From assembly GCA_002839185.1 (NCBI GenBank), contig PGXO01000003.1, positions 1 to 64,000 of the forward strand: a stretch of DNA of 64,000 nucleotides, given 5' to 3'. Made by a program: the position numbers and the translations under genes. Below are positions 1 through 64,000 of this stretch, one piece after another; position 1 is the first letter of the stretch; every line of letters starts with the position of its first letter. Source of the DNA: Synergistetes bacterium HGW-Synergistetes-1. Lineage in GTDB: Bacteria > Synergistota > Synergistia > Synergistales > Synergistaceae. The notes beneath the pieces were generated by a model, which ran no database searches, had not been told where the DNA came from, and saw only the letters and a program-made list of their open reading frames with translations.

Positions 1-1
1 A

Positions 2-184
2 CCACTTGCAGGAGTCCCGTTGGGACTCGCGGTATACCACGTGTTTGATGAAGAGATCCGTTCTGAATGCAATGAAGCGCAGTGGGAAGAACAGATATCT
101 ATGATGGAAATGGTACTTGAACCTGATGCCCTCGCAGCCGCGGTAAAGGGCATGCGTGACGAATTCAGCAAAGTCAAGCTTTAG
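2..184 (+). CDS. C-terminal end of an unidentified protein
   Basis: An open frame runs from the window edge to a TAG stop at 182-184, giving about 60 residues. The end of the protein is acidic and helical (many Glu, Met and Ala residues) and finishes with SKVKL. A perfect hairpin follows 27 bases downstream, which supports this being a genuine gene end. I do not recognise the family. The nearby GrdC-like relic hints at an amino-acid reductase neighbourhood, but this fragment itself shows no diagnostic motif. Confidence 0.55.
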   Translation, partial: PLAGVPLGLAVYHVFDEEIRSECNEAQWEEQISMMEMVLEPDALAAAVKGMRDEFSKVKL

Positions 185-210
185 AGAAAACTTAGCTCAT
201 CTTATCCCGG

Positions 211-246
211 ACAGAGGCGGCAAAGCAGATCCCCCGCCGCCTCTGT
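211..246 (+). terminator. Perfect hairpin after the first gene
   Basis: An 11-bp perfect inverted repeat (ACAGAGGCGGC at 211-221, its complement at 236-246) encloses a 14-base loop, 27 bases after the stop at 184. The downstream tract (ATTATATTC) is AT-rich but not a run of T, so this is a probable rather than textbook intrinsic terminator. Confidence 0.65.
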
Positions 247-342
247 ATTATATTCAAACAAGGCATAGAATAAAACTGTAAACCCTAATTTAAAAATAAT
301 ATAAATGCAAGCAATAAATCATAAATTAGAAGATCAAACGGC

Positions 343-444
343 ATGGTAGGATTCGCCCATACCCAGGGGCACATCCCATCAGGCGTTCCATTCATAGGTC
401 ATGCAGACGCCGCCATAGTGGCCGGCGAGATGACTCGTGCATAG
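343..444 (+). pseudogene. Short relic resembling glycine/sarcosine/betaine reductase component C, GrdC
   Basis: A 33-codon frame with ATG at 343 and TAG at 442-444 encodes the string TQGHIPSGVPFIGHA. From memory this resembles the conserved late segment of GrdC, the FabH-like beta chain of the selenium-dependent glycine reductase complex. Nothing GrdC-like is readable before or after it, and there is no ribosome binding site. I therefore read it as a leftover of a deleted or rearranged grd gene rather than a small gene. The rest of the 185-534 gap is AT-rich and shows no other gene. The family match is recalled, not computed. Confidence 0.4.
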
Positions 445-534
445 AAACAATTATTAGTAGTAACCTGCAAGATCAAGGATACAGATAAACATTTATGCGA
501 TAGAATATGATGAAAGCAGCAAGGAAAGTAAGGG

Positions 535-1641
535 ATGGCTATGGAAAATCGGATCTTTACTTACAAAGATATATTTGAGCGTGTCTTTAATCCTATAGCC
601 ATCTACTTTGCTGAGGATACCGGCAACCCGTCCATTGAAAATATACGTTATGTAGACGTTAATCCTGCATATGAACAGGTCAACAGGATCAATAAGAAAG
701 ATCTGATAGGAAAAACCTTTACTGAGGTATGGCCTTCTGTCGAAAAGCGCTGGGGGTATCTGCTTGTAAAATGCGTAAAAACGGGAAAAGCCACACACTG
801 TCAGGGAAAAAGCGCCTATACAAAAAAATACCTTGAAGCTATCTCATTTCCGCTGAACAATAATATGCTGGCAGCGATTTTTCTTGACTTGACAAAATGG
901 AAAAATTCTGACGATCAACTGAAAAAATCGCAGACAAAGCTCCTTGAATACAGGACAAAACTTCGTAAACTGGCTACAGAGCTCACAGTCAGTGAGGAAA
1001 AGACCCGGAGAGAAATATCGATAGATATTCACGACAGTATTGGTCATTCCCTGCTGACGCTTCTACTGGATTTGAACAAACTGATGGAAGACCCTGGACT
1101 TTCAGAATCCTCAAGAATCCAAATAAAAAAAAATATTGCATCAACAGAAAAGATGATCGCCGAGAGCAGACAGCTGATATTTGACCTCAGCCCGCCTATA
1201 CTTCTTGAGGTAGGTCTGGCACCAGCGATAGAATCCCTTGCGGACAGGATGCTCGTACCTCAGAAAATATCGTGGGAAATGTCCACCAGAGGCAATGCAT
1301 CACAATATAATGCCGATGATAAAGTGTGCATTATATTGTATCGTATGACAAAGGAGCTTTTCGCTAACGTTATAAAGCACTCTGAAGCGTCCATTGTAAG
1401 CATCCGTATAAACAGAGGACCTCACGGCATTCAGGTTGTCATTGAAGACAACGGCAAAGGCTTGTCTAAAAAAATCAGCAGGGATGGCACTGCCTCCTCA
1501 GGCCTCGGACTTTTCAGTATAAGGGAACGTCTTATACATATTGGCGGGGAGATGCAGATAATATCAGAAAATGGAGGCACGACCATATCTATGCTTGCAC
1601 CGCTCCATCTTAACGACAAAAACACAGGAGGATCTGAATAA
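535..1641 (+). CDS. PAS-domain sensor histidine kinase, NarX/DesK type
   Basis: A 368-residue cytoplasmic histidine kinase with no clear membrane segment. An N-terminal PAS-like domain (about 10-120) is followed by a short coiled coil (about 125-155), a HisKA_3 dimerisation helix with the phospho-acceptor His166 in the string IDIHDSIGHS, and a GHKL ATPase domain. The N box is ELFANVIKH (about 274-282), the G1 box is DNGKG (305-309) and the G2 box is GLGL (323-326). The start at 535 has a purine-rich AAGGAAAG upstream. The gene abuts its response regulator with no gap, so the two form a two-component system. The ligand of the PAS domain is not predictable. Confidence 0.9.
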   Translation: MAMENRIFTYKDIFERVFNPIAIYFAEDTGNPSIENIRYVDVNPAYEQVNRINKKDLIGKTFTEVWPSVEKRWGYLLVKCVKTGKATHCQGKSAYTKKYLEAISFPLNNNMLAAIFLDLTKWKNSDDQLKKSQTKLLEYRTKLRKLATELTVSEEKTRREISIDIHDSIGHSLLTLLLDLNKLMEDPGLSESSRIQIKKNIASTEKMIAESRQLIFDLSPPILLEVGLAPAIESLADRMLVPQKISWEMSTRGNASQYNADDKVCIILYRMTKELFANVIKHSEASIVSIRINRGPHGIQVVIEDNGKGLSKKISRDGTASSGLGLFSIRERLIHIGGEMQIISENGGTTISMLAPLHLNDKNTGGSE

Positions 1642-2289
1642 ATGATAAGAATACTGCTTGCTGATGACCATGTGCTTTTTCGCGAAGGGCTTAAAAGCCT
1701 TCTTACTAAAGAAAGTGATATGGAACTTGTCGGCCTTGCCTCCAACGGCGAAGAAGCAGTAAAAATGGCGGATAGCCTAAAACCGGAGGTTATCCTCATG
1801 GATGTCACCATGCCAAACATCAACGGCATACAAGCAACTGAAAGAATAATGTCAAATCATGACGATATTTCAATAATAGCACTCTCGATGCACAGTGATA
1901 AAAGGTACATCGTAGAATCTCTTAAGGCTGGGTCCAGAGGATATATTCTGAAAGAGAGTTCTCTACAGACTGTATTGCAGGCAATAAAATCTGTTATGGC
2001 AGGCAATATATACTTATCCTCAAAGGCCTGCACTGTTATTGTCGAAGATTATTTAAAGCTTATTAATAATTTGGATGAAAGCACATCCCCTCTCCTTTCC
2101 CCCAGAGAGAGAGAGGTACTTGTACTCCTTGTGAAGGGGCACAATAGCAAACAGATAGCTGATGTTCTAACCATAAGCAAAAACACTGTAGACACACATC
2201 GCCGCAGAATACTTGATAAGCTTGGCTGTGAAAGTGTTGCAGAGCTCACAAAATATGCGATCCGCGAGGGTTTTTTGACGCTGGAATAG
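1642..2289 (+). CDS. NarL/FixJ-family response regulator with LuxR-type HTH
   Basis: A 215-residue transcription regulator, partner of the kinase directly upstream. The receiver domain (1-120) has the acidic pair Asp8/Asp9, phospho-acceptor Asp54 in LMDVTMP, and Lys104 in YILKES. The C-terminal half (about 150-215) is a LuxR/GerE helix-turn-helix with LSPREREVL and the recognition helix around ISKNTVDTHRRRI. The start follows the kinase stop directly, preceded by AGGAGG within the kinase 3' end. Targets are unknown. The neighbouring genes are housekeeping and on the opposite strand, so the regulon is not evident from context. Confidence 0.93.
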   Translation: MIRILLADDHVLFREGLKSLLTKESDMELVGLASNGEEAVKMADSLKPEVILMDVTMPNINGIQATERIMSNHDDISIIALSMHSDKRYIVESLKAGSRGYILKESSLQTVLQAIKSVMAGNIYLSSKACTVIVEDYLKLINNLDESTSPLLSPREREVLVLLVKGHNSKQIADVLTISKNTVDTHRRRILDKLGCESVAELTKYAIREGFLTLE

Positions 2290-2407
2290 CCCTAAAAAGC
2301 TAAAAATACTATTTGGGAGCTGTCCTGTGAAATCGGTTTGCAACTCAAAAACAGATAATTGTCCATACGTGTCTCAGATTTTCTTGGTCTTTAGTGCAAA
2401 AATAAAT

Positions 2408-2442
2408 ATCCCGGATTTCTGGACGTTATCCAGGTCCGGGAT
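2408..2442 (+). terminator. Hairpin downstream of the response regulator
   Basis: ATCCCGGA (2408-2415) pairs with TCCGGGAT (2435-2442), and an inner CTGGA/TCCAG pair extends the stem. The hairpin lies about 120 bases after the regulator stop. The flank is T-rich only on the minus-strand side, so it could act for transcripts arriving from either direction. Apart from this hairpin I see no gene in 2290-2500. Confidence 0.5.
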
Positions 2443-2495
2443 GTTTGACGCTTACCGATTACCGCAAAACAGCATTTCTTCAATTTACATACTGC

Positions 2496-2533
2496 ATAAA
2501 AAAAGATCCTCGCCTTGCTGGGTGAGGATCTTT
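2496..2533 (-). terminator. Intrinsic terminator of the tRNA-Pro transcript
   Basis: A 13-bp stem (2502-2514 with 2521-2533, one G-T pair) has a 6-base loop. On the minus strand it is followed by a run of seven T. It lies 12 bases beyond the tRNA 3' end, which is the expected place for a rho-independent terminator. Confidence 0.85.
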
Positions 2534-2544
2534 CGCTGTTATAT

Positions 2545-2622
2545 TGGTCGGGATGAGAGGATTTGAACCTCCGACCACCTGCACCCCATGCAGGTACGCT
2601 AGCCAGGCTGCGCTACATCCCG
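2545..2622 (-). tRNA. tRNA-Pro (anticodon GGG)
   Basis: Read on the minus strand, the sequence folds as a full cloverleaf. There is a 7-bp acceptor stem CGGGATG/CATCCCG, a 4-bp D stem, a 5-bp anticodon stem CCTGC/GCAGG around loop ATGGGGT (anticodon GGG, reading CCC and CCU), a 5-base variable loop and a 5-bp T stem. The 3' CCA is genomically encoded (TGG at 2545-2547 on the plus strand). A terminator follows immediately. Confidence 0.95.
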
Positions 2623-2673
2623 TAAGCAGGGAGTATAATAACCCGCTATAAGCTTTTGGTCAAGTAGTGCAAT

Positions 2674-2708
2674 AAAAAAATCCCAACAAAAATCGTCGGG
2701 ATTTTTTA
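2674..2708 (-). terminator. Terminator after hup
   Basis: A short TCCC/GGGA stem is extended by A and T runs on both sides (2675-2684 with 2698-2707), about 30 bases past the hup stop. The T run on each strand makes it potentially bidirectional. It separates the long minus-strand housekeeping run from tRNA-Pro. Confidence 0.7.
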
Positions 2709-2737
2709 TGTTCCCAAAAACCTAAAAGATATAAAAA

Positions 2738-3028
2738 CTACTTCTTCTTGCTGTTAACTGCTTCTTTGAGGGCCTTGCCTGCGCGGAAGACGGGAACTTT
2801 CTTTGCAGGGATCTGGATGACTTTCTTGGGATCCTGAGGATTACGGCCCTGACGAGCGGCTCTCTTCTGGACTTCAAATGTTCCAAATCCTACGATCTGG
2901 ACCTTGTCTTCCTTCTTAAGGGAACCATGGATACCTGCAAATACTGCGTCTACAACTTCTGCGGCCTTCTTCTTAGTGATTCCTTCGACAGACTTTGCTA
3001 CGGCGTTGACGAGATCTGTTTTTGTCAC
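2738..3028 (-). CDS. hup: HU-family DNA-binding protein
   Basis: A 96-residue histone-like nucleoid protein that binds and bends DNA as a dimer. The hallmark strings are present: TKTDLVNAVAKS at the N-terminus, the core GFGTFEVQKRAAR, and the arm GRNPQDPKKVIQIPAK. I place the start at the GTG at 3028, because AGGAGG sits nine bases upstream and this gives the normal family length. A longer frame reaching 3079 adds residues unlike any HU. The gene is last in the minus-strand run, 98 bases after der, and is closed by a terminator. Confidence 0.95.
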   Translation of the reverse strand: MTKTDLVNAVAKSVEGITKKKAAEVVDAVFAGIHGSLKKEDKVQIVGFGTFEVQKRAARQGRNPQDPKKVIQIPAKKVPVFRAGKALKEAVNSKKK

Positions 3029-3126
3029 CTTCTGCCACCTCCTGACAAGATTGACACTGCTAGAGCAGTTCACTAGCATTTATACCGATAAAATCCGCTC
3101 AGGTCAAGTACTTTTGGGAAAATCGG

Positions 3127-4443
3127 CTAATTTTCCGTTCTGTTTCTCATAAAAATCTTTATTGGTACGCCCGAAAAATCCGCCATCGATCTTAGACAGT
3201 TTTCCAGGTGGCGCTTGAAAGATTTTGAGCAGAGCTCAGAGTCATTGACAAAAAAGATGAACGCGGGCGGTGCTCCGTCCGCCTGAGTGCAATAGTATAT
3301 TTTTAGGCTGTGGCCTTTTCCGTCGCCCGGCATCCTCTCAAATATAAGGGTCTCTTTGACCAGTCTGTTGAGCTCAGAGGTGGGTATCCTTCTTCTTCTG
3401 TTCTCTTCGACCTTCATGATAAGAGCCGGGATCTTGGAGATGCTTCGACCCGAGTTGGCTGAAATAAAAATTTTCGGCGCATGGGAAGCGAAAGGCAGCT
3501 CGTCCTTGAGCAGTTCTGTCATCTTGTCCCCAATCTTTTCTTCTCTTGGTGCAAGGTCCCACTTGTTCATTACGATTATGAGTCCCTTGCCCCTTTCGAG
3601 GACCTGGCCAATAAGTCGCTTATCCTGTTCTGTTACGGGATCCTGAGCATCAAGGAGCACAAGCGCAACATGGCACCTGTCTATCGCCTGGTATGTCCTG
3701 ACGTTGGAATAGTATTCAAGGTCAGTGTTCACACGGCTTTTGCGCCTGAGTCCCGCAGTGTCGAGAAATCTCATTTTAACTCCATCGGTTTCTACAACCG
3801 AGTCAACTACGTCACGGGTCGTTCCGGCCATTTCGCTTACCATTGAACGCTCTTCTCCGGCTATTGCGTTAAGGAGGCTTGATTTACCCACGTTGGGCCT
3901 CCCAACGATCGCAACTCTTATGTCATCTTCCTCTGACTCAACGTCGTCCGGCGGAAGTTTTGAAACTACAGCGTCGAAGATCTCGTCGAAACCTGTATTG
4001 TGCTCCGCGCTCGTCGCTATAACAGTATCAAAACCAAGAGAGTATGCCTCGTAGAGCATCTCATCTTCCTGTTTCTGGTTATCAAGCTTGTTCATTGCAA
4101 TTATGACGGGCTTGCCGCCTTTCCTGAGCTTTAGCGCGATATCCTTGTCCATCGGGGTGATGCCCTGCCTGCCGTCAAGCACAAAGATAACTGCGCTGCT
4201 CTCGTCAAGTGCCAGATCCACCTGCTTTGCGATAAGATCCATAAAGGGGTGGTCAACTTCAGACATTATTCCCCCGGTGTCAACAACGTAGAATCTTCTG
4301 CTGGCCCATTCGGTCTCGCCGTAGATCCTGTCCCTTGTCACACCTGGCTGGTCATCTACAATTGCAGTTCTCCTGCCCACCATTCTGTTGAAGATGGATG
4401 ACTTGCCTACATTAGGCCTTCCAATTATTGCTATTATTGCCAT
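3127..4443 (-). CDS. der: Ribosome biogenesis GTPase Der (EngA)
   Basis: A 438-residue protein with two tandem GTPase domains and a C-terminal KH-like domain, the architecture of Der, which acts in late 50S ribosome assembly. Each G domain has its own P-loop (GRPNVGKSS near residues 8 and 181), G3 (DTGG, DTAG) and G4 (NKLD, NKWD). The length is typical. AAGGAG lies about seven bases upstream of the ATG at 4443. It follows priA by 65 bases and precedes hup. Confidence 0.97.
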   Translation of the reverse strand: MAIIAIIGRPNVGKSSIFNRMVGRRTAIVDDQPGVTRDRIYGETEWASRRFYVVDTGGIMSEVDHPFMDLIAKQVDLALDESSAVIFVLDGRQGITPMDKDIALKLRKGGKPVIIAMNKLDNQKQEDEMLYEAYSLGFDTVIATSAEHNTGFDEIFDAVVSKLPPDDVESEEDDIRVAIVGRPNVGKSSLLNAIAGEERSMVSEMAGTTRDVVDSVVETDGVKMRFLDTAGLRRKSRVNTDLEYYSNVRTYQAIDRCHVALVLLDAQDPVTEQDKRLIGQVLERGKGLIIVMNKWDLAPREEKIGDKMTELLKDELPFASHAPKIFISANSGRSISKIPALIMKVEENRRRRIPTSELNRLVKETLIFERMPGDGKGHSLKIYYCTQADGAPPAFIFFVNDSELCSKSFKRHLENCLRSMADFSGVPIKIFMRNRTEN

Positions 4444-4508
4444 TTTATTCTCCTTGCCGGCATATGGCTGCTTTTATAGTATGCCATTTGATTTTTGTCC
4501 TCCCCGTG

Positions 4509-6302
4509 TCAGTCAAGCTTTATGCTGACCCTGGGAATCCCTGATCTGGTATTTTTTATGTCAAAATATGGTGCAAGTATCTTCCTAAGGGCATCAAACC
4601 TCTTTGTCCTGACCCAGATCTGGTCTGATCTCTCTTCAGACTCCCAGTATTCAAAATCTGCCCGGTCAAGATGTTCTGCAAGGCCATTCCTCTTGAAAGC
4701 CGGAATGTCTATCTTGAGCATTGGCACATATGGAGGAAGCTCCCATTCTCTGCGTTCTTTCAGCTCCCTCTCCCAGAAATACCCCCATCCGATTCCAAGA
4801 GCCTGCTGCCAGGTCTTATCAGGCCTTCTGCTCTGTATCACTATTTTTCTTCTGTCAGGCTCTTTTCCCCTCCATGCGGATTCCCACATTAAAGAAAAAG
4901 CCCTTGCTTTTGCATCATACTCCTGTACTCTGGCTTCCGCATCCGCATCTATCCAGCCAATGATCTCCGGTGAGATGTCGTCAGCAAGAGAGATAATTTT
5001 TCTCGTTCCAAGGATCACTCCTCCGGCGGGGTACTTTTTAAGTATCGATTCCCCTGAAGGCATCTTTGATCCTTCCTCATGAAAAAGGATCACATTTTTG
5101 TCCCTGAAAAAAAAATGACTCGCTCTTTCTTCCAGTGCCTCAAGCCCCGGTCTCTGTCCCTCAAGGAACGGGCCCCCGCATGACGGGCACTTTTCAGGAA
5201 CAGGATCTCTTTTCCCGCAGTCAAGGCATTTGAGTGATTCTGATCTTCCTTCCCATCTCATGACTCCAGCACATTTAGGACAGCGGACCGGCGATCCGCA
5301 GTCTTCACAGAAGATCTCTCCTGCGTAGCCCTTGCGGTCAAGGATCCAGAAAGCCCATTTTCCCTTTTCAAGCGTTTCTTTCGTCTCCCTTATAAGAGGT
5401 CTGCTGATGGGGAGAGTATCCTTTATACCATCAAAGTCATACGAAGAGGAATCTTTCATATCTACAAATATCAGCCTATCCCTGAGCCCGCTGCGACTGA
5501 GTTTTTTACCGCTCTGCAGGAACGCCTTTGCTGAGGGCATTCTTCCGCCAAGGACAAGGTCGGCCCCTGCAAAACTTGCTCGTGCTGCCAGTATCGTCCT
5601 GTGGTGGAATTCAGGGTGTTTCTGAGTTCGCCATGCCCCGCTGTTTTCTTCGTCCACAATTATAGTCGAGAGTCCAGATATCGGAATAAAAGATGCCGTC
5701 TGACACCCTACGGCAAACCTTATCTCGTTTTTCCTGGACCTATTCCAAAAATCCCACTGTTTCGCTATTGACAGATCAGTCCATAGGACACCCTCATGCT
5801 TCAGAGAGTCGGGCAGTATGTCCCAAAATCTTTTTGCTGCTGATACCTCAGGAAATACAACTATCGCCGCACGTTCTGATGCAGCGAGGATATCGCGATA
5901 TGCGTCCATTCTATGCGAGTCTCTGGGTTCGTATACATATTTTACTGATGAGGATCTTCGGACAGGCTCATAAACTGTTTCTTCCAGCGGTTCTCCGCTG
6001 AGGAACCTGGCCGGCAATAAGGTCTTAGCTGCCATTCCGGTACCCACGAACCATGTCTTTCCGAACCAGCTTATAGTCCGCCACAGTTCATCCGGCAGAG
6101 GGGGGATTTGGTCTATTACCTCTTTTATTCCTTTAAGTTCTTCCGGCCCCTTTGTCCCTGAATTATCTCCTACGATCAGTCCAACTCTGGAAGAACTTCC
6201 TAAAGGAATCCTGACCCTGGTCCCGTACGGCAGGGCACATGTATGTGTATAAGAGAGATCAGTCCACCACGGTCCCGGGACCGCGACAGATAGTGTCTCC
6301 AT
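4509..6302 (-). CDS. priA: Primosomal protein N' (PriA), helicase motifs lost
   Basis: A 597-residue PriA homologue, shorter than the usual 700-800. It keeps the N-terminal 3'-DNA-binding region (FGKTWFVGTGMAAKTLLP) and the zinc-binding cysteine block at about 330-370 (CEDCG, CPKC, CLDCG, CPSC). The ATPase/helicase core is degenerate: there is no Walker A GSGKT where it should lie (about residues 130-160), motif II reads DEEN instead of DEEH, GSATP is replaced by GGRMP, and the QVAGRAGR motif is absent. It probably serves as a DNA-binding and loading platform for replication restart without unwinding activity. The ATG overlaps the coaBC stop (TAATG). Confidence 0.85.
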   Translation of the reverse strand: METLSVAVPGPWWTDLSYTHTCALPYGTRVRIPLGSSSRVGLIVGDNSGTKGPEELKGIKEVIDQIPPLPDELWRTISWFGKTWFVGTGMAAKTLLPARFLSGEPLEETVYEPVRRSSSVKYVYEPRDSHRMDAYRDILAASERAAIVVFPEVSAAKRFWDILPDSLKHEGVLWTDLSIAKQWDFWNRSRKNEIRFAVGCQTASFIPISGLSTIIVDEENSGAWRTQKHPEFHHRTILAARASFAGADLVLGGRMPSAKAFLQSGKKLSRSGLRDRLIFVDMKDSSSYDFDGIKDTLPISRPLIRETKETLEKGKWAFWILDRKGYAGEIFCEDCGSPVRCPKCAGVMRWEGRSESLKCLDCGKRDPVPEKCPSCGGPFLEGQRPGLEALEERASHFFFRDKNVILFHEEGSKMPSGESILKKYPAGGVILGTRKIISLADDISPEIIGWIDADAEARVQEYDAKARAFSLMWESAWRGKEPDRRKIVIQSRRPDKTWQQALGIGWGYFWERELKERREWELPPYVPMLKIDIPAFKRNGLAEHLDRADFEYWESEERSDQIWVRTKRFDALRKILAPYFDIKNTRSGIPRVSIKLD

Positions 6303-7519
6303 TATTCTTTATTTTTTTTTCTGATGACAGCATCGAGCAAAGAGTCGGCAACGTCGTCTTTTGTACCTGAAAACTCGACCTCTGACCCGCCTTTTGTCAT
6401 TATCATCAAAGAGTTTGTGTCCGATGCAAATCCGGCTCCGTTGGCGAGTACGTCGTTACAGGCTATCATGTCCAGGTTCTTTGCTATCATCTTCTTCCGG
6501 GCGTTTGCTATAAGATCCTGGGTCTCAGCTGCGAAACCTACAAGCATCTGCCCTTCTTTTTTCATCCTGCCGAGCTCTGCTGCAATATCCTTGTTCTGGA
6601 CAAATGTCACAGTCAGCGGTTCACCGTCACGCCTCTTGAGCTTCTGTTTCATCTCTTCTTCCGCTCTAAAGTCACCAACAGCAGCTGCTTTGACGATGAT
6701 GTCCATTTCAGGGGCTTCTTTTATGCATGCCTCGTACATCTGCTCGGCGGATACGACATCTATCACTCTTACTCCTTCGGGACGCGGTATCGATACCGGT
6801 CCGGAGACAAGAGTCACATCAGCCCCTCTGTACCATGCAGCTTTGGCTATTGCATAGCCCATCTTCCCGCTGCTTGGGTTGCTTATATACCTTACAGGAT
6901 CTATGTATTCGTGGGTGGGGCCAGCTGTTACCAGAACCTTCATGCCCCTCATGTCCTTTTTCGGAGAGAGGGCATTCCATACATGTTCGTAAATCACCGA
7001 ATTGTCAGGCAGCCTGCCTTTGCCCTCATAACCACATGCAAGCATTCCGCTGTCAGGGTCCACAACCGTATGTCCCATGGCTGTGATCTTATCGATGTTG
7101 GCTTTTACAGCAGGGTTCTGGAGCATGTTCGGGTTCATGGCCGGGAAAATCACAAGAGGACTTCTGTTGGCCAGCATCGCTGCGCCCAGCAGTGTACTGC
7201 CGTCTCCCTGCGCGCATGTGCGCAGGCAATTTGCCGTACATGGGGCTATGACAAATACCTCTGCCCACTCTGTAAGAGTTATGTGAGGGATCTTCCATCC
7301 TTCTTCAGCAGAAAGAAAATCTTTTTCTCGCCAGACCTTTCTTCCCGTAAGGGTCGAAAGGACAAGAGGACTCACAAACTCTTCAGCAGAGCCGGTGAGA
7401 ATTACCTCTACCTCGCAGCCCTCTTTTCTCCAGCCACGAAGGATATCCGGAGCTTTATAGGCAGCGATTCCTCCCGTTACTCCGAACAGGATCCTTCTGT
7501 TATGCTTCCACGGGCTCAT
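6302..7519 (-). CDS. coaBC: Bifunctional phosphopantothenoylcysteine decarboxylase / phosphopantothenate-cysteine ligase
   Basis: A 405-residue coenzyme A biosynthesis enzyme that makes 4'-phosphopantothenoylcysteine (CoaB, C-terminal) and decarboxylates it to 4'-phosphopantetheine (CoaC, N-terminal, FMN). CoaC shows GGIAAYKAPDI near the N-terminus and the PAMNPNM substrate motif. CoaB shows NPSSGKMG and AAVGDFR, where AAVADYR is more usual, and the KLKR loop. It overlaps rpoZ by 20 bases upstream and priA by one base downstream, so translation is probably coupled. Confidence 0.96.
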   Translation of the reverse strand: MSPWKHNRRILFGVTGGIAAYKAPDILRGWRKEGCEVEVILTGSAEEFVSPLVLSTLTGRKVWREKDFLSAEEGWKIPHITLTEWAEVFVIAPCTANCLRTCAQGDGSTLLGAAMLANRSPLVIFPAMNPNMLQNPAVKANIDKITAMGHTVVDPDSGMLACGYEGKGRLPDNSVIYEHVWNALSPKKDMRGMKVLVTAGPTHEYIDPVRYISNPSSGKMGYAIAKAAWYRGADVTLVSGPVSIPRPEGVRVIDVVSAEQMYEACIKEAPEMDIIVKAAAVGDFRAEEEMKQKLKRRDGEPLTVTFVQNKDIAAELGRMKKEGQMLVGFAAETQDLIANARKKMIAKNLDMIACNDVLANGAGFASDTNSLMIMTKGGSEVEFSGTKDDVADSLLDAVIRKKNKE

Positions 7520-7736
7520 TGGGATTCTTTTTTGGAGAAGTATCTACGAAGGTATACTTTATCCTGCCCTGCGTCAGATCCTCTACTGCCCTCGTTATAA
7601 ATTTTTCGTCATAACCGCTTATAGCTCCCTTTCTCTCGCTAAGCTGGCGAGCACGTGCGGATACGACCAGTGTCAGAATGTATTTGTTTGGGATGTCCCT
7701 GTTTTTGTAAATTTTTTCCAGATCCATAAATATCAT
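7500..7736 (-). CDS. rpoZ: DNA-directed RNA polymerase omega subunit
   Basis: A 78-residue omega subunit, which helps assemble RNA polymerase by folding around the beta-prime C-terminus. The recognisable stretch NKYILTLVVSARARQL, followed by KFITRAVEDLTQGRIKY, matches the family core. It overlaps gmk by four bases and coaBC by 20. The gmk-rpoZ-coaBC-priA order is a common bacterial arrangement, which supports the call for so short a protein. Confidence 0.93.
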   Translation of the reverse strand: MIFMDLEKIYKNRDIPNKYILTLVVSARARQLSERKGAISGYDEKFITRAVEDLTQGRIKYTFVDTSPKKNPNEPVEA

Positions 7737-8299
7737 ATTGAACCCTCCCGGTATTTTTTTACTATTTTAATGAAATCCTCAGCCGCTTTTTCTATTTTGT
7801 CGTTGATGATCATGTGTTCATATTCCTCCGCATGACTCATTTCCGTCTTCGCGTTGCTGATCCTGAGCTTCAGCTCTTCCGGTCCTTCAGTCCCTCTCTT
7901 TTGCAGTCTTCTGACAAGCTCTTCGAATGAGGGCGGCTGGATGAATATCATTACAGCCTCAGGCATTTTTCCCTTCACCTGTGATGCTCCCTGGACATCT
8001 ATCTCAAGAAGTACATCTTTGCCCTGCCGGAGAATCTCTTCGACAATGTCTTTTCTTGTCCCGTAAAAGTGTCCATGCACATTTGCCCACTCAAGAAACC
8101 TGCCTTCATCGACCATCTTTTTGAAAGAAAGTTCATCCATGAAAACGTAGTTGACACCGTCTCTCTCTCCGGGCCTTGGTGCCCTGGTTGTGCATGAGAC
8201 CGAATAGGCTATATTGTCGAGTTTTTCAAAGACTCTTCTGAGGACAGTCCCTTTGCCGACTCCTGCCGGTCCGGAAAGAATATAGAGCCTGCCTCTCAT
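7733..8299 (-). CDS. gmk: Guanylate kinase
   Basis: A 188-residue enzyme phosphorylating GMP to GDP. The P-loop is [10 protein letters not shown], slightly divergent from the usual GPSGAGKST. The GMP-binding strings [15 protein letters not shown] and [14 protein letters not shown] are intact, as is the DVQGA segment. The length is typical. It overlaps remA upstream (ATGA-type junction at 8296-8299) and rpoZ downstream, so the block is one operon. Confidence 0.97.
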
Positions 8300-8565
8300 T
8301 GTTTTTCTTCTTTACCTTCCTCACCTTCGAAACGACCAGTTATTGTTTCAGGCTGTATTGCAGACATTATTACATGCCTGCTGTCCATTATCAGGATCGC
8401 CCTGGTCTTCCTCCCCTGTGTGACATCAACCAAAAGTCCGGCCTCCCTGGCCTCTTCCTTGAGTCTCTTTATCGGGGCAGAGGACGGGCTGATTATTGCA
8501 ACTATCCTGTCCGCTACGACCATATTCCCAAATCCGACGTGCACAAGTTTGTAATTCATTATCAT
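8296..8565 (-). CDS. remA: RemA-like DUF370 regulatory protein
   Basis: An 89-residue member of DUF370, the family of the Bacillus subtilis extracellular matrix regulator RemA, a small DNA-binding protein. The conserved N-terminal pattern [19 protein letters not shown] and the central [10 protein letters not shown] followed by MDSRHV are present. The last 15 residues are a charged tail. The yicC-remA-gmk order is conserved in many Gram-positive-like genomes. What it regulates here cannot be told from the window. Confidence 0.9.
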
Positions 8566-9453
8566 CTACTCCAGGTTCTGAATTTGTTCGCGTATACGTT
8601 CCAGCGCAGCCTTTGAATCTACTGCAAGCCATCTTATCTCCGCGTCGGATATTTTGGAATCAAGTGTGTTGACTTCGCGGTTCATCTCCTGAACAATAAA
8701 ATCAAGTTTACGTCCCGATGATTCCGCATCTTCACCTGTGGATCTGAATTTGGATATATGGCTTTTGAGCCTGGCTATCTCCTCGGATACGTCCCACTTG
8801 TCCGTCATTACCACTATCTCCTGCATCATCCGGGATTCTTCCAGCTTGCCTCCGAGAGTATCGAGCATTTCCGTTATCCTCAGCCGGGTGGTCTCAAAGG
8901 CTTGGTCCCTTGCCGGAAGCCATTTCTCCTCAATAAGGGCCGAAAGCCTTTCAAGTTCTGCAAGGTGGGTGAGAACCTCTTCTTTAAGATGTTCTCCCTC
9001 TGTCTCCCTCATCTCCTGCCAGGAGCTGAGGCCCAGTTCTATCAACTCGCTGAATGAAGCCTCCAGTTCCTCTGCTTCGGCGCTCTCTTCAAACCTGGGG
9101 ATGTCAAGGACACCGGGAAGCGTGACAACGCTCTCCAGCTGAAGATCTTTTGCCTGTCCAAGCATTCGCTGTATCTGCATCAGCTCTTCGCAGTAGGATG
9201 TCATGATATCTTTATTTATCCGCCCCATCTTAAAAGAGGACGCCCACAGGACATCCATCCTGACTTGTACCTTGCCTCTGCGGAAACCCTTACGGAGCTT
9301 CTGGTGAAACCATGGTTCCCAGCTTGAAAATTCCCTGGGAAGCCTGACATAGATCTCCTGGTATCTATGGTTGACGCTCGACACTTCCAGGCTTACTGTG
9401 CCCCAGGATCTCTGGATCTGTGTTCTGCTGAACCCTGTCATGCTTACATACAT
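8566..9453 (-). CDS. yicC: YicC family endoribonuclease
   Basis: A 295-residue protein with the N-terminal signature SMTGFSR and the SVNHRYQEIYVRLP segment, and a C-terminal domain ending in EIRWLAVDSKAALERIREQIQNLE, typical of YicC/YloC. E. coli YicC has been shown to be an endoribonuclease. The middle is helical and Glu/Lys-rich. It lies directly before remA with no spacer, and 30 bases after hflX. Confidence 0.93.
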   Translation of the reverse strand: MYVSMTGFSRTQIQRSWGTVSLEVSSVNHRYQEIYVRLPREFSSWEPWFHQKLRKGFRRGKVQVRMDVLWASSFKMGRINKDIMTSYCEELMQIQRMLGQAKDLQLESVVTLPGVLDIPRFEESAEAEELEASFSELIELGLSSWQEMRETEGEHLKEEVLTHLAELERLSALIEEKWLPARDQAFETTRLRITEMLDTLGGKLEESRMMQEIVVMTDKWDVSEEIARLKSHISKFRSTGEDAESSGRKLDFIVQEMNREVNTLDSKISDAEIRWLAVDSKAALERIREQIQNLE

Positions 9454-9483
9454 AAGATCACATCCTGTCTCCTCTGGTCGGCT

Positions 9484-10638
9484 TTATTGAGCATGTGCAG
9501 CTTCCAGCCTGCTCTCATTGTTTTCCGTAGTGTGTTTTTTCACCGCCGCAAGGAGATCCTCAAAACCTTCGCCTGTAAGGGCGCAGATCTTTACGGTCTC
9601 TTCGCCTCTCGCACGCAGCTCCATTGCTGTAAAGTCCGCTTCTGATCCGGTCTTGTCTATCTTATTCAGTACTACTATCCTGGGCAGATCATCTGCTTTG
9701 AGCTCTTTTAGTGTATGCAGTACTATGTCCATATTTCCGACAGGATCCTTGTCCGCCGAGTCGATCACCAGCAGGAGCAGATCGGCGCCTGACACCTCTT
9801 CAAGTGTTGCCCTGAATGCTGCCACAAGTTCAGGGGGCAGCTTGCGAATAAATCCTACCGTGTCTGAGAGAAGAAAACTTCCGCCATCCCTGAAACTGAT
9901 CTTTCTTACTACAGTGTCAAGTGTAGAAAAAAGCTGATCTGCCGCTAATATCCCGCAGTCTTTTGAAAGCGACCTCAAAAGGGTGGATTTGCCGCTGTTC
10001 GTATAGCCTACCAGTGCGGCGGTAAACGCTCCGTCCTTTTTGCGTCTCTCACGTCTGTCCCTTCTTCTGTCCTTGACAGCTTCCAGACGCGAAGTGATGC
10101 TTTTCATACGTCTTTCGAGCTTTCTTCTGTGCCTTTCGAACTCCGTTTCCCCCGGGCCCCTCGTTCCTATGCCTCCGCCTGTCCTTGACATCTGATGGCC
10201 GAGACCTTTCAGGCTCGGTATCTCATATCTGTACTGGGCAAGCTCTACCTGGAGTTTGGCTTCTGCGGTGTGGGCTCTGCTTTCGAATATTTTCATTATT
10301 ACAAAAGCCCTGTCCCAGACGGTCATGGAGGTCAGCTTCTGAAGGTTGCTTTTTTGCGTCGGGCTCATGAAGTCATCTACAACAAGAAGAGTCGCTTCTG
10401 ATTTCTGCGCGAAATCCTTTATCTCCTCTGCCTTGCCCGAACCTACAAAGCTGGCCGGGTCAGGAGTGTTCCTTTTCTGTATGACCCTCGCCATGGTTGG
10501 TATACCCAAATTTTCCAGAAGCATTACCAGTTCATCAAGCGAAACTTCAGTATCGTCTGCGCTGTTGATATCGACTCCGCAAACTATTGCTTTTTTGGGT
10601 TTTATTGAAAGATCAATGGATCTTTTCTGCCTGCTCAA
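9484..10638 (-). CDS. hflX: GTPase HflX
   Basis: A 384-residue ribosome-associated GTPase that splits stalled ribosomes. The N-terminal HflX domain contains GSGKAEEI and the string GGIGTRGPGETEFERHRR, followed by a basic coiled coil and a G domain with G1 GYTNSGKST, G3 DTVGFI and G4 NKID. It ends with an Ala/Glu-rich tail. The start is a TTG at 10638 overlapping the cmk stop (TTGA), so translation is probably coupled to cmk. Confidence 0.95.
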   Translation of the reverse strand: MSRQKRSIDLSIKPKKAIVCGVDINSADDTEVSLDELVMLLENLGIPTMARVIQKRNTPDPASFVGSGKAEEIKDFAQKSEATLLVVDDFMSPTQKSNLQKLTSMTVWDRAFVIMKIFESRAHTAEAKLQVELAQYRYEIPSLKGLGHQMSRTGGGIGTRGPGETEFERHRRKLERRMKSITSRLEAVKDRRRDRRERRKKDGAFTAALVGYTNSGKSTLLRSLSKDCGILAADQLFSTLDTVVRKISFRDGGSFLLSDTVGFIRKLPPELVAAFRATLEEVSGADLLLLVIDSADKDPVGNMDIVLHTLKELKADDLPRIVVLNKIDKTGSEADFTAMELRARGEETVKICALTGEGFEDLLAAVKKHTTENNESRLEAAHAQ

Positions 10639-11318
10639 TTCTCTTTAGTATCTCCCAGTTCTCTGACTAAACTGACGATAACGTCAGTGACTTCTTCGAT
10701 AGTCATTCTTGTGCTGTCCAGTATCACGCAGCCGGCTGCGGGCCGCAGGGGGGCTATTTCCCTGTTCATGTCATAGAGGTCTCTTTCGTTGACATACTTG
10801 AGTATTTCCCCATAGTCTGCTTTTTCGCCACGGGCAAGCCTCTCCCGATAACGGCGTTTTGCCCGTTCTTCCGCATCCGCTGTAAGGAATATTTTTAGAT
10901 CGGCGTTTGGAAAAACAACAGTACCCATATCTCTGCCGTCTGCAACAAGGCCATTGGCAGCCTGTTCTCTCTGCAGTCCTATAAGGGCATCCCTGACAGG
11001 CTTGAGCGCAGAATAAGACGACACTGAAGCATCAACGTCGGGTGTGCGGATTTCGGCAGTTACATCGCGACCGTTAACCGACACCCTGCCGTCTGATAAA
11101 GAGATCGATATCCCGGTCAGGACGGCCTCTATCTTATTCGTTTCTCCGGGAGCTACAGACCGGTCTTTTAAAAACCATGCCACTGCCCTGTAGATAGCAC
11201 CTGTATCAAGGTAGGGAAGCCCAAGTTTCTCTGCAGCGATCTTTGCTACAGTACTCTTGCCTGCCCCTGCGGGTCCATCTATCGTTATAACAAGCGTACG
11301 GACAGTTTTTTCATTCAT
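10635..11318 (-). CDS. cmk: Cytidylate kinase
   Basis: A 227-residue (d)CMP kinase. The P-loop GPAGAGKSTVAK lies near the N-terminus, followed by YLDTGAIYRAVAW for nucleotide recognition. DGRDMGTVVFPNADLK and the LID-region RRYRERLARGEK are intact. It overlaps hflX by four bases. The preceding 98-base gap to rluB carries a GAGGGAG ribosome binding site but no strong terminator, so read-through from upstream is likely. Confidence 0.96.
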   Translation of the reverse strand: MNEKTVRTLVITIDGPAGAGKSTVAKIAAEKLGLPYLDTGAIYRAVAWFLKDRSVAPGETNKIEAVLTGISISLSDGRVSVNGRDVTAEIRTPDVDASVSSYSALKPVRDALIGLQREQAANGLVADGRDMGTVVFPNADLKIFLTADAEERAKRRYRERLARGEKADYGEILKYVNERDLYDMNREIAPLRPAAGCVILDSTRMTIEEVTDVIVSLVRELGDTKEN

Positions 11319-11416
11319 TTGAAAACTCCCTCACATGGCTGATGGCAACACAAAAACTTTCCGGGCCTGATATTTTGGACCGAAACTTTCATAAAGAGAC
11401 ATCTTTTAAACTCTTA

Positions 11417-12154
11417 TTATACTATCTTTCCGTCTTTAATATAACTCCAAAGTTCTTCCCTACTGACTGAAATATAGCTGCCAGTAGTCAGCTCTCTTAG
11501 TTCCAGACTGCCTATCCTTCGCCTTATAAGCCTTCTGACATCATTACCGAGAGAGCGTACCATTAGGCGTATCTCTCTTTTTATTCCCTCTCCCAGTACC
11601 ACTTCAAACCAGCATTGAAGCGGGCTGCGTCCGATCCTGCGTACTGAGATCGGCTTAAGGAAGAGTCCTTCGCATTCCACACCTTTTGTCCACTCTATGA
11701 GTTTCTCTTCCGGCAATGGTTTCCTTAGTTCGACTTCGTAGGTCTTGGTTATTCCTTTTGAAGGATGGATGAGTTCCTGGGAAAACATCCCGTCATTTGT
11801 AAGGATCATAAGTCCCTCGCTCTCCCTGTCCAGCCTGCCGACCGGGAAGAGACGGTATTTGTCCATCTCAGGCGGGAGAATATCGATCACTGTGCGCTCC
11901 CTGCTGTCTTCAACTGCGCTGAGTATCCCGCACGGCTTGTTGAAGATCAGATATTTCTGCTTGACAGGCGAGATTTCTTTGCCTTCGAACAACACGACAT
12001 CCGACTCTGTGACCTGCCTTCCCGGCTCAGTCACCACTTCTCCGTTGATACTGACCTTTCCGGCCAGGATGTGTTCTTCAACTTTACGCCTTGCGCCGAT
12101 CCCGCAAAGGGCAAGATACCTGTTCAGTCTGATGCTGTTATTAGATTCACTCAT
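11417..12154 (-). CDS. rluB: Large-subunit rRNA pseudouridine synthase, RluB/RsuA family
   Basis: A 245-residue pseudouridine synthase. An S4 RNA-binding domain (IRLNRYLALCGIGARRKVEE) starts at about residue 10. The catalytic motif GRLDRESEGLMILTNDG has the conserved nucleophile Asp. C-terminal strings KREIRLMVRSLG and IRRRIGSLELREL are typical of RluB/RsuA. I chose the ATG at 12154 over an upstream in-frame option because the S4 domain then begins close to the N-terminus and the overlap with scpB is only 8 bases. The target uridine (23S or 16S) is not certain. Confidence 0.9.
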   Translation of the reverse strand: MSESNNSIRLNRYLALCGIGARRKVEEHILAGKVSINGEVVTEPGRQVTESDVVLFEGKEISPVKQKYLIFNKPCGILSAVEDSRERTVIDILPPEMDKYRLFPVGRLDRESEGLMILTNDGMFSQELIHPSKGITKTYEVELRKPLPEEKLIEWTKGVECEGLFLKPISVRRIGRSPLQCWFEVVLGEGIKREIRLMVRSLGNDVRRLIRRRIGSLELRELTTGSYISVSREELWSYIKDGKIV

Positions 12155-12770
12155 CGTTATCATCTTCTTCTGTCCGGTTTTCCGCTCTTTCGAAGGGATC
12201 GAAAGCAGCTTCTTCTGTCCTGTAATCTTTGAGCTCGTCAAGCGAGGGCAGTGAATTTATCCCCGCAAGGCCAAATATCTCGAGAAACCGGTCAGTCGTT
12301 CTGAAAAGCAGAGGAGAACCAACGCTTTTTTTTCTCCCGGCTATCCTTACAAGTCCATGCTTCATAAGGGTATCTACTACCCTGTCACATCTTACAGAAC
12401 GGATATCCTCTATCTCAGAACGTGTGACAGGCTGATTATATGCAATTACAGAGAGGGTCTCAAGGGCGGCTTTGCTGAGCCTGACCTTCTGCAGTGATAC
12501 AGAGTTTGAGAATGCTTCGATCGCTTCGGCAAGGTCAGGCGATGTCGCCATCTGCCATCCGCCCGCGACAAAAAGGATAGTCAGACCGTGTGATCTTGCA
12601 TATGTATCTTTCAGAGTTTTCACAGCTTCATCCACTCTGGTTTGTGAAACTCCAAGATATGATGCTATCTCCTGGCTGGAAACAGGCTGAGGAGAGACGA
12701 ACAGCATAGCCTCGACCTGCCTCTCCAGAAGACCCGTCACGCTATTTTCATTTTCATCAAACTGCTGCAA
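12147..12770 (-). CDS. scpB: Segregation and condensation protein B
   Basis: A 207-residue winged-helix subunit of the SMC-ScpAB condensin complex. VEAMLFVSPQPVS near the N-terminus, the central LSKAALETLSVIAYNQPVTRSEIE and SPLLFRTTDRFLEIFGL are family signatures. The acidic tail after about residue 180 is variable. It overlaps scpA by 14 bases, the standard scpA-scpB arrangement. The smc gene is not in the window. Confidence 0.95.
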   Translation of the reverse strand: MQQFDENENSVTGLLERQVEAMLFVSPQPVSSQEIASYLGVSQTRVDEAVKTLKDTYARSHGLTILFVAGGWQMATSPDLAEAIEAFSNSVSLQKVRLSKAALETLSVIAYNQPVTRSEIEDIRSVRCDRVVDTLMKHGLVRIAGRKKSVGSPLLFRTTDRFLEIFGLAGINSLPSLDELKDYRTEEAAFDPFERAENRTEEDDNDE

Positions 12771-13548
12771 CTAGAACATCTCCCAACGTTTCTGACTGAG
12801 TGATCCTTACCATTCCAAGGCGCGACATTTCGAGCAGGGCAAGCAGCGTAACTATCAGTATTTTTTTATTCCTCTCCTCGAGGAGGTCCCTCAGCGAGAG
12901 TTCCTTTTTCCTTATGCTGCGCAGAAGTTCTTCCATCCTCTGCTCCACCTGCCGTTCCTCAGGAATGGCATCGGGGATATCGTCCCAGATAGATTCTTCA
13001 CAATAGTCGCCTAAATTTCTTTTTTCATTGTATCTGTCAAGCAGCTGCCACCAGAGGGAAGCAAGTCCGTAAAGGTCACCAAGATCATAAAAGGGTGTGC
13101 TTTCCTCGTCAGCGATCCTTATAAAAGAACGTTCTCTCTCTCTTTGAAGCGATGCCAGGTATGCCGCTGCGTTCCTGTACGGCCTGAAGATCTCGATCAT
13201 CCTCCTGAGCTCTTCTTCGTCGGTGTACATGTCCTCATCCAGAATATCTTCGTCTTCATCAGCGTCACGCTGGGCGGGAAAAAGCGAATGGACCTTCCTC
13301 AAAAGGAGTCTGCTGGCAAAAGAAAAAAACTCGGCCATTTCGTTAAGTGAGGTACGTTTGCTGTTCACAAGAAACCTTACATACTGGGATACCAGCTCAG
13401 TCAGGTTAAGCTGAGCAGGATCCATCTCCCTGCTTTCGACCAGATGGCACAAAAGGTCAAGCGGACCGGAAAAAGCCCCGAGCTGAACCTCGAAACCCCT
13501 CCGGTCCTCTTTTTCGTTTTTAGGTACTGCTTCGAACTGTTCTGTCAA
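12757..13548 (-). CDS. scpA: Segregation and condensation protein A
   Basis: A 263-residue kleisin subunit of SMC-ScpAB. The signature FSGPLDLLCHLVESREMDP starts at about residue 26, followed by EFFSFASRLLLRKVHSLFP, and the C-terminal winged helix has VTLLALLEMSRLGMVRITQ. The start is TTG at 13548 with GAGGAAAAG just upstream. The trpS stop lies only seven bases before it, so it is translated from the same message as trpS. Confidence 0.95.
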   Translation of the reverse strand: MTEQFEAVPKNEKEDRRGFEVQLGAFSGPLDLLCHLVESREMDPAQLNLTELVSQYVRFLVNSKRTSLNEMAEFFSFASRLLLRKVHSLFPAQRDADEDEDILDEDMYTDEEELRRMIEIFRPYRNAAAYLASLQRERERSFIRIADEESTPFYDLGDLYGLASLWWQLLDRYNEKRNLGDYCEESIWDDIPDAIPEERQVEQRMEELLRSIRKKELSLRDLLEERNKKILIVTLLALLEMSRLGMVRITQSETLGDVLVAAV

Positions 13549-13555
13549 CTTTTCC

Positions 13556-14551
13556 TCAATGAAGAAGTCCCATCGCCTTGTATACGTCTTCCATAGTCTT
13601 TTCCGCTACTGAGCGCGCGCGTGCTGCGCCTGACTCGAGGATCTGCATCAGGTCGTCCTCGCGTTCTTCGTAATAGGCCCGGCGCTCCTGTATCGGCCCC
13701 ATCATTTTTTCGAGGTGCACCATAAGTTTCTTTTTGCAGTCAACACATCCGATACCCGCAGTCATACATCCCTCGTGTATCTCGGACATCTCCTGCGCAT
13801 CCCTGTTGAAGAATTTATGTATATCCCAGACAGGGCACTTCTCCGGTGTCCCGGGATCGGTCCTTCTCTCTCTTGCGGGATCTGTTGTCATTGTCCTTAG
13901 TTTTCCCCAGATAGTTTTCATGTCATCTGCTATGTCGAGCGAGTTGCCGTATGATTTGCTCATTTTACGTCCGTCAGTACCCGGCATTTTGGCAGAAGGC
14001 GTCAGCAGTGTCTCAGGTTCAGGGAATATATCCCCATAGAAGTGGTTGAACCTTCGCGCGACTTCTCTTGAAAGTTCGAGATGGGGTCCCTGGTCTTCTC
14101 CCACCGGAACCGCCCATGATTTATAGAGCAGGATATCGCCTGCCATAAGCACAGGATATCCCAGAAAGGCATACGTGGAAAGATCCTTGTTCTGTAGGTT
14201 AAGTATCTGCTCTTTGTATGTCGGACAGCGCTCAAGCCATCCAAGAGGGGTTATCATCGAAAGGGCAAGGTGTATCTCGGCATGCTGCTTGACATGCGAC
14301 TGGATAAATATCGAAGACTTCTCAGGATCCACCCCGACCGCAAGCCAGTCGAGCAGGATCTCCCTGCAGTTTGCCCTGACTTTGCTGCAGTCCGCGTAAT
14401 CCGACATCATAGCATGCCAGTCAACTATCCCCCAAAAACAATTATAATCGTTCTGGAGCTTGACCCAGTTGATCAGTGCGCCTGCCATATGGCCATAATG
14501 AAGTTTGCCGGTCGGCCTCATTCCGCTGAATATCCTCTTTTTTTCGTTCAT
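13556..14551 (-). CDS. trpS: Tryptophanyl-tRNA synthetase
   Basis: A 331-residue class I aminoacyl-tRNA synthetase charging tRNA-Trp. The HIGH-equivalent GKLHYGH lies at about 15-21, and the KMSKS loop is present as GRKMSKSYGN. SGMRPTG and the downstream VDWHAM strings match bacterial TrpS. The length is typical. It sits in the run nif3-like to scpA. No T-box leader is visible upstream. Confidence 0.97.
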   Translation of the reverse strand: MNEKKRIFSGMRPTGKLHYGHMAGALINWVKLQNDYNCFWGIVDWHAMMSDYADCSKVRANCREILLDWLAVGVDPEKSSIFIQSHVKQHAEIHLALSMITPLGWLERCPTYKEQILNLQNKDLSTYAFLGYPVLMAGDILLYKSWAVPVGEDQGPHLELSREVARRFNHFYGDIFPEPETLLTPSAKMPGTDGRKMSKSYGNSLDIADDMKTIWGKLRTMTTDPARERRTDPGTPEKCPVWDIHKFFNRDAQEMSEIHEGCMTAGIGCVDCKKKLMVHLEKMMGPIQERRAYYEEREDDLMQILESGAARARSVAEKTMEDVYKAMGLLH

Positions 14552-14616
14552 TCATTCCACTGTCCCTTCTAAAGTTACGCCGGCCCCTGACAGGGCGGCA
14601 AAATATGCTGATTATC

Positions 14617-15402
14617 CTACAGTATAAATTTTTCTCTGTCTGTTTCTGGGATCAACTCAACGATGAGTCCCGTCTCTTTTTCAATTATTGATTTTAGCCT
14701 TGGAAGGCTGGCCCTTTCCATCTCTCCATGGTCGACATCGATAAGTTTGAGACCGCGGTTAAGGGCATCCTGTCTGTTGTGGTATGACATATCGGCAGTA
14801 ACAAAAAGGGAAGCGCCCTTCTCCTCGGCCTGCTGCCACATGTCTCCGCACGAACCGCCTCCCAGAGCGATCTTCTTGATCAAAGCGGACTGACTGCCGT
14901 ATCCTGTGCATGATGAAAGGCACCATCGTTCTTTTATCAGTTTCATTACAGTCTCGAAAGGCATAGGCATCATAAGCTCTCCAACAGATCCCATTCCCCA
15001 TGAGGAGGATCGGTCAGTCGGTGGTATCAGAGGTTCTATTTCATCAAGGCCAAGCAGTTCTGCAAGGATAAAATTGACACCCTCGGGAGATGAATCCCAG
15101 TTTGTGTGAGCAGCATATAATGAAAGGCCATTTTTTATTGCCGATACCATTGCTTTGCCGGCTGGTCTGTCAGGTATGATATTCTTTATAGGTCTAAAAA
15201 TGATGGGATGATGCGAGACAAGGAGCTGGCAGCCTGAGTCAGTGGCCTTTAAAACTGTATTTTCAGTCACGTCAAGGGCAATGCCAGTCTTTACTATTTC
15301 CGAATCAGGATCTCCCACAAGCAGTCCGGAGTTGTCCCATTCCTCGGACCATGCGAGGGGCATTCTTTTTTCAATAAGGCTTACAACTTCGCTCAGTTTC
15401 AT
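14617..15402 (-). CDS. Nif3-like dinuclear metal centre protein
   Basis: A 261-residue member of the Nif3/YqfO (GTP cyclohydrolase 1 type 2 homologue) family, which forms hexameric toroids with a dimetal site. Metal-binding strings are visible: LLVSHHPIIFRP near residue 60, YAAHTNWDSSPEGVN near residue 95 and the late DVDHGEMER. GGSCGDM is the conserved glycine turn. This is the short form without the inserted PII-like domain, or with a reduced one. The physiological reaction is unsettled for the family. GGGAGG precedes the ATG at 15402. Confidence 0.9.
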   Translation of the reverse strand: MKLSEVVSLIEKRMPLAWSEEWDNSGLLVGDPDSEIVKTGIALDVTENTVLKATDSGCQLLVSHHPIIFRPIKNIIPDRPAGKAMVSAIKNGLSLYAAHTNWDSSPEGVNFILAELLGLDEIEPLIPPTDRSSSWGMGSVGELMMPMPFETVMKLIKERWCLSSCTGYGSQSALIKKIALGGGSCGDMWQQAEEKGASLFVTADMSYHNRQDALNRGLKLIDVDHGEMERASLPRLKSIIEKETGLIVELIPETDREKFIL

Positions 15403-15475
15403 TATGATCCTCCCATTTATCGCAGCTTTTCTATTCTAATATACCCGGGCTGACCAGTCAAAGAAGATAAAAAAA

Positions 15476-16516
15476 TCAGCTGTAATCGCCTCGTTCAATT
15501 GGTATTTCATACCCTATTCCTTCGATTTTCTGCCTTACATAGGCCAGACTCTCTAAAGGATCATCAGACGTGCCAATTTTATTGTCGTAAAGCATGTAAT
15601 TCTTACGGGCTTCCAGCGGCGTAATATTTGGCATAACCACATTCGCTCCTGCAAGTATCCCCTGTTCCCTGCCGTCGGATCTTACAGTTCCCAGAGCAGT
15701 GGTGGCAGGCAGAAGCACCCTTGGGTGCATCAGTCTGACAAGGCTCAGCATGAAGAGAGAGTCCTCTGCGCTTCCGGCAGGGCGATCCCTGAAAGGGGTG
15801 TCCCTGTGAGGTATGAAAGGACCGATACCTACCATTTGCGGACCGAATTCTTTCATGAAGAGAAGATCGTCCGCAAGGTTCTCTTTTGTCTGGAAGGGAG
15901 ATCCGACCATCAGGCCGCATCCTGTCTGAAAACCGATCTCCCTGAGGTCATAAAGACACCTCTTCCGTTCACTCAGTGTTAGAGCAGGTGGATGGAGCAG
16001 CGAGTAATGTGAATCACAGGCCGTCTCATGCCTAAGCAGATACCTGTCCGCCCCTGCGTCAAAGAGCCTTTGATATGAGCTTCTCTCTTTTTCCCCGAGC
16101 GAGAGGGTAATTGCGCAGTTACTGTATTTGTATTTGATGCTGCTTATTATTTTTACCAGAAGGTCGTCTGTGAAATAGCTGTCTTCTCCGCCCTGAAGGA
16201 CAAAAGTCCTGAACCCTGCCTCATATCCCCAGTCGCAGCAGTAATAGATCTCATCCTCCGAAAGCCTGTACCTGACCGCATTAGAGTTGCTTTTTCTTAT
16301 GCCGCAATAGTAACAGTCGTTCCTGCAGTAATTGGATATCTCCACAAGTCCCCTTGAATATATCTTTCTGCCAAAGATAGACAGAGAAACATCCCGTGCC
16401 TTGTATGCCGCGTACTTCCTGTCTCTCTCACTGAACGAAGAAAGAAGTTTTACAAGTTCTTCTTTTGGTAGTTTGCTCTCGGCAGCAAGAATATCTATCC
16501 TGGTCATGTTGTCCAT
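15476..16516 (-). CDS. hydE: [FeFe]-hydrogenase H-cluster radical SAM maturase HydE
   Basis: A 346-residue radical SAM protein. The CX3CX2C cluster motif is CRNDCYYCGI at about residues 63-72, preceded by VEISNYC as in HydE/BioB-like enzymes. Strings RYRLSEDEIYYCCDWGYEAGFRTFVLQGGED (given here only as landmarks RYRLSEDEI and LQGGED) and the C-terminal MPNITP support HydE. It is required to build the diiron site of [FeFe]-hydrogenases. HydF, HydG and the hydrogenase itself are not in the window. It may be the first gene of the minus-strand run. Confidence 0.88.
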   Translation of the reverse strand: MDNMTRIDILAAESKLPKEELVKLLSSFSERDRKYAAYKARDVSLSIFGRKIYSRGLVEISNYCRNDCYYCGIRKSNSNAVRYRLSEDEIYYCCDWGYEAGFRTFVLQGGEDSYFTDDLLVKIISSIKYKYSNCAITLSLGEKERSSYQRLFDAGADRYLLRHETACDSHYSLLHPPALTLSERKRCLYDLREIGFQTGCGLMVGSPFQTKENLADDLLFMKEFGPQMVGIGPFIPHRDTPFRDRPAGSAEDSLFMLSLVRLMHPRVLLPATTALGTVRSDGREQGILAGANVVMPNITPLEARKNYMLYDNKIGTSDDPLESLAYVRQKIEGIGYEIPIERGDYS

Positions 16517-16721
16517 ATGATCAATTTTCCTTTCAGATCTGCAGTATGTGAGTGCAATATACTATTCTATAATTTATACAGCTTATCCAGCTGGTGAGTT
16601 TAAAGTGAATCCTATCACGGACGATTTGTGCCTGCAATGATAAAACAACTAATTTTCCCCTCAGACATTCATCAAAAAAATCCTTTTTCTCTGACCGGCT
16701 GCCTCTGTTGTCCAACAATGT

Positions 16722-16751
16722 TTGACAATGATTCCGACGTCATACGATAAT
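16722..16751 (+). promoter_or_regulatory. Probable sigma-70 promoter of the glutamate-synthase-like gene
   Basis: TTGACA (16722-16727) and GATAAT (16746-16751) are separated by 18 bases, 18 bases before the ATG at 16769. It lies in the 250-base divergent region between hydE and the glutamate-synthase-like gene. Confidence 0.6.
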
Positions 16752-16768
16752 GATGAGAAGAAAGGCAG

Positions 16769-18295
16769 ATGATGTATATGTCATACAGCCCCAACATGAG
16801 TTCAGGTTTTAACTCCACCAGACTACGCACTCCGGACCATTCATCCTGTTCAGGCATGTGCTCCGACTGCGTACAGGAATGCCCCGCCCTCTGCGAGATC
16901 GGACTCTCCGCGATAAGGGGAACGGAGGCGGCATATCCTGCGAATCCAAACGGAAGCCAGTTCGCATCAGAGAAAAAATATCCCATTGATTTTTCTGATT
17001 TCAACATCAACGGCAGGGTTTTCGGTGCACAGGGACTACCCGAGGATGCTGACATAGCCCATCCTCTCAGCGTTGACCTTTCCTGCAGTTTTGGAACGGC
17101 GCATCCTGTAATGCAAAAAATACCGGTGATACTTCCTGCCGTAGCAAAACTGGACTGGCAGGACTACTACGCGGGGGCCGCAATGGCCGGGGTCACAGCG
17201 GTCATAGGAGAGGCTGTGGTCAATAAGGACAGCGGAGCTGAATTTTCCAACGGAAGGCTGACCTCTTCTCCGCTGATAAAAGAAATGGTCTCACGCTTCA
17301 GGATCTACGGCAGGGGTTACGGCGACATAGTGCTGCAGGCAAATTTCGATGACCTCTCATATGGGGTTCTTGAATATGCGATAGAAAAGCTCGGAGTAAA
17401 AAGCGTAGAGCTCAAACTCGGACAGGCGGCAAAAGGCATCCAGGCTGTTTCAAATACAATATCACTTGAAGAAGCAAGAAAGCTAAAATCAAAAGGACGT
17501 CTAGTTTTCCCTGATCCGGATTCTGAAGATGCAGAAAAACTTTTGGCCTCCGGTTTCAATCCCATATTCAGAACTATGGGGCGTCTTCCTATGTACAGTG
17601 AAGATCACCTTGTCAGCAGCATAAAAAGGCTTCGTTCCTGCGGCGCAGAGAGGGTGATGCTTAAGATCGGCGGCTATGACAGGAAAGATCTGGAACTGGC
17701 ACTGAAAGCGGCGTCAGAAGCATCTGCCGATCTGGTGACATTCGACGGAGCAGGAGGAGGCACGGGAAACAGCCCCTGCAAAATGATGAATGAATGGGGA
17801 CTCCCGTCATTGTATCTTGAAAGCATCGTATGGGACATTCTGGATAAAATGAAAAAAGATGGCAGACCTATTCCCTGCGCTGCAATTACCGGTGGATTCT
17901 CACTCGAAGACAGTGTTTTCAAGGGCCTTGCCTATGGCGCTCCATACATCTCACTTGTGGGGCTCTGCAGGGCACCCATGGCAGCTGCCATGTTCTCAAA
18001 AATGGTCGGGGATGGGATCAATAAGAACGATGTGCCTGCTTCCGTCAGAAAGTTCGGATCGACTTTCGAGGACATATATCACGACATGCAGGATCTTTAT
18101 ATTATTTACGGCAAAAATGCGGATAAGTTCCCTGCAGGAGCGAAAGGAGTATTTTCATACCTCAACAGAGTATCTTTCGGCCTGCGCCTAATGATGGCCC
18201 TGAACAGAAAATTCTCTCTCGGATACATTGACAGGACAGATCTGATACCTCTGACGGACGAAGCAAAGAAACTGTTGAAAGGACCGTGGCTTTAA
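16769..18295 (+). CDS. Stand-alone glutamate-synthase (GltB alpha-subunit FMN domain) protein
   Basis: A 508-residue protein built around the FMN-binding TIM barrel of glutamate synthase, seen in GHPVMQ-type segments, LKLGQAAKG, MLKIGGYDRKDL, TFDGAGGGTGNSP and DGINKNDVPASVRKFGS. A Cys-rich N-terminal segment at about 28-46 (CSGMC, CVQEC, PALC) could hold an iron-sulfur cluster. It has no glutaminase domain and no adjacent NAD(P)H subunit, so electrons and nitrogen donor must come from elsewhere, or the reaction is different. It is transcribed alone, divergently from hydE. The exact substrate is unknown. Confidence 0.8.
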   Translation: MMYMSYSPNMSSGFNSTRLRTPDHSSCSGMCSDCVQECPALCEIGLSAIRGTEAAYPANPNGSQFASEKKYPIDFSDFNINGRVFGAQGLPEDADIAHPLSVDLSCSFGTAHPVMQKIPVILPAVAKLDWQDYYAGAAMAGVTAVIGEAVVNKDSGAEFSNGRLTSSPLIKEMVSRFRIYGRGYGDIVLQANFDDLSYGVLEYAIEKLGVKSVELKLGQAAKGIQAVSNTISLEEARKLKSKGRLVFPDPDSEDAEKLLASGFNPIFRTMGRLPMYSEDHLVSSIKRLRSCGAERVMLKIGGYDRKDLELALKAASEASADLVTFDGAGGGTGNSPCKMMNEWGLPSLYLESIVWDILDKMKKDGRPIPCAAITGGFSLEDSVFKGLAYGAPYISLVGLCRAPMAAAMFSKMVGDGINKNDVPASVRKFGSTFEDIYHDMQDLYIIYGKNADKFPAGAKGVFSYLNRVSFGLRLMMALNRKFSLGYIDRTDLIPLTDEAKKLLKGPWL

Positions 18296-18369
18296 GTCCG
18301 GACTTTTGCAGGCGATCCACTCTTTAAAAGCTTTCTCTGAGAACAGAAAATATGTATTATTTAATAGAG

Positions 18370-18407
18370 ATCCGGCCGGTGACCCTTATGTGGGACACCG
18401 GCCGGAT
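18370..18407. terminator. Strong hairpin between convergent genes
   Basis: A perfect 12-bp inverted repeat (ATCCGGCCGGTG at 18370-18381 with its complement at 18396-18407) has a further CCC/GGG pair in its loop. It lies between the plus-strand glutamate-synthase-like gene and minus-strand livF. The flanks lack long T runs, but position and strength fit a shared terminator. Confidence 0.65.
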
Positions 18408-18441
18408 ACTTAATGATCGAATATGCTTATTTGACTTAAAT

Positions 18442-19155
18442 TTACATGCCCATGTAGGCTTTGCGGACTTCTTCGGAGCAGAGAAGCTCCTGCGATGTAC
18501 CTGAGTAGACTATTGTTCCTGTCTGGATGACATACCCTCTCTTTGCTATTTCAAGGGCCTCCTGGACCATCTGTTCCACAAGGAGGATAGTGACGCCCCT
18601 CTTGTTTATCTCAATAACAGCCTCAAATACTCTCTCTACAAGGCTCGGCTGCAGACCGAGGGACAGCTCATCAAGCAGGATAAGTTTCGGTTTCGACATG
18701 AGTCCTCTCGCGATAGCACACATCTGCTGCTCTCCGCCGCTCATAGTCTCCGCTGTTTGATCCCTGCGGTCTTTTAGAATCGGGAAAAGTTCGTACATCT
18801 CTTCCAGACGCTCATCTATGACCTTTCTGTCCTTTGTCGCAAACGCCCCAAGCTCAAGGTTTTCACGAACTGTCAGTTTTGAAAAAAGACGGCGTCCTTC
18901 AGGCACGTAGCTAAGTCCTTTTTTAATGGCAGCTGATGCAGGTGTCTTTGAAATGTCCTCTCCCATAAAGCTTATCGTACCGCTTACAGGGTGCATAAGC
19001 CCTGCGATCGTCCTCATCGTAGTGCTTTTTCCGGCGCCGTTTGCACCAATTATGGCGACCAGTTCACCCTCGTTTACTTCCAGTGATATCCCGTGGATGA
19101 CCGGTACCGCGTCATAGGCACAGTGTATGTTTTTTACCTCTAGCATCGCTGACAT
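18442..19155 (-). CDS. livF: Branched-chain amino acid ABC transporter ATP-binding protein LivF
   Basis: A 237-residue ABC ATPase. Walker A is GANGAGKST, the signature is SGGEQQM and Walker B is LILLDELSLGL. The short LivF form with SYVPEGRRLF is recognisable, and the protein ends in RKAYMGM. The start at the ATG at 19155 has AAGGAGG seven bases upstream, and an in-frame GTG three bases earlier is also possible. It is the last gene of livK-H-M-G-F and overlaps the livG stop. Confidence 0.95.
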   Translation of the reverse strand: MSAMLEVKNIHCAYDAVPVIHGISLEVNEGELVAIIGANGAGKSTTMRTIAGLMHPVSGTISFMGEDISKTPASAAIKKGLSYVPEGRRLFSKLTVRENLELGAFATKDRKVIDERLEEMYELFPILKDRRDQTAETMSGGEQQMCAIARGLMSKPKLILLDELSLGLQPSLVERVFEAVIEINKRGVTILLVEQMVQEALEIAKRGYVIQTGTIVYSGTSQELLCSEEVRKAYMGM

Positions 19156-19904
19156 CACTGTTCCTCCTTACAAACCCTTAGTCTCTTTGCATATTTTTCG
19201 CCGAAGTATGCAGTTATTACTGTGGGATCATTGACCACAGCCTGTGGACTGTCTTCCGCGATCTTTTTGCCGCTGGCAAGGACGACGATCTTATCCGCAA
19301 TAGGCATTATTGCCTCCATGATGTGCTCAACCATCAGGATCGTAACGCCTTCCTGTTTGAGTCTTACGATGACCTCAACCATCTCTTTTACCTCAGTAGA
19401 GGTCAGTCCAGCTACAGACTCATCCAGAAGGAGCAGTTTGGGGCCGGTTGCAAGCGATCTTGCCACTTCAAGCCTCTTCTTGTTGCCTATTGTAAGCCCG
19501 CCTGCAAGCTTGTCCCGGAGATCTCCGAGGAAACAAAGCCCCAAACAGTGTTCAGCAACCTCGTTGGCCTTTGCTGTATCGCTGTATCGCATGTAGGCAC
19601 CTACAAGTATATTTTCGTATACCGTCATCTCCTTGAGCGGCCTGACGACCTGAAAAGTCCTTGCCAGCCCAAGACGGGCCATCTTCCACGAGGGATAACC
19701 GGTAACATCGCGGCCGTCGAACAGTACCTTTCCTTCCACCGGTTTGTAGAGACCTGCAACGCAGTTGAAAAGAGTCGTCTTGCCCGCTCCGTTAGGGCCA
19801 ATAAGACCTACTATGGTCCCCTCTTCTACATCAAAGGAGACATCGCTGTTGGCAAGCAGAGATCCGAATTTCATGGTCAAATTTCTGACTTCAAGCAGTG
19901 CCAT
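19155..19904 (-). CDS. livG: Branched-chain amino acid ABC transporter ATP-binding protein LivG
   Basis: A 249-residue ABC ATPase. Walker A is GPNGAGKTT and Walker B LLLLDESVAGL. The signature region is unusual: GGLTIGNKKRLE, where LSYGQQRRLE is standard, so the canonical LSGGQ-type sequence is not preserved. The LivG-specific C-terminal part (VEHIMEAIMPIADKIVVL) is intact. The ATG at 19904 has AAGGTGA six bases upstream and overlaps the livM stop. Confidence 0.93.
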   Translation of the reverse strand: MALLEVRNLTMKFGSLLANSDVSFDVEEGTIVGLIGPNGAGKTTLFNCVAGLYKPVEGKVLFDGRDVTGYPSWKMARLGLARTFQVVRPLKEMTVYENILVGAYMRYSDTAKANEVAEHCLGLCFLGDLRDKLAGGLTIGNKKRLEVARSLATGPKLLLLDESVAGLTSTEVKEMVEVIVRLKQEGVTILMVEHIMEAIMPIADKIVVLASGKKIAEDSPQAVVNDPTVITAYFGEKYAKRLRVCKEEQ

Positions 19905-20893
19905 CAAGCGTCACCTTCTCCCTTTGCAACTTTTCTTTTTGTAAAGTATCTTATCAGTCCCATTATCCCGAGAGGCTGCTTGATCATAACGATGATTATT
20001 ATCAGGCCAAATATCATCAGGTCAACGCCTGCTCCAAGGTGGGAAAGATATGCGCGCGTGTATTCCTGAAGCGGGATAAGGACAAGTGCTCCGAGGAATG
20101 GCCCCCAGAATGTCCCAATACCTCCAAGTATCGTTATCAGAACAAATTTCATGGACATGTCAAGAGACATTACCATGGGCGGATCAACTCGATAGTTGTA
20201 CTGAGCGAAGAAAGCACCGCAAAGTGCTGCCAGTGAGGCGGAAAGGGCCATCGCAGAAAGTTTTACAACAGTGCTGTTGACGCCCAGTGATTCAGCAGTC
20301 TCCTGTCCTTCGCGCACAGCTCTGAGATAGTAACCCATCCGGTTTTTCTCTATCCATCTGACCAAGCTGAAGACTAGGATAAAAATCGCAAGCGCGCCGA
20401 GATAGTATCCGTTCTTGGTGTCTGACCACGAGAAATTTTTCCATCCGTCAGGCAGTATCGGGTAGTCAAGCCCCAAAGCTCCGCCGATGGTATCCCAGAT
20501 CATAAAGAGACGGTTGAATATCTCAACGATCGCAAATGTGGCAATTGCGAAATAGTGTCCTTTCAGCTTGAAGCAGGGATAGCTGATCACCACAGATACC
20601 GCTGCTGCTGCCAGCATTCCAAGCGGCGCTCCATACCAGGGCAGGGTGTTGAAATTCACTACCGCAAGAGCTGCTCCATAGGCTCCTATACCAAAAAAGA
20701 CAGAGTGACCGAAGGAAGTCTGCCCGCAGTATCCGCTAATTATGTTCCATGACTGTGCCATCGCCGCATAAAGCAGTATCATCGTCGCGACGTGGCCGAA
20801 GAAGGATCCTCCTATTACACCGGGAACAAAGGGCAGTATGAAGGCGACAGCAAGGAATCCGTACCAGAGTTTGTCTGTTTTGTTTTTAAACAT
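19904..20893 (-). CDS. livM: Branched-chain amino acid ABC transporter permease LivM
   Basis: A roughly 329-residue inner-membrane permease with about eight to ten hydrophobic segments. Family strings are visible: NIISGYCGQTSFGHSVFFGIGAYGAA-type repeats (GYCGQTSFGH), RMGYYLRAVREGQETAESLG (the EAA-like loop, landmark REGQETAESLG) and the C-terminal GGIGTFWGPFLGA. The ATG at 20893 follows GGTGGTGA, and a GTG at 20905 is an alternative start. It overlaps livH and livG. Confidence 0.93.
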   Translation of the reverse strand: MFKNKTDKLWYGFLAVAFILPFVPGVIGGSFFGHVATMILLYAAMAQSWNIISGYCGQTSFGHSVFFGIGAYGAALAVVNFNTLPWYGAPLGMLAAAAVSVVISYPCFKLKGHYFAIATFAIVEIFNRLFMIWDTIGGALGLDYPILPDGWKNFSWSDTKNGYYLGALAIFILVFSLVRWIEKNRMGYYLRAVREGQETAESLGVNSTVVKLSAMALSASLAALCGAFFAQYNYRVDPPMVMSLDMSMKFVLITILGGIGTFWGPFLGALVLIPLQEYTRAYLSHLGAGVDLMIFGLIIIIVMIKQPLGIMGLIRYFTKRKVAKGEGDA

Positions 20894-20898
20894 CGCCG

Positions 20899-21759
20899 TC
20901 ACCACCCAAACAGACCCTTAGGTCTGATCATTATTACAACAAGATAGATCGCAAAGACCGCCACGTACTTTACGACCGCAGCTATATAGAAACCGGCAAA
21001 GGATTCCACAAGTCCGATCAGCAGTGCCGCGAAGAGTGCGCCGGGAATGCTTCCAAAGCCACCAAGCGCAACTACTACGAATGCGATGAGGCTGAAAAGG
21101 CCTCCGACTTCAGGATGCACTGCAAGATATGTAGTCATAAGTCCGCCCGCTACGCCAACACAGGCGCCGCCAATACCAAAAACGAGCAGATAAATATTTT
21201 CCGTGTCGATACCCATAAGCTCAGCTGCTTCCTTATCCATGGCAGTCGCCTGGATCGCCCAGCCCACTCTGGTCTTTTTGATCAGCCAGTAAACGCCGAG
21301 GAGCACTGCCAGCGAGAAGATGGCCGTAACAAGCTGAGGGACGGAAACTATTGCTCCGGCGAAATGGAATGTCTTGCCTTCCATTATTGTGCCTGAGAGC
21401 AGACGGAAATTAGGGGTAAAACGATTCATGCAGAAATTTTTAAGGAGCATCGAAAGACCAAACGTCGCAAGCAGAGGTGCCATAGCAGCTTTTCCAAGGC
21501 TGTTCTTGATGATCAGCTTATACGTAAGTGCTCCAATAAGGAATAGGAATATTCCACCTGCTATCCAGGAGAAGAGGGGATCTATCCCCAGTATCTCTCC
21601 TATCCAGTAGCAGAGATACATTGCAACCATAAGGAATTCCCCATGTGCAAAGTTGATAACATCCATTACTCCCCACATCATGCTGAGTCCGGCTGCAACA
21701 AGCGCATACAAAAGGCCGCTGAGGATCCCGTCTATTAAAACCTGAACAAAGTTGCTCAC
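20899..21759 (-). CDS. livH: Branched-chain amino acid ABC transporter permease LivH
   Basis: A 286-residue permease with hydrophobic segments through most of its length. SGLLYALVAAGLSMMWGVM and INFAHGEF near the N-terminus and GGFGSIPGA late in the chain are LivH signatures. The start is GTG at 21759 with GGGAGG just upstream. A GC-rich hairpin separates it from livK, which probably reduces permease expression relative to the binding protein. Confidence 0.95.
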   Translation of the reverse strand: MSNFVQVLIDGILSGLLYALVAAGLSMMWGVMDVINFAHGEFLMVAMYLCYWIGEILGIDPLFSWIAGGIFLFLIGALTYKLIIKNSLGKAAMAPLLATFGLSMLLKNFCMNRFTPNFRLLSGTIMEGKTFHFAGAIVSVPQLVTAIFSLAVLLGVYWLIKKTRVGWAIQATAMDKEAAELMGIDTENIYLLVFGIGGACVGVAGGLMTTYLAVHPEVGGLFSLIAFVVVALGGFGSIPGALFAALLIGLVESFAGFYIAAVVKYVAVFAIYLVVIMIRPKGLFGW

Positions 21760-21778
21760 TGTAAAAACCTCCCTAAAA

Positions 21779-21806
21779 GAGGCGGGGCAACAGATCGCCC
21801 CGCCTC
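21779..21806 (-). terminator. Intercistronic hairpin between livK and livH
   Basis: A perfect 10-bp GC-rich stem (GAGGCGGGGC at 21779-21788, complement at 21797-21806) has an 8-base loop, between the livK stop and the livH ribosome binding site. There is no T run, so it probably attenuates or stabilises the livK message rather than ending it. Confidence 0.7.
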
Positions 21807-21830
21807 ATAACGCCTAAGTTTTAATATCGA

Positions 21831-23096
21831 CTAGCGTTTGTCCCACGGGGTCATGGGGAAAACGGGCTCCGCTTTCTGGTACTTAAGCGGGAATACTGTT
21901 TTGTAATCCAGGTCCTTTATCTGTGTGATAACGCTGAGAGCATGAATGTTCTGTCCGCCTGGCTCAAATTTCACTTTTCCGCTGAGGGACATTACTGATG
22001 GGAATTCTTCTGTTCTGAGGATCTGAGCTACCTTTTCGGTATCAAGCGATCCGGCCTTCTCTATCGCCTGTGCGAGCACGAAGAGCATTACACCTTCCTG
22101 AATGGAGTCACTGTCAAAGGGCTGGTTGCTTCTGGGTGTATAGTACTTCTTTTCGATCTTGATCGCTTCAGGCATAAACTTTTTCGCAAGCTCAGGTGAG
22201 TATCCCATCCCGCCCATGAAGTGGTTGCCGTCTCCGGCAAGTTCCTTCTGGACTGCGGGGTTCTGATATCCGGTGCAGTAGTTGAGGGCTATCTTCGGAA
22301 GCCAGTTCACCTGTTTCATTGTGCGAACCCAAAGTGAGTAGTCTCCGCCGAGGGCCGCTCCGAATACTGCATCAGGATTTGCAGCTTTGAGTGTCTGGAC
22401 TTCACTGTTGAGGTTTGTCGCACCGTTGTTGAAGGGAACGTCTGCTACGACCTTAAGTCCTGAATGCTTCGCAGCCTTATGGGCTTCTTCTGCAGCATGC
22501 TTTCCGAACTCAGTGTTCTCGTAGATCAAACCAAGAGTCTTGATACCAGCTTTCTTTTCTTTGTTGAGATATTCGATGTACTCAACAAATTCCTTTGATT
22601 CGATGGCGTCTGTCGGAGCGTGACGGAAGAAATACTTATAATCACGCTCTGTGAGGGCAGCTGAACTTGAGCATCCGCACATGAAGATCTTCTTTGCACG
22701 TTCGGCAACTGCGCTCGCCGGTTTGGTGGCTGAGCTGTTGTAGCATCCGATGACAGCAAAGACTTTCTCCTGATTGTAAAGGCGCTCGGCTTCAGATTTG
22801 GCAACGTCAGGTTTGCCCTGGTGGTCAGCCTTGATTATTTCGATCTTATATCCATCGAGAAGGCCTTCTTTCGCTGCAAGAGGAGCGTTGATATCCGGGT
22901 TCTTCTTGTTAATGACATCTGCCGCAGCAAGAACCGCATTTACGCAGTTCTGCCCTGAAACAGCCGCCGGACCTGTGAGTGGGAACAGTACGCCTATCTT
23001 GATGACCTTATCAGCTGCTAAAGCTGATGAACAGATTATCAAAGAGAGGGTCAGAACCATAAGTACCGCGATCGTGGAACGCTTTCTGAGTTGCAT
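21831..23096 (-). CDS. livK: Branched-chain amino acid ABC transporter substrate-binding protein
   Basis: A 421-residue periplasmic binding protein of the Leu/Ile/Val type. A signal peptide (MQLRKR, hydrophobic core, cleavage after SSALA) begins at the ATG at 23096, which is preceded by AGGAGGT. A longer frame extending to 23285 has no such features. The mature domain begins KVIKIGVLFPLTGPAA, the family signature, and includes AVIGCYNSSAT. It is the first gene of the liv operon behind a good promoter. Actual ligand specificity (Leu, Ile, Val or another amino acid or acid) is not decidable. Confidence 0.93.
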   Translation of the reverse strand: MQLRKRSTIAVLMVLTLSLIICSSALAADKVIKIGVLFPLTGPAAVSGQNCVNAVLAAADVINKKNPDINAPLAAKEGLLDGYKIEIIKADHQGKPDVAKSEAERLYNQEKVFAVIGCYNSSATKPASAVAERAKKIFMCGCSSSAALTERDYKYFFRHAPTDAIESKEFVEYIEYLNKEKKAGIKTLGLIYENTEFGKHAAEEAHKAAKHSGLKVVADVPFNNGATNLNSEVQTLKAANPDAVFGAALGGDYSLWVRTMKQVNWLPKIALNYCTGYQNPAVQKELAGDGNHFMGGMGYSPELAKKFMPEAIKIEKKYYTPRSNQPFDSDSIQEGVMLFVLAQAIEKAGSLDTEKVAQILRTEEFPSVMSLSGKVKFEPGGQNIHALSVITQIKDLDYKTVFPLKYQKAEPVFPMTPWDKR

Positions 23097-23168
23097 TGAA
23101 AATCGACCTCCTGTAATAAAGATTAAGATACGACAACCAGAATTATCTGGTGTATCAGTGACATAATT

Positions 23169-23198
23169 ATTATAGTTAATCAAGTAACAAGATGTCAA
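23169..23198 (-). promoter_or_regulatory. Promoter of the liv operon
   Basis: On the minus strand TTGACA (23193-23198) and TATAAT (23169-23174) are both perfect consensus boxes with an 18-base spacer. They lie 73 bases upstream of the livK ATG, giving a leader of roughly 65 bases. Confidence 0.85.
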
Positions 23199-23204
23199 TT
23201 TTTT

Positions 23205-23228
23205 GTTACATTTCACATTTGTTGTAAC
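23205..23228. promoter_or_regulatory. Inverted repeat upstream of the liv -35 box, candidate operator
   Basis: GTTACA (23205-23210) and TGTAAC (23223-23228) form an inverted repeat 12 bases apart. A third related GTAAC lies near 23184 within the promoter spacer. The placement just upstream of -35 suits an activator or repressor site. The binding protein is unknown. The rest of 23229-23349 shows no riboswitch or gene that I can support. Confidence 0.4.
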
Positions 23229-23349
23229 CCAATTCAAAGCCTTGCGGCAGAAGGAATAACCATTATTTTTTATAAAAGCCCGCATTTTCGTTTTAGTGAG
23301 GGACTTCCGTATTTTTTTGTGTTTTTTAAGATATAAGACTTAATTAATG

Positions 23350-23378
23350 TTGACATTTATTTTATTGAAGGCTATATT
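23350..23378 (+). promoter_or_regulatory. Promoter of the purine operon
   Basis: TTGACA (23350-23355), a 17-base spacer and TATATT (23373-23378) form a near-consensus sigma-70 promoter. It lies 60 bases before the purS ATG at 23439. I see no guanine riboswitch aptamer or clear PurR box between promoter and gene. Confidence 0.85.
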
Positions 23379-23438
23379 ATGAACTAGCTGGTGGACAATT
23401 TTTATTAAACCAACAAACAACTTAAGGAGGCCGACTGT

Positions 23439-23696
23439 ATGATCTTTCAGGCTGAAGTACTAATAACACCACGCGAGGGTGTACTGGACACACAGGGCAA
23501 GGCAGTTGAAAAGACCCTGACTCATCTTGGATACAAGGGAGTCGACGAGGTAAGGGTAGGTAAAATAGTAACGATGAAATTGGAAGCGAACACGAAGCAG
23601 GAGGCAGTAAAAATACTCGAATCCATGTGTTCCGATCTTCTCTGCAACGATCTTATAGAAACCTTTAGTATATCAGTCAAGGAAACAGTGCGATGA
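23439..23696 (+). CDS. purS: Phosphoribosylformylglycinamidine synthase subunit PurS
   Basis: An 85-residue small subunit that bridges PurQ and PurL in the Gram-positive-type FGAM synthase complex and helps channel ammonia. The pattern VLDTQGKAVEKTLTHLGYKGVDEVRVGKI (landmarks VLDTQGKAVE and VRVGK) is diagnostic. AAGGAGG sits nine bases before the ATG. It overlaps purQ by four bases. Confidence 0.96.
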   Translation: MIFQAEVLITPREGVLDTQGKAVEKTLTHLGYKGVDEVRVGKIVTMKLEANTKQEAVKILESMCSDLLCNDLIETFSISVKETVR

Positions 23697-24406
23697 AAAC
23701 TGCTGTAGTTGTCTTTCCCGGGAGCAATTGTGACAGGGATGTCCAGCGGGCTGTCAGTGAATCAATGAAAACAGCTGTGGACATGGTATGGCACGAAGAA
23801 GAAAACTTCAGCGGGCAGCCGGACCTTGTGATCCTGCCCGGAGGCTTTTCATACGGGGACTATCTCCGTTCCGGGGCGATGGCAGCAAGATCACCCATCA
23901 TCAAAGCTGTGAAGGAACATGCGGCCCGAGGCGGACTTGTGCTCGGGATATGCAACGGATTCCAGATACTTACAGAGACAAAGATGCTGCCCGGCGCGCT
24001 CCTTCCAAACACTTCGCTTACCTTTATATGCAGCAGGTGCTATGTTCGGGTCGAACAGACCGATAATAAATTCACCTCCGGCCTTAATAAGGGAAAGGTG
24101 CTCCAGTTTCCGATAGCTCACCACGAAGGACTCTTTTTCCTCCCTGATGACGAACTGAAAAAACTTGAAGACGCAGGACGCGTAGTCTTCAGGTATGCAG
24201 ACCCCGATACCGGAAAGGCAGGCGCCGAATACGCGCCTAACGGCGCATTGAACGGCATAGCCGGGATATGCAGTGAAAAAGGAAACATACTCGGACTGAT
24301 GCCTCATCCCGAACGTGCTACGATCCCTCATCTCAGCGGCGGGACAGACGGAATCAGGTTCTGGGATTCTATTGCGAAGGCTTTTAAAGAAAGAGGTGCA
24401 TGCTGA
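23693..24406 (+). CDS. purQ: Phosphoribosylformylglycinamidine synthase subunit PurQ (glutaminase)
   Basis: A 237-residue class I glutamine amidotransferase supplying ammonia to PurL. The nucleophile elbow GICNGFQ contains the catalytic Cys (about residue 87), and the catalytic His/Glu pair is in MPHPER near residue 205. VVFPGSNCDRD at the N-terminus and GGFSYGDYLR are family signatures. It overlaps purS and purL. Confidence 0.97.
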   Translation: MKTAVVVFPGSNCDRDVQRAVSESMKTAVDMVWHEEENFSGQPDLVILPGGFSYGDYLRSGAMAARSPIIKAVKEHAARGGLVLGICNGFQILTETKMLPGALLPNTSLTFICSRCYVRVEQTDNKFTSGLNKGKVLQFPIAHHEGLFFLPDDELKKLEDAGRVVFRYADPDTGKAGAEYAPNGALNGIAGICSEKGNILGLMPHPERATIPHLSGGTDGIRFWDSIAKAFKERGAC

Positions 24407-26559
24407 TGGACTATAAAAGCGCCGGTCTTTCAGACTCGGAATATAAACGCATAAATGAACTTCTTGAAAGGGAGCCCAACCCCCTTGAGACGCAGCTGAT
24501 CGGAGTAATGTGGTCAGAACACTGCAGTTATAAATCGACCAAGAGGCTTCTTAAGACATACCCGTCGAAGGGAAAATACGTTCTTCAGGGACAGGGAGAG
24601 AACGCGGGCGTAGTTGATATGGGAGAGGGATGGGGCTTTGCATTTAAAGTCGAGAGCCACAACCATCCATCCGCTGTAGCTCCTTTCCAGGGAGCTGCTA
24701 CCGGTGTAGGCGGCATTATCAGGGACATAATAGCCATGGGTGCCCGGCCTTCGGTCTCGATGGACGGACTATTCTTCGGAGACCCTTCGCTTAAAAAAAC
24801 AGAAAATCTCTCCAAGGGCATAGTTGAGGGGATCGGCGCATACGGCAATGCAGTCGGAGTACCCATTGTAGGAGGAAAGACATTCTACTCACCCTGCTAC
24901 ACGGACAACCCCCTTGTAAACGCTTTCAGCGCAGGGTTCGTCCGTCTTGACAAGATGGCAAGCTCACAGACAGCCAAGAAGGGAGACCTTGCAGTACTCC
25001 TGGGCTCAAAGACAGGACGTGACGGGATCGCAGGTGCTTCATTCGCCTCCCGTGAACTTGATGAGGACTCAAAAGCAAGCAAGCCCCAGATACAGATAGG
25101 CGACCCATTTGAAGAAAAACTGCTTATTGAATGCTGCATGGACCTTCTCGACAAAGGCCTTATCGCTTCAATGCAGGATATGGGTGCCGCAGGCATTCTC
25201 TCATCTTCCAGCGAAATAGCTCACAAGAGCGGATGCGGTATAGACATAACCGTTGAAAAGATCCCTCTCAGGGAAAAGGGAATGGCTCCGTGGGAAATAT
25301 TCCTCTCCGAGTCACAGGAGCGTATGCTTCTGATAGTTGAAGAGGACAAGCTTGATCCTGTCTTCGCATTGGCAGCTCATTACGGGCTGGACTGCGCAGT
25401 AGTCGGAATGATGACTGATTCGCACCGTTACAGGGTCTATGAAAATGATGAACTTATCGCTGACCTTCCTACATCCATACTGGGAGACACACCGGAAGTG
25501 ATATGGCCGTCAGCAGAACCTGCAGATATCAAGGAAAGAGGCACAATGAACACCTCTTCCCTTATTTCAAAAGATCCTGAGACTGACCTCCTCTCCCTGG
25601 TCAGCTGCCCAAACGGAAGAAGCAAGCATAAGATATGGGAGCAGTATGACTCAATGGTCCAGCTGCATACCATCGAGGGACCGGGGGCTCCTGCAGCCGT
25701 TGTTGAAGTGCCTGAAACAGAGAGGGCATGCCTGCTTACTATGGAAGCTGAGCCAAACAAATGCTGGACAGATCCTTACACAGGCGCCTCCGAAACAATG
25801 GCCCTCTCTCTGAGGGGTCTATGGATCTCCGGAGCAGAAGTTCTGGGAATGACTAACTGTCTGAACTTTGCCTCTCCGGAGGCACCTGATAAATTCTATG
25901 AACTCGAACAGTCGATCAAAGGGCTTGCAGACACATGCAGAAGCCTTGACTGCCCCGTAGTTTCAGGAAACGTCAGCCTCTACAACGAGACAGCAGGCGG
26001 ACAGATCTGCCCCACCCCCCTTGTGGTGACTGCCGGACTTATTAAAGACAGAAACAGACGTCTTGCATCAGGAAATGCGGGTACCGGCGACATACTCTAC
26101 ATCGTTGGGGATCTTTGCGGTTCGCTGGGGGCTTCGCGCTACCAGGTAATGAAAAACGGCAAACCGGCTGGCAAAACTGTCAGACCTGATCATGACAAGG
26201 AAAAGTCGTTCCGGGAAAGGGCGATGAAAACCGCTGCTGACGGAGCCGCGTCTTCCGGACGGGCTGTAGCCGGCGGAGGCATTGCAGTTGCACTTGCAAA
26301 CGAAGCGATAGCTACAGGCAGGGGGATCAATGTCAAAATAAGCTCATCTCTGACCGCTGAAGAGCTCCTCTTCTCAGAAGGCGGAGCACGAGCCATATAT
26401 GCCGTTCCCAAAGAAAAAGCTCCTTCTTTTGAAAAGATATGGGAAGGTTTTCCCTGCGCAAAGATAGGAACTGTCGGGGGAGAAAAGTTTGAATGGAAAG
26501 ATATGTTCAGCCTTGATCTCTCAAAACTGAAAAAGGCCTTCACGGAGGGCTGTTTCTAA
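24406..26559 (+). CDS. purL: Phosphoribosylformylglycinamidine synthase subunit PurL
   Basis: A 717-residue short-form PurL, the ATP-dependent synthetase subunit working with PurS and PurQ. Key strings include WSEHCSYKSTKRLL near residue 35, ESHNHPSAVAPFQGAATGVGG, QDMGAAG and the second-half SGNVSLYNE. I prefer the ATG at 24406 over one at 24400, because it has better spacing to GAGGTG and forms a TGATG junction with the purQ stop. Confidence 0.97.
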   Translation: MDYKSAGLSDSEYKRINELLEREPNPLETQLIGVMWSEHCSYKSTKRLLKTYPSKGKYVLQGQGENAGVVDMGEGWGFAFKVESHNHPSAVAPFQGAATGVGGIIRDIIAMGARPSVSMDGLFFGDPSLKKTENLSKGIVEGIGAYGNAVGVPIVGGKTFYSPCYTDNPLVNAFSAGFVRLDKMASSQTAKKGDLAVLLGSKTGRDGIAGASFASRELDEDSKASKPQIQIGDPFEEKLLIECCMDLLDKGLIASMQDMGAAGILSSSSEIAHKSGCGIDITVEKIPLREKGMAPWEIFLSESQERMLLIVEEDKLDPVFALAAHYGLDCAVVGMMTDSHRYRVYENDELIADLPTSILGDTPEVIWPSAEPADIKERGTMNTSSLISKDPETDLLSLVSCPNGRSKHKIWEQYDSMVQLHTIEGPGAPAAVVEVPETERACLLTMEAEPNKCWTDPYTGASETMALSLRGLWISGAEVLGMTNCLNFASPEAPDKFYELEQSIKGLADTCRSLDCPVVSGNVSLYNETAGGQICPTPLVVTAGLIKDRNRRLASGNAGTGDILYIVGDLCGSLGASRYQVMKNGKPAGKTVRPDHDKEKSFRERAMKTAADGAASSGRAVAGGGIAVALANEAIATGRGINVKISSSLTAEELLFSEGGARAIYAVPKEKAPSFEKIWEGFPCAKIGTVGGEKFEWKDMFSLDLSKLKKAFTEGCF

Positions 26560-26561
26560 AA

Positions 26562-27932
26562 ATGTGCGGCGTTTTCGGCGCTTACAGCATGAACGGTGCC
26601 TCAGTACTTGAGGATGTCTATCTCGGTCTCTGCGCACTACAGCACAGGGGTCAGCTTTCTGCTGGCGTTGCATGGATAGAGGACGGGACCGTAAACATAA
26701 AGAAGGGTATGGGACTGGTCCACGAAGCACTGAGCCAGAACTGTCTTTCCCACATCCATGCAGATACTGCAATAGGACATGTAAGGTATGCAACGGCTGG
26801 AGGCACCCGGATAGAAGACTGCCAGCCCATCGGAGCAAATTATTCCCAGGGGCCTGTCGCCATCGCCCACAACGGAAACCTCACTAACGCCCATGGCCTC
26901 AGCGGCTATCTCGAAAACAGGGGAGCCATATTCCACACATCATCCGACACGGAGACCATCCTTCAGCTTATGGCCCACCAGCCGGGGGTCGTCCAGCTGG
27001 AAGCCCTTGAAAAATCTCTTGCGAAGATCCAGGGGGCATACAGCCTGGCGGTACTTTTTGACGGATGTCTCATAGCCGCAAGGGATCCTTGGGGTTTCCG
27101 GCCTCTGATCATCGGTCAAAGAGATGAGACTATCTACATAGCATCAGAGTCATGCGCTCTGGACATACTTGGGGCTGAGATAATCCGAGATGTTGAACCC
27201 GGCGAGATACTTGTCATAGACAGGAGGGGCATGATATCCCGAAAACTCCCGGTAAGCCCGCCCAAAAGATGCCACTGCTCTTTTGAATATGTTTATTTTG
27301 CGCGTCCCGACAGCGTTATAGACGGCAGATCCGTTTACAGGGCAAGAAAAGAACTGGGTGTCAAACTGGCTGAAACTGCAGTCCCGGAAAATTCTGTAGT
27401 CACAGGGATGCCGGACAGCGGCACACTTGCAGCCCTGGGATACGCCCAAAAATCATCGCTTCCCTTCGAGATGGGGATCGTGAGGAACCGGTATGTAGGC
27501 AGGACATTCATACAGCCCACCCAGCTCGTTAGAGAAATCGGGGTCAAGATAAAGCTTAACCCACAGCGCACAGCATTCATAGACAGAGAGGCTCTGGTAG
27601 TGGATGACTCTCTTGTCCGTGGAACGACCGCAGGAAGGATAGTATCCATGATAAGGGAGAGCGGAGCAAAAAAAGTCCACCTGCGCATAGCATCACCTCC
27701 GGTTTGTTTCCCATGTTATTACGGGATAGACACTCCAAGTTCAGATGAACTGGCGGCGGCACAGATGGACATACCCACCCTGTGCAAAAAGATAGGGGCG
27801 GACTCCCTTGAATACCTGACCTGCGAACAGCTCAGGAATGCGATAGGGCTTCCCTCGTCAGAACTCTGCACAGCCTGCTTTGACGGCAGCTACCTTGAGA
27901 ATGAAGATTACTCCGATCTTCTGGAGGTCTGA
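26562..27932 (+). CDS. purF: Amidophosphoribosyltransferase, complete glutaminase (first PurF)
   Basis: A 456-residue enzyme catalysing the first committed step, PRPP plus glutamine to phosphoribosylamine. It begins MCGVFGAYS, so the N-terminal nucleophile Cys is present. Other glutaminase residues are intact (GHVRYATAGG, IAHNGNL, SSDTE). The PRPP loop is VVDDSLVRGTT. Cysteines for the [4Fe-4S] cluster of the Bacillus-type enzyme are present (CSFEYVYF, FPCYYGID, LCTACF). It is followed by an 98-base stretch and purC, then a second purF copy that lacks the nucleophile. Confidence 0.96.
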   Translation: MCGVFGAYSMNGASVLEDVYLGLCALQHRGQLSAGVAWIEDGTVNIKKGMGLVHEALSQNCLSHIHADTAIGHVRYATAGGTRIEDCQPIGANYSQGPVAIAHNGNLTNAHGLSGYLENRGAIFHTSSDTETILQLMAHQPGVVQLEALEKSLAKIQGAYSLAVLFDGCLIAARDPWGFRPLIIGQRDETIYIASESCALDILGAEIIRDVEPGEILVIDRRGMISRKLPVSPPKRCHCSFEYVYFARPDSVIDGRSVYRARKELGVKLAETAVPENSVVTGMPDSGTLAALGYAQKSSLPFEMGIVRNRYVGRTFIQPTQLVREIGVKIKLNPQRTAFIDREALVVDDSLVRGTTAGRIVSMIRESGAKKVHLRIASPPVCFPCYYGIDTPSSDELAAAQMDIPTLCKKIGADSLEYLTCEQLRNAIGLPSSELCTACFDGSYLENEDYSDLLEV

Positions 27933-28030
27933 TCAAACCCTGGTCACCGTCTGCCGGCAGTTCAGGGTAAAAAATTAAAGACAGGCAAAACGAAAAACTC
28001 TGCACATAAAAATCTTTGGAGGTGCTTGAA

Positions 28031-28744
28031 ATGGAACTGAATAAAAAGGATTTCATATACGAAGGCAAAGCAAAGAGGCTCTACACTACAGATGATCCGG
28101 ATCTTGTAATAGTGGAATACAAGGACAGCTTCACCGCTTTCAACGGAGAGAAGAAGGCGACAATGAGCGGCAAAGGCCAGCTCAACAACAAAATAAGCTC
28201 AAAACTTTTCGGGTATCTCAAATCAAAAGGCATAGATTCACATTTCGTCAGGCAGATCGACGATGTTCATCAGGTCGTGACCAGAGTTTCCATCGTCCCC
28301 CTTGAAGTCATCGTGAGGAACATCACTACAGGATCGCTATGCAAAAGGCTGGGCGTTAAGGAAGGCATGGTGCTTCCCCGCCCTCTCGTGGAGTTCTGCT
28401 ACAAAAACGATGAACTGGGTGATCCCATTGTCCTCGAAGATCATGCGATCCTTTTTGGATGGGCGACAGAGGAAGAAATTGCTAAGATCAAGGACATTTC
28501 ACTCAAGGTAAACTCCGTGCTGAAAGAATATTTTGCAGAAAAGGGCATCGTCCTGGTCGACTTCAAACTTGAATTCGGCAAAGATTCAAAAGGAAACCTC
28601 ATGCTTGCAGATGAGATCTCACCCGACACGTGCAGGTTCTGGGACAGCTCGACAGGAGACCGCCTCGATAAGGACCGCTTCCGTAAAGACCTGGGGAACG
28701 TCCTGGGTGCATACGAAGAGATCTGGAAGAGGATATCAGCGTAA
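28031..28744 (+). CDS. purC: SAICAR synthase
   Basis: A 237-residue enzyme joining CAIR with aspartate. FIYEGKAKRLY at the N-terminus, the DSFTAFNGEKK segment, SLCKRLG and the late ISPDTCRFWD are diagnostic. The ATG at 28031 has GGAGGTG eight bases upstream, and an earlier in-frame start is poorly placed. The gap before it (27933-28030) holds an ACCCTG/CAGGGT inverted repeat but no gene. Confidence 0.97.
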   Translation: MELNKKDFIYEGKAKRLYTTDDPDLVIVEYKDSFTAFNGEKKATMSGKGQLNNKISSKLFGYLKSKGIDSHFVRQIDDVHQVVTRVSIVPLEVIVRNITTGSLCKRLGVKEGMVLPRPLVEFCYKNDELGDPIVLEDHAILFGWATEEEIAKIKDISLKVNSVLKEYFAEKGIVLVDFKLEFGKDSKGNLMLADEISPDTCRFWDSSTGDRLDKDRFRKDLGNVLGAYEEIWKRISA

Positions 28745-28748
28745 AAAG

Positions 28749-30116
28749 ATGAGTGGGATATTCGGGGCTTACAGCAAAACAGGCAAACCGGTCCTGGAGG
28801 AGGTATACCTCGGGCTTTACGCACTCCAGCACAGGGGACAGGAGTGTGCAGGCATAGCCTGGAGTGAGGGCGGGCGTATAGCTGCCGCAAAGGGAATGGG
28901 ACTTCTCCATAATGCGATAGAACAGCAGTGCCTGACTCAAAAAAACGCTCCCTGCGCAATAGGACATGTGCGATACACACCGCTTTCGGGATCCCAGCTG
29001 CACAATGTGCTCCCAATAGGGGCAAACTATGCCAGGGGAGCTGTCGCAGTTTCGCATGACGGACTCATCACCAATCTGAAGGAACTGACGGCCCAGCTTG
29101 AGAAACAGGGGGCAATTTTCCAGTCATCAACAGATTCTGAGGCCATCCTCCATCTCATGGCCCACAAATCCCACATGCAGCCTCTGGATGCCCTCATAGA
29201 TTCCCTCCGCAAGGTAAAAGGGTCATACGCTGTTATTGTCCTCCTTAACGGAGCCCTTGTAGCAGCACGTGATCCCTGGGGATTCAAACCCCTTGTGATA
29301 GGCAAAAAGGATGAGGATTACTATGCCGCTTCAGAATCTTGCGCCCTCGATATCGTTGGTGCCAAACTGCTCCGCGACGTTGAACCCGGCGAGATGATCG
29401 TCATTGACGAGAGAGGCATGAGAAGCCTGAAGATACATCACGAGTGCTTCCGAGGGATGAGATGTTCATTCGAGTATGTCTACACTGCCCGGCCCGACAG
29501 CATAATCGACGGCAGGTCGGTGTATGAAGCACGCAAAGAGATGGGACGGCTTCTGGCTGAACAGGCTCCGTGCCCGGAGGCAGACATAACGGCGGGAATG
29601 CCTGACAGCGGAACGATCGCTGCAGTCGGATACGCCGAAAGGTCCAACATACCGCTTGAAATGGGCGTTGTAAGAAACCGCTATGTCGGGCGAACCTTTA
29701 TCCAGCCGACACAGAAAGTCCGTGACCTGGGTGTTAAAATTAAACTGAACCCGATATCTGAGGTTTTTAACAATAAAAAGGCAGTGGTAATTGACGATTC
29801 GATAGTTAGGGGGACAACTGCAGAGAGGGTAGTCTCAATGATAAGAGACTCGGGAGCATCCCAGGTGCATCTGAGGATAGCATCACCCCCCGTGGTCCAT
29901 CCCTGCAGATATGGGATCGACACCAGAAAAGAAGAGACTCTTGCAGCCGTCCGCATGACTCTTCCTGAACTTTGCAAAAAGGTAGGCGCAGACTCCCTTG
30001 AGTACCTGAGCGAAGAAAACCTGACAGCAGCGATAGGACTGCAGGAGGATCAGATATGCACTGCCTGTTTCACAGGTAAATATCTTGATGAAAAAGATTT
30101 GAAAGCAGGTGAGTGA
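28749..30116 (+). CDS. Second PurF paralogue with inactivated glutaminase domain
   Basis: A 455-residue protein colinear with the upstream PurF over its whole length. It begins MSGIFGAYS: the catalytic Cys is Ser. AHNGNL has become SHDGLI, which removes the Asn of the oxyanion pocket, and RYAT has become RYTP. The phosphoribosyltransferase half is intact (PRPP loop VIDDSIVRGTT, PDSGTIAAVGYAE, RNRYVGRTFIQP), as are the four cluster cysteines. It may therefore use free ammonia, pair with the active PurF, or regulate it. The start is fixed by alignment with PurF. It sits five bases after purC and overlaps purM. Confidence 0.92.
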   Translation: MSGIFGAYSKTGKPVLEEVYLGLYALQHRGQECAGIAWSEGGRIAAAKGMGLLHNAIEQQCLTQKNAPCAIGHVRYTPLSGSQLHNVLPIGANYARGAVAVSHDGLITNLKELTAQLEKQGAIFQSSTDSEAILHLMAHKSHMQPLDALIDSLRKVKGSYAVIVLLNGALVAARDPWGFKPLVIGKKDEDYYAASESCALDIVGAKLLRDVEPGEMIVIDERGMRSLKIHHECFRGMRCSFEYVYTARPDSIIDGRSVYEARKEMGRLLAEQAPCPEADITAGMPDSGTIAAVGYAERSNIPLEMGVVRNRYVGRTFIQPTQKVRDLGVKIKLNPISEVFNNKKAVVIDDSIVRGTTAERVVSMIRDSGASQVHLRIASPPVVHPCRYGIDTRKEETLAAVRMTLPELCKKVGADSLEYLSEENLTAAIGLQEDQICTACFTGKYLDEKDLKAGE

Positions 30117-30118
30117 TC

Positions 30119-31135
30119 TTGGATAACAACTTTACTTACGAAAAGGCAGGAGTCAGCATCGAAGCAGGTGACCTGTGGGTCGAAACCATAAAGGGCATGC
30201 TGAAAAAACGCCCGAAGGACCCTAACTGCGTTGGCGGAGTCGGTGGATTTGCAGGCCTTTACCGCATTGGCGGCGGAAAATGCATTGCAGCCTGCTGCGA
30301 CGGCGTCGGCACAAAACTTGAACTGGCGAAGGAGACAGGGATCTACCGCGGGCTGGGACAGGACCTTGTCGCCATGAACGTCAACGACCTTGTCACGGGG
30401 GGAGCAAGACCACTCTTTTTCCTCGATTACGCTTCATGCGGGAAACTTAATGTTGATATTTTTAAAGAGATCGTTGAGGGTATCCTAGACGCATGCAGTG
30501 AAAGCATGTGCGCTCTGCTCGGAGGCGAAACGGCTGAAATGCCAGACGTCTATGGCGAAGAAGGGTTTGATCTGGCCGGATTTGCTGTCGGCATGATAGA
30601 CGAAGACAAAATAATCGACGGAAGCGCAGTAAAAGAGGGTGACATCATCCTCGGGCTCAGCAGCTCCGGTGTCCACAGCAACGGATACAGCCTTGTAAGG
30701 AAGGCTCTCGGCAAAGGCGGGCTGAACGCGAAACTTGATGCGGTCCCTGCCGGATGGAACGAAAAACTTGCAGAAGCTGTCATGAGACCTACAAAATTAT
30801 ATGTAAGGCCTGCCCTTGCGGCAGTAGAAACCGGTGCCGTACACGGCATGGCACACATCACAGGCGGCGGGATGTACGGAAATGTCATCAGGATCATCCC
30901 CAAAGGACTCAACATCGAAATAGATTTCAGCTCATGGGAACGCCCAAAGATTTTTGAACTTATCCAGAGCGCAGGCATTGAGGAAGATGAAATGAGAAAA
31001 GTATTCAACCTCGGGATCGGGTTTGTCTTTATCGCTGACCCTGATGAGGCGCACCTGATCGAAAAAGCCCTCTCCGGTTCCGGAGAGAAAGCTGTGAAAA
31101 TCGGAAGGGTAGTAAAGTGTTCCTCCCCCGCATAG
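30119..31135 (+). CDS. purM: Phosphoribosylformylglycinamidine cyclo-ligase
   Basis: A 338-residue AIR synthetase that closes the imidazole ring. Strings TYEKAGVSIEAGD, GVGTKLELA, DLVAMNVNDLVTGGARPLFFLDY (landmark VNDLVTGGA), LLGGETAEMP and HSNGYSLVRK are diagnostic. I favour the TTG at 30119, because AGGTG lies seven bases upstream, whereas the GTG at 30113 leaves no spacing. It overlaps the end of purN's start region by 19 bases. Confidence 0.96.
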   Translation: MDNNFTYEKAGVSIEAGDLWVETIKGMLKKRPKDPNCVGGVGGFAGLYRIGGGKCIAACCDGVGTKLELAKETGIYRGLGQDLVAMNVNDLVTGGARPLFFLDYASCGKLNVDIFKEIVEGILDACSESMCALLGGETAEMPDVYGEEGFDLAGFAVGMIDEDKIIDGSAVKEGDIILGLSSSGVHSNGYSLVRKALGKGGLNAKLDAVPAGWNEKLAEAVMRPTKLYVRPALAAVETGAVHGMAHITGGGMYGNVIRIIPKGLNIEIDFSSWERPKIFELIQSAGIEEDEMRKVFNLGIGFVFIADPDEAHLIEKALSGSGEKAVKIGRVVKCSSPA

Positions 31136-31716
31136 CGATCCTGATCTCCGGCACTGGCTCCAACATGGAAGTCATCCTCAAAGCCTGTATTACCGGAGAA
31201 CTGCCTGCGGAGGTATCTTTTGTGGGAAGCGACAACATAAACGCAAAAGGACTTGACACTGCGTCTGCCCTGGGAGCTCAGACACGAGTATTCTTTTACA
31301 AAAGGGACGGACGGAAGGCCGCAGAGGAAGCTATCGCCATGGCTATCAAGGATACAGAGACAGACTGGATAATACTTGCAGGCTTCATGAAGGTCCTCTC
31401 TCCTGAATTTGTAAGAAAGTTCCCTTGTAAAATCATAAATATCCACCCTGCAATGCTGCCCTCATTCCCCGGCGCCCACGGGATACGTGACGCGTGGGAG
31501 GCGAAGGCGGACCACACCGGCGTAACTGTCCACATAGTTGACGAAGAGGTTGACCACGGACACATACTCGCCCAGGAAAGGGTCGACATCCTTCCTGAAG
31601 ATACGCTGGAAACTCTTGAAGAGAGAATTCACAGGGTCGAACACAGGATATACAAAGAGACTCTGATAAAACATTTTTCAGAAAATCCGATATCTATCGA
31701 AGAGCGGGAGGAATAA
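31117..31716 (+). CDS. purN: Phosphoribosylglycinamide formyltransferase (10-formyl-THF dependent)
   Basis: A 199-residue GAR transformylase. The N-terminal AILISGTGSNMEVI, the catalytic segment KIINIHPAMLPSFPGAHG (Asn, His) and VDHGHILAQ are clear. The GTG at 31117 has GGAAGG eight bases upstream and lies inside the purM 3' end. The stop overlaps the purH ATG (TAATG). Confidence 0.97.
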   Translation: MFLPRIAILISGTGSNMEVILKACITGELPAEVSFVGSDNINAKGLDTASALGAQTRVFFYKRDGRKAAEEAIAMAIKDTETDWIILAGFMKVLSPEFVRKFPCKIINIHPAMLPSFPGAHGIRDAWEAKADHTGVTVHIVDEEVDHGHILAQERVDILPEDTLETLEERIHRVEHRIYKETLIKHFSENPISIEEREE

Positions 31717-33248
31717 TGATGATGGAGACAAGAAAAGCGCTTATATCTGTCTGGGATAAGACAGGTGTTCTCGAATTGGCAAAGGGACTCGCTGCACACG
31801 GATACGAGATAGTTTCAAGCTCAGGAACTGCAAAGCACCTTGAAGAGGGCGGATTAAAAGTTACTGAAGTAGTTGACATGACCGGACTTCCTGCGATCCT
31901 TGGCGGAAGGGTGAAGACCCTCCATCCGGCTGTTATGGGCGGAATACTTGCAAGAAGGGGTATGGCCCAGGATGACGAGGACAGAAAGAAGTTTTCCATC
32001 CCGCTCATCGACGTTGTTGTGTGCACGCTCTATCCCTTTGAAGAGACAGCTCAAAAAGGGGCTGACCTCGACCATCTTATTGAAAAGATCGACATAGGCG
32101 GAGTCTCCCTGATCAGGGCGGCTGCAAAAAACTACTACCACGTAACAGTTGTGACTGATATTGCAGATTACGGGTGCGTCCTTGAGGAGCTTGAGAAGAA
32201 ACAGGAATTCACGCTTGAATTCAAACAGAAGCTCGCCCTCAAGGCCTTCCGCCTTACTTCATCATATGACGCAACGATATACAAGGGCCTTTGCTCAGAG
32301 ATAGGCACTGAAGAAGAAACCGGGGAAGACAAGATCCTTCCGCTGCGTAAGGTACAGGACCTGAGATACGGTGAAAACCCGCACCAGAAAGCCGCGCTCT
32401 TCCTTCCCCCGCTTGAGAAACAGCCATTCGAACAGCACTCAGGGAAGGAACTTTCCTACAACAACCTTCTTGACCTTGATACACTTCTTCGCGGATGCTC
32501 AGTATTCCAGGACCTCTGCGCCTGCACGATCGTAAAACACACAACGCCATGCGGTACCGCTCATGGCAAGACACCTCTCGAGGCATTCAGAAAAGCCCTT
32601 GAGTGCGATCCTGTATCTGCATTCGGCGGCATAATAGGAATGACAAGAAATGTCGACATGGAGACTGCAAAGGCTATCACTGAGACATTCTTTGAGATAG
32701 TCGCTGCGCCTTCTTATGGTGAAGGCGTGATCGAATGGTTCAGGGAAAAGAAACCCAACCTCAGAGTCCTGACCATAACCCCCGGATATGCCCCAAAACT
32801 TCAGATAACAGGAAACAGGTGCGGCTTCCTTGTTCAGGAGGATATGCTTCCGGTCCTTCCCAAGATGGATGAAGGCAAGTGGATCGGCAACGCAAGACCC
32901 GACCTCTGGGATGACATTATTTTCGCATGGAAGACAGCTGCTATCACCAAGAGCAACTCGATCGTTCTGGTAAAGGACGGAGCTGCAGTAGGAATAGGAG
33001 GAGGCTTCACCAACAGGGTCGACGCGGCAGAGTACGCGCTGAGGCTTGCCTGTGAAAAGGCAAAGGGCGCAGTCATGGCTTCAGACGCATTCTTCCCCTT
33101 CCCCGACACTATAGAACTTGCTGCAAAAGAAGGAGTCGCTGCTGTCATACAGCCAGGCGGATCGATCAAAGACGAAGAAGTATTCAAACGGGCTGAAGAG
33201 CTTGGAATAAGCATGTTCGTCGGCGGCAGCCGTACGTTCAGGCACTAA
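31716..33248 (+). CDS. purH: Bifunctional AICAR transformylase / IMP cyclohydrolase
   Basis: A 510-residue enzyme completing IMP synthesis. The N-terminal cyclohydrolase domain has ALISVWDKTG, SSSGTAKHLEE and the GGRVKTLHPAVMGGIL segment. The C-terminal transformylase domain has LRYGENPHQKAA, CTIVKHTTPCG (catalytic Lys-His) and SDAFFPFPD. Three tandem ATG codons follow GGGAGG, so the start is uncertain by up to six bases. Confidence 0.97.
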   Translation: MMMETRKALISVWDKTGVLELAKGLAAHGYEIVSSSGTAKHLEEGGLKVTEVVDMTGLPAILGGRVKTLHPAVMGGILARRGMAQDDEDRKKFSIPLIDVVVCTLYPFEETAQKGADLDHLIEKIDIGGVSLIRAAAKNYYHVTVVTDIADYGCVLEELEKKQEFTLEFKQKLALKAFRLTSSYDATIYKGLCSEIGTEEETGEDKILPLRKVQDLRYGENPHQKAALFLPPLEKQPFEQHSGKELSYNNLLDLDTLLRGCSVFQDLCACTIVKHTTPCGTAHGKTPLEAFRKALECDPVSAFGGIIGMTRNVDMETAKAITETFFEIVAAPSYGEGVIEWFREKKPNLRVLTITPGYAPKLQITGNRCGFLVQEDMLPVLPKMDEGKWIGNARPDLWDDIIFAWKTAAITKSNSIVLVKDGAAVGIGGGFTNRVDAAEYALRLACEKAKGAVMASDAFFPFPDTIELAAKEGVAAVIQPGGSIKDEEVFKRAEELGISMFVGGSRTFRH

Positions 33249-33260
33249 GGGGGGTCTCTC

Positions 33261-34544
33261 ATGAGGATTATGGTACTTGGGGGCGGCGGACGCGAGCATG
33301 CGGTCGTCCACGCTTTTTCAAAATCCAAGATCGTCACAAAACTTCACTGCTGTCCCGGAAATCCCGGAATATCAAAGCTTGCTGCATGTCACGCAGGAAA
33401 CCCATCAGACCCCTTTCAGATGACAGCGCTGTGCAAAAGGCTTGATATCGACCTGGTCTTCATTGGCCCGGAAGCCCCGCTGGTGGCAGGAACAGCTGAC
33501 GCATTGAGAGATGCAGGCATTCTTGTGATGGGACCTGGCAAACTTGGAGCGCAGCTTGAAGGCAGTAAAGTATTTTCAAAAAATTTCATGGAAAAACATG
33601 GAATACCAACTTCTTCCTTCGACTGCTGCAACAACATTGAAGAGTGCGAAAAAGCCCTCGACAAGAGATCTGCTCCCTATGTGGTGAAGGCAGACGGCCT
33701 TGCTGCAGGAAAAGGGGCCTTTCTTCCTGATACCAAGGAAGAGGCTATGACGATCTGCAGCATGATGCTTGACGACATGATCCTTGGATCAGCAGGCAGA
33801 AATATAATCATAGAGGACTACGTCCAAGGACAGGAAATGACTATCCTTGCCATAACGGACGGGAATACAGTCAGGATACTGCCTTCGAGCCAGGACCATA
33901 AGAGAGCTCTTGACGGGGACAAGGGAAACAATACAGGAGGCATGGGAGCCTATTCCCCAGTACCGTGGGTCGACAGCTCTTTCATGAAAAAGGTCGAGGA
34001 TGTTGTGCTGATGCCCACGCTGGAAGGACTCAAAAAAGAGAACATTCCCTTTTGCGGAGTCATTTACGCCGGCATCATGATAAAACCTGACGGTTCGCTC
34101 TCTGTACTGGAGTACAATGTAAGGCTCGGAGATCCGGAAGCACAGGTAGTCCTTCCTGTATTTGCCGGAGATTTTGGAGAGGCGATCTTCTCCTGCTGCA
34201 AGGGTGATCTGGCTAAGGTCGAATGGCCTGTCCCGGAACATTTCGCACTGGGAGTCGTAATGGCATCGGGTGGATACCCTGACAAGTACCAGACTGGCTA
34301 CGAAATAGTGATCCGTGACGAGGAAGTGCACGACACATACATCTACCATGCAGGAACAGCACATGACAACACCGGGACTCTCGTAACATCTGGAGGACGT
34401 GTCCTCACCGTAGTAGGAATAGCTCCGACTCTCAAAGAGGCGAAAGACCTTGCTTACAGACGCGTTAAAACGGTCTATTTTAGGGATGCGCATTACAGGA
34501 AAGACATAGGAGACAAATCATTGAAAGGGGAGGATCAGAAGTGA
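33261..34544 (+). CDS. purD: Phosphoribosylamine-glycine ligase
   Basis: A 427-residue ATP-grasp enzyme making GAR. MRIMVLGGGGREHAV, VFIGPEAPLVAG, YVVKADGLAAGKG, GGMGAYSPVP and VRLGDPEAQVVLP follow in the standard order. AAGGGGGG lies upstream of the ATG. It overlaps purE by four bases. Confidence 0.97.
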   Translation: MRIMVLGGGGREHAVVHAFSKSKIVTKLHCCPGNPGISKLAACHAGNPSDPFQMTALCKRLDIDLVFIGPEAPLVAGTADALRDAGILVMGPGKLGAQLEGSKVFSKNFMEKHGIPTSSFDCCNNIEECEKALDKRSAPYVVKADGLAAGKGAFLPDTKEEAMTICSMMLDDMILGSAGRNIIIEDYVQGQEMTILAITDGNTVRILPSSQDHKRALDGDKGNNTGGMGAYSPVPWVDSSFMKKVEDVVLMPTLEGLKKENIPFCGVIYAGIMIKPDGSLSVLEYNVRLGDPEAQVVLPVFAGDFGEAIFSCCKGDLAKVEWPVPEHFALGVVMASGGYPDKYQTGYEIVIRDEEVHDTYIYHAGTAHDNTGTLVTSGGRVLTVVGIAPTLKEAKDLAYRRVKTVYFRDAHYRKDIGDKSLKGEDQK

Positions 34545-35062
34545 AAACTCCCCGGATAGGGATAATAATGGGCTCGGCGTCAGACATCCCTGTGATCGAA
34601 AAAGGCGTTGAGGTGCTCGATGAGCTCGGAATACCATATGAAGTGGCAATAGCATCCGCGCACAGGACCCCGCGTGACGTTGAGGGATACGCGGTCAACG
34701 CCTCAAAAAGAGGTATTCAGGTGATCATCGCGGCAGCTGGACTTTCAGCGGCACTGCCAGGGGTCGTGGCTGCTGCTACAAACCTGCCTGTGATAGGCAT
34801 CCCCGTAAAGGGCGGAGCGCTTGACGGACTTGACGCGCTGCTCTCTGTCACGCAGATGCCTCCTGGAGTTCCTGTCGGTTCGGTAGGCCTTAACGCTTCA
34901 TTGAATGCATGCCTTATGGCAGCAAGAATAATAGCGATAAATGACAGGGAGATATCTCAAAAACTTGAAGCCTGGACAAAGAAAAGAGCTTCTGCCGTAG
35001 CGGAGAGCCGCTCTAAGCTTGCAGACCTCCCTGCAGCTCCTGAAGAGGCGTACAAAATATAA
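34541..35062 (+). CDS. purE: 5-(carboxyamino)imidazole ribonucleotide mutase / AIR carboxylase PurE
   Basis: A 173-residue PurE. GIIMGSASDIPV and the SAHRTP loop are present. The loop that reads AGGAAHLPG in class I enzymes is AAGLSAALPG here, without the His, while the downstream LDGLDALLSVTQMPPGVPV is class I-like. With no purK in the operon, direct use of CO2 (class II behaviour) is possible but unproven. The start is GTG at 34541 in a GTGA overlap with purD. It is the last gene of the operon; purB and purK are absent. Confidence 0.94.
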   Translation: MKTPRIGIIMGSASDIPVIEKGVEVLDELGIPYEVAIASAHRTPRDVEGYAVNASKRGIQVIIAAAGLSAALPGVVAAATNLPVIGIPVKGGALDGLDALLSVTQMPPGVPVGSVGLNASLNACLMAARIIAINDREISQKLEAWTKKRASAVAESRSKLADLPAAPEEAYKI

Positions 35063-35066
35063 AGAC

Positions 35067-35110
35067 GGCTGAGCAATGGCTGAGCAGTTGCTGAGCAATA
35101 GCTGAGCGGT
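35067..35110 (+). repeat. Left array of four 11-bp repeats (GCTGAGC unit)
   Basis: Four head-to-tail 11-bp units of form NGCTGAGCRRT fill exactly 44 bases: ends AAT, AGT, AAT, GGT. The array starts five bases after the purE stop. A matching array lies in opposite orientation at 35470-35513. The stretch between (35111-35377) has no gene. It contains a second family of GGAGAATTTGCA-like units near 35157, 35185 and 35219. Confidence 0.9.
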
Positions 35111-35377
35111 CGTAGGGGCCAAGGGCAGGGGCGGGGAATTCGCTTCCTTCGGCCTCTGGAGAATTTGCAGCTGAGAAACGCTGCGGAGAATTTGCAACGC
35201 TTTGCGATGCTCGCGTTGCGGAGAATTGCAGCCTTTGGCTGCGCAGGTTAGCAATCTTCCTCTTTCTCGGACATTGGCCTTACTCTCCGTCGTCCCCGAG
35301 TGCCTCTATCGTGGATTTAGGGACTTAAGATCTTTAGCTCTAGATCCTTGCTATTACTAAACTTTTGAACCTAAACT

Positions 35378-35427
35378 AAAAGCACCATCGCTCCCAATGA
35401 GATCTTTCAGGAACGATGGTGCTTTTT
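35378..35427. terminator. Bidirectional terminator after the purine operon
   Basis: AAAAGCACCATCG (35378-35390) pairs perfectly with its complement (35414-35426) around a 23-base loop. A runs and T runs flank both sides. It lies between the convergent purE and enoyl-CoA hydratase genes and can serve both. Confidence 0.85.
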
Positions 35428-35469
35428 AATCTCCGCGGCCCAGAGGCTGCAGATTCTCCTGCTTTTACA

Positions 35470-35513
35470 ATTGCTCAGCAACCGCTCAGCTATTGCTCAG
35501 CCATTGCTCAGCG
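35470..35513 (-). repeat. Right array of four 11-bp repeats, inverted
   Basis: Read on the minus strand this is CGCTGAGCAAT, GGCTGAGCAAT, AGCTGAGCGGT, TGCTGAGCAAT: four copies of the same 11-bp unit found at 35067-35110, again exactly 44 bases. The two arrays could pair over a loop of about 360 bases. It ends 22 bases before the stop of the enoyl-CoA hydratase gene. Confidence 0.9.
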
Positions 35514-35535
35514 GCCGGTGATTTTCCGGCCTCTT

Positions 35536-36321
35536 TCATCTCCCCTTAAAGACAGGCTTTTCCTTCCTGAAAAATGAGCCTACCGCATTTTTGTGATCTT
35601 CGGTCTGTATGCATTGCGCCTGGAGCAGGGCCTCCTGCTCCAGCAGCTGATCGAGCGTCATTACGGTTGAAGCGTTGATCAGTGCTTTTGCCATTCTGTG
35701 AGCAAAAGACGGGCCCTGCGCGATCTTTTTTGCCAGCTCAAACGACTCTTCGATCAGTTTTTCTGCAGACGTGACCCTATTCACTATCCCGATCTCCATC
35801 GCTTCGGCCGCAGAAATGTTTCTTCCTGTGAATACAAGTTCTTTTGCTTTCTGAAGGCCTACCAGCCTTGGAAGTGCATAGAGGCCTCCAAGGTCAGGGA
35901 TCAGACCCACGTTTACAAATGCCATCCCGAACTTTGCGTCCTCTGATGCAACTATCATGTCCGTGTGGAGTGCTACACAGAACCCTGCCCCGACTGCATA
36001 CCCGTTGACCGCTGCAATGGTCGGCTTGCACATCCCGGCAAACTGCTTAACCCAGGGGGCAAAACTTTTCATGTAAAGATACCCTTCGTTGGCATCAAAT
36101 CCCTCTGAAAATCTCTTAAGGTCTCCTCCCGCACAGAATGCTCTGCCTGTTCCGGTAAGTATCACGGCCCTTACGGACTCATCTCTTTCCACGTCTGATG
36201 TCGCATCGCAGAGCTCTTCAAAGAGGAGACTTTCAAGAGCGTTCATCGACTCAGGGGAATTCATTCTTATAACTGCGACATTTTGTTCTTTAACAAGCTC
36301 TATTTTTTTATATCCGGACAT
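35536..36321 (-). CDS. Enoyl-CoA hydratase/isomerase family protein
   Basis: A 261-residue crotonase-fold protein acting on an acyl-CoA. The oxyanion-hole strings are RAFCAGGDL (about 65-73) and AAVNGYAVGAGFCVALHTD (about 100-118). The first catalytic Glu position of true hydratases is replaced in the FAMAFVNVGL-type region (FGMAFVNVGLIPD), so isomerase or another crotonase activity is possible. The ATG at 36321 has AAGGAGTGATG upstream. It follows cysK by 48 bases. The substrate is unknown. Confidence 0.85.
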   Translation of the reverse strand: MSGYKKIELVKEQNVAVIRMNSPESMNALESLLFEELCDATSDVERDESVRAVILTGTGRAFCAGGDLKRFSEGFDANEGYLYMKSFAPWVKQFAGMCKPTIAAVNGYAVGAGFCVALHTDMIVASEDAKFGMAFVNVGLIPDLGGLYALPRLVGLQKAKELVFTGRNISAAEAMEIGIVNRVTSAEKLIEESFELAKKIAQGPSFAHRMAKALINASTVMTLDQLLEQEALLQAQCIQTEDHKNAVGSFFRKEKPVFKGR

Positions 36322-36369
36322 CTCATCACTCCTTAATGTCATGCCCCGCACAGTTCGGGGACCCGTCCA

Positions 36370-37287
36370 TTATGCCGAAAAAATGCTGAGATACTTATCT
36401 CCCCTGTCAGGCTGAACAGTGACAACTATGCTGTCTTCAGAAAGTTTTTTGGCTTCCTGCAGTGCCGCCCATACGTTTGCGCCTGTAGATATGCCGCTGA
36501 AAAGCCCCTCTTCTGCAGCAAGCCACCTGGCTGTTGCAAGGGCATCCTCGTCGCTTACCCTTTCGAACCTCGCAACTGTTGATCTGTTGAGATTTTTGGG
36601 CACAAAGTTTGCCCCTATGCCCTGTATTTTATGCGGGCCGGATCTGCCCTCGGTAACGATCGGACTCGAGAGCGGCTCTACAGCGATTATCCTCACATCA
36701 GGGAACTTACTGCGAAGCACCTTTCCTACTCCGCTGACCGTACCGCCTGTGCCAAACCCGGCTACAAAAGCAGCTATTTTTTTGTCCTTCGGAATCTGCC
36801 TCAGTATCTCAGGCCCTGTAGTCATCTCGTGTGCCCATGGATTGCCTTCGTTTGAAAACTGGTCCAGCATCAGGGCTTTCTTCTCCTTTGAGAGAAACTC
36901 GCAGGCGGCGTTTACAGACCCCTGCATCCCTTCCCTTGCCGGGGTGAGGATAAGTTCTGCGCCGAAGGAAGATAGTATCGTCCTTCTCTCTACAGACATC
37001 GACTCAGGCATTGTGAGTACGACCCTCAGCCCCATAGCTCTTCCAAGCAGAGCAAGCCCTATGCCTGTATTGCCGCTTGTCGGTTCCACAAGGACCGTAT
37101 CGCTCTTCAGGTCGCCTTTGAGCTCGGCCATTTTGAGCATTCCCCATACCGCCCGGTCCTTTATCGATCCTCCGGGGTTGGAACCTTCCAGCTTTATCCA
37201 GACACCTGCTCCTCCGGTCTTTGTCTTGAGTTTATAGAGCGGAGTATTGCCTATCAGTTTTAATATTTCGATATCGTCAACTTTCAT
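36370..37287 (-). CDS. cysK: Cysteine synthase (O-acetylserine sulfhydrylase) family
   Basis: A 305-residue fold-type II PLP enzyme. The Schiff-base Lys is in GGSIKDRA (about residue 42), the substrate loop is PTSGNTGIGLA and the PLP phosphate loop is GFGTGGTVSG. Cysteine from O-acetylserine and sulfide is the most likely reaction; cystathionine beta-synthase-type activity is an alternative. The ATG at 37287 has AGGA eight bases upstream; the extension to 37356 overlaps the previous gene and looks non-native. It probably forms an operon with the glutaredoxin-like gene and the hydratase. Confidence 0.93.
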   Translation of the reverse strand: MKVDDIEILKLIGNTPLYKLKTKTGGAGVWIKLEGSNPGGSIKDRAVWGMLKMAELKGDLKSDTVLVEPTSGNTGIGLALLGRAMGLRVVLTMPESMSVERRTILSSFGAELILTPAREGMQGSVNAACEFLSKEKKALMLDQFSNEGNPWAHEMTTGPEILRQIPKDKKIAAFVAGFGTGGTVSGVGKVLRSKFPDVRIIAVEPLSSPIVTEGRSGPHKIQGIGANFVPKNLNRSTVARFERVSDEDALATARWLAAEEGLFSGISTGANVWAALQEAKKLSEDSIVVTVQPDRGDKYLSIFSA

Positions 37288-37312
37288 CTGCACCATTCCT
37301 GTCTTATCCGAT

Positions 37313-37573
37313 CTATTCAGCTGCCTTTTCAAAGACTGCCCTGACCTTGTCTTCATCTACTGTTCCCTCATGTACCTTTTCTTCTCCTACAAAAAAGCAT
37401 GGCACGTAGAAATAATCACATTTATCAGCCTCTTCGGGCTGCAATTTTTCATCGATCATCACAAACGGTATATTTTTGTATTCGGGATTAGTGTCAAGAA
37501 GCGACGATATTATCTTCCTCGCTTTTGCACAGTGCGGACAGCTTTCGAACATGAACATCCTGATCTCCTTCAT
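37313..37573 (-). CDS. Small glutaredoxin/thioredoxin-like protein
   Basis: An 86-residue thioredoxin-fold protein with an active-site CPHC at about residues 12-15 and a cis-Pro in YFYVPCFFVGEEKVHEG (landmark VPCFFVG). This resembles the small glutaredoxin-like proteins of anaerobes that shuttle electrons for peroxidases or reductases. It lies 25 bases upstream of cysK, which suggests a role in sulfur or thiol metabolism, by inference only. Confidence 0.85.
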   Translation of the reverse strand: MKEIRMFMFESCPHCAKARKIISSLLDTNPEYKNIPFVMIDEKLQPEEADKCDYFYVPCFFVGEEKVHEGTVDEDKVRAVFEKAAE

Positions 37574-37618
37574 TTTTAGCCCTCCTTCTCTTTGTGTAAA
37601 AATACAGCAGTTTCAGGA

Positions 37619-38077
37619 TCAGTTATGGATCACTACATAAAAATTCAGCCAGAAGGCAAAAAATCCCCAAAGAAAATATGGGATAAGAAGTACGGCAGCA
37701 GGACGGTCGTGCCTCGTAAATTCCGCCGCAGTCCACAGCAGGGAACAAATAAGCAAAAATAGGACGGCAAGAGCGCAGGATGGCTGTTTGTAGTGGAAAA
37801 AGACCCAGCTCCATGCAAGATTCAGCAATAGCTGGACCATGTAGGGTAAAAGTGCTCTGAAATCTGCCTTCCTAGCAACCCTGAAAGCAGAATATCCCAT
37901 GAGTGCGTAAAGAAAAGACCACACTATGGGAAAAGCTATATTGGGAGGAGTCAATGAAGATCGGGCAAGGCTGCTGTACCAGAGCATCGAGTTTTCGTCC
38001 ATAGCCCTGCTTCCCAAAAATGCGACTGTAAAGGAAAGGCCCTCCCAGAACAGCAAAGAACGGAAAAATTTCATCAT
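37619..38077 (-). CDS. tspO: TspO/MBR family membrane protein
   Basis: A 152-residue membrane protein with five hydrophobic segments. The family strings SLTPPNIAFPIVWSFLYALMGYSA (landmarks TPPNIAFP and WSFLYALMG) and LNLAWSWVFF are clear. TspO proteins bind porphyrins and other ligands and act in stress signalling. The ATG overlaps the stop of the upstream GGDEF gene (ATGA), so the two are translationally coupled. Confidence 0.92.
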   Translation of the reverse strand: MMKFFRSLLFWEGLSFTVAFLGSRAMDENSMLWYSSLARSSLTPPNIAFPIVWSFLYALMGYSAFRVARKADFRALLPYMVQLLLNLAWSWVFFHYKQPSCALAVLFLLICSLLWTAAEFTRHDRPAAVLLIPYFLWGFFAFWLNFYVVIHN

Positions 38078-41000
38078 TTTTCCTTAGACACCTTTCTCTT
38101 TTTCATCTCAATAATATTTCTCTTGCTTATCTCATCAGCCACAAAGTACGCAACGGATTCAAGCACGTACATATCCCCTTTGTATTTCCTAGGGGTGTCC
38201 ACACCTAGGAATCCCCAGAACTTTCCTTTTATTGTTATCGGAATGGCATACATATCCACGATATCCTGTTTTGCAAGCCTTTCGTACTCATCAGGATCGG
38301 TCTCCTTGAATTCGGATATGTCTGCCAGAAGCACAGGTTCCTGTTTTGTAAAAGCTTTATGCCAAAGCGGAGACTTGTCCAGCGGAAAATTCTGGAGGTT
38401 GCCTATCTCCGGGGCTACATCCTCCGCAAGCCACTCGTTGGTCATGCTTATAGTATGCCCGTCCTCGTTTATACGCATCATGTAGCTCCTGTCTGCTTTG
38501 TACAGGTCTGCGACACGCTTCAGGATGACGCTCATTGATTCTTCAAGGTCAGACGCATTCGCCATCTCCCCAATGCCTTCCAAAAGCGCCTTTTCTATCT
38601 TCAGCCTTGAAGAAAGCATTTTTTGCTGTTCCTGTTTCTCTGTCAGGTTGATCCACCATTCGATCCTCGCAAGCCTTCCGTTCCAGTCCAGAAGCTTGTC
38701 CTTAAGCATATAGTAATATCCGGAATTGGTATCTGTGCGTTCCCACACATAATATTTATCCTTAGAAAGCAAGTGCATCGTGCAGAAAGAGCATGGCTGG
38801 TCTGATCCAAATAAAAACTCATAGCACTTATGGTTTTTAAAATCCTTTCCCTTAAGCCAGGGCTGTTCTCTTCCTGGACTGTTAAGGTAGAGTAATTCGT
38901 AACTCTCTGCATCACTTACGTATACGATGTCATCAGTCTCATCCAGCATTACCTCCCAGTTCCTCATCTGGGCTTCTTTCTCATCATACTCGACACGCTC
39001 TCTCGCCCTCAAAACAAAGAGGCTTATCGTGTTAGATATAGTACAAATAGTATCCATTTCTTCCTTTGTAAAAAGATGCTTCTCTTTATAATGCTCAAAA
39101 CAAAGGACTGCCTTTCTTTTTTCATGCTCAATAATATAGCAGAGCATAACAGACTTTACACCCCGGTCACGCATGTTGTCATTTTCAAGGAAATCAGGAA
39201 CACCAATTTCAACATCGCTGCATAAAAGAATGTCGTTTTCATCAAGATGTGACTTTATCGAAGACCATTCATCCGCTGCAAATCTTTTTCCGTCGACTTT
39301 CAAAGCGTCGACTCCCTCATCGCACCATTCATATAAGACTTCATAGTATGTATCGTCCTCTGAGAACACCGAGACATCGACACGCCCCAGATTAAAGGAC
39401 TTTCCTACGAAATCAAGCAGTATCGGAACAGCCGCATCCACATCCTCGTACTGATAGAACAGTTTAAGGATATATTCCGCAACGTTTTCCCTGAAATTTT
39501 TCTGGACAAGTCCGTGAATTGCGTTGATCTCTGTAGGTTCCCTTGTTCCTATATTTCTTGACAGGTCATTGATATCCATAGAATCTGAATAGAAGTTATA
39601 TTGATTTTTTCCGCTGCTCTTTGAGAAATAGAGTGAAAGGTCCGCTTTCTGCATCAATTTCTCATAGGTAGTGCCATTCCATGGATAAAGAGATATGCCT
39701 ATGCTGCAGGATATGCCGTACTCTACGCCCTTTTTCCGGAAAGACCGTTTAAAGGCGTTCAATATGCTCTCAGCTTTCTTTTGCACTACGGCAGTTTCCT
39801 TTACATTTGTCATGAAGACAACAAATTCGTCTCCTCCGATCCTGCCCGTTATATCAGAATCCCTGAAAAGGGATTTGAGTGTACGGGCAAGTTCGCTGAG
39901 GACGGCGTCACCATACAGGTGACCAAGTGTATCGTTGACACGCTTAAAGTTATCGATATCGAGCATCATGAATACTCCCTGGTTTTGTGTGCTGTTTATA
40001 TAACTTTCTATAAGATCTCTTGTTGACGTCTTGTTATAGAGCTGAGTGAGCGGATCTTTCATCGCAATCTCTTCTGCGGACTGTAGCTTTCTTTTTTGCT
40101 CATCTATGTCTGTAAGAAGACCAACTACCTTTACAGGTTTTCCTGATTCATCGAATATTGTGGTCATTAAGGTTTTATACCAGAGAGTATCCCCAAATTT
40201 GTTGACGAGGTTGACCTCGATAGAGTTTCCCTTAATCCCTTCTTTAAACTGTTCGAGAAATGTGATCAGGTCTTTTGTGTTTTCCTGTGAAAAAGCTCTG
40301 TAGTCTTCGATACTGTATGGGAAATTTTCATAACTGGGGAGAGGGTCGAAGAAATCCAAAAAATTATCGGAATGTGAAATCGTGCCTGTTTCAATGTCCC
40401 ATTCAAAAAAAATTACGTTAGTAAGTTTCTTGACAATATCAAACTGTTCCTTGCTTACATAGAGCTCCTGGTCCGCCAGCTTAATATCTGTTATGTCAGT
40501 GATGATACCAACTATCTCCCTCGTCCCGGCTTCTCCGTTTACATAATCAACACTCAGGCAGGCCCACCTGGCGCTCCCGTCATCCATTCCCAGTTTCAGT
40601 TCAGTCTCGAATGCATCTTCATTCTTTACCTTTAGTTCTATGTCCTGTTTCGTCTCTTCAGAAAGAGGTGCGGATAAAATGTTCATGATGTTATTATCGT
40701 ATTCCTTTTCAAATATCTCCTTCGTTTTGCCTATAAGCTTGTAAAACCTCTCGTTTGCAGATTTAATACGCCATTTTTCTCCCTGACGGACATATCTTAC
40801 TATCCCTCCGGGCATGCTGTCGTATATAAGGGAAAGCTCCCTGTTCGCACTTTCGATGATCTCTGAATTTCTCTTTATCGCAACGAAGAAATAGTGCATG
40901 ACCGCTGCAAAAGCAATTAAGGACACCAGCACAAATGCTAACCCTTTAAAGAAATGTCCGGATGCTGCAGAAAAAACCACATCTTCAGGAACAGAGGTTA

Positions 41001-41811
41001 TAAGGTACATGTCAGCTAGATCTATCGGCATATAACTCACAGCCCTGTTGCCGCTTTTGATCGGGTATATCATTTCTCCCGAGGTTCCTTTTCCCATTCC
41101 GTCGGCAATGGCTGTGTAATATATTTTTCCGTCAGCTCCCCCCGGAACTGATGAAAAAAGTTCCTCAAGAGTATTTGCTTTTTTGTTTGCTATGGGGTGG
41201 TCTGACCTTGCAATGATAGATCCGTCTTTTGAGAGAAGATAACAGTAGCCTGTTCCATTAAAAATATCAAAGGTCACCAGTTCGTTCAGTTTATCTCTGT
41301 AGAACCTTGCGGAAAGGACCCCTATTATTTCATCATTGTGTCTTACGGGTGAGTTGATAGTAAGATAATTGCCCGCTTCTGAATTAAAGACCTTGATATC
41401 AGAGTAAAAACTGTTTTTCGATATGAGATCTTTATAATAGTTTCTCTCCGAATCACTGTTCATATTGCCAAAGTACATATTTCCGTCTCTTTTTATAAGG
41501 TAGAGAGCGCCAAAATCTGCAAACCAGTCCTGCTCCCTTATATACTTTATTGCCTCAGCTGAATTAAGATCCTCTGTCATTCTGCCGAGATTTATCGATA
41601 TGCTCGATACGAAATTCCTGTTTATCTCAAGATTCTGTCTGAGCATGAGAACATTCTGCCTTTCAAGATCATGCATGGATGCAAAGATCTCTTTTTTGGC
41701 ATTAGTGTATGTCATATTCATGAATATAAGTGCAGAGAGAATAAAGACAAGGGCAGCCATTATCGCCACGGATTTGATCTTTTTGCTGCTCTGTTCCCAT
41801 GTTATCGCCAA
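38074..41811 (-). CDS. Large multi-sensor diguanylate cyclase (Cache-PAS-PAS-GGDEF-GAF-PAS-GAF)
   Basis: A 1245-residue membrane sensor. TM1 (about 14-34) and TM2 (about 290-312) flank an extracellular dCache-like domain with YYKDLISKNSFYSD and VRHNDEIIGVLSA. Two PAS domains (about 320-450 and 455-575) precede a GGDEF domain. Its active site RIGGDEF lies at about residue 660, with an inhibitory RxxD site (RDSD) five residues upstream, so c-di-GMP synthesis with product feedback is expected. After the cyclase come a GAF-like domain, a PAS-like domain with a CSFC pair and a last GAF domain. Having three sensor domains after the GGDEF is unusual. The start is TTG at 41811, preceded by GGGGAGG. 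Confidence 0.9.
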   Translation of the reverse strand: MAITWEQSSKKIKSVAIMAALVFILSALIFMNMTYTNAKKEIFASMHDLERQNVLMLRQNLEINRNFVSSISINLGRMTEDLNSAEAIKYIREQDWFADFGALYLIKRDGNMYFGNMNSDSERNYYKDLISKNSFYSDIKVFNSEAGNYLTINSPVRHNDEIIGVLSARFYRDKLNELVTFDIFNGTGYCYLLSKDGSIIARSDHPIANKKANTLEELFSSVPGGADGKIYYTAIADGMGKGTSGEMIYPIKSGNRAVSYMPIDLADMYLITSVPEDVVFSAASGHFFKGLAFVLVSLIAFAAVMHYFFVAIKRNSEIIESANRELSLIYDSMPGGIVRYVRQGEKWRIKSANERFYKLIGKTKEIFEKEYDNNIMNILSAPLSEETKQDIELKVKNEDAFETELKLGMDDGSARWACLSVDYVNGEAGTREIVGIITDITDIKLADQELYVSKEQFDIVKKLTNVIFFEWDIETGTISHSDNFLDFFDPLPSYENFPYSIEDYRAFSQENTKDLITFLEQFKEGIKGNSIEVNLVNKFGDTLWYKTLMTTIFDESGKPVKVVGLLTDIDEQKRKLQSAEEIAMKDPLTQLYNKTSTRDLIESYINSTQNQGVFMMLDIDNFKRVNDTLGHLYGDAVLSELARTLKSLFRDSDITGRIGGDEFVVFMTNVKETAVVQKKAESILNAFKRSFRKKGVEYGISCSIGISLYPWNGTTYEKLMQKADLSLYFSKSSGKNQYNFYSDSMDINDLSRNIGTREPTEINAIHGLVQKNFRENVAEYILKLFYQYEDVDAAVPILLDFVGKSFNLGRVDVSVFSEDDTYYEVLYEWCDEGVDALKVDGKRFAADEWSSIKSHLDENDILLCSDVEIGVPDFLENDNMRDRGVKSVMLCYIIEHEKRKAVLCFEHYKEKHLFTKEEMDTICTISNTISLFVLRARERVEYDEKEAQMRNWEVMLDETDDIVYVSDAESYELLYLNSPGREQPWLKGKDFKNHKCYEFLFGSDQPCSFCTMHLLSKDKYYVWERTDTNSGYYYMLKDKLLDWNGRLARIEWWINLTEKQEQQKMLSSRLKIEKALLEGIGEMANASDLEESMSVILKRVADLYKADRSYMMRINEDGHTISMTNEWLAEDVAPEIGNLQNFPLDKSPLWHKAFTKQEPVLLADISEFKETDPDEYERLAKQDIVDMYAIPITIKGKFWGFLGVDTPRKYKGDMYVLESVAYFVADEISKRNIIEMKKRKVSKEK

Positions 41812-42030
41812 TCTATCTACCTCCCCTGCAACATATTATCAGTGGATACCAAAATGGGATATTACTATGATTATAACTTCATTATAGTATTTTACATTCT
41901 AAAATACCTTTGAATGAATATATAATCGGCAATATTCGAATCATCATCCAAATAAAAAAAGCTATTGCAGCTTTGCCATGACAACAAAAATACAGTAATC
42001 AAAAACATACAAATTACCGCAGGCCGATGA

Positions 42031-43518
42031 TCAGTTCTCTTCCCTGAAATGTGTACCCAGTGAATGCTTCCTCAGAATTGCTCCATCCGCAACAGCAGAG
42101 GCTGTATCCGTCAGTCCTCTCATTTCCAATGCCAGGAGCATCTCAATAGGACTATTTATCAGCAGTGCCCTCTCCTCCGTATCCCGGATCTTCTCCTGCG
42201 CGAGCAGGATGCCTTTTTCGTTCCTTAAAGGTCCAAGCAGATCCCAGACAGCTTTCTGCAACTCTGCCCGCAGAATTGACGGCTCTGTGCCTTTTTCAGA
42301 ACTTACAACCGGTGGGCGGTCGATTGGTTCGTGGTGGAATTTTGTCTCCCAGACAGCATCCCCGGCCGCGTTCCTTCCGGCAATGATCCCAAAAGTCACT
42401 ATGTTTGAAAATGCGTTCCCGCCTATCCGGTTTGCCCCGTCAACTCCACCGGTAGCCTCTCCACACGCAAAAAGGCCGGAGATCCCTGTCCTGCACTCAT
42501 CATCTATCTTTATTCCGCCGGACATATAATGCTCTATCGGAGAGATTCTTACTGGCCGCCTGAAATGATCGAAAAACCTCCGGTCTATCGTAAGTGAATA
42601 CTGAAGTCCGCGATCCTCCCATTTTTCGTCATGTACATCTTCAAGATGGGCAAAGACAGGGCCTTTCTCTTCTTTTTTTGCCATGAGGACAGAGCATCTG
42701 TCCCTCGCAAAGAGGTTAGCCTCCGCGCCATTTTTATATCCCCACTCTTTTATTGCCCTGATAAAAAATTCATCTCCGGCATCATCTGTGATCCTAACAT
42801 GATCCACAAGACCTGTATCTGCCAGCCATACGGGCAACCCAGGCTCCGCCCAGCCGATCGGGTAGAACTGGACAAACTCCATATCTATAAGCTCAACTCC
42901 CGCCCTTTTTGCAAGCGAATAGCCATCGCCTGTCATTCTTGCAGGGTTGTCGCTCCTCCTGTATATCTGTCCGCCTCCGCCCGTTGCTATAATTACCGCG
43001 TCAGCCTTCAACGACAACGGCTTTCCTGTTCTCCAGTCAACGGCACTGACGCCGGAGATCTTTTCTTTGATCAGGTCAAGAGATGTAACAACAGTCCATT
43101 CAATAAACTTAACGTTGGATCTTTTTGCGATCTCCACCAGCTGCCCTACAAACCCTGCCCCTCCCATCAGTTCATTGGGAGCGGTAGACCGTGTGTTCGC
43201 ACTTCCGCGTGTAAATTCTATCTTGACGCCAAGCTCTGCAAGCCTTTTAAGGCTATCTTCGCTCTTATCGGAAAGGACTCTGACCAGAGAAGGGTCATTT
43301 ATTCCCTTTCCGACCTCTAAAGTCTTTGTGAAATGTTCTTCCCTGCTCATTCCGCAGACAGGGACCGTAAAAAATCCTGCCCCATAAGCAGTACACGTTC
43401 CCAAACCCGCCGAGGTCTTTGTTATTACGGTCACATCAGCCCCGGCCATAGAAGCCTCTGTCGCTGCGGTAAGACCTGCGCCTCCCGCACCAACAACTAT
43501 TACCTTTTTCTGAGTCAT
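42031..43518 (-). CDS. FAD-dependent oxidoreductase of the fumarate reductase / L-aspartate oxidase family
   Basis: A 495-residue flavoprotein. The Rossmann motif GAGGAGLTAATEA is at about residues 10-22, ATGGGGQIY near residue 180, and the family His/Arg region EHYMSGGIKID followed by FACGEATGGVDGANRIGGNA is intact. It lacks its own iron-sulfur motif. Members of this family reduce or oxidise C-C bonds of dicarboxylates. Its position at the distal end of the catabolic cluster suggests action on a dicarboxylate intermediate. A terminator separates it from yqeB, so it may have its own promoter. The ATG at 43518 follows GGGGTGAT. Confidence 0.85.
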   Translation of the reverse strand: MTQKKVIVVGAGGAGLTAATEASMAGADVTVITKTSAGLGTCTAYGAGFFTVPVCGMSREEHFTKTLEVGKGINDPSLVRVLSDKSEDSLKRLAELGVKIEFTRGSANTRSTAPNELMGGAGFVGQLVEIAKRSNVKFIEWTVVTSLDLIKEKISGVSAVDWRTGKPLSLKADAVIIATGGGGQIYRRSDNPARMTGDGYSLAKRAGVELIDMEFVQFYPIGWAEPGLPVWLADTGLVDHVRITDDAGDEFFIRAIKEWGYKNGAEANLFARDRCSVLMAKKEEKGPVFAHLEDVHDEKWEDRGLQYSLTIDRRFFDHFRRPVRISPIEHYMSGGIKIDDECRTGISGLFACGEATGGVDGANRIGGNAFSNIVTFGIIAGRNAAGDAVWETKFHHEPIDRPPVVSSEKGTEPSILRAELQKAVWDLLGPLRNEKGILLAQEKIRDTEERALLINSPIEMLLALEMRGLTDTASAVADGAILRKHSLGTHFREEN

Positions 43519-43610
43519 CTGATCACCCCATTTGATTATCTTACTATTAGTTTTTAACGTCAATACTATAACAGAGCAAAGCGATGAAATGATAAAAATC
43601 GATCAACAAT

Positions 43611-43656
43611 TAAAAAAATGGCAGCTACAGAGAATAAGAGTTCTCTGAGCTGCCAT
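43611..43656 (-). terminator. Intrinsic terminator after yqeB
   Basis: ATGGCAGCT (43618-43626) and CAGAGAA (43628-43634) pair with the complements at 43641-43656, with one bulged base. On the minus strand a run of seven T follows immediately (43611-43617). This marks the probable end of the main catabolic transcript. Confidence 0.85.
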
Positions 43657-43726
43657 AATATTAAGATGATCTGAGATCGTTTTATTGTAATTTAAAAAAG
43701 CAACGTGATTTTATGTCAACAAAATT

Positions 43727-44509
43727 TCATGAACTCATTATGACTTCCAGAACTCCCCCGGCTATGGCGAGGGCTTTGTCTGTAATACTGAAGCAGTGTT
43801 CCCTCTCCCCTCTTGGATCTATGTCACCTATCTTGAGTCCTTTTTTAACTTTTACTGAAGGGTGTATCAATCCCCTGACTATACCCTCTATCTGGGAACA
43901 TACAGGAAGACCTTCAACATGAGCAACAACATCGCCGGGAATAACTGAGTCGCCTATGCTTTTTACGGGTATCACGTAACCTTCGCCCGGGGATCTTAGC
44001 AGCCTTTCAATAGTGTATCCTTTGATCAGTCCGGGAACTCCCGTGTTGGGTATGGCAGAGCCATTCCTTATGACTCTGCCAAGCCAATGTCCCCGTTTTG
44101 TTTCTATCACTGCGTCTACATCCCCTGGCGCTGAAAAACCGGGACCAATTCCTATTACCAGAGGCGCCATTTCTTTGTTGGTTCCCAGGTTTCGTTTTGC
44201 CATTATCGCATCAACAAGGATGTCGGGTTTCAGTATGCTGATAGATTCCCCTTCCGGGTCGACCAGCACCGATATCCTGCTCCTGTCGAAGGAAAAATCG
44301 TTCAGAGAATCTATCCTGACTGCTTCCATGTCTTCAATAACTGTCGATCCGTCAAATACTGCAGAGGCTGCTGATACTGTCCTTCTGACAACCAGAGGTG
44401 TCTCTATCTCAAGAGAAAGCACAGCATAGCCTGCTTTCCAGAGTCTGTAGATTATTCCTGTTGCCAGGTCGCCGCCACCCCTGACTATTGCAAGTTTATT
44501 TCCTGCCAT
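43727..44509 (-). CDS. yqeB: YqeB / EF2563-family selenium-dependent molybdenum hydroxylase accessory protein
   Basis: A 260-residue protein beginning KLAIVRGGGDLATGIIYRLWKAGY, the signature of the EF2563/YqeB family. These genes co-occur with selenium-dependent molybdenum hydroxylases and are thought to help mature the labile selenium cofactor. C-terminal SRGEREH-like strings (IDPRGEREHCF) are typical. The ATG at 44509 has GAGGTG eight bases upstream. Its presence with the molybdenum hydroxylase genes at 47143-54363 suggests that enzyme carries selenium. Confidence 0.85.
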   Translation of the reverse strand: MAGNKLAIVRGGGDLATGIIYRLWKAGYAVLSLEIETPLVVRRTVSAASAVFDGSTVIEDMEAVRIDSLNDFSFDRSRISVLVDPEGESISILKPDILVDAIMAKRNLGTNKEMAPLVIGIGPGFSAPGDVDAVIETKRGHWLGRVIRNGSAIPNTGVPGLIKGYTIERLLRSPGEGYVIPVKSIGDSVIPGDVVAHVEGLPVCSQIEGIVRGLIHPSVKVKKGLKIGDIDPRGEREHCFSITDKALAIAGGVLEVIMSS

Positions 44510-44547
44510 TGAAGGACACCTCAAAATCTATAATTTTATCTCAGGAC

Positions 44548-47022
44548 CTAAAGGATGTTGATTTTTAAGACATCGCACCTAAGACATCTGCCTGCTTCTT
44601 TTTCTACCTGTTCAGCACTGAAGCCTTTTTCAACTTCGCAGAAACAGCTTTTTCTTTCGTCCGGTGACAAAATTGGCATAACTTCACGGTCGGCTTTTGT
44701 TTCGTCTACAGGTTTCGTAAGCTCTCTTTTCAGGGTCTTGCGATCTATCACCTGTCCATCGCCACCAAGGTAGCGATCGATCGAAGATGCTGCCTGCTTT
44801 CCCCTGTTGACGCCCGATACGACTGAATCAGGCCCGGAAACACAGTCACCGCCTGCAAATATCCATGGGGTCTGAGTATTTCCGCTGTAAGATGCCCTGA
44901 ACACATTTCCCCTGATCTCGACTAGTCCGCATTCATCACATACCACATCACAGCTGAGCGCCTGGCCTATTGCGCAGATCAGCATATCCGCCTTTAGAGT
45001 CATTCTGGCCGACTCATCATAGGCAGGGGAGAATCGTCCCGAAGCATCAAAGACAGAGACACACTTTTTGAATACAACTTCCTTTACGGTCCCGTTTACG
45101 GCTTTGATGACATTCGGCCCCCAGCCGTTTACCACGTGGAGACCTTCTTCTTTGCCTTCCCGTACCTCATCCGGATGTGCGGGCATATCGTTTTCTCTTT
45201 CAAGACAGACAAGAGAAACCTTTGAAGCTCCCAATCTGATAGAAGTCCTTGCGCAGTCCATTGCGACGTTACCGCCTCCAACTACTACGACTTCTTTACC
45301 TTTGAGGTCGGCTTTCTTTTCAAGCCTCTGGGTGCGGAGGAATGAAACACCTGACATTACTCCCTCTGAATCTTCCCCATCAACACCAAGCTTTCTGTCA
45401 TTGTGATCACCGACAGCAAGGTATATAGCCATGTAGCCCTTTGATCGCAGTTCGTCCAGCCTGATATCTACTCCTATCCTGGTACCTGTGACAAAATCTA
45501 TTCCCATTTCTCTGAAGACGTCAAGTTCCCTTTCGAACATTTCCCTGGGCAGACGATACTCAGGAAGACCTACAGCAAGCATTCCTCCAATGACATCGAG
45601 TGCTTCGAATACAGTTACAGAATATCCTTTTTTCTGGAGGTAGAAAGCGCAGGATAGGCCGGAAGGACCGGAACCTACAACAGCGATCCTTTTGCCGTTG
45701 GCAGGCTCCATGCTTGGCAGGGGGAATTTGCCCTCTTTTTCATAAAGGGTATCGGTTATGTATCTTTTTATACCTCTGATCGCTATCGGTTCATCGATCT
45801 TTACCCTGTTGCACATGGCTTCGCAGGGGTGGTTGCAGACACGCCCACAGGTAAGCACCAGAGGTAATTCTGTCTGAATTACCTGATAGGCCTCTTTGTA
45901 CATTCCTCTTCTTGCAAAATCAAGGTAGAGGGGAACTTCTACATTGGACGGACATGCGTTCTGACAGGTGTACCTCATGCAGTGTACATAGGCCGTCGGG
46001 TCGTGCCTCTCGTACAGGCATTCTGTACAGTAAAGGCATTCGGTTATCCTGTCCAGTCGCCCGTCCTGAGCTTTTTTGACCCACATTGGGTCTGCGATCA
46101 GCGGCCTTGCAAGAGCGACCATGTCCGCTCTGCCTGTTGCAATGACTTCATCTGCAAATTCAGGGTTACCGAGCTTACCAACAGTAACTACAGGAACGTC
46201 AACACACTTTTTGATCTCTTCAGCAAGGTATACATTTGGACCGTCAGGATATTCAATAGTCGGTTTGCCGCGCTGGTCGGAGTAGCCCTGTACGGGGGCA
46301 TCATCAAAACGGACTCCTGCAGAGACATCCATACAGTCGACTCCGTTTTTCACCAGTTCCTGTGCAAATATCCTGCTTTGAACTATCGTGTTGCCTCCAA
46401 GCACGAATTCCTCTGCGCTGATCCTTGCAAAGATCGGGAAATCAGGACCAACAAGTTCTCTGACCTTTTTAAGTATCTCAAGGTGTATGAACATCCTCCC
46501 GTAAACATCTCCGCCAAATTCATCGGTGCGAAGGTTTGTCCTTCTGGAAATAAAATCTGCCATCGTATAGGTGTGTGCATAGTGAAGTTCTATAGCATCA
46601 AACCCGGCCTCGTAAGCCCTTCTGGCTCCTTCGACAAAATCGTCGATTATACCGTAACATTCCTGGCTCGTGAGCTCATGGGGCTTCATTCCTACGCCGT
46701 AAATGGAATGCGCTATCTGCAGCCCGATCTTGCAGTCTTCCTCGTGGACAGCTGCTATAAGTCTTTTAAATCCGTTAATATGTTCATCTTTGCTTATCTG
46801 AAGCCTCAGCCCTGCATGGATATATTTTGAGCTGACGCTTGTATGTTCTGTCATTATCAGTCCGACACCGGAACGGGCTCTGTCAACATAGTGTTTGATC
46901 GTATTTTTGGATACAAATCCATCGGGCCCTGCCGAGTTCGTAAACATCGGGGACATTATTACCCTGTTTTTAAGCTCCATGTTGTTTATCTTTATTGGAG
47001 AAAATAATCCAATTCTCTGCAT
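44548..47022 (-). CDS. Fusion of old-yellow-enzyme FMN reductase with a GltD-like FAD/NAD(P) module
   Basis: An 824-residue fusion. Residues 1 to about 340 are an OYE/FadH-type TIM barrel (FSPIKINNMELKNRVIMSPM begins it; landmarks KNRVIMSPM and DGFVSKNTIKHY). A cysteine group follows at about 338-365 (TECLYCTECL, HC), then a GltD/DPYD-type Fer4_20 domain with CQNACPSNVEVP, CGRVCNHPCEAMCNR. The last part is an FAD domain (VVGSGPSGLSCAF) with an inserted NAD(P) domain (VVVGGGNVAMDCART), ending with CLRCD. It is likely to move electrons between NAD(P)H and an enoyl-type substrate. Substrate unknown. Confidence 0.85.
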   Translation of the reverse strand: MQRIGLFSPIKINNMELKNRVIMSPMFTNSAGPDGFVSKNTIKHYVDRARSGVGLIMTEHTSVSSKYIHAGLRLQISKDEHINGFKRLIAAVHEEDCKIGLQIAHSIYGVGMKPHELTSQECYGIIDDFVEGARRAYEAGFDAIELHYAHTYTMADFISRRTNLRTDEFGGDVYGRMFIHLEILKKVRELVGPDFPIFARISAEEFVLGGNTIVQSRIFAQELVKNGVDCMDVSAGVRFDDAPVQGYSDQRGKPTIEYPDGPNVYLAEEIKKCVDVPVVTVGKLGNPEFADEVIATGRADMVALARPLIADPMWVKKAQDGRLDRITECLYCTECLYERHDPTAYVHCMRYTCQNACPSNVEVPLYLDFARRGMYKEAYQVIQTELPLVLTCGRVCNHPCEAMCNRVKIDEPIAIRGIKRYITDTLYEKEGKFPLPSMEPANGKRIAVVGSGPSGLSCAFYLQKKGYSVTVFEALDVIGGMLAVGLPEYRLPREMFERELDVFREMGIDFVTGTRIGVDIRLDELRSKGYMAIYLAVGDHNDRKLGVDGEDSEGVMSGVSFLRTQRLEKKADLKGKEVVVVGGGNVAMDCARTSIRLGASKVSLVCLERENDMPAHPDEVREGKEEGLHVVNGWGPNVIKAVNGTVKEVVFKKCVSVFDASGRFSPAYDESARMTLKADMLICAIGQALSCDVVCDECGLVEIRGNVFRASYSGNTQTPWIFAGGDCVSGPDSVVSGVNRGKQAASSIDRYLGGDGQVIDRKTLKRELTKPVDETKADREVMPILSPDERKSCFCEVEKGFSAEQVEKEAGRCLRCDVLKINIL

Positions 47023-47142
47023 TTAACACACTCCCCTGCTTGTGAAAATAGTATTTAATGTTCCTTATATGAAAAAATCTGCGGTGAGCGAAAAGACTTT
47101 GCTCAGCACAGATCTTTCATTCTTTACATTTTTACAGAGTAC

Positions 47143-47634
47143 TTATTTTTTGTTCGCTGCAGCTTTACAGGATTTGATTTTCTCCGAAGCGATCCTTATC
47201 GCATCATAGAACTGAACATAGCCTGTACAGCGGCAAAAATGCCCTGAAAGCTCTTCCTTCACATCTTCCTCTGACGGGGACTCATCTCTCATAAGCATTG
47301 CCTTTGCAGACATTACAACTCCGGGGGTACAGAAACCGCACTGGATAGCTCCGGCTTCTACGAAAGCCTCCTGAATTGGATCTAGTTCGTCATCATTTAT
47401 GAGACCTTCAATAGTTAGAATATTCTTGCCTGTCGCCTTCATCGCCGGAATAAGGCATGAGTTCACCGCAACTCCATCGATCAGCACAGTACAGGCTCCG
47501 CATTCCCCTTCTTCACAGCCCTTTTTAGTTCCTGTAAGTCCAAGGTCTACCCTTAGAACATCGACAAGGGTGTGAGACGGATCTATCATAATGCTCACAT
47601 TTTTGCCGTTAACAATACAATTCAACTCCTGCAT
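47143..47634 (-). CDS. Molybdenum hydroxylase [2Fe-2S] subunit (CoxS/XdhC/NdhS type)
   Basis: A 163-residue subunit with both [2Fe-2S] motifs: CEEGECGACTVLIDG at the plant-ferredoxin-like cluster and CGFCTPG followed by CRCTGY for the second. It passes electrons from the molybdenum centre to FAD. The ATG at 47634 has AAGGAG nine bases upstream. It follows the FAD subunit by 12 bases. The large subunit is 4.4 kb away, beyond the TRAP genes. Confidence 0.95.
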   Translation of the reverse strand: MQELNCIVNGKNVSIMIDPSHTLVDVLRVDLGLTGTKKGCEEGECGACTVLIDGVAVNSCLIPAMKATGKNILTIEGLINDDELDPIQEAFVEAGAIQCGFCTPGVVMSAKAMLMRDESPSEEDVKEELSGHFCRCTGYVQFYDAIRIASEKIKSCKAAANKK

Positions 47635-47646
47635 CGGTACCACTCC

Positions 47647-48519
47647 TTACGCCAGAGTCAGGGAGGCCTGTTTTAATGCCTGCCCGACAAGATCTTTTAC
47701 TAGATTTTTTCTGTATGCACCTGAGCCGCGCTGCAATGAATCGCGGGGAGATGCCTCTTCTCCTGCCAGTTTTGAAGCCTCTTCAAAGACATCTTCTGTA
47801 GGTTTTTTACCAATGAGATACTCTTCTGTCTTTTTTGCACGGAATGGCACTATATCAACCGGAGAAGCAACTACTCGGGCCTCAGTTATGACCCCGGATG
47901 CATCGGCCATAAGCATTACAGCAACATTGACGACGGGGAGAGACATTGCCTCACGCGGTGAAATACGCTTAAATGCTGTGCCATACTTGCATTTTGGAAT
48001 TTTAATAAATATTTTAGTCATGACTTCCTTAGTAGGATCAATGGTACTTACTCCAACCTTTTTAGGAAGTTCTCTGATCTTCTGTATCCTTGCCCCCTTC
48101 TCATCAACTATCTCACAGGAGGCATCCAATGCTGTCATAGGTACAACAGAGTCTGCAGCGGGCTGAGCGCTTACAATGTTCCCGGCAAGTGTTGCAACAT
48201 TGCGTATCTGAGGTGAGCCAACATTCCTGCATCCGTCTGAAAGAGCCGGAAAATATTTTTTCACCTTTTCATTAGACGCTATCTCAGCATGGGTCATTGC
48301 CGCTCCAATAACGAGCTTATCACCAACCAATTCTATGAAGCGCATCTCCTTCAGATCAGAAACATCTACCAATACTGCAGGGGAGACCTTCTCGTCTTTT
48401 ATCCAAAGGGAGAGATCCGTCGCACCTGAAACAAGCCTTGCCTCTCCTTTGTTTTCAGACAACATTTTTATGCACTCTTCTATGCACTTTGGAAAAAGAT
48501 ATTTCTCAACTTTTTTCAA
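47647..48519 (-). CDS. Molybdenum hydroxylase FAD-binding subunit (CoxM/XdhB/NdhF type)
   Basis: A 290-residue subunit of the xanthine dehydrogenase family. The FAD strings LVSGATDLSLWIK (about 30-42), IGAAMTHAEI and the TLAGNIVSAQPAADSV segment (AGN and the second FAD loop) are present. The start is TTG at 48519 with GGAGGG upstream. It is paired with the small subunit downstream. Confidence 0.93.
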   Translation of the reverse strand: MKKVEKYLFPKCIEECIKMLSENKGEARLVSGATDLSLWIKDEKVSPAVLVDVSDLKEMRFIELVGDKLVIGAAMTHAEIASNEKVKKYFPALSDGCRNVGSPQIRNVATLAGNIVSAQPAADSVVPMTALDASCEIVDEKGARIQKIRELPKKVGVSTIDPTKEVMTKIFIKIPKCKYGTAFKRISPREAMSLPVVNVAVMLMADASGVITEARVVASPVDIVPFRAKKTEEYLIGKKPTEDVFEEASKLAGEEASPRDSLQRGSGAYRKNLVKDLVGQALKQASLTLA

Positions 48520-48535
48520 CTTTTTACCCTCCTAA

Positions 48536-48556
48536 AAGCACGACACTATCGTGCTT
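48536..48556 (-). promoter_or_regulatory. Hairpin just upstream of the FAD-subunit gene
   Basis: AAGCACGA (48536-48543) pairs with TCGTGCTT (48549-48556) around five bases, immediately before the ribosome binding site of the gene starting at 48519. It could protect the 5' end of a processed message or hinder ribosome loading. Confidence 0.4.
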
Positions 48557-48624
48557 GTATTTTCTAGATCAGCGAAAATCTTAAGATGCCAAAGTTATTA
48601 ATTAATTCAAATATGCCTTTTAAG

Positions 48625-48659
48625 GTGGATCTGGGCAGAACCTGTCTGTCCAGATCCAC
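48625..48659 (-). terminator. Strong hairpin between the TRAP permease and FAD-subunit genes
   Basis: GTGGATCTGG plus GCAG pairs with the complementary half ending at 48659, about 14 bp with one G-T pair and a 7-base loop. It stands about 210 bases after the permease stop. No long T run follows, so partial read-through is likely. The remaining 48520-48867 gap holds a further CACAACTT/AAGTTGTG inverted repeat (48718-48749) and no gene. Confidence 0.65.
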
Positions 48660-48867
48660 TGTTATATCTTTCGTGTGCTGCGTTTAATAAAAAACACACT
48701 ACACAAACTGCAGAGTTCACAACTTATGATACTTCCATACAAAGTTGTGATTGTGGGCTTTGTCGGACTTTATCGTATTTTCAAGACCCAGAACGCATTC
48801 TAAACAGATATGTTTGTGATGATAGAATTTTTTCTGCTAAAGTATGGTCCGATACGAAACAGAATAT

Positions 48868-50790
48868 TTATGCAGCCATATTACTGATATTTTTTTTCTG
48901 TTTGAATCCCCCTGATGTGATCAGCACTCCTGCGATCATTGCAATTCCAGCAATGTCAGTAATATAGCCGGAATCTATCAACAGGAGTCCGCCTGCGAAT
49001 GCAGCCAGGCGCTGTATCAAGTTGAGCTTATTAAAGGCATGTCCCTGAACTCCGGCGGCAAGAGCAATTACACCAAGAGAACCCAATATTATAGACAACC
49101 CAATGTCAAAAAAGGTTCCTTCGAAAAGCAAAGTTTCGTTGTAAACAAACATAAAGGGAACCAAAAACGCAGCCAAACCGAGCTTAGAGGCTTGCCATCC
49201 GGTAACGCTGGGGTCACAGTCTGCAATACCGGCGCAGGCATACGCTGCGACAGCCACCGGTGGTGTAATGGCAGAAATGATCGAGAAATATACGACGAAT
49301 AAATGGGCCGCCATCAAAGAAACGCCCAACTGGAGCATTGCAGGTACTGCCAGCATCGCGGTAAGAACATAAGCAGCGGCTACAGGCATACCCATACCCA
49401 AGATCAGACAGATAATAGCCACCATTATTAATGTAGGCAACAGCATTCCCTGCGTAAGTCCGAGGATAACGCTGGTGATCTTTCCGCCCAGTCCGGTGGA
49501 CATAATGCCAGCAACTACCATTCCCGCAGCAGCACAGGCTGTGGTCACTTGAATGCTGGATTTAGCTCCATCTCCAAGTGCCTCAGCAATATCTTTCAAA
49601 TACATCCTTGATGATTTTTTAAACCAGCTGATAATTATGACAGTCACAATACCGTAAATGGCTGTCATGGATGGGCTGTGCCCTGATAGGAGTGACCAGA
49701 CCAGAACTACAATAGGTATTGAATACTGCCAGCCATTCTTAAGGACCTTCCATACCGGGGGTATCATATCCCTGTCCATCGGTTTAAGATCGCTCTTAAG
49801 AGCTTCAAAATGCACCATTGCCAACAATGAAACATAATAAAGTACTGCAGGGATAGCCGCGGCTATGCAAATTTTCACGTATGGGATACCCGCTACTTCG
49901 GCCATCAAGAAGGCGGAAGAACCCATGATTGGAGGCATTATACTGCCGCCGGTAGCTGCAACGGCTTCAATTGCGGCCGCGAAAACTGGAGTGTATCCCA
50001 ATTTCTTGTTCATTGGGATCGTAAATGCACCTGTAGTTACTGCGTTTGCGGTAGGACTTCCTGATATCATGCCAAAAAGTCCGCTTGATACAACCGCGAC
50101 CTTAGCTCCACCGCCTGTGGTGCCTCCGGCGACTGCATTGGCTATATCAAAAAAGAAATCTCCGCATCCTGATTTCGACAAAAAAGAGCCAAACAGGACA
50201 AAGAGGAATACAAATGTCGAGGCAACAGCCATTGGTGATCCCCATATTCCGTTGAAGGTAAAGCTCATCTGGTCGATCTGATCCATAAAACTCATCTGCC
50301 TATGCCATAGTCCGCCGGGAACAAGGTGACCGAAAGCCATATACATGATGAATGCCGCTGCGACATAGGTGATAGGCCCTCCAAGGGTACGCCGGGCAGC
50401 TTCAAAACTGGCTACTACAAATATAGATCCGGCCAGCATATCCAGGGTCGAAAGAGGATCGACCATCGGGTTTCTCGTGACTATTCTTTCCATGTTCAAA
50501 TTAAAGTAGATCCCTGCGAACAATACAGCGACGATGCATATTATGTCGACCACACCCGGCATCTTTGTGCCTCTCCCTTTAGTAAAACTATAGATGAGGA
50601 AGGTAAGCACCAGAATGAAAGTCAGATGGATAGACATGTGACGTATGGGAGTGAATGCCCCTAATGTAACCTCCCAGATCTGATAGATTGACATAATGAC
50701 GGCAATTGACATGACCAAAAGGTTCATATTACCCTCATACTTTCGTCTGCTGCCTGCTTTATGATACATTCCCAATAATTCTTTAAACAT
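48868..50790 (-). CDS. TRAP transporter fused permease (4TM + 12TM)
   Basis: A 640-residue very hydrophobic protein, the fused small and large permease subunits characteristic of TAXI-type TRAP systems. Landmarks are GGGAKVAVVSSGLFGMISGSPTANAVTTGAFTIP (GMISGSPTANAV), AAVEAVAATGGSIMPPIMG (ATGGSIMPPIMG) and GMGMPVAAAYVL. It drives uptake with an ion gradient. AGAGGTGGG precedes the ATG at 50790. It is paired with the TAXI binding protein upstream, separated by a hairpin. Confidence 0.95.
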   Translation of the reverse strand: MFKELLGMYHKAGSRRKYEGNMNLLVMSIAVIMSIYQIWEVTLGAFTPIRHMSIHLTFILVLTFLIYSFTKGRGTKMPGVVDIICIVAVLFAGIYFNLNMERIVTRNPMVDPLSTLDMLAGSIFVVASFEAARRTLGGPITYVAAAFIMYMAFGHLVPGGLWHRQMSFMDQIDQMSFTFNGIWGSPMAVASTFVFLFVLFGSFLSKSGCGDFFFDIANAVAGGTTGGGAKVAVVSSGLFGMISGSPTANAVTTGAFTIPMNKKLGYTPVFAAAIEAVAATGGSIMPPIMGSSAFLMAEVAGIPYVKICIAAAIPAVLYYVSLLAMVHFEALKSDLKPMDRDMIPPVWKVLKNGWQYSIPIVVLVWSLLSGHSPSMTAIYGIVTVIIISWFKKSSRMYLKDIAEALGDGAKSSIQVTTACAAAGMVVAGIMSTGLGGKITSVILGLTQGMLLPTLIMVAIICLILGMGMPVAAAYVLTAMLAVPAMLQLGVSLMAAHLFVVYFSIISAITPPVAVAAYACAGIADCDPSVTGWQASKLGLAAFLVPFMFVYNETLLFEGTFFDIGLSIILGSLGVIALAAGVQGHAFNKLNLIQRLAAFAGGLLLIDSGYITDIAGIAMIAGVLITSGGFKQKKNISNMAA

Positions 50791-50861
50791 TGATATTACC
50801 CACCTCTGCTGTTGTTATAACTGCATTGATTTATGAGAAGCAGAACTTGTTCAGCTTAACG

Positions 50862-50902
50862 GATGCCAGCAGGTCTTCTATGGTTCATAACCCACTGGCA
50901 TC
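50862..50902 (-). terminator. Hairpin between the TAXI receptor and TRAP permease genes
   Basis: GATGCCAG (50862-50869) pairs with CTGGCATC (50895-50902), with an inner GGT/ACC extension. It lies just after the receptor stop at 50916. As in the liv operon, it probably lets the binding protein be made in excess of the permease. Confidence 0.6.
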
Positions 50903-50915
50903 ACAGCACAATTAA

Positions 50916-51911
50916 TTACTTCTTAAGCAGGCCAACTTCTTTGAAGTATTTTTCTGCTCCGGGATGGAGGGGAACGTTATTGACCTGAACGATCGTTTTG
51001 TCGTCCAAAGCAGCATAGCCCTTGGCAACATTTTTGAGGTAGGGGATGTTCTTGTGAAGCGACTTGACCATGTTATATACCTGATCTGCAGGCACATCGG
51101 CATTGACGATCAAGATCACCGCCGTGTTGATCGTAGGTATGTCCTTTTTCAAGAATGCATATGTTCCGGCGGGTACTATGGTCTTTGTCATTCCAAGTTC
51201 TTTGCCGACTTGCTTTATCGCTGCATCGCTCATTGGCAGCAGATGCATTTTTATGCTGGTCGAGGATTCGATAAGATCGCCTGCAGGAACGGGAATACAG
51301 TCACCGGTACCGTTCATGCGGTTATCGGCCATCATTTCAAAGGTTTTGCCTGAAGAGAGATAGAAAACTTCCCCGCCCCACTTCTTGATGTCATCATAGG
51401 TGATACCATAGGCATTTAGAACTGCGGCGGTAATTATATCTCCTGTCGACCCCTTGGAGTCGACAGAAACCTTAAGCGGGAATTTTTTCGTCTTAATCTC
51501 TTCAAAAGAGTTTATTCCTGATTTGTCGGTCATGACAAACTGAAACGCATTGGTTGGGATCAGAGCACAGACTGCGCGAAGATTTTTCAGCGGTGTTTTA
51601 AAATCTCCTTTGCCCTCATAAGCCTGAAGTGCAGTCAAGCCAAAAGAAAGACCCATTTCAACTTTTCCAGCATTGACCATACCCGGGTTAGCGGTCGTGC
51701 TGCCCGGCTCTGCACTGATCTGATAATCTTTATTCTCCCTGCGCATAGCCTCAACAGCGCCTTCAGTAAAGATCGACCACGAACCTCCGACGGAACCGCC
51801 GGATACTGTAATGCGTGTTGCTGCTTCAGCCATCGTAGCATCGCTGAGACCGAACGTAAAAATGGAACAAATAAGCATAATACCGACTAAGAGACTAAAT
51901 CCTTTTTTCAT
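50916..51911 (-). CDS. TAXI-family TRAP transporter solute-binding protein
   Basis: A 331-residue exported receptor. A signal peptide starts at the ATG at 51911 (MKKGFSLLVG, hydrophobic core, cleavage around AEA-AT), preceded by GAGGAGG. The mature part opens ITVSGGSVGGSWSIFTEGAVEAM, matching the TAXI signature, and later VEMGLSFG and LHPGAEKYFKEVGLL. TAXI receptors often bind dicarboxylates or aromatic carboxylates. From its place in the cluster, the ligand is likely the pathway's starting compound. Confidence 0.93.
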   Translation of the reverse strand: MKKGFSLLVGIMLICSIFTFGLSDATMAEAATRITVSGGSVGGSWSIFTEGAVEAMRRENKDYQISAEPGSTTANPGMVNAGKVEMGLSFGLTALQAYEGKGDFKTPLKNLRAVCALIPTNAFQFVMTDKSGINSFEEIKTKKFPLKVSVDSKGSTGDIITAAVLNAYGITYDDIKKWGGEVFYLSSGKTFEMMADNRMNGTGDCIPVPAGDLIESSTSIKMHLLPMSDAAIKQVGKELGMTKTIVPAGTYAFLKKDIPTINTAVILIVNADVPADQVYNMVKSLHKNIPYLKNVAKGYAALDDKTIVQVNNVPLHPGAEKYFKEVGLLKK

Positions 51912-52083
51912 AATTATATTCCTCCTCATTATTTTTAAGTCGTCGTTTATCGAACCAGTTCTTTCTTTGCAATGAGTCTGACCATCCCTCCTCTCTATCA
52001 AGAAATGAAAAAGATTCTGAATAAATGTTTAATTTTCTAAATTTAAAGAACAAATTCCCTGAATTTGTAAAGGTGTTCAGGGT

Positions 52084-54363
52084 TTATTCCGCCGGACTCT
52101 TATGAAGTTCCCAGAACATCTTTTCCGGGGTTATCGGAAGATCCCTGATCCTTACCCCGCACGCATCTTCGATCGCATTTGCTATCGCAGGAGCTGTCGG
52201 GATAAGTGTCGGCTCGCCTACACCCTTTGCTCCGTAAGGCCCCAACGGGTCATTGGTCTCAATTGCTATACCTTCAACAGCAGGCATATCCTTTATGGTC
52301 ATAAAGGTGTATCCGTGGAGACCGGTGCTTGCCGGCACGCCATTTTTGAAAAGCATATTTTCGTAGAGGCACCAGCCGATACCCTGAGCAACTCCACCTG
52401 TTATCTGACCCTGTAGGCCGAATTCATTCACGACCTTTCCCACGTCGTGTACAGCGATCACGCGGAGAACTTTGACTTTGCCTGTGGCGGTGTCAACTTC
52501 GACTTCGACCCCGTGAGCGCCGTATGTGTATGCACTTGAGTAGTCTCCGTAGAAATTTTCGTCGGCACCTATTGTCGGGGGTTCATATGTTACGTTGGCG
52601 ATGAGCGGAACTCCCGCATTTGATCTTATTGCCTTGGTCGCGACGTCTTTTACAGTCAAAAGTATCGAGGGATCCCTGCTGCACTTTACCAGTCCATTTT
52701 CAATAAAGAGCGTGTCTCTTTGACGGGATGTCATTTTGGCGGCGAGATCCAGCATCTGTGAGAGAAGCTGTTCGCATGCCAGAAGGACAGCCTTTCCGCC
52801 AAGGGTAGTTACACGGCTTGAATATGTACCCATACCAAAGGGGCACACGTCGGTATCAAGAGGCATAACTGTTATCGTGTCGATCGGTACGCAAAGTTTT
52901 TCAGCAGCGATCTGGGCGAATACTGTCTTGGCTCCCTGGCCCATATCTGCCTCACCCGAGAAGATAAAGACTCCTCCGTCTTCGTGCATACGGATCGTTG
53001 CAGCGGAACCGTCAAATTTTTCTCCGCCGCGGTTGCCCGATACATGTGTCATACATGCCACGCCAATACCGCGCTTGATGCGACCGTTCTGTTCTTCTGC
53101 CGGAAACCTGTTTTCACGGATCTTTTCTGCCGCAATCCTTATGCAGTCCTGAAGCCCGCAGCTCTTTATCTTCCATTTGTGAAGAGTAACGTCGCCTTTT
53201 TGCACAGCGTTCTTCATGCGTACTTCCACAGGATCCAGCCCAATCTCACGGCAGCATTCATCGATAAAAGATTCAACTGCAAAATGGCTCTGGCTGTTGC
53301 CATATCCCCTAAATCCGCTTGTCGGGATGAGGTTGGTGTATACAAGATATGAGTCGCATTTGGTCGACTTATACCTGTAAAGACAGTCTGTACGCATTGA
53401 CAGGTTAAGGAGAACTTTTGGAGCCGCCCAGGAATAAGGGCCATTGTCTGCAATGATGGTCATCTGCTTGGAGACCAAAGTTCCGTCTTTCATTATTCCA
53501 AGTTTTACCTTCATTTTCGGTGCTATTCTTGGGCGTGTTGTGAGCTGCTCTTCTTCCCTTGTTAAGAGGACCTTTACCGGCCGGCCTGCCTTTTTAGCCA
53601 GAACTGCTGCAATCGGGTGAAAATTGCGGATCCATATCTTTGCTCCGAATGCTCCTCCTATGAAAGGACATTTAACATTCACCATAGAGGACTTGATCCC
53701 AAGAGCCTTGGCTATTTCATTCCTTGCCTGGAACGCCGCCTGTATCCCTGTCCATACTGTAAGACGGCCGTTTGATTCCCACTGTGCAACAGCTCCGAAT
53801 GGTTCGAGGTAAAGACCTGAGACACGATGTGTACTGAATTCTTTTTCAAAAATGTAATCGCACGAAGCAAAATCTTCTTCCACGTTTCCACGTTCTATGT
53901 GATACTCTCTTGCAACATTTCCCGGCTTGTCATCGTGGACAGAAGCAGCACCGGGTTCCATAGCTTTTACCGGGTCATCGATCACAGGCAGCACTTCATA
54001 TTCAACCTTAATGAGTTTGACCGCTTCCCTTGCTATCTCGTCTGTATCGGCAGCAACCGCTGCGACTTCATCACCCACGTAACGGACTTTATCGACAGCC
54101 AGCATATCAACATCGGGGATCTCCATTCCGAATTTGTTCCTGGGGCAATCCTTGGCTGTGATAACTGCCCTTACTCCAGGAAATTTTTCCGCCTCGGACG
54201 TGTCGATTGAAAGTATCCTTGCATGTGGATGGGGAGACCTGAGGATCTTTCCAAGAAGCAACCCAGGAAACGAAATATCATCAAGATATTTTGCCTTTCC
54301 TGTGACTTTATCGACCGCGTCCACAAAACACTGTTTTGTGCCTATGCTCTTAAGCTGTTCCAT
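52084..54363 (-). CDS. Molybdenum hydroxylase large (molybdopterin-binding) subunit
   Basis: A 759-residue xanthine dehydrogenase-family subunit. It begins with the a/b-hammerhead domain (VDKVTGKAKYLDDI). Cofactor-binding strings follow: FIGGAFGAKIW, SGFRGYGNSQSHFA, SGEADMGQGAKTVFAQ, and the active-site Glu in GAKGVGEPTLIPTAPAIANAI (landmark KGVGEP). It hydroxylates N-heterocycles or aldehydes next to a ring nitrogen. No in-frame TGA is seen, so any selenium would be a cofactor rather than selenocysteine. ATG at 54363 has GGAGG seven bases upstream. It is the single-chain form, unlike the split NdhL/NdhM of Eubacterium barkeri. Confidence 0.93.
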   Translation of the reverse strand: MEQLKSIGTKQCFVDAVDKVTGKAKYLDDISFPGLLLGKILRSPHPHARILSIDTSEAEKFPGVRAVITAKDCPRNKFGMEIPDVDMLAVDKVRYVGDEVAAVAADTDEIAREAVKLIKVEYEVLPVIDDPVKAMEPGAASVHDDKPGNVAREYHIERGNVEEDFASCDYIFEKEFSTHRVSGLYLEPFGAVAQWESNGRLTVWTGIQAAFQARNEIAKALGIKSSMVNVKCPFIGGAFGAKIWIRNFHPIAAVLAKKAGRPVKVLLTREEEQLTTRPRIAPKMKVKLGIMKDGTLVSKQMTIIADNGPYSWAAPKVLLNLSMRTDCLYRYKSTKCDSYLVYTNLIPTSGFRGYGNSQSHFAVESFIDECCREIGLDPVEVRMKNAVQKGDVTLHKWKIKSCGLQDCIRIAAEKIRENRFPAEEQNGRIKRGIGVACMTHVSGNRGGEKFDGSAATIRMHEDGGVFIFSGEADMGQGAKTVFAQIAAEKLCVPIDTITVMPLDTDVCPFGMGTYSSRVTTLGGKAVLLACEQLLSQMLDLAAKMTSRQRDTLFIENGLVKCSRDPSILLTVKDVATKAIRSNAGVPLIANVTYEPPTIGADENFYGDYSSAYTYGAHGVEVEVDTATGKVKVLRVIAVHDVGKVVNEFGLQGQITGGVAQGIGWCLYENMLFKNGVPASTGLHGYTFMTIKDMPAVEGIAIETNDPLGPYGAKGVGEPTLIPTAPAIANAIEDACGVRIRDLPITPEKMFWELHKSPAE

Positions 54364-54386
54364 ATACATACCTCCGCTGCTTATTA

Positions 54387-55277
54387 TTATTTCTGGTTAA
54401 GTTTTTTAACTTCAAAAAGGCATCTTTTGGAATCGTTACTGCGAACTACAGCCATTTCACCTGAAACAAAAATTACTGCGCCTTGTATCATTCCACATTT
54501 AATAAGTTCTTCCACTCTGCTTTTCCCTGATAAGATCGAAGCGGATATGCTTTCTTCTTTTAAGTTACCAACAGATTTTGTAACAAGAAGCCCCTTTATG
54601 TCTGTACCATAATCCAATTCTTCTGCCGGACACTGAACTATGGCTGGATCATCGCAGATACATGCGTTTGCGATCGAAGTTGCAGCTGCATCCGCCATTG
54701 AGGAATTTTTAGCGAGGACAGTAACGGCAGATGCTATGCCCCGAGTGAGACTTCTTCCTCCCAGACCGCTGGTCGCAATGCCCCTGATCTCCTTAAAAGA
54801 TCTGATCTCAAGACTGTGGGTCTTATTTCCAATTTTGATATCGCTAATAAGTGCCGCTCTAATCGATTCTCTTCCTGCTTCATGAACTCTCCAGGCAATA
54901 TCGCCTCCGTTGTTTGCCATTGCAAAATCTGATCCATATTTGCTGATTTCTTCTACAGCAAGGTCAGAGACTGTTCCTGCAACAGCTGCAAGGGGTGTGA
55001 ATTCAGGTTCGTTTAGCATCCTTACTGAGTTGGCCATTCTTTTAACAGCTTCTGGTGCATGAGCAGGGATATCTCCTATTTCACTGAAAGGTTTTCTGAT
55101 AATTTCAAGGTACACAGCAAGGTCATTAAATACAGCTATCGCTTTATCGGCGCCCCCTATAGCGGCTTCTGTAAAGGGAGTACCATTTTTTCTGGCCTCC
55201 AGCGTCATCGTTACCGGGCCATAGTCCACAAGGACTATGCCCTCTCCTATAACATGATATTTCTTTGAATTATTCAA
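54387..55277 (-). CDS. UPF0280 family protein (ApbE-like fold)
   Basis: A 296-residue protein of the UPF0280 family, which is structurally related to the FAD:protein FMN transferase ApbE. Strings TPLAAVAGTVSDLAVEEI, ANNGGDIAWR and GIATSGLGGRSLTRGIASAVTV (landmark GIATSGLGGRS) are characteristic. The start is probably TTG at 55277. It sits between the hydroxynicotinate-reductase-like gene and the molybdenum subunit. A role in attaching flavin to the neighbouring reductase is an attractive inference, not shown. Confidence 0.85.
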   Translation of the reverse strand: MNNSKKYHVIGEGIVLVDYGPVTMTLEARKNGTPFTEAAIGGADKAIAVFNDLAVYLEIIRKPFSEIGDIPAHAPEAVKRMANSVRMLNEPEFTPLAAVAGTVSDLAVEEISKYGSDFAMANNGGDIAWRVHEAGRESIRAALISDIKIGNKTHSLEIRSFKEIRGIATSGLGGRSLTRGIASAVTVLAKNSSMADAAATSIANACICDDPAIVQCPAEELDYGTDIKGLLVTKSVGNLKEESISASILSGKSRVEELIKCGMIQGAVIFVSGEMAVVRSNDSKRCLFEVKKLNQK

Positions 55278-55331
55278 AATATCAGCCTTCTTGTATATAT
55301 ATTGAATGAATAAATTGAGTCGGTGTTTTCT

Positions 55332-56855
55332 TCAGTCTTTCAGCTCAGTAAACTCGTATCTTCCTTCTGCCAGGACATCTTCCTTTGTTCTCATGGCGTG
55401 TATGTGGCCTTTGATATCTTCGTATGTTTTCACGGTCATTGTATATTCGATAGGAGCAAGGACTGCAGGAGAGGCCGTATAGTTGAACGGATGCTCGATC
55501 ATTTTTTCTACGTCGGCGAGGAAGGTGATACCTCCCCCCGGCATAAGGTAAGTCGGAGCACCTGCTATAGTCAGGTTTGCATCGCCTCTGTGTACAGCAT
55601 TTGTGATCTGGATCGGATCGACTGTTACCCCGGCTCTTGCACTTCCTCCGACACCAGCGTAATACATGGCGGAGACCCTGCTGTCTTCGCAGCATCCGGC
55701 AGCCATCTTCCTGAATTCTTCAAGCTCAGGAGAGATCACGGCTGGTTTGACTGTTCCGTCTTCCTCGACTTCGAACAAAGCGATCTTACGCCAGGTAGTC
55801 TCGGCGACCAATATCTTCATCCCGGGTTTTGCGATGCTCATATCGATATCCTTGATAGCTTCAATCGGGTCGCTTATATTTGTTCCGCCCCAGCCATCTC
55901 CGTGTTCAAAGAAATAGCGTCCGTTTGTAGCAAGACGTCCCACAGGTGTTACTCCGCTGTAAGGTTTTTGTTCTGCCCCGGCAGGATGTTTAGTGAACAG
56001 GCCCGTAATGTGGTGGTCAAGTATGATCGCCTCATCGATAAGAGGGGCTAGAGAGCGAGCGAAAAGTCCGCAGCATGCTCCGCCGCAGCCTACTCTCATC
56101 TTGTCGTCGACCTCTCCGTTTATTACAGGATGCTCTCCTACCTGAAGCTCCAGTTTGCATCCGCCATCAATAGTAAGTTTCACTTTTTCTTTGTTCCCAA
56201 GTTCGGCCATGGTTTTTACTACGTACATACCGTCCGGACCCTTGACTTTGTTTACGCCGCCGAGGATGAGGATATGTGAGCCGTACTGCTCTGTTGTAAC
56301 TATACCAACCACCCGTCCGTCGCGGCGGACCAGTGCTCCCTCGTCGCCAACATGGGCATTCGAGTCGATTTTCACCATCATGGAGCTGTATGATACTGGA
56401 GCTTCTGTGACTACCGTCACAACGTCAAAACCATCACGTTTCTCGGTAACTATATAAGGAGCAGGCTTGTAGTCCGGATAAGCAGCACCGGCACCTACCG
56501 CAGAGACTATAGGCTTTGCTATGGCTATTTTTTCAGGGTCGACCTTTGTATTTGTCGGTATCTGAAGAGGCCTCACAAGTACAAGCTGCCCTGATTCATT
56601 TTTGAATCTTTTGCAGGCGCCTTCCTTTCCTTCCGGAATACGGCACTTGACACCGCAGTTACGGCACAGCAGTGTATCAGAAGCAACGGCATCTTCAGAA
56701 AGTGCATCGAATTTGCAATATTTGATACAGGTGACACAGTGGACGCATTTTTTGTTTACGACCGCTTTCTTGTCTACAATTTTTATTGCATCTGAGGGAC
56801 ATACCTGCTCACAGGCTTTGCACCCTATACATTTTGCGACATCAACTTTTATCAT
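55332..56855 (-). CDS. 6-hydroxynicotinate reductase-like iron-sulfur flavoprotein
   Basis: A 507-residue protein. Two N-terminal 4Fe-4S motifs (CIGCKACEQVCP at about 9-20 and CVHCVTCIKYC at about 38-48) are followed by a Cys group (CRNCGVKC) and a large C-terminal region with GGVNKVKGPDG, MRVGCGGACCGLFA and an AGVT segment near residue 408. From memory this matches 6-hydroxynicotinate reductase (Hnr) of Eubacterium barkeri, reported to carry [4Fe-4S], [2Fe-2S] and covalent flavin. It would reduce a hydroxylated N-ring with a low-potential donor. AAGGAG precedes the ATG. The true substrate is unknown. Confidence 0.75.
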   Translation of the reverse strand: MIKVDVAKCIGCKACEQVCPSDAIKIVDKKAVVNKKCVHCVTCIKYCKFDALSEDAVASDTLLCRNCGVKCRIPEGKEGACKRFKNESGQLVLVRPLQIPTNTKVDPEKIAIAKPIVSAVGAGAAYPDYKPAPYIVTEKRDGFDVVTVVTEAPVSYSSMMVKIDSNAHVGDEGALVRRDGRVVGIVTTEQYGSHILILGGVNKVKGPDGMYVVKTMAELGNKEKVKLTIDGGCKLELQVGEHPVINGEVDDKMRVGCGGACCGLFARSLAPLIDEAIILDHHITGLFTKHPAGAEQKPYSGVTPVGRLATNGRYFFEHGDGWGGTNISDPIEAIKDIDMSIAKPGMKILVAETTWRKIALFEVEEDGTVKPAVISPELEEFRKMAAGCCEDSRVSAMYYAGVGGSARAGVTVDPIQITNAVHRGDANLTIAGAPTYLMPGGGITFLADVEKMIEHPFNYTASPAVLAPIEYTMTVKTYEDIKGHIHAMRTKEDVLAEGRYEFTELKD

Positions 56856-56906
56856 TTATTACACTCCTTCAAAAAAGGGGCTGTATTAATAAAAATAAAG
56901 AGATCC

Positions 56907-56944
56907 CGGCAATGATACTTTATCCATCTGTTTTGTCATTGCCG
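56907..56944 (-). promoter_or_regulatory. Hairpin between the ammonia-lyase and reductase genes
   Basis: CGGCAATGA (56907-56915) pairs with TCATTGCCG (56936-56944) around a 20-base loop, in the 111-base gap after the methylaspartate ammonia-lyase stop. No T run follows, so it is a likely processing or attenuation element. Confidence 0.5.
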
Positions 56945-56966
56945 AGAGATAAACATTGACTATTAT

Positions 56967-58217
56967 TTATATGGTTTTATCCATCTTTGCTTTGAGGATA
57001 GCGAGCAGACGTTCCTGTTCATTGCTGACTATCATTACACCTTCATCAACACCCATTCCGGGCTTGCCTGCCATTGCAAAAGGCTTTGTGGCAACTGCCA
57101 GGTTGGCACAGACGAGTGCAGATTTGTCAGTCTCATTGCAGGTGCCGCCCTGGTAAGCCAATACGCCGTTCTTTTTACAGTAAAGCACAGCTTCGATGAT
57201 GTTGTTGATGCCGCCAAGGTCGATAGTTTTGACCTGAACCATGTCTGCGCCTTTGGCATCTACCCACTCGACTATCTCTTCATAGGTGTTGGCGTACTCG
57301 TCGATGATGAGCTTTAGTCTGCAGCCTGCCTCATCAAGACGTTTGCGGAGGTATTTCATCCCCTCGAGCTGTTTTGCATTTGACTTGAGGTCGATCGGCA
57401 TTTCGATGAAAACTTCATAGGGCTCACAGGCTTTTGCGACCTTGAGAAGATAATCAAATACCTTGTCGAGATCATCATTGAATGCGTAGCCCATGCAGCC
57501 GTATACGTCATAACGCATTACAGGCTTGTAATCTGCGTCACCGATCTCTTTGATACGGTTCTTTACCCACTTGACCCAATCAAGGAACTTCTGCCCGTCG
57601 TTGCCGAGCTTCTCTTCTACGTTGTTTATAAGTCCATGGGGCATCATGCCTACCTTTTTGAGAATCATTTTGTCAACGTTCGTGTAACGCTCGTCGCCTG
57701 ACTGTGCGTTGATACGTACAGGGGTAAGATCTGCTTTCAGACCGTATTCATTCATTACGACTTCGCACATGGTTAGCTTTTGCTCATAAGCAACTGTCTC
57801 AAGAATAGCCTGTGTTACTCCGTAGCGGATGGATGCCGGGAGCTGATAGCCGTCAAATTTTGCACGGTCAAATTTTTCTGCTGTGGATTTGAATTCTTTG
57901 ATATCCATTCCTTCGAAATAAGGCACAACATGTTTCTCGATAACCTTGATGAGTGCATCAGCTGTGTTGGGAACTTCTCTGCCGCCGCTTGCGGCATACT
58001 GTGCTACCGCGCAGTCTCCGTAAACGATCTTGCCGTCTTCCAGCACGAACATTACGGAAACAGCGACACCGGGCTGTCTGATTGACTTGAAGCCCGGAGT
58101 TACAGGCTCGCCTTTGTAAACAAAACCGTCAGATTTTGCTCCTGCTTTGATCGCCTGCTTGTCGTCCATGTAAAAACCTGTAAGAGCTTTGGAACAGATT
58201 ATCTTTTTGACCTTCAT
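56967..58217 (-). CDS. Methylaspartate ammonia-lyase
   Basis: A 416-residue enolase-superfamily enzyme that converts 3-methylaspartate to mesaconate and ammonia. The N-terminal region KAGAKSDGFVYKGEPVTPGF, the NAQSGDERYTNVDKMI segment with Gln, the catalytic His in MMPHGLINNVEEKLG, the catalytic Lys in MVQVKTIDLGG and the GGTCNETDKSA loop all agree with the characterised clostridial enzyme. Length is typical. No glutamate mutase is present, so its substrate must come from another route, or it acts on a related amino acid made by the amidohydrolase upstream. Confidence 0.9.
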   Translation of the reverse strand: MKVKKIICSKALTGFYMDDKQAIKAGAKSDGFVYKGEPVTPGFKSIRQPGVAVSVMFVLEDGKIVYGDCAVAQYAASGGREVPNTADALIKVIEKHVVPYFEGMDIKEFKSTAEKFDRAKFDGYQLPASIRYGVTQAILETVAYEQKLTMCEVVMNEYGLKADLTPVRINAQSGDERYTNVDKMILKKVGMMPHGLINNVEEKLGNDGQKFLDWVKWVKNRIKEIGDADYKPVMRYDVYGCMGYAFNDDLDKVFDYLLKVAKACEPYEVFIEMPIDLKSNAKQLEGMKYLRKRLDEAGCRLKLIIDEYANTYEEIVEWVDAKGADMVQVKTIDLGGINNIIEAVLYCKKNGVLAYQGGTCNETDKSALVCANLAVATKPFAMAGKPGMGVDEGVMIVSNEQERLLAILKAKMDKTI

Positions 58218-58291
58218 CTAAAATCATTTCCCTTCTATATTTTTACTAAAAGTTGTCCTGTATAAGGTTAAAACTTACAATCAAATTTATA

Positions 58292-59641
58292 TTAGCGAAT
58301 TACCTTGCCGTCTTTTGCTGCAAGTTTGCCGCCGATGTATACTCTCTCGACGTTTTTCAGCGCAGGATATTCTGTGATCACGATGTCGGCAGTGTAGCTC
58401 TTCTTGAGAAGACCAAGGTTCGGGGCAAGGCGCGGCAGTACTTCTGCAACTCTTGCAGTACCCTGGTTTACAGCCTTGGCAAGTCCTACAAGTTTTTCTT
58501 CAAGGGCTGCATGCTGGATCGCCTCAAGCATGGAATCGCTTTTGCCTGCTGCAAAGTCTGTTGAAATTATGTCTATCAGATCATTTTCATAGAATGCAAA
58601 TAGGTTCTCAGGTGTCGCGACCAATGCTTTTGCACCCCAAGGATCGTGAACTGCGGCATCAAGTACCACTCCGGGGAACTGCTTCAGATAGCGGCCGTTT
58701 TCGACACATTCGTCTTTTGTGAAGAGATAGTTTGAGTGGCAACAGATCAGCGTGCTGAGGCCCATTTTGGCGATTTCATGAACGATATACTTTGATGTGG
58801 GTGCGTTGTGGATCATGAGCGGAACATTGTATCTCTTAGCAAGGATAGCTGCCTCACGATATCCGTCCAGTGCAACTTTGACGGAGGACAAAGTGGTTTT
58901 GTAAACGATTTCTTTAGTTTCTTCAGGGGTAAGGAAACTGTCAAGCTTTGCATCCTTAAGGGCCTGTGCGACTCTGTCACGGTCATAATAAGATTCCTCA
59001 ATGTAACGTCCAAGGACTGAAAGCTTCATCGCCCTTGCCTGAAGGTAGTCGATATCCTTTCCCTTACGCTCTTTGACTGCTCTGGGAATATAAAGATAGT
59101 CCTGACCGCCGCCACCCAGTGTGTGACCGCCGCCGACTTCGCCAATACAAATTGCACCCTCTGAAAGCATCTTCTCAACTGTCATTTCGTTATGCTTTGG
59201 CAGGAAGCCCTTTCCGTCGCAGAGTTCGCCTGCGTGGTAATTTGTCGGGGCATGGGTAGTAGCTGCCTTTATCCTGATCGGATGTACCTTCTGGGTCTCT
59301 CTAACCTCGTCCATGGTAACAAACCCGTCGATATTGAGGACTGTCGTGTGTCCCTGGAGCAGGCTGCGGTCAAGGTGCCCCATGATGAATTCGTCACCGT
59401 AATTTACGCATCCGCTGGCAAACATAGGACCAAATGTTATGCCGTGCTGATGGTGGTTTATCATTCCGGGCATTACACATTTTCCTGTGCAGTCGACAAC
59501 TTCCTCTGCATAGGATTCGAGGTTTTCGTCATAATTCAGATTGACGTCCATTATCAGGCCGTCAGCTTCGATAACGTTCCCTTTCTCAAGTACTGTTTTT
59601 CCGTCTCCGGTAACTACCGTACCGTTCTTAAAAATTTTCAT
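58292..59641 (-). CDS. Amidohydrolase-superfamily ring-opening enzyme (enamidase/imidazolonepropionase-like)
   Basis: A 449-residue metal-dependent hydrolase. The composite N- and C-terminal strands (GTVVTGDGK, VVDCTGKCVMPGMINHHQHG) give the HxH metal site at about residues 62-65. EVGGGHTLGGGGQDY (about 165), MIHNAPTSKYI, ICCHSN and the final metal Asp in ISTDFAAGKSD complete the barrel. The cluster position between ammonia-lyase and hydratase genes, with an Hnr-like reductase, suggests opening of a reduced lactam ring, as enamidase does in nicotinate fermentation. Sequence relation to enamidase itself is only superfamily-level. AGGAGG precedes the ATG. Confidence 0.8.
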   Translation of the reverse strand: MKIFKNGTVVTGDGKTVLEKGNVIEADGLIMDVNLNYDENLESYAEEVVDCTGKCVMPGMINHHQHGITFGPMFASGCVNYGDEFIMGHLDRSLLQGHTTVLNIDGFVTMDEVRETQKVHPIRIKAATTHAPTNYHAGELCDGKGFLPKHNEMTVEKMLSEGAICIGEVGGGHTLGGGGQDYLYIPRAVKERKGKDIDYLQARAMKLSVLGRYIEESYYDRDRVAQALKDAKLDSFLTPEETKEIVYKTTLSSVKVALDGYREAAILAKRYNVPLMIHNAPTSKYIVHEIAKMGLSTLICCHSNYLFTKDECVENGRYLKQFPGVVLDAAVHDPWGAKALVATPENLFAFYENDLIDIISTDFAAGKSDSMLEAIQHAALEEKLVGLAKAVNQGTARVAEVLPRLAPNLGLLKKSYTADIVITEYPALKNVERVYIGGKLAAKDGKVIR

Positions 59642-59691
59642 TGCACTACCTCCTGATATTTTTTAAAAATTGTATTTTTTAAGCTTTTTAT

Positions 59692-60552
59692 CTAAGCTTC
59701 AAACTCCCACTCAGCACGCCGGGGATCAAAACAGCAACCCAGTCTCATTGAAACAACTCTGATACCGCTCGCACGCTGAGGACCTACCTTGACAAAAGTT
59801 GCAAGGGCTGTTGTCTTGCCTCCCAGGCCAAGAGCTCCATAGCCTGCCTTGTTTACTTCTTCTGTTATTTTTTTCTCTATATCCGATTGGACTGAGAAGT
59901 TTCCCTTAGCCATTGCTTCCATGCTCAGCGAAGCAGCTTCAAGATTGCTCCGCCCGATACCAAAAGAGAGGACACAGGGCAGACATCCGAGGAGCTTGGC
60001 GCCTTCTACAGCCCATTCGATCATTTCATTAATCACCGTATCTGCTGAGTGTTTGTGAAAGACCCTGAGGGTTTTTCCCCTTATCTCCGGGCCGCCTCCG
60101 TACATCATCAAAGTAAGGCGGATCTTTTTACCGGGGATCCTTCTTATCTGGATCGGCGCCATTGCAAGATCGCCGGAATCTTCTGAAAGGCCCGCTGACT
60201 GGCTTATGCGTTCGTAATCATTTCCCTTTACTGCCATTGGCCGGCCCGGAAGCTGACGAAGTCCCGCTGCGACCCCTTCCTCTACAGCACTGAAAAAGCC
60301 TGCCGGAACTGCAGCATCCTCGCCTACTTCGACAAGGACGTGAGGTATGCCGGTGTCGTCACAGAGAGGGAACACCTTATCCTCTGCTATCTCGGCATTC
60401 TTTATGATATTTTCGAGTACCCATTTGGCATGCTTGCTATCTTCAAGCTCAGCGGCCCTTTTATAAGCATCAATCTGGTCAGGCCTGAATACTGTGCTGG
60501 CCCTGAGAAGTGTTTCTGCAGTCTTTTCTATGATCTCTTTTCTGGTTATCAT
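59692..60552 (-). CDS. Class I fumarase / mesaconase-type hydratase alpha subunit
   Basis: A 286-residue alpha subunit of the two-chain iron-sulfur fumarase family (fumarase, tartrate dehydratase, mesaconase). Candidate [4Fe-4S] cysteines are in FPLCDDTG (about residue 63), LGCLPC (about 188-192) and RLGCCFDPRR near the C-terminus. GALGLGGKTTALA is the conserved loop. It follows the beta subunit by 19 bases. Beside methylaspartate ammonia-lyase, hydration of mesaconate to citramalate is more likely than fumarate to malate, by context. Confidence 0.87.
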   Translation of the reverse strand: MITRKEIIEKTAETLLRASTVFRPDQIDAYKRAAELEDSKHAKWVLENIIKNAEIAEDKVFPLCDDTGIPHVLVEVGEDAAVPAGFFSAVEEGVAAGLRQLPGRPMAVKGNDYERISQSAGLSEDSGDLAMAPIQIRRIPGKKIRLTLMMYGGGPEIRGKTLRVFHKHSADTVINEMIEWAVEGAKLLGCLPCVLSFGIGRSNLEAASLSMEAMAKGNFSVQSDIEKKITEEVNKAGYGALGLGGKTTALATFVKVGPQRASGIRVVSMRLGCCFDPRRAEWEFEA

Positions 60553-60571
60553 CCGGATTACCCCTGCTCAG

Positions 60572-61078
60572 TTATTTGTCGTAAATCGACTCACCGTGCG
60601 CTATCGCGACGATGGCCGGAAAGTTCTCAACTTCTATTTCGTGAAGAGCCTCCATTCCCTCTTCAGGGAATGCGACAACTCGTTTGCTCTTTATCGAAGC
60701 TGTAAGAAAGGCTGTGGAAGGAGGAGTTACAAGAAATATTGAATTATACTTCTTTAATGCTTCTGTCGTCTCCTTCTTAAGGCTTCCCTTGCCTATGTGC
60801 ATTTTTATTCCAGCTTCCGAAAGCACCGGAATGCTTCCCTCTATGTCTACCTTATTGCTTGAAGTGGGGCCTATTCCTGCCGGGCTCACTGCAGTATGAA
60901 AAACAGCGCCTCCTGTCAGGTGGATCCCCTTCTCTTCGCAAGTTCCGTCTTCGATACACTTGACTATCTTTGGAAGGACTGCGTCCCTGCCTGTGAAAAT
61001 TTTTCCTGTTATCTCGACCATGTCGTAGATCTTCAGCTGGTTGATGACCTTATCATCAACAGGCATATTGATTTGCAT
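60572..61078 (-). CDS. Class I fumarase / mesaconase-type hydratase beta subunit
   Basis: A 168-residue beta subunit. The signature pieces are GKIFTGRDAVLPKI, VSPAGIGPTSSNKVD and MHIGKGSL, followed by FLVTPPSTAFL. It is the first gene after the operon promoter, reversed from the more common alpha-beta order. GAGGGAAAAAG precedes the ATG at 61078. Confidence 0.88.
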   Translation of the reverse strand: MQINMPVDDKVINQLKIYDMVEITGKIFTGRDAVLPKIVKCIEDGTCEEKGIHLTGGAVFHTAVSPAGIGPTSSNKVDIEGSIPVLSEAGIKMHIGKGSLKKETTEALKKYNSIFLVTPPSTAFLTASIKSKRVVAFPEEGMEALHEIEVENFPAIVAIAHGESIYDK

Positions 61079-61111
61079 ACTTTTTCCCTCTTTTCAATTT
61101 ACCCTCTTTAC

Positions 61112-61130
61112 ATATCCACATTATGGATAT
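61112..61130. promoter_or_regulatory. Palindrome in the operon leader, candidate IclR operator
   Basis: ATATCC (61112-61117) and GGATAT (61125-61130) are exact inverted arms with a 7-base centre. The site lies about 20-35 bases downstream of the predicted transcription start and 34 bases before the first ATG. An IclR-family protein bound here would block transcription. The divergent iclR gene makes this plausible. Confidence 0.55.
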
Positions 61131-61153
61131 AATATCTTGTATGTGGTTATTTA

Positions 61154-61181
61154 ATAATACAACTAATTCCATCTATGTCAA
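61154..61181 (-). promoter_or_regulatory. Promoter of the catabolic cluster
   Basis: On the minus strand TTGACA (61176-61181) and TATTAT (61154-61159) have a 16-base spacer, 76 bases upstream of the first gene at 61078. This is the only strong promoter pattern I see ahead of the 19-kb run. Confidence 0.75.
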
Positions 61182-61330
61182 TATATTTTATTTTTTAGAT
61201 GTGTATGTTTCTGGCCGTTAAGCTGTTCTTCAGAGTTTGCTCCCGGACCAACAACTTAAACAGTGAAAATAAGTTAGAATACCTATAAAAGAGGAATTTA
61301 AGGTCGAACTATTAAAATTTGGAGGACACA

Positions 61331-62194
61331 ATGATAAAAAACAAAGACACAAATCAGGAAAACGGGACCCAGGCAATTGAAAGAGCTCTTTCAATACTGA
61401 ATTGCTTTACGAGGGGGACTGAAGACCTTTCATTGACAGAGATATCCAAACTTGTCGATATCCCCTATTCAACAGCATCAAGAATTACGGGGATCCTTGA
61501 AAGGGAATCTTTCCTGTACAGAGATGTACATTCGAAGAGATTCAGCCTGGGACGCAGAGTCTACTCCTTGGGCTATTGTGCAAAGCAAAACGATTATATT
61601 CTGAAGGTCGCATATCCCTATCTGGTAAACCTCAGGGATGAGTTTGGTGAAACTGCTCTCGTTTATGTGAGGGAAGGAGATTTCCGTATTTTACTGGAAA
61701 AAGTTTCTGCTTTTCATAATTTTAAATTTTCACCCACTGTCGGATCAAAATACGTTATGTGGGCCGGTGCAGGAAGCAGAGGGTTCATGGCCTTCTCCTC
61801 TCCCGAGGAACAGACTCGCTTGATAAATGAGAGCAGAAGCCTTACACCATATACAACTGTTGACAGAAAAAAATTATTTAAGGACCTTTCCTTTACCTGC
61901 AAGTACGGGTATTGCTTCTGCGTAAATGAATATCAGGAAGGATTCTCATCCATCGCAGGCCCTGTGATCGACAGCACGAACAATATACTCTGTACAATAG
62001 CGGTCACCGGACCAACAACAAGATTCACTGAAAATATCATTGCAGGACTTAAAGAAAGGATACCTCAATATTGCATGGAGATATCCAAGACTTTTGGCTG
62101 GACAGAAAACCTCACAGAACCGGGCATAATGTTTAAAAGCCCCTCTTTTGACCACATAGTTTCAGAACTGGATGGCATCGACGCTTTAAAATAA
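61331..62194 (+). CDS. IclR-family transcriptional regulator
   Basis: A 287-residue regulator. A winged helix-turn-helix (AIERALSILNCF, LTEISKLVDIPYSTASRITGILE) occupies about 15-80, followed by the IclR effector domain with YSLGY, GSKYVMWAGAGSRGFMAF and the late SIAGPVIDSTNNILCTIAVTGP segment. The ATG at 61331 has GGAGG six bases upstream. It is divergent from the catabolic cluster, the usual place for its specific regulator, and ends at a strong terminator. Confidence 0.93.
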   Translation: MIKNKDTNQENGTQAIERALSILNCFTRGTEDLSLTEISKLVDIPYSTASRITGILERESFLYRDVHSKRFSLGRRVYSLGYCAKQNDYILKVAYPYLVNLRDEFGETALVYVREGDFRILLEKVSAFHNFKFSPTVGSKYVMWAGAGSRGFMAFSSPEEQTRLINESRSLTPYTTVDRKKLFKDLSFTCKYGYCFCVNEYQEGFSSIAGPVIDSTNNILCTIAVTGPTTRFTENIIAGLKERIPQYCMEISKTFGWTENLTEPGIMFKSPSFDHIVSELDGIDALK

Positions 62195-62237
62195 ATCAAC
62201 AGTCAGATTTTATCCAGCTTATCAGAGGTTAATAGAA

Positions 62238-62275
62238 CCGGGCTTTCGTCATTTGACGAAAGCCCGGATTTTTTT
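62238..62275 (+). terminator. Intrinsic terminator of the IclR gene
   Basis: CCGGGCTTTCGTCA (62238-62251) and its perfect complement (62254-62267) form a GC-rich stem, followed by a run of T (ATTTTTTT). It lies 43 bases after the stop. Confidence 0.93.
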
Positions 62276-62360
62276 GATAGCGAGTAAAAATTATTCTTCT
62301 GTCCCGTTATTACCGCTGGGGCTACATGCCCGCTTCGAGGCATACAAACTATCTGTTTCC

Positions 62361-62663
62361 TTATTCCTCAATTCCTCGCCATGTTATGTCCCAGGTGCTT
62401 ATTGCTTCAAACTCTGAACGTTTAAAAGAAATTGAGTCATTTATTATTAGTTTTCTTGTCGCACCCTCAAGAGGGTACATTGTAAACTTATTTAGTTCTA
62501 TGGGAATTGTAGCGATTAAGTATCCCTCTTTATCCAGCAAATCAATATTAATATTTGCATTATTGGAGTATTGCGAAGATTTTTTATAAGTACTTTCTGG
62601 TAGACTTAAGTAAGCTATGTAATATAAACGTCCATTTCCCCACTTGATTGTTTAATGCATAAT
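62361..62663 (-). pseudogene. C-terminal fragment of an unknown gene cut off by the IS21 element
   Basis: On the minus strand an uninterrupted frame of about 100 codons runs from the IS boundary near 62663 to a TAA at 62361-62363. Its translation looks like real protein (pieces LYYIAYLSLPES, NINIDLLDKEGYLIATIP, MYPLEGATRKLIIND, TWDITWRGIEE), with AT-rich codons unlike the neighbours. It lacks a start codon, because the IS sits where the 5' part should be. I do not recognise the family. Confidence 0.65.
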
Positions 62664-62666
62664 AAA

Positions 62667-63823
62667 AGTGTAACGAAACGCAATCAAAAAGTGCAACAGT
62701 AGGCATAGACAAAAAAGTCCATTGCGATCCTCCCTTCAAACACATATCCTCTGGTTATCTGACGACCTGAGGAGGAAAGAAAGGATGCTCACAATGGACG
62801 ATATTAAGTATATCAGGAGAATGTACGAAAAAGAAGGATGCAGTATTCGTGAAATCATGAAGAGAACCGGCTATCACTACGAAACTGTCTCCAAATATCT
62901 GGACATGGAAGATTTCAACCTGCCTATATACAGAACGGACAAAAAACCTTCCAGGCTTGATCCACTTAAGCCAGTAATAGGCCAATGGCTCGAGGATGAC
63001 ATGAAAGTTCCGCGCAAACAAAGGCATACGGCAAAACGCGTATATGACCGACTGGTTGCGGAATATCCCGAAGAAATTGGAGTAAGACTTAGAACAGTAC
63101 AATATTATGTAAACGAAAAGAAGAAAGAGCTTTACTCAAACAGATCCGAGGGTTATCTGCCGCTCGAACATCCGGCAGGAGAAGCACAGGCTGATTTCTG
63201 CGAATTTGCATACTATGATGAATGCGACCGGCAGAGGACAGGACACAAACTTACATTGTCATTTCCGCAGAGCAACGCGGCGTACTGCCAGATATTCAAA
63301 GGAGAAAACCAAGAATGCCTGCTGCAGGGAATAAAGAACATAATAGAGTATATGAACCAGGTTCCTTACAGGATCTTATTCGACAATCTTTCAGCAGCAA
63401 TAGTATCATTGAGGAAAGGTCACGACCGAAAGCAGACAGAGGGATTCAAACGTTTTATGGAACATTACGGTATGGACTCTGCATTTTGTAATCCTTCATC
63501 CGGGAATGAAAAAGGAAATGTTGAGAACAAAGTAGGCTATGAAAGAAGGAACATGTTTGTTCCTGTACCGCATATAACAGACTTCGCGGAATTCAACAGG
63601 CAGCTTTTCAGTGCTTCAGAAAAGGACATGTACAGGAAACACTACATTAAGGAAATACCCATAAAAGAGCTTTTTGCCAGTGACAGAAAAGCTATGCTGC
63701 GTCTTAATCCCATTCCTTACAACGTTTTGAGATTTGAGACAGTGAAAACTGATAAATACGGCAAAGTCATGTTTGAAACAAACAGATACTCATCGTTTCC
63801 GATCGACACTTATCAATACCCCC
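62667..63823 (+). mobile_element. Partial IS21-family insertion sequence
   Basis: The left end carries the repeated unit AGTGTAAC (62667-62674) and AGTGCAAC (62690-62697), the multiple terminal repeats typical of IS21 elements. An istA-type transposase follows. The 3' part of istA, the helper gene istB and the right end are missing: beyond about 63823 the sequence is readable as a different gene. The element interrupts a minus-strand gene on its left. The exact right junction is uncertain by about 25 bases. Confidence 0.75.
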
Positions 63824-63882
63824 CATACAATACTCCGAAATATCAATGGGGTATTCTACGACAACAATTACAATTGGCTTGA
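62785..63882 (+). pseudogene. istA: IstA-type IS21 transposase, 3'-truncated
   Basis: A 365-residue transposase remnant. The N-terminal helix-turn-helix (MDDIKYIRRMYEKEGCSIREI, landmarks CSIREIMKRTGYHYETVSKYL) precedes a DDE/RNase H domain: QADFCEF (first Asp), RILFDNLSAAIV (second Asp) and NPSSGNEKGNVENKVGY (Glu region). The protein is normal to about residue 345 (KVMFETNRYSSFP) and then loses the family C-terminus and stops early. GGAGG lies nine bases before the ATG at 62785. The end at 63882 is probably a chance stop beyond the break. Confidence 0.85.
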
Positions 63883-64000
63883 TTTACGCGAGTCCCAAAT
63901 GGTATTGGAAAGAGAACATAATGTAATAGCAAAACCGACCATAGATTCAGGACTTGGAAAAGATGTTAAGCTCTACAGTTCAAGAGATGAAATATTGTCT
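63824..64000 (+). pseudogene. Fragment of an ATP-grasp-like (sugar-transfer associated type) gene
   Basis: In the frame starting at 63824, one shift away from istA, an open frame continues to the window edge. It contains ILRNINGVFYDNN and NVIAKPTIDSGLGKDVKLYSS, which resembles the nucleotide-binding region of ATP-grasp proteins associated with sugar transfer (compare KPSIDSG-type strings). The N-terminal part of such a gene is not upstream; the IS remnant is there instead. The C-terminal part lies beyond the window. Family assignment is from recall. Confidence 0.5.

Follow-up and report, generated by a model that had tools for sequence, protein, structure and literature searches.

A conserved Ser-type second PurF in the purine operon of Synergistaceae, a putative ammonia-dependent PRPP aminotransferase

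Described Cys-less PurF proteins and the HGW-Synergistetes-1 operon

In textbook accounts the nitrogen for the first step of purine synthesis comes from glutamine. A Cys-less second PurF, PurF′, is encoded beside purF in Crenarchaeota, and its use of ammonia was proposed but has not been tested in any organism (Brown et al. 2011, PMC3261824). A purF duplicate with Ser in place of the Cys is also known from Methanocorpusculum labreanum (Mlab_0150), where it is recent, limited to one species, and was doubted by the authors to act as a PRPP amidotransferase (PMC3261824). Carbamoyl phosphate synthetase 1 is an amidotransferase that has turned ammonia-specific, its glutaminase Cys having changed to Ser while the dead domain was kept (PMC4655335); it belongs to another pathway and an unrelated glutaminase class, and is a precedent for mechanism only.

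The window (the whole stretch of DNA that was analysed, 64,000 nt) lies on contig C3 of the HGW-Synergistetes-1 genome (2.17 Mb, 99.9% complete). It carries a purine operon in the order likely purS, purQ, purL, purF_A, purC, purF_B, purM, purN, purH, purD and purE (Table 1), so that two PurF copies flank purC, as a sequence-only reading of the window had described. The two products (A and B hereafter) share about 60% identity from end to end. Upstream of the operon, on the minus strand (19904–23285), are genes that look like permeases and a binding protein of a branched-chain amino-acid ABC transporter, read from the sequence with no family search.

Table 1. Features of the purine operon in the window, and loci of altered amidotransferases in related genomes.
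Feature	Position	Strand	Remarks
likely purS (85 aa)	23439..23696	+	from size, position upstream of purQ, and sequence; no family search
purQ	23693..24406	+	nucleophile motif GICNGFQ intact in the window genome
purL	24400..26559	+	
purF_A	26562..27932	+	456 aa, codon 2 = TGC
Leu codon at E. coli position 29 of A	26655..26657	+	Leu in 19/19 A copies
purC	28031..28744	+	between the two purF genes
purF_B	28749..30116	+	455 aa, codon 2 = AGT; disabled glutaminase site, intact transferase
Ser replacing N-terminal nucleophile Cys1	28752..28754	+	codon AGT; Ser in 21/21 full-length B copies
Glutamine loop RYTPLS (E. coli R73–G78)	28971..28988	+	T76P in 20/21; G78 lost in all B
HDG, oxyanion-hole Asn101 to Asp	29055..29063	+	Asp in 21/21 B copies
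Cys239, predicted Fe-S ligand	29463..29465	+	aligned to B. subtilis PurF; invariant in B
PRPP-binding loop VVIDDSIVRGTT	29784..29819	+	intact
Cys386, predicted Fe-S ligand	29904..29906	+	aligned to B. subtilis PurF; invariant in B
Cys437 and Cys440 (CTAC), predicted Fe-S ligands	30057..30068	+	aligned to B. subtilis PurF; invariant in B
purM, purN, purH, purD, purE	30113..35062	+	remainder of the operon
PurQ/GuaA/PyrG of G011 (C16, C113) and G030 (C31, C135)			L115, L114, L172, L201, L200
GuaA/PyrG changes of G013/G031			L212, L213, L217

Like PurF′, B is a second PurF near purF and other purine genes that lacks the Cys and keeps its transferase half, and on these points the likeness holds. 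The crenarchaeal residue is often Ala or Val, whereas the Synergistaceae protein has Ser in all copies together with N101D and T76P, and one Synergistaceae genome keeps the Cys-less copy only. In phylogenetic reconstruction (no archaeal sequences were included) B falls among the PurF of Synergistaceae, so an origin independent of PurF′ is likely. The Ser-for-Cys change is shared with Mlab_0150, but B forms a conserved clade. With standard PurF (E. coli; B. subtilis, 1ao0) it shares full-length homology, the PRPP loop and the B. subtilis-type Fe-S cysteines, but it has lost the glutaminase nucleophile, oxyanion hole and glutamine loop.

Given the precedents of PurF′ and carbamoyl phosphate synthetase 1, the Synergistaceae genes belong to a known but unproven kind. 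What is new is the bacterial setting, the conserved Ser/Asp signature, a genome with the Cys-less copy alone, and a link to losses in PurQ, GuaA and PyrG. Literature searches of open-licence full texts found no report of a bacterial ammonia-dependent PurF, whether Ser-type or sole-copy, nor, within the same texts, of the wider glutaminase losses (PurQ, GuaA, PyrG); because of that limit, earlier reports may exist.

Residues lost and kept in the second PurF

Residues were tabulated after aligning the sequences to PurF of E. coli and B. subtilis. Numbering follows E. coli, except for the four cluster Cys (239, 386, 437 and 440), which are numbered as in B. The roles assigned to individual residues, the effect of Cys1 excepted, belong to the general background on PurF. 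The motifs picked out in the sequence-only reading are correct: A reads MCGVFGAYS, RYATAG and AHNGNL where B reads MSGIFGAYS, RYTPLS and SHDGLI. Cys1, Arg73, Asn101 and Asp127 are all kept by A. In B, besides the changes in Table 1, the single copy without Pro at position 76 has Ser, leaving no Thr there in any of the 21 full-length copies; Asp127 has become Asn in nine and Arg73 has become Ser in two, while G102 is retained. Neither the N-terminal Cys criterion nor the R73/N101/G102/D127 criterion for PurF is met by B, yet it scores 455 bits against the curated PurF equivalog TIGR01134 (cut-off 350), and A is likewise above the cut-off. Mis-set start codons are an error met by Brown et al. 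in archaea (PMC3261824). A start of this kind masking an upstream Cys was rejected for B, as no upstream in-frame start gives an alternative N-terminal Cys.

The transferase half is preserved. Residues D366, D367, R371, G372 and T373 of the PRPP loop are the same as in reference PurF, the flexible loop R328–F334 is invariant or conservatively changed, and the ammonia-channel positions Y258, Y329, I335 and L415 are unaltered. The phosphoribosyltransferase motif and cluster cysteines had been described as intact, and the loop IDDSIVRGTT and all four Cys are indeed invariant in B. Three signatures on the transferase side are peculiar to B (F259T, P410R and H418V), and their meaning is unknown. 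A structure model of B (mean pLDDT 77.5) has as its top match 1ao0 of B. subtilis (E 4e-50, TM 0.75); on this prediction the PurF fold criterion is met, with the flexible loop of the transferase poorly modelled.

The changes had been thought to be confined to the glutaminase half. Single-copy PurF has 99 positions in the glutaminase half and 83 in the transferase half that are conserved at 90% or more; 17 of the former and 4 of the latter are lost in B, so that enrichment stands but strict confinement does not. For the same set, A has lost six in the glutaminase half and none in the transferase half. Position 29, which is acidic (Glu) in all B and in all other Synergistota PurF tabulated, single-copy proteins included, is the Leu of A; its effect on glutamine use is unknown.

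It could be supposed that Ser1 is itself a new N-terminal nucleophile, with which B uses glutamine slowly or takes another amide donor, since Ser serves as nucleophile in some Ntn hydrolases and the glutaminase domain of B is kept under selection. We consider this very improbable, as Asn101 is Asp in every B, the glutamine loop is broken, and R73 or D127 has also been lost in some copies. In E. coli PurF carrying Ser or Ala at Cys1, moreover, glutamine use was undetectable while ammonia use was kept (Mei & Zalkin 1989, as reported in PMC3261824).

Since Cys1, Asn101 and the glutamine loop are all altered, we infer that glutamine hydrolysis has been lost in B. The reading we prefer, at a probability of roughly 0.7, is that B is an ammonia-dependent PRPP aminotransferase, an activity that is inferred, as is any flux through it, none having been measured. 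Its N-terminal domain would keep the fold without hydrolysing glutamine, and its transferase domain would join free NH3 to PRPP to give phosphoribosylamine.

Distribution, selection and dependence on the first copy

The occurrence of B was established by a phylum-wide search of 188 genomes, a pattern census and operon-by-operon reading. It was found in 22 Synergistaceae genomes of ten genera, 21 copies being full-length and one partial (G178). Of the seven near relatives that the named collection yielded, most carry the label Synergistaceae. Where a two-copy genome has its operon in one piece, the order is purL-purF_A-purC-purF_B-purM. A PurF_B 90% identical to that of the window occurs in a record titled 'Euryarchaeota archaeon' (L099, JAKQBQ010000175.1), which looks mislabelled or contaminated. 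One contig (G024:C78; L061, L062) carries two inverted purQ-purL-purF blocks whose identity scores are the same and which may be an artefact of assembly.

In the PurF tree, B forms one clade (support 100/100) and A another (100/99), A grouping with neighbouring single-copy PurF and B with the PurF of G023. The B-bearing genomes form one clade in a tree of other purine enzymes (support 1.0), which fits a single origin followed by vertical inheritance. That A and B are sisters from a recent local duplication was tried and set aside, an AU test disfavouring an A+B clade (p 0.03); long branches are involved.

The loss of catalytic residues would, taken alone, suit a duplicate in early decay, and a single Ser codon could be a sequencing error. 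Both can be practically discounted on the comparative data. Ser at codon 2 recurs in the 22 related genomes, as the argument against sequencing error in the sequence-only reading would have it, and no frameshifts were seen. Within the genus of the window, dN/dS of B is about 0.02–0.05 in both domains (around 0.03), and that of A is mostly 0.03–0.05 with single pairs up to 0.09. The disabled glutaminase domain of B is, at such values, being kept and is not decaying. Relatives with B decayed in both domains would have refuted the proposed specialisation, and none was found.

The two copies differ in where constraint falls. Over 17 genomes, variation in the transferase domain of A is 1.23 times that of B (bootstrap 1.07–1.43) and in the glutaminase domain 0.90 times (0.77–1.03), a ratio of ratios of 1.37 (1.13–1.69). 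The transferase seems to be held more tightly in B and the glutaminase slightly more tightly in A; A and B have specialised together, with constraint shifted in opposite directions. For this reason a mixed tetramer remains the main rival, unlikely though we judge it to be. In such a complex A would supply the glutaminase (perhaps with a weaker transferase) and B the main transferase. Products of adjacent genes of one ancestry often form mixed oligomers, almost all B-bearing genomes have A as well, so that B may be a subunit there, and the Leu29 type of A was never seen without B. Known PurF, however, channels its ammonia within a single chain, and B would not receive ammonia from A unless it were released.

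Two genomes also stand against the mixed tetramer. In G011 (96% complete) B is the sole PurF, a whole-genome search finding no other; the slot of A, on one contiguous contig, is a 430-bp AT-rich spacer between purL and purC, and the other operon genes are kept. In G004, A also has Ser1, with the codon TCC where B copies have AGY, together with R73K, so that the nucleophile is absent in both copies. These cases argue against B depending on the glutaminase of A.

The retention of B in G011 bears as well on the idea that it is a regulatory pseudoenzyme, binding PRPP or nucleotides and tuning A or the operon. An adjacent duplicate that has lost one half-reaction and is strongly constrained in both domains would fit such a role, but every transferase position tested is intact, and B has been kept where A is gone and no PurF-type target is left to regulate; we regard this role as improbable. 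The sequence-only reading had left three options for B, namely an ammonia-using transferase, a partner subunit and a regulator. The first is best supported, the second is not excluded in A-bearing genomes, and the third is less supported.

Ammonia use and losses in other amidotransferases

An ammonia-dependent B is also favoured by genomes in which no standard PurF was found. G023, outside the B-bearing clade, has a single PurF with Gly1 and Asp101, in an operon of purC-purL-purF-purM (L060) without purS or purQ; no good match to PurQ was found elsewhere in this genome, which is only 65% complete. In G013 and G031 (L076, L077) the only PurF is a divergent Gly1 type (MGGFFG) inside the purine operon. 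Judged by their residues, none of the PurF proteins of G011, G004, G023, G013 and G031 could draw on glutamine in the established way, while the purine operon is kept.

MGGFFG-type PurF-like proteins, in which the nucleophile Cys is replaced by Gly, are found in Bacteroidales and on a Clostridia megaplasmid (L125, L126), and are only about 30% identical to B. Annotated 'amidophosphoribosyltransferase', they adjoin pepT in two records (Bacteroides finegoldii and Peptoclostridium), outside the purine operon, in contrast to the sole, operon-borne PurF of G013 and G031.

Other nucleotide amidotransferases have lost glutaminase residues in some of the same genomes. The nucleophile Cys of PurQ has been replaced in G011 (by Ser) and G030 (by Ala), and is kept in all other genomes read. 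Among 30 family genomes, the Cys of GuaA is Gly in G011 and G030; its glutaminase domain is truncated in G008 (L216) and absent in G013 and G031, where no separate GuaA glutaminase subunit was found, the only PF00117 matches being PyrG and HisH. The Cys of PyrG is Ser in G011 and Gly in G023 (L181) and G008, and its catalytic His has been lost in G008, G013 and G031. With its B-only PurF and the Cys lost from PurQ, GuaA and PyrG, G011 has all four nucleotide amidotransferases found without a nucleophile. Loss of the PurF nucleophile and loss elsewhere coincide in four genomes, each occurs alone in one, and neither is seen in 23 (Fisher p 0.001, uncorrected for kinship; two pairs of the affected genomes are congeneric).

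Glucosamine-6-phosphate synthase (GlmS) reportedly cannot work with ammonia (PMC9539796), and its Cys is kept in all six readable genomes (G000, G008, G011, G013, G016 and G030), as an ammonia-based explanation predicts. The GlmS proteins of G011 and G030 (L127, L133), two genomes of one genus, with Cys1 kept, have HRKYDS and HRTYDS where the usual motif is YRGYDS. HisH is intact in G000, G013, G030 and G031. A glutamine synthetase match was present in 18 of the 19 genomes searched, so glutamine is still made.

From these losses a wider proposal may be drawn, which the evidence favours only slightly: that Synergistaceae have repeatedly moved their nucleotide synthesis from glutamine over to free ammonia, the Ser-type PurF being one step of this, and that the glutaminase functions of PurF, PurQ, GuaA and PyrG were lost piecemeal in at least four lineages, all four enzymes being apparently ammonia-dependent in G011 and the site of GlmS being kept. 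PurQ, GuaA and PyrG are intact in the genome of the window, so that there B has been added without a full switch having taken place.

Synergistota ferment amino acids (PMC12366334). Such a metabolism releases ammonia, and its direct use by B would spare the ATP spent by glutamine synthetase, a benefit that is inferred. In most genomes a glutamine-capable A would work beside B; where A has lost its nucleophile (G004) or its gene (G011), the pathway would run on ammonia alone. Phosphoribosylamine can also arise non-enzymatically from ribose 5-phosphate and ammonia (PMC3485032), so the existence of a B-only genome is no proof of activity in B.

The family models used name B, and its relatives in G011 and G023, simply PurF, so that the proposed ammonia use would matter for annotation. 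A conserved PurF that has apparently done with glutamine, and is the sole copy in one lineage, opens the 2011 proposal on Cys-less PurF proteins to direct test. The parallel losses in PurQ, GuaA and PyrG suggest that bacteria fermenting amino acids where ammonia is plentiful can shed glutaminase halves one enzyme at a time, which would have consequences for how the evolution of ammonia channelling is understood and for metabolic models of bacteria from digesters and the gut.
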